A stretch of DNA of 22,777 nucleotides from a virus. Positions 1-22,777 of the stretch are shown piece after piece. Under the pieces are notes generated by a model. It made no database searches. It was not told the DNA's origin and saw only the letters and a program-made list of their open reading frames with translations. A program made the position numbers and the translations under genes. The stretch spans positions 1-22,777 of the IMG/VR virus record IMGVR_UViG_3300009610_000257; one strand, given 5' to 3'. Numbering within the stretch: position 1 is the stretch's first letter; each line of letters starts with the position of its first letter.

Positions 1-83
1 CAGAGTAGGCCAAGGGCCAGTATCAGCTAGTCCGTAGTCTTGGCGACTAAAGTCTAATGACCACAGAATAGTCATCTAATAAT

Positions 84-113
84 TTGACTTCCAAATTTTT
101 GGATTGCTAGACT
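84..113 (+). promoter_or_regulatory. Candidate sigma70-like promoter (upstream copy)
   Basis: TTGACT at 84-89 is followed by an 18-base spacer and TAGACT at 108-113, which is preceded by TGC as in extended -10 promoters. A further -10-like TATACT lies at 138-143 with TGGACA at 113-118 as a poor -35 partner (19-base spacer). The layout TTGACTTC...TGCTA recurs at 358-386. This is a consensus match by eye only; the host sigma factor is unknown. Confidence 0.3.
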
Positions 114-123
114 GGACATCCAA
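90..123. repeat. Cluster of short inverted repeats in the leader
   Basis: TCCAAA and TTTGGA form a near-palindrome at 90-103. TTGGAT at 99-104 pairs with ATCCAA at 118-123, and TGGA-CA-TCCA forms another small palindrome at 113-122. They overlap the spacer and -10 of the upstream promoter candidate, so they could be repressor or activator sites. No known operator is recognised. Confidence 0.35.
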
Positions 124-324
124 TACTTTGGACTTACTATACTTGCCATCGCCCTACCCGGCGTAGTCGGGTTTGAAGCTTCATTTTTCGCCTTGAAAAT
201 TACTAGTGGTCATCGCATCCGGTTTTTAATTTACATGGGAGTCCCGTATTTTCAGAATTTTTAAAATTTCAGAATTACAGAAAAAGTCCTATGGCAGAGT
301 TGTTGTGGCTGATTCCAAAACGAC

Positions 325-338
325 CACAAGCCCTTGTG
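325..338. promoter_or_regulatory. 14-base palindrome upstream of the terS promoter candidate
   Basis: CACAAG-CC-CTTGTG is a perfect 6+6 inverted repeat ending 19 bases before the -35 hexamer at 358. The right half also belongs to a larger hairpin in which AAGCCC (329 onward) can pair with GGGCTT (ending at 359). Its position fits an operator or activator site, but no binding protein is known. Confidence 0.35.
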
Positions 339-357
339 TATGTTGAAGTTACAGGGC

Positions 358-386
358 TTGACTTCGGCATCAAAGTATGCTACCCT
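358..386 (+). promoter_or_regulatory. Candidate promoter for the terminase operon
   Basis: TTGACT at 358-363, a 17-base spacer and TACCCT at 381-386 with an immediately preceding TGC give an extended -10 type promoter. Transcription would start near 393, about 25 bases before the terS start codon. The first eight bases (TTGACTTC) and the TGCTA of the -10 region match the element at 84-113. It is the best placed promoter for the whole rightward gene block. Confidence 0.45.
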
Positions 387-417
387 TGTCCTACATTAAT
401 TCATTTGGTGCAGTCTA

Positions 418-951
418 ATGTTTATTAATGAAGAAGACTTCAAGTCTCGTGTAGCTTCCGAGAATAATCTCTCGCATCAAATCAAGCGATGCGGTTCTGG
501 CAGAACTCCCAATACTATCAATCGCACCTTTGAGGAGCGCGAAGTTATTGGAAGTGATGCTAGATTAGTCGGTCCTTCGGAAGCTGCCTCTTTGCACGGT
601 TGCTCAGTATCTCAGGCTCATGCTTACGCGCAGGGTAATAACAGTTCTGGTAATCGTAATCCTGATTCTGAGCTGCATCAGCGTGTCAACAAGAGACTGG
701 CTGATGTCCGCGAATCTGCCATTGATAAGATTCTTTCGACGATGGAGAATCTCACGGACGATAAACTTTCAAAAGCGAAAGCGGGTGAGTTAGGAAGTGT
801 TGCATCGTCACTCTCAAAAGTAATGCAAACGACTCTCCCGCGTGAGAACCAGAATTACAATCCTAACGGCGCCGTTCAAATCGTTATCTTTGCTCCGCCT
901 CAGAAGGACGAGGAAAGATACGAGACTGTTCATGTGAATCGGGTAGCTTAG
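418..951 (+). CDS. terS: Probable terminase small subunit
   Basis: This 177-residue protein precedes the packaging and head genes, where a small terminase is expected. Small terminase recognises phage DNA and presents it to the large subunit for packaging. Residues about 50-71 (LVGPSEAASLHG...) look like a helix-turn-helix DNA-binding segment. The middle (about 85-140) is predicted helical and could form the oligomer core. The C-terminal stretch QIVIFAPPQKDEERYETV resembles the tail of many small terminases, which contacts the large subunit. The ATG at 418 is the only in-frame ATG before the helix-turn-helix, but its upstream sequence (GGTGCAGTCTA) is a poor Shine-Dalgarno. Assignment rests on position and motif recall; another DNA-binding protein is possible. 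Confidence 0.75.
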   Translation: MFINEEDFKSRVASENNLSHQIKRCGSGRTPNTINRTFEEREVIGSDARLVGPSEAASLHGCSVSQAHAYAQGNNSSGNRNPDSELHQRVNKRLADVRESAIDKILSTMENLTDDKLSKAKAGELGSVASSLSKVMQTTLPRENQNYNPNGAVQIVIFAPPQKDEERYETVHVNRVA

Positions 952-952
952 T

Positions 953-969
953 CTAGGGAGAATCTAATG
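953..969 (+). promoter_or_regulatory. Ribosome binding leader, copy 1 of a 17-base repeat
   Basis: CTAGGGAGAATCTAATG contains a GGGAG Shine-Dalgarno and the start codon of the 58-residue gene. The identical 17 bases occur at 17206-17222 before the lipoprotein gene. A one-mismatch version of its 3' part precedes the scaffold gene (GGAGAGTCTAATG, 7093-7105), and the shorter AGTCTAATG precedes terS. Confidence 0.6.
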
Positions 970-1143
970 CACAAGTATCATGTAATTCTAGCAGACGGCA
1001 CAGAACGGGACATCATGGCGTCCGAAATCATTTTGGACAATGGGTCTTTGGTATTCAGAAGTGATTACGGCGACCCGACTGTCGTCTACGCACCCGATAC
1101 TTGGGTGATGGTTGAAGTCGAACGCAAGGACGACAAGGAATAG
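967..1143 (+). CDS. Small hypothetical protein (58 aa)
   Basis: A 58-residue ORF starts at the ATG with a strong GGGAG site 4 bases past the ribosome-contact region and ends at TAG 1141-1143. The product begins MHKYHVILADGTERDIMA and has alternating hydrophobic and polar residues that suggest a small all-beta fold; the C-terminus is charged (VEVERKDDKE). It has no cysteine, signal peptide or membrane segment. It lies 15 bases after terS and 46 before the PDNSLP gene, so it is probably co-transcribed with them. The family is not recognised; coding status rests on the ribosome site, spacing and composition. Confidence 0.7.
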   Translation: MHKYHVILADGTERDIMASEIILDNGSLVFRSDYGDPTVVYAPDTWVMVEVERKDDKE

Positions 1144-1189
1144 TTTCCCCTTTCACAATCACGCAATTAGATTCACTGGAGAGAAAACA

Positions 1190-1531
1190 ATGGGTGCATC
1201 AAGACTTGCTCTGATTACGTATCTCGATGGTTCTGGTGGAGTTCCTGACAATTCTTTGCCGGGAATTTCTGGTCCTGTAGACCCAGGATATGGTCAGGGC
1301 CGTCCGCCTTATCCTTCTCAGGGACTTCCGGGCGGTGGACATATTTCCACACTCCCAGTATTCCCGTTCGACCCCACTCTCTCACCAGACAATTCACTTC
1401 CCGGAGAACAGCCCGAAGCTGGGAATGAACTGCCACGGCCCGGCAAGAAGTATGTGGTCAAGTGGCTTGCTTGCCACGGTCTGATTCTGGTCCCAGACAA
1501 TTCGCTTCCTGCAACTCCGGAACCGAAGTAG
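1190..1531 (+). CDS. Proline/glycine-rich protein with three PDNSLP motifs
   Basis: This 113-residue protein contains three exact PDNSLP hexapeptides at about residues 19-24, 66-71 and 102-107, in a Pro/Gly-rich background (GRPPYPSQGLPGGG). A short ordered-looking segment, KKYVVKWLACHGLIL (86-100), precedes the last copy. The ATG at 1190 is chosen because GGAGAG lies 7-12 bases upstream; a longer reading frame from 1112 would overlap the previous gene without a better site. There is no signal peptide or transmembrane helix. Spaced proline motifs could be docking sites for a host or virion partner. Function is unknown. It is the last gene before the intrinsic terminator at 1579. Confidence 0.75.
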   Translation: MGASRLALITYLDGSGGVPDNSLPGISGPVDPGYGQGRPPYPSQGLPGGGHISTLPVFPFDPTLSPDNSLPGEQPEAGNELPRPGKKYVVKWLACHGLILVPDNSLPATPEPK

Positions 1532-1578
1532 TAGAGTTTCGTCGTCGCCTCCTTACCAAATAAAAACGACGGCGATTC

Positions 1579-1615
1579 GGGGGCTGTCATCAGCCATGTG
1601 ACAGTCCCCATTTTT
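1579..1615 (+). terminator. Strong intrinsic terminator after the PDNSLP gene
   Basis: GGGGGCTGTCA (1579-1589) pairs with TGACAGTCCCC (1599-1609) as an 11-base stem with one G-U pair and a 9-base loop, followed after one A by TTTTTC. This is a textbook Rho-independent terminator. It falls inside a co-directional gene block, so downstream genes need readthrough, antitermination or their own promoter. Confidence 0.9.
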
Positions 1616-1640
1616 CTCTAATCTGACTCTAGGTCACATA

Positions 1641-1859
1641 ATGCTAGGAGCTATCACTAGGATTCTACCGGATAAGTCATACGGATTCATTCATTCGGAT
1701 GGGAAGTTCTATTTTTTTCACAAAGATTTAGTCTCGAAGGAATCTCCCTTACAGTTTCATGAACTGAAGGTAACGCAGCAGGTTTCTTTTGAGCCTTCGT
1801 CAAGAATCATCAATGGCGAAGAAAAGCTTAGGGCAGAGAATGTAATCTTCGTTCTGTAG
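1641..1859 (+). CDS. Cold-shock-domain-like protein
   Basis: The 72-residue product matches the cold shock domain in length and layout. It has an early strand GAITRILPDKSYGFI with an RNP1-like KSYGFI (residues 12-17) and an RNP2-like FYFFHKDL (23-30), the aromatic strips that stack on single-stranded RNA or DNA. Cold shock proteins melt RNA structure and can act as transcription antiterminators. It is the first gene after the terminator at 1579-1615, so a role in readthrough is an attractive but untested inference. An AGG lies 11 bases before the ATG. A non-nucleic-acid OB-fold protein is the main alternative. Confidence 0.75.
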   Translation: MLGAITRILPDKSYGFIHSDGKFYFFHKDLVSKESPLQFHELKVTQQVSFEPSSRIINGEEKLRAENVIFVL

Positions 1860-1871
1860 GAGTTTCAGACA

Positions 1872-2474
1872 ATGCCAATTCCCAAAGAAACAATGGACAA
1901 GATTCAGTGGATGCAAGACCATCCAATCCAACTGGATATTGTTACCAAGGGTTGTTTCTGCACTCAGCACATCATAGGTGAGGAAATTGTGGAAGGCTTG
2001 AACGGCTATCCACAGAAGGCCGTGCCGTCAGACTGCATCGTGACAGTTCCAGGTCTGAAGCGTAGACTTGTATTCTCACGAGAAGAAGTGATGGAAGTCT
2101 TCTCTGCTGCCGCTGGTGAACCTGTTTCTCCAGTAGTCTCTAGTCTCAATCCCAATTCAGCAGTGCTCGGCGCTCCATCCTTTACTCTGCGCGTGCTGGG
2201 TTCAGGATTTGCTCCATCTTCTATCATTGTATTCAATGGTAGCGATGAACCTACTACATTTGTATCTCCCACAGAGATTACAACTGGAGTAAACATGGAG
2301 ACTGCTGGAGTAGCCGTTGCAGTTCCGGTTAAAGTCCGGAATGCAAATGGTTTGGAATCTGCGCCTACAAACTTCACATTCACAGAAGCTGCTTCTAGAA
2401 CTGCTGCTCAGAAGGTCGAAGACAAGAAGACTGAAGTCAAAGTCGAGACTGTGAAGGAAGCAGCTAAGAAGTAA
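1872..2474 (+). CDS. IPT/TIG Ig-like domain protein, possible virion decoration protein
   Basis: This 200-residue protein has two parts and a tail. Residues 1-80 form an unrecognised domain with CFC at 28-30 and C55. Residues about 87-171 (PVVSSLNPNSAVLGAPSFTLRVLGSGF...) read as an IPT/TIG Ig-like domain, with the typical GSGF turn, VFNGS and the closing strand VKVRNANGLESAPTNFTF. The final 30 residues are Lys/Glu-rich and probably disordered. Ig-like domains are common on phage capsids and tails, where they bind surfaces or glycans. AGGAG lies 11-15 bases before the ATG. It sits 3 bases before terL. Its place in the virion is inferred only from the domain and the neighbours. Confidence 0.75.
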   Translation: MPIPKETMDKIQWMQDHPIQLDIVTKGCFCTQHIIGEEIVEGLNGYPQKAVPSDCIVTVPGLKRRLVFSREEVMEVFSAAAGEPVSPVVSSLNPNSAVLGAPSFTLRVLGSGFAPSSIIVFNGSDEPTTFVSPTEITTGVNMETAGVAVAVPVKVRNANGLESAPTNFTFTEAASRTAAQKVEDKKTEVKVETVKEAAKK

Positions 2475-2477
2475 TCT

Positions 2478-4145
2478 ATGTTCCAGACTAGGCTGGTTGA
2501 TGGGGCTGTCCAGAAATATTGGCAGCCCTTCAAGACACAAGAAGATTTTCTTAAGATACCTGATACCGTCAAAGAAGCATTCTTTGGTGGGAAGTTGGGT
2601 GGTGGAAAGTCTGATTGTCTCTTGATGTTACCAGTCGTTAGGAACTGGATTAATATTCCTGGGTTTGAGGGAGTGATTTTTCGTCAATCATTCCCTCAGC
2701 TTGAGGAATCATTAATCCCTAGAAGCAAGGAATACTACTATCCTATCGGTGGCAAGTATAATGAGTCCAAGCATTTCTGGACTTTTACATGCCGTGATGA
2801 GGATGGCAGACAGACTGGAGTTTCTTATATCAGATTGTTATTCCTAGAAGATGAAGCAGACGCTAGAGAGCATGACACTGCCGAGTTTCCTTATATTGGA
2901 TTTGATGAGTTAACTCACTTCTCATGGTGGGTTTACTCATACATGAAGACTAGGAATAGAACATCCATTCCTAATCTTCCTTGCATTATTCGTAGTGCAA
3001 GCAATCCCGGAAACATCGGCCACGGTTGGGTAAAGAAAAGATTCATAGACCCAGAGAAGCATGGATACAAATTAATTATCGACCATAAGACGAAGGAACG
3101 GCGCATCTTCATTCCTTCATCATTGGAAGATAATATCTATATCCAGAACAAGGATTCATACGCCAACTCCTTGAAGGATTTGCCTGAAGCTGAGTATAAG
3201 GCTAAAGTCCTCGGAGATTGGGAAGCGTTTTCTGGGCAAGTGTTTGAGGAGTTCCTGAAGTTCCCATTAGATGGTGATACCTCAGGAAAATGTCATACTT
3301 GTTCTGCTTTTGAAATACCAGTCTGGTGGAAGAAGTTTGTTTCTATAGACTGGGGATATGTTCATCCTACTGTCATTCATTGGTTTGCTCTTGCTCCTAC
3401 TGGAAGGGTATACCTCTATCGCAGATACGCCGCCAAGAAGCAGAAAGTATCACAGTGGGCATCGACGTTCTCGCTACTATCGCGTGAGGAAGAATACGAG
3501 TTCATCAAACTCGACCCTTCAGCTTGGCAGAACAGAGGGACTGAGCAAACAATAGCTGAGGAGTTTCAGAAGTATTCAGGTAAGACTCCTACTAAGGCTG
3601 ATAACGACAGACTTGGTGGGAAGCTCCTATTACATGAATACTTGAGACTCACTCCTAGAGCAAGACCAGAAGTCTCAACAGAGTATGATGCAGACTTTGC
3701 TCAGTCTCTGATGCGCCAAGGTAATATGCGTGAGTTTGATGTCTATATGGCACAATTCACGCCTGTAATTCAGGATGAGAATCTTCCTAAATTACAAATC
3801 TTCGAGCAGTTCGATGAAGTATGCGAGACTCTCACAACTTGTGTCTATGACCAAGACGCAAAGGCTAAGAGAGCAGAAGACGTAAAGAAGTGGGACGCTA
3901 CAGACGAGACAATTGGAGATGATGATTACGATACTTTGAGGTATGGTCTAAAAGGAATAGACAAATACATCGAAGAAGTCGAATCAATCTCAAAGGGACT
4001 AGCTAAACTAGGAAGCATCTATGCAGACCTCGAAACATCCGGTAATCAAACAGCGTTTTATCGGCGCTTGGAAAGTCTTGAGAGGTCAAATAGTCCTGGT
4101 AGAGCCAAACTCTACAAGTCTCTCGGGAGAAGCCGTCCATTCTGA
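2478..4145 (+). CDS. terL: Terminase large subunit (packaging ATPase/nuclease)
   Basis: This 555-residue motor pumps DNA into the procapsid and cuts the concatemer. The ATPase domain has a Walker A-like GKLGGGKS (38-45), a Walker B YIGFDEL with the D143-E144 pair and motif C SASNP (173-177). The nuclease domain begins near residue 285 with SIDWGYVHPT, D291 being the first expected metal ligand, and YDADFAQSLMRQ further on fits a later part of the RNase H-like fold. Length is usual for large terminases. The ATG lies 3 bases after the preceding stop and has only a weak ribosome site, suggesting translational coupling. The last 125 bases overlap the next gene in another frame. Confidence 0.97.
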   Translation: MFQTRLVDGAVQKYWQPFKTQEDFLKIPDTVKEAFFGGKLGGGKSDCLLMLPVVRNWINIPGFEGVIFRQSFPQLEESLIPRSKEYYYPIGGKYNESKHFWTFTCRDEDGRQTGVSYIRLLFLEDEADAREHDTAEFPYIGFDELTHFSWWVYSYMKTRNRTSIPNLPCIIRSASNPGNIGHGWVKKRFIDPEKHGYKLIIDHKTKERRIFIPSSLEDNIYIQNKDSYANSLKDLPEAEYKAKVLGDWEAFSGQVFEEFLKFPLDGDTSGKCHTCSAFEIPVWWKKFVSIDWGYVHPTVIHWFALAPTGRVYLYRRYAAKKQKVSQWASTFSLLSREEEYEFIKLDPSAWQNRGTEQTIAEEFQKYSGKTPTKADNDRLGGKLLLHEYLRLTPRARPEVSTEYDADFAQSLMRQGNMREFDVYMAQFTPVIQDENLPKLQIFEQFDEVCETLTTCVYDQDAKAKRAEDVKKWDATDETIGDDDYDTLRYGLKGIDKYIEEVESISKGLAKLGSIYADLETSGNQTAFYRRLESLERSNSPGRAKLYKSLGRSRPF

Positions 4146-4419
4146 GTGTTTGGTCTGTGCTGAAAAGGAAATGCAGATAGAGTTCTTGAGTGATGAGATT
4201 CGATTCCTCAGAACTCTGGTGAAATCTCCTGAGATTGTTCCAGTAGATGGAGAACCCATCACAGAAGTCTCAGAGATGGAGCCAATCAAAGTCACTCGTA
4301 GGACTATGAAGCAAGTCCGTCGAGAACTAGAGCTGAAACATAGGAATCAGGAATCTCTGCGCGAATCTGTAGTGCATGAGACTGATACTCCACCAATATC
4401 GGCAGTTGTGGTAAAGTAA
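4021..4419 (+). CDS. Small CxxC coiled-coil protein overlapping the terL 3' end
   Basis: The reading frame from ATG 4021 gives 132 residues. AGGAAG lies 6-11 bases upstream, which supports this start even though it overlaps terL by 125 bases; ATG 4171 is the alternative and would remove the CLVC motif. Residues 43-46 (CLVC) precede a charged heptad-like helix (KEMQIEFLSDEIRFLRTLV), a pattern I recall from small proteins encoded between terL and portal in environmental phages. A second helical, basic segment (RRTMKQVRRELELKHRN) follows. No enzyme motif is seen. It could be an assembly or connector accessory; function unknown. Confidence 0.65.
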   Translation: MQTSKHPVIKQRFIGAWKVLRGQIVLVEPNSTSLSGEAVHSECLVCAEKEMQIEFLSDEIRFLRTLVKSPEIVPVDGEPITEVSEMEPIKVTRRTMKQVRRELELKHRNQESLRESVVHETDTPPISAVVVK

Positions 4420-4420
4420 A

Positions 4421-6823
4421 ATGTATCCTCCTGACGACGAACTTTCAGACCAAGAACCTGAGTTTGACTTGGGCGGAGAAATGGCCGCCCATGATGAACA
4501 GGTAGATTCTGAAATGTCTGGCGAGCCGGGCATGGAAGAAGAATTGCCTGAAGAAGCCGCGCCGTTAGAAGAAGAACTGGTAGAACCGGAAGAAGAAGAA
4601 GTCGAAGAACCAGATGATACAGAAGTTCAGAATATAATCTCTGGCCTGACCCAACAGTATGACGTAATAGAGCAGCCAGTTCGTGAGTCTCGTTCGCGTA
4701 TGCTGAAGCTCTTGGACTTATACTGGCAGGGTCTAACAAACTGGTTCTGGTCTGAGGCGTTGATGGACTGGCGTCCCATTACTTCCGATGATTTGGGAGA
4801 AGATGGAGAACTGCCAAAGACTATCAACGTCTATAAGCCTTATGGTGAATCTATCATCGCGGCCTTGTCAGCGGCAGTCCCAAAGACTAGATTCTACCCT
4901 GAGGATGCAGACAATTACGATGATATCGTTACGGCCAAGACGAAATCAGTAATTGTTGACAAGGTAGAACTGGACAACGAAGCAGAGCTTCTCCTAATGA
5001 AAGCTCTCTTTATCATTTTCAATCAAGGCCCAGTCGCAGCATACATCAAGTCTGAGAATTACGGGAAGTCTGAGAAGAAACCCGTAATGGGCCAGCAAGA
5101 GAAGCAAGTAGACGATTTTGTCTGCCCACAATGTGGCGCTCCCATGATGCCGTCTATGGAACAGATGGCACAATGTGAGTCTTGCGGATTCCAAGGACAA
5201 CCAATCAATGACCCAAAGGTTGAAATCGAAGAAGTAATTGAGAGGCATGAAGAACTCTACAGAAAGAAGATTTGTATAGAGCTTTATGGCGCATTCCATT
5301 TCTTCGTTCCTGCGTGGGTCAGAACTCAGAAAGAAACCCCATATATCGGCTGTGATTACGAAGCCGATTTATCGTGGGCAAAAGATACCTACACGAACGT
5401 CGCGGATTCGATTCAAGGCACACCGTCGCCGGATACATACTTGAGATGGGCGAGACTGACATCGCAGTATATCGACCAGTCCACGACTCAGCTTGTAACT
5501 ATCCGCAAGAGATGGTATCGTCCGTGGGCATACAATATGCTCGCGGCAGAACAGGCTGAACTTCTGAAGACGCGCTTCCCACGCGGCTTATTCGTCACCT
5601 ATGTGAATGACCAGATTGCAGAATATAAAGAGGAAGAACTCGATGATGTCTGGCACATCTCTGAGAATCCTCTTTATAATGATATTTTTGGTCAGCCTAT
5701 GGGCCGTGGCTTAGTTGATGTTCAAGATTTGTCTGACGAACTCCTGAACCTCACAAGAGACACAGTAGCTCAGGGAATAGGCGTCACGTTTGCAGACCCG
5801 TCTGTATTAGATATACAGAAGTGGCGGCAGTCAAGGGCAAGACCTGGTGACGTATTCCCCACGAAGCCGTCATTAAACAAAAACATCTCAGATGGATTCT
5901 ACCAGACTACCGTCGCCAATCTCTCACAAGAAGTTGACAGGTTCGTCAACAGAATTGAGATGATGGCACAGTTCACGTCTGGTGCTTATCCTTCAATTTA
6001 CGGCGGCGTGCAAAAGTCTGGTTCTGGGACTTTCGGTGAATACGAGTCCAACAAGAATCAGGCACTTCAGAGACTCCAAATCAACTGGAGAGTTCTTGGT
6101 AATTGGTGGGCACAGCTTATGAGTAAAGCTGCCAACCTCTATATCAAGACTATGGAAGTCGAAGAAGACAAGTATGTCTCCAAAGTTGGGAATCAGTTCG
6201 TAAACAACTGGATTAAGAAATCTGAACTTCAGGGTTCGATTGGATTAGTCCGGGCCGAATACAACGAACAATTCCCAATCTCTTGGTCCCAGAAGAAGGA
6301 CATTGTTACGAACCTGCTAACACTGGGGAACGAACAAATCAATATGATTCTGGGCCGTCCTGAGAACAGCAGTCTCATCTCATCTATTCTGGGCCTATCA
6401 GAAATCTTCATTCCCGGTGAGGATGATAGGAATAAGCAGCTGTGGGAAATCCTGGAACTTATCAAGACTTCTGACCAGTTCCAGCCATCTATTCCTGTTC
6501 CTCCCGGAATGGACCCAGAGATGGCAGCACAGCAGGGAATGGGACTACCACCACAACCTACTGTTCCTATCGAACCTGAGACTGATGACGATGAAGTCCA
6601 CGTTGCAGTCTGCAAGGAGATTCTCAATAGTGAGAAGGGTATTCTCCTGAAGCAGACGAACGATAACGCCTATCAGAACATTCTTGCTCATCTTCGCCAG
6701 CATGTAGACAAGCAGGCTCAGGATGAGATGAATGAAATGATGAAGCAGTCCCAGATGCAACAGATGGGAATGACTCCTCCGCCAGAAGAAGGTGGTGAAG
6801 TTCCTCCTGAGGAGACATTGTAA
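4421..6823 (+). CDS. Portal protein with acidic N-terminus and zinc-ribbon-like insert
   Basis: This 800-residue protein follows terL and precedes the scaffold and capsid genes, as expected for the dodecameric DNA-entry portal. Residues 5-68 are almost wholly acidic and probably disordered. The body (about 80 onward: YWQGLTNWFW, the VYKPYGESIIAALSAAVP segment, then long helical segments) fits large podovirus portals. C235-x2-C238 and C252-x2-C255 form a likely zinc ribbon between the early body and EEVIERHEELYRKK. The C-terminal part is Gln/Met/Pro-rich, consistent with a barrel or tail extension. The ATG follows the previous stop by one base. Assignment rests on size, order and sequence feel, not on an alignment. 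Confidence 0.88.
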   Translation: MYPPDDELSDQEPEFDLGGEMAAHDEQVDSEMSGEPGMEEELPEEAAPLEEELVEPEEEEVEEPDDTEVQNIISGLTQQYDVIEQPVRESRSRMLKLLDLYWQGLTNWFWSEALMDWRPITSDDLGEDGELPKTINVYKPYGESIIAALSAAVPKTRFYPEDADNYDDIVTAKTKSVIVDKVELDNEAELLLMKALFIIFNQGPVAAYIKSENYGKSEKKPVMGQQEKQVDDFVCPQCGAPMMPSMEQMAQCESCGFQGQPINDPKVEIEEVIERHEELYRKKICIELYGAFHFFVPAWVRTQKETPYIGCDYEADLSWAKDTYTNVADSIQGTPSPDTYLRWARLTSQYIDQSTTQLVTIRKRWYRPWAYNMLAAEQAELLKTRFPRGLFVTYVNDQIAEYKEEELDDVWHISENPLYNDIFGQPMGRGLVDVQDLSDELLNLTRDTVAQGIGVTFADPSVLDIQKWRQSRARPGDVFPTKPSLNKNISDGFYQTTVANLSQEVDRFVNRIEMMAQFTSGAYPSIYGGVQKSGSGTFGEYESNKNQALQRLQINWRVLGNWWAQLMSKAANLYIKTMEVEEDKYVSKVGNQFVNNWIKKSELQGSIGLVRAEYNEQFPISWSQKKDIVTNLLTLGNEQINMILGRPENSSLISSILGLSEIFIPGEDDRNKQLWEILELIKTSDQFQPSIPVPPGMDPEMAAQQGMGLPPQPTVPIEPETDDDEVHVAVCKEILNSEKGILLKQTNDNAYQNILAHLRQHVDKQAQDEMNEMMKQSQMQQMGMTPPPEEGGEVPPEETL

Positions 6824-7080
6824 TGCCAACGAAACTTCTCAACGTAGGAGTTGTGAACGTAATCACTAACAATGCTATAATGGCACTTCCTGCCAAGGCG
6901 TGCAGGATGTTCATTACTGCACTGACAGCAACGTCAGTAGACATTAGCAATAATGCTGATATGTCTAATGCTAAGAACTCTGTAGTTGCTACAGGCCCAG
7001 CTTTTTCCGAGGCCGGAGTAGACACAGCAGCAGGGTTCATTCGAGTAAACGGCGGGAATGCTAATATCCGCCTTGTCTAA
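6823..7080 (+). CDS. Small beta-rich virion-associated hypothetical protein (85 aa)
   Basis: The ATG shares its A with the portal stop codon (TAATG), so translation is coupled to the portal. The 85 residues alternate hydrophobic and small polar residues (VGVVNVITNNAIMALPAKACRM) and end FIRVNGGNANIRLV. This suggests a small beta-sandwich like those of head decoration or minor capsid proteins. One cysteine is present; there is no signal peptide or membrane helix. Its position between portal and scaffold implies a head role, but no specific family is recognised. Confidence 0.65.
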   Translation: MPTKLLNVGVVNVITNNAIMALPAKACRMFITALTATSVDISNNADMSNAKNSVVATGPAFSEAGVDTAAGFIRVNGGNANIRLV

Positions 7081-7102
7081 TTTTCTATGAGTGGAGAGTC
7101 TA

Positions 7103-8320
7103 ATGTCTAGAGTAATTCCTATCTTCAGTCCAGAGGGTGACGCCCCTGCTGGCGCAGGTCTTTCTGATATCGACGTTCTAGATTCTATGGTTCCTACTGA
7201 AGAAGTAGAAACTCCTGATGCCGAGACTGAAGATGAAGAAGAACCTGAACAACCAGAACAACAGCCCGACGAAGAAGACTCCGACGAAGAAGACGAGCCA
7301 GAAGAACCAGAAGCTGAACCAGAAGAAGAATTAGTCTCAGAAGATGGAACTCTCACCATCAAGAATATCCTGAAGAAGTATCCATCATTCTTCAAGGAGT
7401 TTCCTGAGGTTCGTAGAAACTTCTTCTTGGCTAATCAGTTTCAGCAAGTCTTTGCTTCTCCAGAAGATGCTGGGAATGCGAAGGCTGTTGCTGATACTTT
7501 TGACTTCTTTGAGTCCAAGTTACTCAGTGGCTCATCCAAAGAGATTCTACAGTCTCTCAGAGAGTCAGGCGACCCTGATGCTCAGGCAAAGTTTGTAAGA
7601 AACTTTCTGCCGACTCTACAGGAGACTGATAGGAATCTATACTTCGATGTGACAGCTCCTGTCATACAGACTGTGCTATACGCCGCTATCAGGACAGCAC
7701 AGACTCAGGGTAACAAGAATCTCCAAGAAGCTGCAAAGTGGATTAATCATTTTGTCTTTGGAGATGCCGACGTAAAACAGCCGGAACAGCAGAGACTTGA
7801 GAACAAGCTGGACCCGGAGAGACAGCAATTCCTACAAGAGAAGGCTCAGTGGGAAGCTGGTAGATTTGGTCAGGAGTATTCTGAGGTTGCCAACGAAATC
7901 TTCAACGATTTGTCAAAGAGAATCGTGAAGAATCTGGACCCCAAAGAAGAACTTGGAGAATACACCCGAAAGAAGTTGCTCGGAGATGTCATTCGAGAAA
8001 TCGGGAATCGTCTACAAAATAATCCACAGCATATCCGACAGATGGATAGCTTGTGGGACAAGCACCGTAAGACTGGGCTGCCTCGCAATGGAAGGACCAG
8101 AATCAAAGACACGTTCCTGGCGCGTGCATTGCAATTAGCCCCACAAGTAACAGCACAACTACGCAGTGAGGCACTTGGTAGGCGTGCAAAGTCTGCTCAG
8201 GGCAAGACTACAAGGCCCAAAGGACAGGCTTCTAACACCAGAAGGTCAGACAAATCAGAGTTCAAGAATACTGCGAGAATGACGGACGCGCAGGTTCTTG
8301 ATAAGATTCTCGGGGACTAA
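7103..8320 (+). CDS. Probable capsid scaffolding protein
   Basis: This 405-residue protein sits directly before the major capsid gene, the usual place for a scaffold that templates procapsid assembly and then leaves. Residues about 32-76 are a dense Glu/Asp/Pro tract; the middle (about 80-340) is rich in predicted helix (ILKKYPSFFKEFPEVRRNFF, LLGDVIREIGNRLQ); and the last 60 residues are basic (GRRAKSAQGKTTRPKG), as in scaffolds that dock on capsid through a positive C-terminus. ATG 7103 is chosen for its GGAGAG at 7093-7098; an in-frame GTG at 7091 lies inside that site. No protease motif was seen. A head-assembly protein of another type is the alternative. Confidence 0.75.
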   Translation: MSRVIPIFSPEGDAPAGAGLSDIDVLDSMVPTEEVETPDAETEDEEEPEQPEQQPDEEDSDEEDEPEEPEAEPEEELVSEDGTLTIKNILKKYPSFFKEFPEVRRNFFLANQFQQVFASPEDAGNAKAVADTFDFFESKLLSGSSKEILQSLRESGDPDAQAKFVRNFLPTLQETDRNLYFDVTAPVIQTVLYAAIRTAQTQGNKNLQEAAKWINHFVFGDADVKQPEQQRLENKLDPERQQFLQEKAQWEAGRFGQEYSEVANEIFNDLSKRIVKNLDPKEELGEYTRKKLLGDVIREIGNRLQNNPQHIRQMDSLWDKHRKTGLPRNGRTRIKDTFLARALQLAPQVTAQLRSEALGRRAKSAQGKTTRPKGQASNTRRSDKSEFKNTARMTDAQVLDKILGD

Positions 8321-8323
8321 CCA

Positions 8324-9610
8324 ATGCCTGCATTGGCAAATACGAACGTCCTCGCCAATCAGTTGGAGAAGGTAGACCCTACCCTTCCAACTCTGTTTGA
8401 GCGAGATGATGTCTTCTACTCCACTATCGAGAAGCGGAATGTAGAAGTCATCTCCACGCGGGATATGAGAATCCCGTTGGAACTCCGTCCCGGCGGCAGA
8501 TTCGGTATGTTCGATTCTGACGGCGGAGACTTGGGACGCGGTGCCGGTCCTGAGTTCGACAAGGCAGTAATCAATACTGTCGATTTCAAGTATGGCGTCG
8601 AGTGGACGAAGAAGGCAGAATGGGGAACGGACGATAAGCGTAAGGCTATCGTTTCTACTCTGAAGCATCTTCTTGCCAAGGCGATGCCAGAGTTCCGTCG
8701 TAATGTGGAAGCTCTCTGCATGACGGCGGGTGATGGAGTTGTCGCTACAGTAACTTCGACCTCTACTGCTGGCGGCAAGGATTCCATCGTCTGCACCACG
8801 GATGGATTCGGCATTAAACTGCTTCGGCAGAATAATGGCTACTCCATCTACAACAGCACGCTTACAACGCGTAAGCCATTCTCCACCCTGAACTCCTATG
8901 ACGGCTATGCTCCAATCGACTTCTACGACTTGGAGAACAAGACTGTCAGGTTCGACGGAACTACGGGTGGTGCAGCTATTGTGGCTGGCGACAAAGTTGT
9001 CGTCGAGGGAACTGTGGCGACTCCTCCAGTGTCGCTTTTCGGAGTTCCTTACCACCACAATGGTTCGTCTGCTGGAACTTGGCTCGGATTCAACAGGGCC
9101 AATACTCCGGAGATTCGTGCAAACCGTGTGAATGCTAACGGTGCTGGTCTGGCACTTCCTTTCGCTCGTCTTGCCCTGAACAAGATTGGCGACAGAGTTG
9201 GCGCTTCTCACGGATACCGGCCTGTAGCATGGATGCACCCGTGCCAGCAGCAGGCATACGAAAGTCTTGGACAGGTTGCCAGCATCATCCAGAAAGTAGC
9301 GAGAGAAGAAAATCTCAATCTCTACTTCAATGGCAACGGAATGCAGCTTGCCGGAGCATCGGTCAAGCCGTCATTCTGCTGGGACAAGACTCGTATCGAT
9401 TACGTCGTGAAGGAAGTCTGGGGTCGCGCAGAAATGCACCCAGCCAAATTCTACGACGTTGATGGGAAGCGAATCTTCGAGATTCGTGGAACATCTGGAG
9501 GCGTCGCCGCCCGGCAGATTTTCTACATTGTTGCGAGCTTCAATCTGTTCGTCAACAATCCTGCCGCTTGCAGCTACAACGACGGTCTGGCAGTTCCAGA
9601 CGGTTACTAA
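8324..9610 (+). CDS. Major capsid protein (HK97-fold type)
   Basis: This 428-residue protein follows the scaffold by three bases and has the size and make-up of a major head protein. It has an N-terminal arm (ANQLEKVDPTLPTLFERDD), an E-loop-like region rich in charged strands (VEVISTRDMRIPLELRPGGRFG), and a central domain with a helix near ALPFARLALNKIGDRVG followed by WMHPCQQQAYESLGQ, a typical spine-helix and strand arrangement. The C-terminal half ends in strands IFEIRGTSGG...FYIVASFNLFVNNPAACSYNDGL. Codons here favour C-ending and CGT/GGC choices more than the neighbours, which use many AGA and CTA, fitting high expression. A strong terminator follows directly. Confidence 0.92.
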   Translation: MPALANTNVLANQLEKVDPTLPTLFERDDVFYSTIEKRNVEVISTRDMRIPLELRPGGRFGMFDSDGGDLGRGAGPEFDKAVINTVDFKYGVEWTKKAEWGTDDKRKAIVSTLKHLLAKAMPEFRRNVEALCMTAGDGVVATVTSTSTAGGKDSIVCTTDGFGIKLLRQNNGYSIYNSTLTTRKPFSTLNSYDGYAPIDFYDLENKTVRFDGTTGGAAIVAGDKVVVEGTVATPPVSLFGVPYHHNGSSAGTWLGFNRANTPEIRANRVNANGAGLALPFARLALNKIGDRVGASHGYRPVAWMHPCQQQAYESLGQVASIIQKVAREENLNLYFNGNGMQLAGASVKPSFCWDKTRIDYVVKEVWGRAEMHPAKFYDVDGKRIFEIRGTSGGVAARQIFYIVASFNLFVNNPAACSYNDGLAVPDGY

Positions 9611-9615
9611 CTCTA

Positions 9616-9647
9616 GGGGGTGGGGGCTAATAACTCCCACCCTTTTT
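9616..9647 (+). terminator. Strong intrinsic terminator after the major capsid gene
   Basis: GGGTGGGGG (9618-9626) pairs with CTCCCACCC (9634-9642), including one G-U pair, around the 7-base loop CTAATAA and is followed by TTTTT. Two further G-U pairs could extend the base of the stem. Partial termination here would give excess capsid transcript over the downstream connector and tail genes. Confidence 0.9.
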
Positions 9648-9649
9648 CT

Positions 9650-10213
9650 ATGGAACTACTAGCAGAGCCTCTGAAGCAACTGAATAAATATCTATCTGAT
9701 AAGTATGGAACTTATCTAGACGGGAGAGCTTGGTTTAGAGTAGTGTTTGCAAACTCACAGACTGAACTTCGTCGTGCAGTTTACGAAGACTTCTATGGGC
9801 CAATCTTCATACGTTCCAGGTCTGAAATCAGGGAGACTCTCAAGTATCCTATTTTTAAGGATTGCTATGTTCTTGAGAAGCTCATACGAATTGATAGTAA
9901 TCATCTGGAGTTGCTTAGGCGGGAAATCGTTACGATAGAGGAGTTCACATACGAATGTGTGTGGGCCTTCTATGACAAGGATGATAATCCACTTCCTGTT
10001 CATAGAAAGATTTTGGACTTTCTAATTCACTCTCTACTGTGGCCCATTGAGAAGCCAAAGATTACTGCTGCTAACGAGCAATACTACAAAGACCTTGAGA
10101 TGGAGAAGGAATACGAAGAATACCTAGCCTACTTCGAGGACAAGCTACAGTCTCCTCTATTCGAGAATAAACAGGGAGTTTTCATCGACTCCACTAAACT
10201 TCTAAAGGGATGA
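9650..10213 (+). CDS. Conserved phage protein of unknown function (187 aa)
   Basis: The 187-residue product begins MELLAEPLKQLNKYLSDKYG and has a mixed alpha/beta look with recurring aromatic strands (AWFRVVF, YECVWAF) and an acidic C-terminal helix (EMEKEYEEYLAYFEDKL). I recall similar proteins after capsid genes in environmental podovirus-like phages, always unnamed. ATG 9650 begins three bases after the T-run of the capsid terminator and has no Shine-Dalgarno; a GTG at 9620 in frame would put its codons inside the terminator hairpin and is less likely. It overlaps the following frame at ATGA 10210. A head-completion role is suggested only by position. Confidence 0.7.
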   Translation: MELLAEPLKQLNKYLSDKYGTYLDGRAWFRVVFANSQTELRRAVYEDFYGPIFIRSRSEIRETLKYPIFKDCYVLEKLIRIDSNHLELLRREIVTIEEFTYECVWAFYDKDDNPLPVHRKILDFLIHSLLWPIEKPKITAANEQYYKDLEMEKEYEEYLAYFEDKLQSPLFENKQGVFIDSTKLLKG

Positions 10214-10215
10214 CA

Positions 10216-10851
10216 ATGCGTAAAGCTACAGTAGTTTCTCTCTGTCCATACGACTTGAATGAAATGAAGCCTGGTATCTATCCCGGCTCATTCTTCATTC
10301 CTGCGGCTAAACCACCAGACTTTGAAGTTTGCGTCATTACTGACGCTGTAGGACACACGTATATTGACCAAGACCGTGGGTCTTTCTCTCGTCCGTATTC
10401 GTGCGATGAGATTGCAAAGTCAATTGTGCGTGACCACATCGTGGCGTGCATCTGTGTAGACAGGGAATCTGAGACTTGGCCCGGACTGTTCTGGCTCGAA
10501 GAAGAACACTCCAAGGAAGACATCAAGAAGAATCATGCAGACAAACTCAAGTCTGCTATGAACTCTCAGAATCGCTGGCTTCTGGCTCTCGTCATGATGG
10601 CAGATGATGATTGGGGAAAGACTCATTCTCATCGTGCTATCTCAGACTTGCAGCGCCGTGCAGCCGGTATTCTGGAGCATCAGGTTGGCAAGAAAGAGTG
10701 GGCAGTAGAAATCAAGGACATCGCAGATTTCAAACTCTGCCCATTCTGTCGGACACAGATTCCTCAGGAAGCGTTGGTATGTGCTACGTGCAGGATGGAT
10801 TTGAGAACTCCTGAACAGCAAAAGGTAGCACTCCCATTCGCTGGAAAGTAA
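10216..10851 (+). CDS. Phage protein with C-terminal zinc ribbon
   Basis: This 211-residue protein opens with MRKATVVSLCPYDLNEMKPG and a conserved-looking IYPGSFFIPA segment. The body is alpha/beta with a helical region around HADKLKSAMNSQNRWLLALVM. Residues 175-192 hold C-x2-C...C-x2-C (CPFC and CATC), a zinc ribbon that usually binds nucleic acid or stabilises a tail. ATG 10216 is preferred because AGGGA ends six bases upstream; ATG 10210, overlapping the previous stop as ATGA, would add only two residues. I recall it as a partner of the preceding gene in other phages. Function unknown. Confidence 0.75.
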   Translation: MRKATVVSLCPYDLNEMKPGIYPGSFFIPAAKPPDFEVCVITDAVGHTYIDQDRGSFSRPYSCDEIAKSIVRDHIVACICVDRESETWPGLFWLEEEHSKEDIKKNHADKLKSAMNSQNRWLLALVMMADDDWGKTHSHRAISDLQRRAAGILEHQVGKKEWAVEIKDIADFKLCPFCRTQIPQEALVCATCRMDLRTPEQQKVALPFAGK

Positions 10852-10855
10852 AACA

Positions 10856-11518
10856 ATGCTTGCTTCAGATGCAATGAGAGCGGCGGCTACTCTCCTCAAT
10901 GATTCTACACAGTCATTGTGGACTAATGCCGTTCTTCTAGAACCTGCTAAGCAGGCATATGAGGAACTCTGTAACGACCTCATTGCACACGGTTTCAGAG
11001 TCTTCTCTGATGTGAGCGAGGTTCTTCCTGTAACTGCTGGAACCGTAGAACTAACGAATCAACCAGCAGACTTGTTGATGCCGATTAAGTTGGAAGAATC
11101 TGACCCCAGTTCTAACCAGTGGACTCCAATGCTGGAAAGAGTTTGGGAACAGTCTTACAAGGCTGGTCCTAGACTCTCATTCTGGGTGTTTCGTCAGAAC
11201 AAGTTGATGTTTCCTCCTGCTACTGCTGATAGAGATGTCAAGGTCTTCTATCGCAAGAATGATTTGGGTGTCTTACAAGGTGAGAACTCAAACATAGACC
11301 TTCTCAATGCCATAGGTCTACTGGGAGCGAAAATAGCCTCAATCGCAGCTTTCCACATTGCTAAGAATCCAGAAGATGGAAAGATGCTAGAAGCAAGATA
11401 TATCACTCGTCTGAATACGTATACGAAAGGAGAACTCAATAATCAGCAGGCAATGCCGGGCCGTAGAAAGCCCTATCGTGTGCGGGGTGTTACTCTCGAA
11501 ACTAACAGACCCGTATAG
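10856..11518 (+). CDS. Probable head-tail adaptor (connector) protein
   Basis: This 220-residue protein starts MLASDAMRAAATLLNDSTQSLWTN, with helices followed by AKQAYEELCNDLIAHGFRVF, a layout I associate with adaptor proteins that form a ring under the portal. A beta-rich middle (VLPVTAGTVELTNQPADLLMPIKLEE...) and a basic, unstructured end (GRRKPYRVRGVTLETNRPV) follow. Position between capsid and nozzle genes supports a head-completion role. GGAAAG lies upstream of the ATG. The stop codon lies inside the inverted repeat at 11513-11529. The assignment is by order and pattern, not by a defined motif. Confidence 0.6.
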   Translation: MLASDAMRAAATLLNDSTQSLWTNAVLLEPAKQAYEELCNDLIAHGFRVFSDVSEVLPVTAGTVELTNQPADLLMPIKLEESDPSSNQWTPMLERVWEQSYKAGPRLSFWVFRQNKLMFPPATADRDVKVFYRKNDLGVLQGENSNIDLLNAIGLLGAKIASIAAFHIAKNPEDGKMLEARYITRLNTYTKGELNNQQAMPGRRKPYRVRGVTLETNRPV

Positions 11519-11529
11519 CATAGCTATAC
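11513..11529. repeat. Perfect 7-base inverted repeat over the adaptor stop codon
   Basis: GTATAGC (11513-11519), ATA, GCTATAC (11523-11529) form a perfect short hairpin or dyad that contains the TAG stop of the adaptor gene and lies 16 bases before the next start codon. There is no T-run, so it is not a normal terminator. It might be a protein site, an mRNA processing site or a translation spacer. Confidence 0.5.
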
Positions 11530-11545
11530 ACGTAGGAGAAGAATC

Positions 11546-11836
11546 ATGTTTCCAGGAACTGTCAGCCGAAGGTCAGAAAAGAAAATCGCTTCTGCCGCTA
11601 CTATTAAGGCAGAGGCTGATATTCTGGTTATCACTGGCTCTGTTGCTATTGTGAATATCACCCCGTTCAATGGTGGTATTGGAGCACAGTCTGTGACAAT
11701 CATTCCTCTGGCTGCACTCACTTGCACTGCCGCTGGGAATATTGCAGTTGCAGTAACTTTCGTCTTGAATCGGGCACAGGTTCTTACTTGGAGCCAGATT
11801 CAGAAGAAGTGGTATCCCTCGATAGCGGCGGTCTAA
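11546..11836 (+). CDS. Small beta-rich phage protein (96 aa)
   Basis: A 96-residue ORF with a good AGGAG 10-14 bases before the ATG. It alternates hydrophobic and small residues (ADILVITGSVAIVNITPFNGG) and ends VTFVLNRAQVLTWSQIQKKWYPSIAAV, a strand-plus-WYP ending shared by several small phage structural proteins I recall. No signal peptide is present. It abuts the nozzle gene with no intergenic base. It may be a minor head-tail joining or decoration protein; the family is not identified. Confidence 0.65.
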   Translation: MFPGTVSRRSEKKIASAATIKAEADILVITGSVAIVNITPFNGGIGAQSVTIIPLAALTCTAAGNIAVAVTFVLNRAQVLTWSQIQKKWYPSIAAV

Positions 11837-13690
11837 ATGATTGCCGAACACGAGAGAAAAACCATCTCAGAGTTCTATGGCACATACAGAAGGGGGACGG
11901 CTGATGTCGTCCCTCTCCAGTATGACATAGAAAATCTGAATGTGTCTTTTGACCAGAATGAGGTAAAGACTCGTTCGGGGTATATTCTCGACCTTCCATT
12001 CCCCGGCAACATTCTACGTGTTCATACCTACGAAAAGTCGAATGAGGCAACTCGTTATCTCATTCTTCGTGATAATGGGTCTATCTACGATAGCACTGCC
12101 CCTAGCACTCCTATACTTTTTATTGATGGTATGCTGGATTTCTCTTGTCAGGTAATGTTTGACAGAGCATACATCAGTCCACATAATGGCAATACAGGAC
12201 TTCCCGGCCAATCCGTATACGTCTATGAAGGAGCAGGATTAGCCAGAGTAGCAGGTGGAAATGCTCCAGTATCTGCACCTACAGTAGCTAATTCTACTAT
12301 CAATGGTCACGTAGAAGCTGGCATTCACTTATTCGCCATAGCCTATGAGACTAATTCTGGTTTTATTACAGCAGAAGGACTAGCAGCACAATTAACTTCT
12401 GTTGGTGATAAGAAAGTAGCTATCTCAGCAATTCCCCTTGGACCTACTGGAACGATAGCTAGGTATGTCTTAGCAACTAAGAAGTTGATAGGAACATACA
12501 ATGGCAATAAGGACCAGTATGAGTTTTACTTTGTTCCAAATGGTCGAATTGGAGACAATACTACTACCACATTAACAGTTGATTTCTATGATGCGGACTT
12601 ATTGGCGTCTGCTGATTATCTTAGGAATCAGCTTGCTACTATCCCTGCTGGTGTGGGGTTAGGAATCTATAAGGGCGCTCTCTGTGTCTGTGGAGAAGAT
12701 GCAAATCCTGCAAGAATCAGAATCTCAAAGTTCAACGACCCAGAGTCTCATGATTCTGTAGCAGGATATGTAGACTGCTATCCTAAGGACAATGGTGGTT
12801 CCGTAAAAGCTGTAGTTGAGTTCAGAACGCAGCTTAATCTCCATAAATCCTTTAGGAGTTACGTAACTGTAGACAATGGTAGTAGCCCGTCTTTCTGGCC
12901 TGTCAATAGTCTTGACGTTGCCATTGGCACGGAAGTCTTTGGGATTGCTAAGGTTCTAGACATCAATGGTTCTACTGGAGACAATTACATTGCAGCGTCC
13001 CGTAAAGGTCTGATGCTGTTCAATGGATTGTTCTCTATGGAATTGTCTGCTAATTTCAGTGATAATTGGAAAAGAATTACTAAGACACATTTCAACATAG
13101 TCACACTAGTCCTTGACCCAATACATGAGTGTATGTATGTAATGGTGCCATTGGACGGCGCGACTGTATGCACACATATCTTCTTCATAGACTTTACCGA
13201 GGGCATGGACATAGAGACTGTTAAGTGGTCACTATGGAACATGAGCAAGAGTCTGGCAGCCGTCTTTGTAGACTTAGTCTATTCTACTAAGAAAGCAGAG
13301 ATGAAGTTTGCTGCCATCGCAGGTAATATCTATAAGATGGATGATGACACGCTAAATGACAATGGTATAGCCATTGAATCATATGTGAGGTTTGCACAAA
13401 TATCGTTTGACAAAGCAAGAGGAATGTGCTTCTTCTCGGGTATCAGACCAAGAATCAATGGTAATGGTATCCTACAAATAAGAGCACTCTCTATTGATGA
13501 AGTCTTGACCGTTGATGCTGCAAGCATAGTCTTGTCAGATAAACCCGGTCTGATTCCACTTAGAGAGTTCTTTCTACAGTCCGAAGCTTGTTCTATTCTT
13601 CTACGTGTTTCTACCATTAACGAATGGTTCTCATTGAGAGAACTGAATGTATTTGGGGTGCCACTCTGGAATGAACGGCCTAATATCTAA
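11837..13690 (+). CDS. Probable tail nozzle/hub protein
   Basis: This 617-residue, strand-rich protein follows the adaptor region, where short-tailed phages encode the nozzle that extends the DNA channel (P22 gp10 or T7 gp12 role). Repeated short beta units such as TRYLILRDNGSIYDS, NYIAASRKGLMLFNG and KFAAIAGNIYKMDD look like blades of a beta-propeller. The N-terminus MIAEHERKTISEFYGTYRRG resembles nozzle proteins that begin with a peripheral strand and helix. It starts immediately after the previous stop. No enzymatic motif is visible. An alternative is another large tail-hub protein; the exact homology would need a structural search. Confidence 0.6.
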   Translation: MIAEHERKTISEFYGTYRRGTADVVPLQYDIENLNVSFDQNEVKTRSGYILDLPFPGNILRVHTYEKSNEATRYLILRDNGSIYDSTAPSTPILFIDGMLDFSCQVMFDRAYISPHNGNTGLPGQSVYVYEGAGLARVAGGNAPVSAPTVANSTINGHVEAGIHLFAIAYETNSGFITAEGLAAQLTSVGDKKVAISAIPLGPTGTIARYVLATKKLIGTYNGNKDQYEFYFVPNGRIGDNTTTTLTVDFYDADLLASADYLRNQLATIPAGVGLGIYKGALCVCGEDANPARIRISKFNDPESHDSVAGYVDCYPKDNGGSVKAVVEFRTQLNLHKSFRSYVTVDNGSSPSFWPVNSLDVAIGTEVFGIAKVLDINGSTGDNYIAASRKGLMLFNGLFSMELSANFSDNWKRITKTHFNIVTLVLDPIHECMYVMVPLDGATVCTHIFFIDFTEGMDIETVKWSLWNMSKSLAAVFVDLVYSTKKAEMKFAAIAGNIYKMDDDTLNDNGIAIESYVRFAQISFDKARGMCFFSGIRPRINGNGILQIRALSIDEVLTVDAASIVLSDKPGLIPLREFFLQSEACSILLRVSTINEWFSLRELNVFGVPLWNERPNI

Positions 13691-15190
13691 ATGGCTACTC
13701 GCGTCGATACAGTGCAGTCTCTCATCGAGGGTCTACAGTTCTCAGACCCTAGATTATACGATGCACTAAAGCTTCTAGTAAACGGCATGGTGGAACTTCA
13801 GAACGAAGTTTTCCCCATTCTGGAATCAATCTCCCAAATCACAACGCTTCCAATTCCCGGCACAGCCACGGGATTTAATTACTCGACTTCTCCACGCATT
13901 CTTCGTCTATTCTGGGACGCAACTCCTGACGCAAGATTCTATGAAATAAGACGGGGCAGTGATTGGGCCACTGCTGTTCAGATAACTATTGTTGCAGTTA
14001 CTGAAGTTAGACTCGACCCAATTCCATCAGGTGTTACCAGATATCTATTAAAAGCTCTTAATGGTAACGGAGTCCCGTCCGCTAATTCTACATATGTAGA
14101 CGTAATAATCAGCAATCCTGGCACTACGACTGTCACAGGACGTGTCATTGATAATAACGTCCTATTGTCATGGTCAGTCCCAACGTCTATCTGGGAAATT
14201 GATTATTACATAGTCAAGAGAAATGGTCAGTCAGTTGGCAATCAAAAAGGAACATTCGCTGTCATCTTCGAGACTGTAGCAGGGACGTTCCTTTACAGTA
14301 TTACTCCAGTAGACTTGGCTGGAAATGTCGGGCCGGAATCGACAATCTCTCTAACAGTCAATCAGCCACCTGATTTTGAGTTACAGGACTATCGAGTATC
14401 CATTCTTGATGGATTGAAGATAAATGCTCTTGTAATCGGTTCTCCTTATCTTGGCTGGAAGAATGATGTTGATTTAGGCTGGGATACAGACCTTCTAGTA
14501 GGTCAGGATTGGACATGGGACAACGCTAATACTGGTAAACTTCTGGTCTGCGTAGGCACAGAGGAATACGACAATCATTTCACTGATAGAGCTTGGGACC
14601 AGCCATCTGACCAAGTAGGACTTGGCTATCCAATCTATATTCAGCCTGGCTTCTTAACAGCGAAGTATCAGGAGATAATTAATTATGGAACCGTGATACC
14701 AGACACGATTCTAAATATTAATTATACTCTTGAACAGTTAGTTACTACTGGCACAGTAGCAGCTAATTCTACGATAGAGTTTTCTCTGGACAATCTTACG
14801 TGGACTCCAGTAATTAATGGTAAATCAGCATTTGGAAGTAATTTCCAGTATGCTAGGATTACTGTTAACTTCACTTCCAGCAATGATAAAGCACTAGCCG
14901 TCTTCTCTAGCTTGATTGTCACATTAGATGTCAAGAAAGAAGTTGACTCTGGTAGTGTGATAGCCAATGCTAATGATGTTGATGGAACTCTTGTAACTTT
15001 CAACAAGCAGTTTAAGGACATAGATTCTCTTACAGCTACTCCAGGTTCATCTGGGTCTATTGAGCCATTAAAAGTTGTCATTAACTTTGTAGACATTCCT
15101 AATCCTACTCATTTCTACGTGTTCGTATTTGATGAGACTGGATACAGGCGCACATACACGGTAGCTTGGAAAGCTAGGGGAATAACATAA
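13691..15190 (+). CDS. Tail-tip or fibre-base protein with FnIII-like domains
   Basis: This 499-residue protein begins with a helical segment (about 10-50, likely trimerising or anchoring). Two fibronectin type III-like domains follow: about 56-140, with LRLFWDATPDARFYEIRRGSD, and about 145-224, with VLLSWSVPTSIWEIDYYIVKRNG and the closing SITPVDLAGNVGPES. The remaining half is strand-rich (residues about 230-495), containing DLGWDTDLL and two SLDNLTWTPV-like strands, and recalls tail-tip proteins downstream of the lambda J type. It begins directly after the nozzle stop and ends in TAATG with the next gene. A host-recognition or fibre-attachment role is inferred. Confidence 0.7.
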   Translation: MATRVDTVQSLIEGLQFSDPRLYDALKLLVNGMVELQNEVFPILESISQITTLPIPGTATGFNYSTSPRILRLFWDATPDARFYEIRRGSDWATAVQITIVAVTEVRLDPIPSGVTRYLLKALNGNGVPSANSTYVDVIISNPGTTTVTGRVIDNNVLLSWSVPTSIWEIDYYIVKRNGQSVGNQKGTFAVIFETVAGTFLYSITPVDLAGNVGPESTISLTVNQPPDFELQDYRVSILDGLKINALVIGSPYLGWKNDVDLGWDTDLLVGQDWTWDNANTGKLLVCVGTEEYDNHFTDRAWDQPSDQVGLGYPIYIQPGFLTAKYQEIINYGTVIPDTILNINYTLEQLVTTGTVAANSTIEFSLDNLTWTPVINGKSAFGSNFQYARITVNFTSSNDKALAVFSSLIVTLDVKKEVDSGSVIANANDVDGTLVTFNKQFKDIDSLTATPGSSGSIEPLKVVINFVDIPNPTHFYVFVFDETGYRRTYTVAWKARGIT

Positions 15191-16299
15191 TGGCATCGCA
15201 ATGGATTAGGTGGCGCAACGATACTCACATCTATGAGTATTCAATAGACTTTGGTGCCAATTGGGGACCATTGCCTCTGGATGCCTCTATCCTAACTCAG
15301 GGGACAATTAACCCTGCTAGATTACCGAGTGGGTTGGTAGACCCTGCTGGTAATAACGTATTGACTGGTGTCAATGTCCTATCTAATGTTTATCCTAGAC
15401 TTACCTTTAATGAAACTGATGCAGCAGTTTCACTCAGGAATTGGGATATTGGTGCTGACGGCTCTGTTTTCAGACTGAGGGCTTTGGATGATGCGTTTGC
15501 ATTATTAGCCAATCTTGTAGGAGTTACTCGTGCTGGACAGGTTGCTATAGTTCCAACGGCTCCGGGAGTAGCATTAGACATAACTTCTGGACTTAATCCT
15601 AATCTAGCAGTGAGTATACGTAATACTGATGCTGGCTCTAATCGGACAGCTGGCATTTTACTGGGTAATGATACAGGGGTAGGATACGGGCAGTTAGTTA
15701 TAAATTCTTCAGGATATACACCATCTGCTTGGAATCTGGCAGGTGGCTTTACAATCCTAGGAGCAGGAGCAGGTGGTATTAGTCTTGCTGCTTCTCATGC
15801 AAATGGAGAGCTTCGATTCTATTCTGGTGGCTCTGCAAATCCTAGATTGACTCTCCAAGTCTCTGGTAACTCAGTCTTTCTTGGAACAGTTACCGAAAGA
15901 AATCGTTCTGTTGCAATAGGAGACTGGGCTTCCTATACTCCAGTCTGGTCATCTTCTGGAACTCAACCTACGCTTGGCAACGGCCAATTGAGTGGTAGAT
16001 ATACAAGAGTAGGTAAAACAGTCTATTTTGAATTTCTCTTTGTTTACGGCTCTACCTCTAATGCTGGCACTGGAGCTTATTGGTGGAATCTCCCACTTAC
16101 GGCAGCTGGATATGCAACATTCGTTGGTAAGTATTTGAGGAGTGGTGCAACTTATCAAGTTTGTATGGGCGTCTTTAAGGATGCAAATAGTTTCCAGATG
16201 CTTGCTCATGGAGTTGCTTCTCAGTTTGGTGCAACTGTCCCATTTGTTTGGGCAGTTAATGACCAATTTCAGGTGAGCGGATTTTACTCAGAACCTTAA
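15190..16299 (+). CDS. Tail fibre / receptor-binding protein
   Basis: The 369-residue product shares its start with the previous stop (TAATG). The N-terminus (MASQWIRWRNDTHIYEYSIDFGANWGPL) is probably the virion-attachment part. The shaft has LTQGTINPARLPSG and repeated Gly/Asn/Ala-rich strands. The C-terminal 120 residues (from about 245, DWASYTPVWSSSGTQPTLGNG then GRYTRVGKTVYFEF) match a widespread lectin-like fibre tip that I recall from many phage fibres. This region should bind the host surface. No chaperone gene is seen beside it. Confidence 0.8.
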   Translation: MASQWIRWRNDTHIYEYSIDFGANWGPLPLDASILTQGTINPARLPSGLVDPAGNNVLTGVNVLSNVYPRLTFNETDAAVSLRNWDIGADGSVFRLRALDDAFALLANLVGVTRAGQVAIVPTAPGVALDITSGLNPNLAVSIRNTDAGSNRTAGILLGNDTGVGYGQLVINSSGYTPSAWNLAGGFTILGAGAGGISLAASHANGELRFYSGGSANPRLTLQVSGNSVFLGTVTERNRSVAIGDWASYTPVWSSSGTQPTLGNGQLSGRYTRVGKTVYFEFLFVYGSTSNAGTGAYWWNLPLTAAGYATFVGKYLRSGATYQVCMGVFKDANSFQMLAHGVASQFGATVPFVWAVNDQFQVSGFYSEP

Positions 16300-16310
16300 A
16301 AGGAGATATC

Positions 16311-16580
16311 ATGACACTCCGTTCCACTGAATTAAAGCTAAATCAAGGTGTTGGTAGAAGTCTCGTCAAACTTGCCATCCTTGTTATTGCTAGAACCACA
16401 ATCAAGAATAAGAATAACCTACCTGAATCAGAGGTTTTCTTGGCTAAGCGAATTCTTGATAATCCTGATTGGTATCAGGAGAGAATCTATCCTCTTATTG
16501 TAGATGATATCGAAGAAGATACCGATGATTCTACAATCATTCTCAAGGTCAAAGAAGCTCTTTCACTATTCGAGGTCTAG
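16311..16580 (+). CDS. Small hypothetical protein (89 aa)
   Basis: AAGGAG lies 8-13 bases before the ATG, one of the best ribosome sites in the window. The 89-residue protein is helical and amphipathic: a basic N-terminal third (KLNQGVGRSLVKLAILVIARTTIKNKNN) and an acidic C-terminal part (IVDDIEEDTDDS). It has no cysteine and no clear membrane helix; the LVKLAILVIA stretch is too short to be a convincing holin segment. It follows the fibre gene by 11 bases. Function unknown. Confidence 0.75.
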   Translation: MTLRSTELKLNQGVGRSLVKLAILVIARTTIKNKNNLPESEVFLAKRILDNPDWYQERIYPLIVDDIEEDTDDSTIILKVKEALSLFEV

Positions 16581-16581
16581 A

Positions 16582-16749
16582 ATGGAAACTAACGTCGATG
16601 AAATCCTAGTTAGCCTAGCTAAGAAGCAAATCATTATCGAGAAACAAGAGGCTGCTTTACAGTTACTTGTTGCTCAATATAATGAGCTAAACGAGAAGTA
16701 TCAGATTCTTGAGAAAGAACTGGGAGAACGTCCCGTAAAGGCGAACTGA
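16582..16749 (+). CDS. Small coiled-coil protein (55 aa)
   Basis: ATG 16582 is chosen because GAGG (16572-16575) lies six bases upstream; an earlier in-frame ATG at 16504 would lie inside the preceding gene. The 55 residues are nearly all predicted helix with heptad spacing of hydrophobics (ILVSLAKKQIIIEKQEAALQLLVAQYNELNEKYQILEK), consistent with a dimeric or trimeric coiled coil. It starts one base after the previous stop codon and ends one base before the next ATG. It could be a fibre trimerisation partner or a Spanin-like helper, but it has no signal peptide. Function unknown. Confidence 0.7.
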   Translation: METNVDEILVSLAKKQIIIEKQEAALQLLVAQYNELNEKYQILEKELGERPVKAN

Positions 16750-16750
16750 A

Positions 16751-17209
16751 ATGGCTGATTGGGCTGACCCTACAATAACGAGCATCTATTCAGACGTAAT
16801 AGATAAGTTCAAAGCTCGTGATATAGATGCTATCACTCTTAACAGTGGGCCAGCATCTGGTCTGCCCATTGGTGCAATTAAGTATGACCGTGTTGGTCAT
16901 AAGTTCCAAGAGTGGAGTGGCTCTGCTTGGGTGGATATAGTCCTAGCAGTAGCTGGTGGTGGAACTGGTGGTTCTATTCCCGGTGGTGGTGGTCTAGGAC
17001 TGGGAACTATGTCACTTCAGAATGCCAATACTGTTGCCATTACTGGCGGCTCTATTGTCAATCTGAATTCGTTCAGTCTTGCTTGTGACATATTGTTTAC
17101 AACTGACGGTTCTCGTAACATTGGCTCTAGTGCTGTCAGACCTAATAACATCTACATCAGGAACGGTCTAGTGATTCCAGTTGGCACCGATAAGTGGGTA
17201 ACGGCCTAG
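16751..17209 (+). CDS. Fibre-like tail protein (152 aa)
   Basis: The 152-residue protein has an N-terminal segment (MADWADPTITSIYSDVIDKFKARD) followed by GAIKYDRVGHKFQEWSGSAWVDI, an attachment-domain pattern in phage fibres, a glycine-rich linker (AGGGTGGSIPGGGGLGLGTMS) and a beta C-terminus. The end, LFTTDGSRNIGSSAVRPNNIYI, is the strand pattern seen in trimeric tail fibres. It is short for a stand-alone fibre and may be an accessory fibre or a decorating tip. Its stop codon overlaps the 17-base ribosome leader of the lipoprotein gene. Confidence 0.7.
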   Translation: MADWADPTITSIYSDVIDKFKARDIDAITLNSGPASGLPIGAIKYDRVGHKFQEWSGSAWVDIVLAVAGGGTGGSIPGGGGLGLGTMSLQNANTVAITGGSIVNLNSFSLACDILFTTDGSRNIGSSAVRPNNIYIRNGLVIPVGTDKWVTA

Positions 17210-17222
17210 GGAGAATCTAATG
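17206..17222 (+). promoter_or_regulatory. Ribosome binding leader, copy 2 of a 17-base repeat
   Basis: CTAGGGAGAATCTAATG is identical to 953-969 and contains the TAG stop of the fibre-like gene, a GGGAG site and the ATG of the lipoprotein gene. The match extends across non-coding and coding bases. Confidence 0.6.
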
Positions 17223-17699
17223 AAGAAACTATTGTTCGTGCTTCTACTTTGTCCTTTACTCGCATGTGCGTGTGATGATGACAATGATGCTTGTGAAGAT
17301 ATTGAGAATGCTGCTGTCAGATTGCAGTGCATTGAGAAGCGTGATGGTTTAGTTACACCAACTCCGCTTCCTATTCCAGTTGCAAGAATCTATACTGTAG
17401 AGTATAGAGTGATTGGAACGGCACGGAGAGCTAATATCGTATATGCAAATACGATTCATGGCTCTACAGAACTGACCACTGGACTTCCTTGGTTTGCAGA
17501 TTTCAGAACGAATCGTGACCGAGTTTTTGTTTCTTTATATGCAAAATCAGGTGGTGATGGGGTTGTAAGAGTTCAGATTCTAGTCGATGGCGTTCTTTTC
17601 AGAGAAGCCTCGACTGATGGATTCTTTGGTTCTGAAGTAGAAGTCTCTGGAACTTTTCTTCATCCTGACACAGCTTCAATAGCGAGCCAGAAGAAGTAA
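17220..17699 (+). CDS. Phage lipoprotein with MmpS-like domain
   Basis: Residues 1-18 (MKKLLFVLLLCPLLACAC) are a signal peptide with a lipobox LLAC; cleavage before C16 would leave a lipid-modified cysteine followed by CDDDNDACED. A second pair of cysteines (C25 and C37) could form a disulphide. After a proline linker (TPTPLPIPV), residues about 55-150 have the strand pattern EYRVIGTARRANIVYAN...LPWFADF...VRVQILVDGVLFREAS, which I recognise as like the MmpS C-terminal beta domain. Expression from the phage would place it on the host envelope; superinfection exclusion or receptor blocking is possible. It has a strong GGGAG site and couples to the HxD gene by TAATG. Confidence 0.75.
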   Translation: MKKLLFVLLLCPLLACACDDDNDACEDIENAAVRLQCIEKRDGLVTPTPLPIPVARIYTVEYRVIGTARRANIVYANTIHGSTELTTGLPWFADFRTNRDRVFVSLYAKSGGDGVVRVQILVDGVLFREASTDGFFGSEVEVSGTFLHPDTASIASQKK

Positions 17700-18574
17700 T
17701 GGCTAAAGCAGCAGGAAGCATCTGGATTGAGGGCACAGAGTTACATTTTGTGTCCTCATCTTCAGAAGAATACTACTATATTGGTGACTTAGTAGCCAAT
17801 AGACCTACTGCTGTTCCCGGCTCAATTTGGGTTGATGATGAACAAGTGCATTATATAGATGCACTGAAGAATGAGCGGAAAGTTGTTAATGAGATTGTAG
17901 CTGGTGTATCAGCATTATCAGGTTCTCTCTGGTCAGAACTATCAAGACTTCATTGGGTAAATGAGTTTGCTGACAGAGAGTGGAAAGGTCATTCAGACAT
18001 CATTCATAATGATGCCCATAATGATGCTGCACATCAAGATGCTGCACATACAGATGTAGTTCATAGTGATAGTCATAGTGATAGTCATAGTGATGCACTG
18101 CATCAGGATGTGCCTCATACTGATTCTCATACTGACACTCACAGCGACTCTCATAGTGATGTAGACCATAAAGATAGTCACACTGATACTCATGGGGACG
18201 CTCATAGTGATACTCATACTGACGTAGCACACGTGGATTATGCTGGTGGACATGGGGACCATCAGGACGTAGGGCATGGTGATGGTGGTTCTCCACATGG
18301 GGACCATACTGACCAAGCTCACTCTGATACTCATACAGATACTCATTCTGATGTAGCACATCAGGATGTTGCTTTTAAGGATTCACATTCAGATTCTCAT
18401 TCTGATGTGGCCCATAAAGATACTCCAGCTGTGAACACTGGACATGGAGATTCTCATACTGATGTTCCTCATCAAGATATTCTGCATCAAGATGTAGAAC
18501 ATTCAGATGTGCCATTTGTTGATATTCATACAGATGTGCCACATAACGACCAACCCGTATACGTGGGGCCATAA
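17699..18574 (+). CDS. His-x-Asp repeat protein with GSIW-repeat N-terminus
   Basis: This 291-residue protein has two regions. Residues 5-96 hold three degenerate repeats of about 35 residues, each starting GSIW or GSLW (GSIW at 6-9 and 41-44, GSLW at 75-78) with a downstream LH/VH plus aromatic (H16, H51, H85). Residues 98-284 hold 38 HxD motifs plus two FxD variants (F226, F273), spaced mostly four or five residues apart. The x position is usually S, T, Q, G, N or K. Such density of His and Asp suggests metal binding or a modification substrate. It shares TAATG with the lipoprotein before it and with the radical SAM gene after it. No signal peptide is present. The GSIW region may anchor it to the virion. 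Confidence 0.9.
   Translation: MAKAAGSIWIEGTELHFVSSSSEEYYYIGDLVANRPTAVPGSIWVDDEQVHYIDALKNERKVVNEIVAGVSALSGSLWSELSRLHWVNEFADREWKGHSDIIHNDAHNDAAHQDAAHTDVVHSDSHSDSHSDALHQDVPHTDSHTDTHSDSHSDVDHKDSHTDTHGDAHSDTHTDVAHVDYAGGHGDHQDVGHGDGGSPHGDHTDQAHSDTHTDTHSDVAHQDVAFKDSHSDSHSDVAHKDTPAVNTGHGDSHTDVPHQDILHQDVEHSDVPFVDIHTDVPHNDQPVYVGP
17990..18550 (+). repeat. Coding tandem repeat: HxD tetra/pentapeptides
   Basis: The DNA encodes back-to-back HxDx and HxDxx units, mostly CAT/CAC-NNN-GAT/GAC. Most copies differ at synonymous positions, so the peptide rather than the DNA is conserved. A local exception is 18061-18090, where a 12-base CATAGTGATAGT unit is tandemly repeated, pointing to recent slippage. Both minus-strand open frames across this stretch are shadows of the repeat. 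Confidence 0.9.
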
Positions 18575-19686
18575 TGTCTGTTGAAGTAATGCCTTCTGGG
18601 GTTAAGTGCAATCTCAATTGTAGCTACTGCTATCAGGCACCATTGAGAGATGCAGGAAACTTTACTTCAGAGGAAACATCTATCGATAAGATGATTCAGG
18701 CTCTTGAGAAGTCTGGACAGTATTTTACAGTCTTCGGTGGTGAGGCATTGTTGACTCCCATAGCAGACTTAGAAAAGCTATTCCAGTATGGCTTCAATAA
18801 GCATGGACAGAATGGCATACAGACTAATGGTTCTCTAATTACTGATGCTCACATTGAACTGTTCAATCGATACAATGTCCATGTCGGATTCTCTATGGAC
18901 GGCCCCAATGAACTCAATGATTTGAGGTGGGCTGGGTCTTTGGAGAAGACACGACTGACAACAGAAAAGAGTCATAAGGCTCTATACAAGGTTATTAATC
19001 AGCACATGCCGTGCTCTTTAATAGTCACGCTGCATAAGAAGAATGCAACAGGCGACAACCTAGTCAAGCTGAAGAACTGGTTTAATATGCTTGCTGGGAT
19101 GGGACTCAAATACGTGAGACTCCACCTGTTGGAAGTTGACCATCCTTTCGTGCAGAGTCTAGCTCTGACAGAGGATGAGGCATTCAACGCTATTGTCCTT
19201 CTAGAACAAGTTTCTAGTAAGCTAGAAATCGATACCTATTCAGACATTCCTAGAATGATGAAAGGTGAAGCATTCAGCCCTACTTGTATCTGGAACAATT
19301 GCAACCCGTTCAATACGAGTGCTGTATATGGAATTAATTCCGATGGTTCACTATCTAATTGTGGCAGAACTAATAAAGATGGAGTCAATTTCCTTAAGTC
19401 TGACTCCGAAGGGGATGAGCGTTATCACGCGCTACTCAATACACCTGAGGAATATGGGGGGTGTAAAGGATGTGAGTTTTTCCCAATTTGTGGAGGTGAA
19501 TGTCCCGGACAATCTCATGATTGGAGAGTGAGAACTTCGCACTGTTCATTGCTGAAAAGGATTTTCAGATTCTATAAGGATAGAGTCGGCTATAATCCAA
19601 TTCTGCATGATGGTCCTAGGACAAATGTAGAACATGGCGACCACTATGATTATGGTTCTACTATGGTAGTTGAGGTTAGGCAATGA
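18574..19686 (+). CDS. Radical SAM/SPASM enzyme, probable peptide maturase
   Basis: The 370-residue protein has the radical SAM cluster motif C12-x3-C16-x2-C19, a GGE at 55-57, QTNG at 83-86 and SMDG at 107-110, as expected for the partial TIM barrel that binds SAM. The C-terminus has the complete SPASM pattern: C243-x14-G258-x4-C263, then C297-x2-C300-x5-C306-x3-C310 and C324, giving ligands for two auxiliary FeS clusters; C238 is extra. SPASM enzymes modify peptides or protein side chains (anSME, AlbA and mycofactocin-type maturases). Residues 354-359 are HGDHYD, resembling the HGDHQD and HGDHTD of the neighbouring repeat protein. Overlaps of 1 and 4 bases tie it to both neighbours. Substrate is inferred, not shown. 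Confidence 0.93.
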   Translation: MSVEVMPSGVKCNLNCSYCYQAPLRDAGNFTSEETSIDKMIQALEKSGQYFTVFGGEALLTPIADLEKLFQYGFNKHGQNGIQTNGSLITDAHIELFNRYNVHVGFSMDGPNELNDLRWAGSLEKTRLTTEKSHKALYKVINQHMPCSLIVTLHKKNATGDNLVKLKNWFNMLAGMGLKYVRLHLLEVDHPFVQSLALTEDEAFNAIVLLEQVSSKLEIDTYSDIPRMMKGEAFSPTCIWNNCNPFNTSAVYGINSDGSLSNCGRTNKDGVNFLKSDSEGDERYHALLNTPEEYGGCKGCEFFPICGGECPGQSHDWRVRTSHCSLLKRIFRFYKDRVGYNPILHDGPRTNVEHGDHYDYGSTMVVEVRQ

Positions 19687-20972
19687 ACAGGCTAGATTTT
19701 ACTGATAACATTCCAGATACTACGCGAGTAGTCTGGGTATCTCAGAAGGCCAAAGATAGATGGTCGCCTGTCATTACCTCTATCAATGCTATCTGGAGTC
19801 AATTGGAGCTTGAGACAGTCTTCAGAAATGAGAGAGAAGCTACAATCCAGACTGTGGCTCCTGATAAGATTGTCAACTTCTGTAAGAGAGTAATGAGCTA
19901 CGGCTGTTTCATTACTGAGTTGGGGAAATCAGCGGATACTGGCTTTTATTCTTCTAGACATCAACCAGCAATTGAAGGTCAGCCCTATACTTACAGGGTA
20001 GCGGTGCATAGAAGCAATGTCTATTTTGAAGACAGTGTTCTTAGTGCCGTTACTAGGCTTGGTTATCCTGGGTGTTGCGCTAAGTTCTTTGATAACACTT
20101 GGAATAAGGAGCATTACTTCGATACAACGTGGCCTCAGCACTTGAACTCTCATTTATACAGGCCACATGCAAACTTGCTATTAAAGTCAATCGGACTCAG
20201 GCCGTGCTTTCATCTGCCTTGTTCTTTTGATTGTGAACATACTGAGAAAGTCTCATCTATGATTGCAAGAGTAGCCGAGCAATTGGGCTATGAGAAAATC
20301 ATGGAAGGTCTTTATCAGTTATTGGACATGCCTATGGAATGGTCAGCACTCCACGGGTATGCGGAGATTAAGACTCCAATCTTCAAGGTCATCACAAAGA
20401 CCGATGCCACTGGAGAGGAATACAAGTTTCAATTTCCGGGTAGTTTCTATCCTGATGAATCGGCTAGAGCCAATAAGTTTCCATATGTAGTTCCTGCAAA
20501 GCAGATGACTCTGTTCAAGTCACAGGATTTTGCAGAATCTACATTGTCTCCGGAGGATAATGGATTTCCAAGTTATCAAGCCGAAACTGAGGCACACAAC
20601 AAAATTCTTTCTAGCCTCTCTGACAATATTGATTCTAATGATAGCGGCGCTCTTGTGGATTTGGGGTGTGGGAATGGTCTTCTTCTGAGTAAGATTGGAA
20701 GATTATTCCCAAACCTCAAACTCTCAGGTGTTGAGGTAGAGATAGCTAAGTCAGACAAGGCTCAGCAATTACTGGGATTTGGTGTCGCTATATCGTGCAA
20801 GAATATGTTCTTGTATGACCTAGTAGATATCAAATACATTCTAATTGCTAACCAGAGAATTCTAGAAAATCCAAAGTTCCTAGAGAAACTGCACGGCACC
20901 GTGTTCATCTATGATTATCTCACTCATGAGGTTGAGGTATGCAGTTTAGATACACTAAAGAGACTGACCTAG
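19683..20972 (+). CDS. Cys-rich domain fused to a class I methyltransferase
   Basis: The 429-residue protein overlaps the radical SAM stop as ATGA. Residues about 115-200 carry YPGCC (128-132) and CFHLPCSFDCEHT (175-187), a cysteine arrangement I recall from DUF483-type proteins; it could bind a metal or FeS cluster. A linker and strand-rich segment (about 215-290) follows. Residues 325-352 (VDLGCGNGLLLSKIGRLFP then LSGVEVE) are motif I and the acidic end of strand two of a SAM-dependent methyltransferase. The fold ends at about 415. The substrate could be the HxD protein, by proximity. The DUF483 link is from memory and is the weaker part of the call. Confidence 0.75.
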   Translation: MNRLDFTDNIPDTTRVVWVSQKAKDRWSPVITSINAIWSQLELETVFRNEREATIQTVAPDKIVNFCKRVMSYGCFITELGKSADTGFYSSRHQPAIEGQPYTYRVAVHRSNVYFEDSVLSAVTRLGYPGCCAKFFDNTWNKEHYFDTTWPQHLNSHLYRPHANLLLKSIGLRPCFHLPCSFDCEHTEKVSSMIARVAEQLGYEKIMEGLYQLLDMPMEWSALHGYAEIKTPIFKVITKTDATGEEYKFQFPGSFYPDESARANKFPYVVPAKQMTLFKSQDFAESTLSPEDNGFPSYQAETEAHNKILSSLSDNIDSNDSGALVDLGCGNGLLLSKIGRLFPNLKLSGVEVEIAKSDKAQQLLGFGVAISCKNMFLYDLVDIKYILIANQRILENPKFLEKLHGTVFIYDYLTHEVEVCSLDTLKRLT

Positions 20973-21325
20973 AGTCTATCGATAGGATTTGGAAAGAACA
21001 CTACAATACATCGTTCGGATTACCTAACCTAGAAAATGTCATCATTCATGGTGTGGTAGAAGACGGGGACAAAGGTAGTGTTACTGGATTTGGCCTCGTC
21101 AAAATCTTCGCTGAAGGCATTCTGATTCTTGACAAGTCTCTATCGGCAAGACAAAAGGTAGACACTCTAAGAGAACTAATGACTGCTCAAAGATTGGGAA
21201 TAGATAGAGCAAACATTAGTCAAGTTCATGCTTTTATTCAAGACCCGACGTTCGAGTATCTCTTGAAAAAGCATTACGGCTACAAAGATACAGTTGGTAA
21301 GTGCATAGTGATGGAGACGAAATGA
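20939..21325 (+). CDS. GNAT-like acyltransferase-fold protein
   Basis: The 128-residue product starts MQFRYTKETDLESIDRIWKEHY, the usual N-terminal strand and helix of GNAT proteins. It continues with VTGFGLVKIFAEGILILDKSLS as central strands, and ends with a FEYLLKKHYGYKDTVG helix-strand pattern close to the canonical GNAT C-terminus. The classical motif A (R/Q-x-x-G-x-G/A) is not clear, so catalysis is uncertain. I recall this variant as common in environmental phages. GAGG seven bases upstream supports ATG 20939, which overlaps the methyltransferase gene by 34 bases; the next gene overlaps as ATGA. Confidence 0.65.
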   Translation: MQFRYTKETDLESIDRIWKEHYNTSFGLPNLENVIIHGVVEDGDKGSVTGFGLVKIFAEGILILDKSLSARQKVDTLRELMTAQRLGIDRANISQVHAFIQDPTFEYLLKKHYGYKDTVGKCIVMETK

Positions 21326-22164
21326 AACCTCAAATGGACCCTTCAATGGGTGGAATGCAGAATCGGCTAAATCCTCAGATGTTGCAGCAACAAATGGCTC
21401 AGGCCAATCAGATGAGGCAGCAACAACAGGGAATGCCAGAAGGTGGAGTTCCCGGAGTTGGCGGCTGGCAACAGGCCATGCAGAATATTGGTGGTCAATT
21501 AGGCGGTGCTAGACCGGGCGCTCCAGCATACGGTGGCTTCACTCCGCCTGACCGTGGAGCTATGCCGCTACCTCCTTCTGCACAGCCCAGAATGCAGCCT
21601 CCTGCCTATGGTGCTGGTGGTAGATTTGGGATGCCTGGTGGTGCTCCTCCAATGGCAGGAGTTGATTCTGCTGCTGGTGGTGCATTCCAGCCTCCTTCTA
21701 TTGGAATGCCTCGTGGTATTCCTGAAGATGGGATGGCACGGCCTGAACTGATGCAGCAGAAGATGCAGCAAACTATGCAGCAAGCCAATTCTGCTAGGGA
21801 TGCCTTCAGAGCTTCCAATCCTATGCCGCCTCCCGGTCCAGACCCCGGTAAGGCTGGCTTGCTTGCAAGAATGAACATGAAACCATTTCGTGGTGGCCCA
21901 AATGAAGGCAAAATAGCTGGACCTGACAGAGCAGAAGCTATTTCTGCACTGGCCCCAGCTATGGGTGGAATGAAGCCTCCCGGTGGAGCGAACTTCTATT
22001 CCAACGCCATCAAGGGAACTACCAAGAATCCTGCTGCCCAGCGTAGTGCAATTGGTAGAAAGCCTACACCACAATTGCAGAACAGAGCTTCACTAGCAGG
22101 GAAGAATCCTAGAGCAGCAGCCGGAGCCAAAGCAGCCTCATTCGCGCAGCGCCGGAGAATGTAA
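21322..22164 (+). CDS. Gln/Pro/Gly/Met-rich low-complexity protein
   Basis: The 280-residue protein is dominated by Q, P, G, M and A. It has QQQMAQANQMRQQQQ early, a proline/glycine middle (RPGAPAYGGFTPPDRGAMPLPP), MQQKMQQTMQQANSARDAF helical repeats near 145-165 and a basic end (AAAGAKAASFAQRRRM). It has no domain, signal or transmembrane helix. Such proteins are often virion-associated or ejected. ATG 21322 is preferred over an in-frame GTG at 21301 because GGAGA (21313-21317) precedes it; the overlap with the GNAT stop is ATGA. It abuts the next gene with no intergenic base. Confidence 0.7.
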   Translation: MKPQMDPSMGGMQNRLNPQMLQQQMAQANQMRQQQQGMPEGGVPGVGGWQQAMQNIGGQLGGARPGAPAYGGFTPPDRGAMPLPPSAQPRMQPPAYGAGGRFGMPGGAPPMAGVDSAAGGAFQPPSIGMPRGIPEDGMARPELMQQKMQQTMQQANSARDAFRASNPMPPPGPDPGKAGLLARMNMKPFRGGPNEGKIAGPDRAEAISALAPAMGGMKPPGGANFYSNAIKGTTKNPAAQRSAIGRKPTPQLQNRASLAGKNPRAAAGAKAASFAQRRRM

Positions 22165-22777
22165 ATGGCGAAAGGTGGAGAACGGAAAAAGACTAATCGT
22201 CTTCTAGACGAACAGATGGCTATCTCTAACGACTACAGTAAGGGATACATCCAGCAGACTGCTCCAGAACGTGACCTTGCCCGTGATAAGGGCAATCAGA
22301 TGTATGATGTCATGTTCTCAGGTAACAAAGGTCTAGCTCAGGGAAGTGCTGTATCTCCTGAACTATTAGCTGCTATTCGTGGTAAGGGTGGTTCTGGTGG
22401 CGGTGGTGGTGGCGGTGGCTATTCTCCAGTAGACCTTGGTGGACATGGCGTTCAGAGTTCTTACGCCAATTTCATGGGTGGTGGTGGAGTTAACCTCGCC
22501 TATAATCAGAAGGCTATGCAGAATCTTGCTGGCCTTGCAGAGTCCGGTGGATGGTCTAAAGAAGATATTGCCAAGCAGAAAGACATAATCAACCAGTATG
22601 CCGAGATGGGCAAGACTGGTGGCCTATCTGCTGAAGACATGCAGCGTATGCGTGGTGGCGGAGTCTTTGAAGACTTCCAGAAGACTGGTGGTTTCACTCC
22701 GGGAGACATTGGAAATATTAGGTCTAGAGCTACATCCGTCATTCCTAGCATGTATGGACAGGCTATGAATGAAGCTA
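22165..22777 (+). CDS. Partial virion-like protein with GG(W/L/F) repeats, runs off the window
   Basis: The frame stays open from ATG 22165 to the last base, so only 204 residues are seen. After a charged N-terminus and a run of eight glycines (78-85), three related units appear at residues 127, 151 and 174: SGGWSKEDI, TGGLSAEDM and TGGFTPGDI, 23-24 residues apart, each followed by a basic helix. I recall such GG(F)S..D units in large virion or internal proteins of environmental podovirus-like phages. No enzyme domain is visible in the part present. GGAGA lies upstream. The full length and C-terminal domains are unknown. Confidence 0.75.
   Translation, partial: MAKGGERKKTNRLLDEQMAISNDYSKGYIQQTAPERDLARDKGNQMYDVMFSGNKGLAQGSAVSPELLAAIRGKGGSGGGGGGGGYSPVDLGGHGVQSSYANFMGGGGVNLAYNQKAMQNLAGLAESGGWSKEDIAKQKDIINQYAEMGKTGGLSAEDMQRMRGGGVFEDFQKTGGFTPGDIGNIRSRATSVIPSMYGQAMNEA

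Follow-up and report, generated by a model that had tools for sequence, protein, structure and literature searches.

In the His-Xaa-Ser system (HxsA/B/C/D), a His-x-residue repeat adjoins a radical SAM enzyme; the system has two radical SAM enzymes, the third repeat residue is Ser and there is no DUF483 protein. The enzymes that produce three-residue cyclophanes, or triceptides (XncB, OscB, YhhB, HaaB, AmcB, and ChlB), share the radical SAM/SPASM fold and an aromatic-x-X3 motif with i/i+2 spacing, and act on short RiPP precursors; HaaB and YhhB link C2 of His to C-beta of residue i+2, YxdB links Tyr to Asp, and OscB links Trp to Asn or Asp (PMC11002830). ChlB, going by the citation of Ruel 2025 in PMC12636437, is a multiple cyclophane synthase. 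In the TvgB poly-cyclopropylglycine system, a radical SAM/SPASM enzyme also acts many times on a repeat motif, although the repeats are TVGG, the bond is formed inside Val, and the substrate is a bacterial peptide (PMC9062424). Among phages, many radical SAM genes have been reported in Campylobacter phages (PMC2853527), the iron needle of T4 gp37 places a His-rich motif, HxH rather than HxD, at a few sites of a tail protein without a radical SAM enzyme (PMC11705849), and a 2024 paper on Thermus phages named an 'rSAM module' of unknown function, for which DNA modification was guessed (PMC11437467).

Here, we analyzed a viral stretch of 22,777 nucleotides (IMG/VR record IMGVR_UViG_3300009610_000257, positions 1 to 22,777; hereafter, the window), in which 4 plus-strand genes follow one another (17699-18574, 18574-19686, 19683-20972, and 20939-21325), with overlaps of 1, 4, and 34 nt, in agreement with the initial annotation. 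As in the window, the modules of Thermus phages Cumys and phiMa consist of an HxD protein, a radical SAM enzyme, and a DUF483 protein in identical order; in the window, DUF483 is in addition fused to a methyltransferase, and a fourth gene is present. The initial annotation knew of no characterized phage system of this type; the module itself had already been noticed, and the HxD protein was then called a protein of unknown function and its repeat was not described (PMC11437467). Unlike the triceptide enzymes, the radical SAM enzyme here is accompanied by DUF483 and ends in an HxD tail of its own, and what it is predicted to modify is a large tail protein with some 10-100 units rather than a short precursor. 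In the literature on DUF483, on triceptides in phages, and on radical SAM enzymes with tail fibers, we did not find HxD arrays described. To our knowledge, no radical SAM chemistry on a large viral structural protein has been described.

The HxD array and its tail-gene setting

The first gene (17699-18574, plus strand) encodes an HxD repeat tail protein of 291 aa. Its tail-protein-like N-terminal carrier domain (17699-17989), with three GS-[ILV]-W repeats, is conserved in 83 fetched loci as well as in phiMa and Cumys. The predicted substrate is the array that follows, 38 HxD units spanning aa 98-284 (17990-18550), which corresponds to the approximately 187 residues of HxD repeats recognized at the outset. 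All 38 His residues of the array lie within HxD, and identity with an HxH needle of the T4 gp37 type was rejected on this account. The codons are mixed, both for His (34 CAT and 4 CAC) and for Asp (28 GAT and 10 GAC), and the tandem repeats at the DNA level are only short or imperfect, indicating that the regularity of the array resides at the protein level. A leader-core layout of the kind found in RiPP precursors was not evident in the phage HxD proteins.

The cassette is located downstream of the terminase, portal, and tail genes. The upstream tail block (11837-17209, plus strand), comprising genes 11837-13690, 13691-15190 (with a PHROG tail match), 15190-16299, and 16751-17209, is kept with the cassette in related phages, its genes being co-conserved with it in 34-52 loci. 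Such a neighborhood does not by itself establish the presence of the array in virions.

The radical SAM/SPASM enzyme and the genes downstream

The second gene (18574-19686, plus strand) encodes a radical SAM/SPASM enzyme of 370 aa, the predicted HxD maturase, matched by Pfam Radical_SAM (3e-13) and phrog_1802 (radical SAM). The CX3CX2C motif (C12, C16, and C19) is present, as is the full SPASM set recognized at the outset (C243-X14-G258-X4-C263, C297-X2-C300-X5-C306-X3-C310, and C324), and the Cys residues are invariant among 40 aligned relatives. The known structures closest to the model of this enzyme are peptide/protein modifiers, with Z scores of 29.1 for anSMEcpe and 28.9 for ChlB. Because anSME, a formylglycine maker, matches equally well, the reaction cannot be read from the fold. 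The enzyme does not belong to the named NCBIfam cyclophane families (AmcB, YhhB, GrrM/OscB, and XyeB), scoring far below the cut-offs (65.6 against 425 bits for AmcB, 58.6 against 445 for YhhB, and 54.6 against 310 for GrrM). Direct kinship with the His-Xaa-Ser system was likewise rejected, the HxsB model giving 32.5 bits, with the cut-off at 370; the likeness drawn initially comes down to the general radical SAM fold, and the repeat here is HxD. The C-terminal tail of the enzyme itself carries an HGDHYD motif (aa 354-359; 19633-19650, plus strand), and an HxD tail is found in most of 72 distinct relatives, with the consensus HGDxPHGDxHGDHTD. In the AlphaFold model, the tail is disordered (pLDDT < 50), making the model uninformative on its docking in the active site.

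The third gene, initially read as a SAM methyltransferase fusion, does encode a class I methyltransferase, and its fusion partner is probably DUF483. This putative DUF483 domain (aa 1-275; 19683-20507, plus strand) has conserved Cys at 131, 132, 180, and 184; the PF04467 profile gives 14.2 bits on the window protein, against a gathering score of 25, and matches 28 of the 45 aligned relatives at E < 0.01 (best 1.7e-7). The methyltransferase domain (aa 284-424; 20532-20954, plus strand; model pLDDT 92.8) displays a Rossmann-like fold and the motif I DLGCGNG, and the third-protein model matched many class I methyltransferases at VIA Z 12-13.5, the matches in this fold search being taken up by the methyltransferase domain, not by DUF483. 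The methyltransferase is present on 35 of the 45 DUF483 partners and is missing from the Thermus phages and some relatives, and is thus not essential. The distances of the radical SAM and DUF483 proteins correlate (Mantel r 0.60; 0 of 2000 permutations), and the two are fused into one protein in several cellular genomes. The fourth gene (20939-21325, plus strand) is a real conserved gene for a small protein, with relatives in 32 fetched loci; comparison with Pfam and PDB sequence profiles gave no match, so that its GNAT-like label, assigned by eye, is neither supported nor excluded.

Distribution of the gene set and grammar of the motif

A search for this gene order across phage genomes, as the initial annotation had proposed, shows that the set of radical SAM, DUF483, and HxD genes recurs in Thermus phages phiMa, Cumys, and phiLo and in about 60 viral contig groups; it is also found in about 30 cellular genomes. 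It was present in 47 viral loci reached via the radical SAM enzyme, and two further scans began from the HxD DNA pattern alone, with the radical SAM enzyme left out of the search. Hits of 4 units to this pattern were kept only if at least 80% of their His residues fell in HxD, a threshold at which simple repeats in other frames (L068, L158, L166, and others) were dropped. After removal of one frame artefact, the radical SAM gene was on the same record in 52 of the 60 contig groups whose array was dense and genuine, and DUF483 accompanies the enzyme in 59 of 66 radical SAM contig groups. The 8 remaining array groups are fragments; 7 records hold the array and its downstream flank with no radical SAM gene, and all 7 are incomplete. 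Repeat proteins regularly lacking a radical SAM neighbor, which had been named as evidence against a modification system, were thus for the most part not encountered. The phage arrays form the C-termini of unrelated proteins within tail/baseplate gene blocks, and in phiLo a single radical SAM/DUF483 pair accompanies three HxD proteins (228 units) downstream of baseplate wedge genes.

In cellular genomes, runs of at least 4 HxD units adjoin 19 of 31 radical SAM/DUF483 loci, as opposed to none of 49 unrelated radical SAM loci (p = 1e-10); leaving out two Bradyrhizobium cases, in which the ORFs lie in overlapping frames, brings the count to 17 of 31. Eight cellular loci (L279, L284, L287-L289, and L291-L293) contain leader-type ORFs of about 80-110 aa ending in H-[IV]-D-[ILV], and these precursors carry a single terminal H-[IV]-D. 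Tat-type signals on the HxD proteins of four loci (L269, L272, L273, and L298) fit cytoplasmic modification prior to export. With such proteins and leader-type peptides among the relatives, the phage-only scope implied at first does not hold.

Across 51 non-redundant arrays with 1834 units, 1834 of 1868 His residues (98%) have Asp at +2. In the motif, His is replaced only by Phe, Tyr, or Trp and Asp by Asn, and one phage (L031) uses HxN (16 HxN and 1 HxD among 18 His). Two residues before a free D/N, Phe occurs 38 times (3.1 expected) and Tyr 29 times (3.8 expected), and no other residue, except His itself, shows a comparable enrichment at this position. With H/F/Y/W as the first and D/N as the third residue, the arrays match the triceptide substrate motif, HaaB and YhhB accepting His and OscB accepting Asp or Asn at X3. 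This substitution pattern is the grammar of three-residue cyclophane enzymes, although the Phe/Tyr substitution might also reflect packing in an unmodified beta fiber.

Candidate reactions on the array and their implications

From what was observed (the array and its tail-gene setting, the enzyme class and its partner, how these occur together, the co-variation of the radical SAM/DUF483 pair, and the grammar of the motif), we put at roughly 0.6 the probability that the cassette yields a modified tail protein, in which the radical SAM enzyme and DUF483 iteratively link the His ring to C-beta of Asp. The proposal made from the window, that the radical SAM neighbor modifies the repeat protein, itself a virion protein, is the best-supported reading, with support from independent loci. 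The enzyme and its partner would act repeatedly on Omega-x-D/N units of the C-terminal array, Omega being His and rarely Phe, Tyr, or Trp, and the product would most likely be a three-residue cyclophane, in which the ring of aromatic residue i is bonded to C-beta of i+2 and each unit has lost 2 H. With about 38 such staples, the virion may then carry a rod or a receptor-contacting tip that is stiff and resists proteases and heat, and the fused methyltransferase might optionally decorate its rings or Asp residues. That the array is the radical SAM substrate is strongly indicated; we hold the cyclophane bond with moderate confidence, as we do the virion location and mechanical role, and methylation by the fused enzyme is weakly suggested.

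It is unlikely, if still to be taken seriously, that the array undergoes a different reaction, such as C-alpha epimerization, beta-oxidation of Asp or His, N-linked His-Asp formation, or methylation by the fused enzyme, with no C-C cyclophane chain. The chemistry of radical SAM/SPASM enzymes is diverse, no structure matches the model better than anSME, dynobactin contains a His linked through N-tau to C-beta of Tyr, the 4 conserved Cys of DUF483 could hold a cofactor, and most DUF483 partners bear a methyltransferase; however, spacing kept strictly at i, i+2, with aromatic residues standing in for His and Asn for Asp, is required by three-residue cyclophane enzymes, whereas single-residue chemistry has no need of it. 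We regard as distinctly improbable an unmodified metal-binding fiber, comparable to T4 gp37 with its HxH iron sites, and the radical SAM module directed at another target. His and Asp do alternate in beta register and HxH iron needles are known in phage tail tips (PMC11705849), but scans that made no use of the radical SAM enzyme recovered it with most arrays, the enzyme itself bears the motif, cellular leader-type peptides have a single HxD, and Phe, Tyr, and Asn, which the array tolerates, are poor ligands. The chances are slimmer still that the pair modifies phage DNA and adjoins the HxD gene by accident: some cyanobacterial relatives are reported close to deazapurine genes, in the work that suggested this function (PMC11437467), but many HxD-linked loci are explained without any DNA-modification genes, HxD runs are confined to the radical SAM/DUF483 loci in the cellular comparison, and the closest structures modify peptides or proteins. 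Finally, array length differs among relatives, but that the arrays are low-complexity DNA repeats without protein-level function is next to inconceivable, being already contradicted by the mixed codons and weak DNA repeats of the window array and by the protein-level strictness across the set.

We give even odds to the broader proposition that virus-encoded radical SAM/DUF483 pairs staple tail proteins with His-Asp cyclophanes numbering in the tens to hundreds, producing the first covalently stapled poly-cyclophane fiber, with DUF483 serving as a general HxD-maturase partner in phages, bacteria, and archaea. Cultured Thermus phages offer a ready genetic test. If true, a virus would be building a chemically stapled fiber of a kind not previously described, a new class of viral post-translational modification and a natural covalently reinforced fiber of possible material use, and DUF483, a domain of unknown function, would gain one. 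Phage tails would thereby be tied to a RiPP-like enzyme family of cells, for which the substrate motif is now readable from sequence.

Gene content and recurrence of the HxD cassette

The 22.8-kb virus record encodes a terminase (2478-4145), a portal (4421-6823) and a tail block ending at about 17209. The four genes reported in the initial annotation, with overlaps of 1, 4 and 34 bases, were recovered at matching positions on the + strand (17699-18574, 18574-19686, 19683-20972 and 20939-21325). The first product (291 aa) comprises an N-terminal part of about 97 aa, in which a GS-[ILV]-W repeat occurs three times, and, as annotated, a His-x-Asp (HxD) array, in which 38 units span 187 aa and Asp occupies +2 of 38/38 His residues. 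The radical SAM/SPASM enzyme (rSAM) likewise has the complete cysteine pattern ascribed to it. For the third protein, the methyltransferase fusion stands, the class I domain being C-terminal, and the N-terminal partner, previously unnamed, is probably DUF483. The fourth (128 aa), annotated as GNAT-like, is conserved in 32 fetched loci and matched no family in profile searches (Pfam and PDB). Directly upstream of the HxD gene, with a 1-nt overlap, lies a lipoprotein-like gene (17220-17699; signal MKKLLFVLLLCPLLACAC), relatives of which are absent from all other fetched loci; it is possibly a recent insertion, for example for superinfection exclusion.

Across phage genomes, the set of HxD, rSAM and DUF483 genes recurs. 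Thermus phages phiLo, phiMa and Cumys encode rSAM relatives with 47-49% identity (tblastn against phage records). In phiMa and Cumys, the gene for an HxD-repeat protein (53-54 units) lies upstream and that for DUF483 downstream of the rSAM gene, and in phiLo about 3 kb separates the genes for rSAM and DUF483 from those of three HxD proteins (55, 101 and 72 units), located just 3' of baseplate wedge genes. An IMG/VR scan with the rSAM as query yielded 47 loci, most with the HxD gene immediately upstream and the DUF483 gene immediately downstream. Two converse scans used HxD DNA patterns alone, and after grouping of near-identical contigs, dense arrays were present in 61 groups (including one frame artefact, L166), rSAM in 66 and both in 52; many groups scored as rSAM without array have an array under the cut-off or truncated by the contig end. 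DUF483 was also present in 59 of the 66 rSAM groups.

The pairing of repeat protein and enzyme posited initially holds in 52 array groups, with apparent exceptions among incomplete records. Twelve records with genuine arrays, all incomplete (4.3-46 kb), lack radical SAM genes altogether; in 5 the contig ends downstream within the array, and in 7 (G001, G010, G014, G015, G017, G021 and G024) the contig extends past the array on its downstream side and encodes no rSAM there. By gene content, several resemble large marine myoviruses, whose genomes would be far bigger than these fragments.

The enzyme, its partner and the motif grammar

All 40 aligned rSAM relatives matched four NCBIfam models below cut-off, those of dynobactin maturase, anSME, AmcB and YhhB. 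AmcB and YhhB are cyclophane-forming enzymes. The AlphaFold model of the window rSAM (pLDDT 86) has two tied best structural matches. One is anSMEcpe, at Z 29.1; the other is ChlB (Z 28.9, with 315 residues superposed at 2.8 A), a multiple cyclophane synthase according to a reference in PMC12636437. Most of the 72 distinct rSAMs carry a C-terminal tail (consensus HGDxPHGDxHGDHTD), disordered in the window model, which may serve as a tether or primer for the substrate, or be modified itself. Four marine phages (L087, 10391-13315; L191; L248; L198, 4930-6885) have tandem rSAM pairs with many HxD units in the tails of the enzymes themselves, 25 in the case of L198. Four cysteines of the DUF483 partner are conserved (131, 132, 180 and 184 in window numbering; Thermus phages have His at 180) and could plausibly form a metal or Fe-S site. 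Distances of rSAM and DUF483 co-vary (Mantel r 0.60), and 35 of 45 DUF483 partners bear the methyltransferase domain.

Several unrelated types of carrier protein bear the array at their extreme C-terminus. In 51 non-redundant arrays (1834 HxD units), 98% of His residues have Asp at +2, Asn being second commonest, and H-to-H spacing is mostly 5 or 4. At -2 of Asp/Asn outside HxD, Phe (38 vs 3.1 expected) and Tyr (29 vs 3.8) are strongly enriched, as is His-x-Asn (10 vs 0.9); remaining residues are close to expected counts, and control offsets show no comparable peak of Phe/Tyr before Asp. Trp and Tyr occur freely in the arrays of loci L294 and L299. On a 156-kb virus contig (L031, 9941-15542), HxN replaces HxD in the repeat protein, next to two rSAM and two DUF483 genes, both of the latter without methyltransferase, making this a natural Asp-to-Asn variant of the system. 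The array of L297 (8282-9977) consists mainly of HEN units (SHENVSHENV), HxD being rarer, and is possibly another motif variant.

Cellular relatives

A species-genome scan found about 30 closer rSAM loci in cyanobacteria, Acidobacteria, Nannocystis, Plesiocystis, Bacteroidota, Bradyrhizobium, Frankia, Tahibacter, Chengkuizengella and a Diapherotrites archaeon, and in these DUF483 either adjoins the enzyme or is fused with it. Around 19 of 31 cellular relatives (two of the 19 being overlapping-frame ORFs) there is a run of 4 or more HxD, a feature seen at 0 of 49 unrelated radical SAM loci. HxD proteins beside rSAM and DUF483 carry Tat-type (twin-arginine) signals in L269 (9113-9877), L272 (12131-12499), L273 (12127-12498) and L298 (12811-13299). 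Clusters of Bradyrhizobium, Tahibacter, a Lysobacterales genome and Aquimarina contain ORFs of about 80-110 aa ending in H-I-D-I-L, V-H-[IV]-D-V or I-H-I-D-L, putative leader-type peptides with a single C-terminal HxD (L284, L287, L288 and L289, about 6640-6930; L279, 8660-8902; L291, 6571-6894; L292, 3038-3313; L293, 6532-6834). Together with their clusters, which hold additional radical SAM genes, these apparently constitute an undescribed cellular RiPP family. The element common to phage and cellular contexts is HxD.

A predicted cyclophane-forming system

We consider it highly probable (about 0.9) that the HxD array is the rSAM substrate and, if so, rather likely that cyclophanes are formed. 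During infection, a tail protein bearing the C-terminal array would be synthesised; the rSAM would abstract hydrogen from the Asp C-beta, bond this carbon to the ring of the His at -2 and repeat the reaction unit after unit, with DUF483 as a presumed recognition or electron-transfer partner and the methyltransferase possibly decorating the product. Precedents exist for the His C2 to C-beta(i+2) bond (HaaB, YhhB), the Tyr to Asp link (YxdB) and the Trp to Asn/Asp link (OscB) (PMC11002830). The system is predicted to operate like the triceptide pathway but lies outside all named families at curated cut-offs. It is not the HxS system, an identity we reject. The paper on Cumys (PMC11437467) gave the module its name and suggested a role in DNA modification; neither the term HxD nor the word histidine appears in its text. 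We found no description of HxD arrays in the open-access literature. Modification would yield a tip or rod that is stiff and resistant, and the modified array may serve a mechanical or receptor role.
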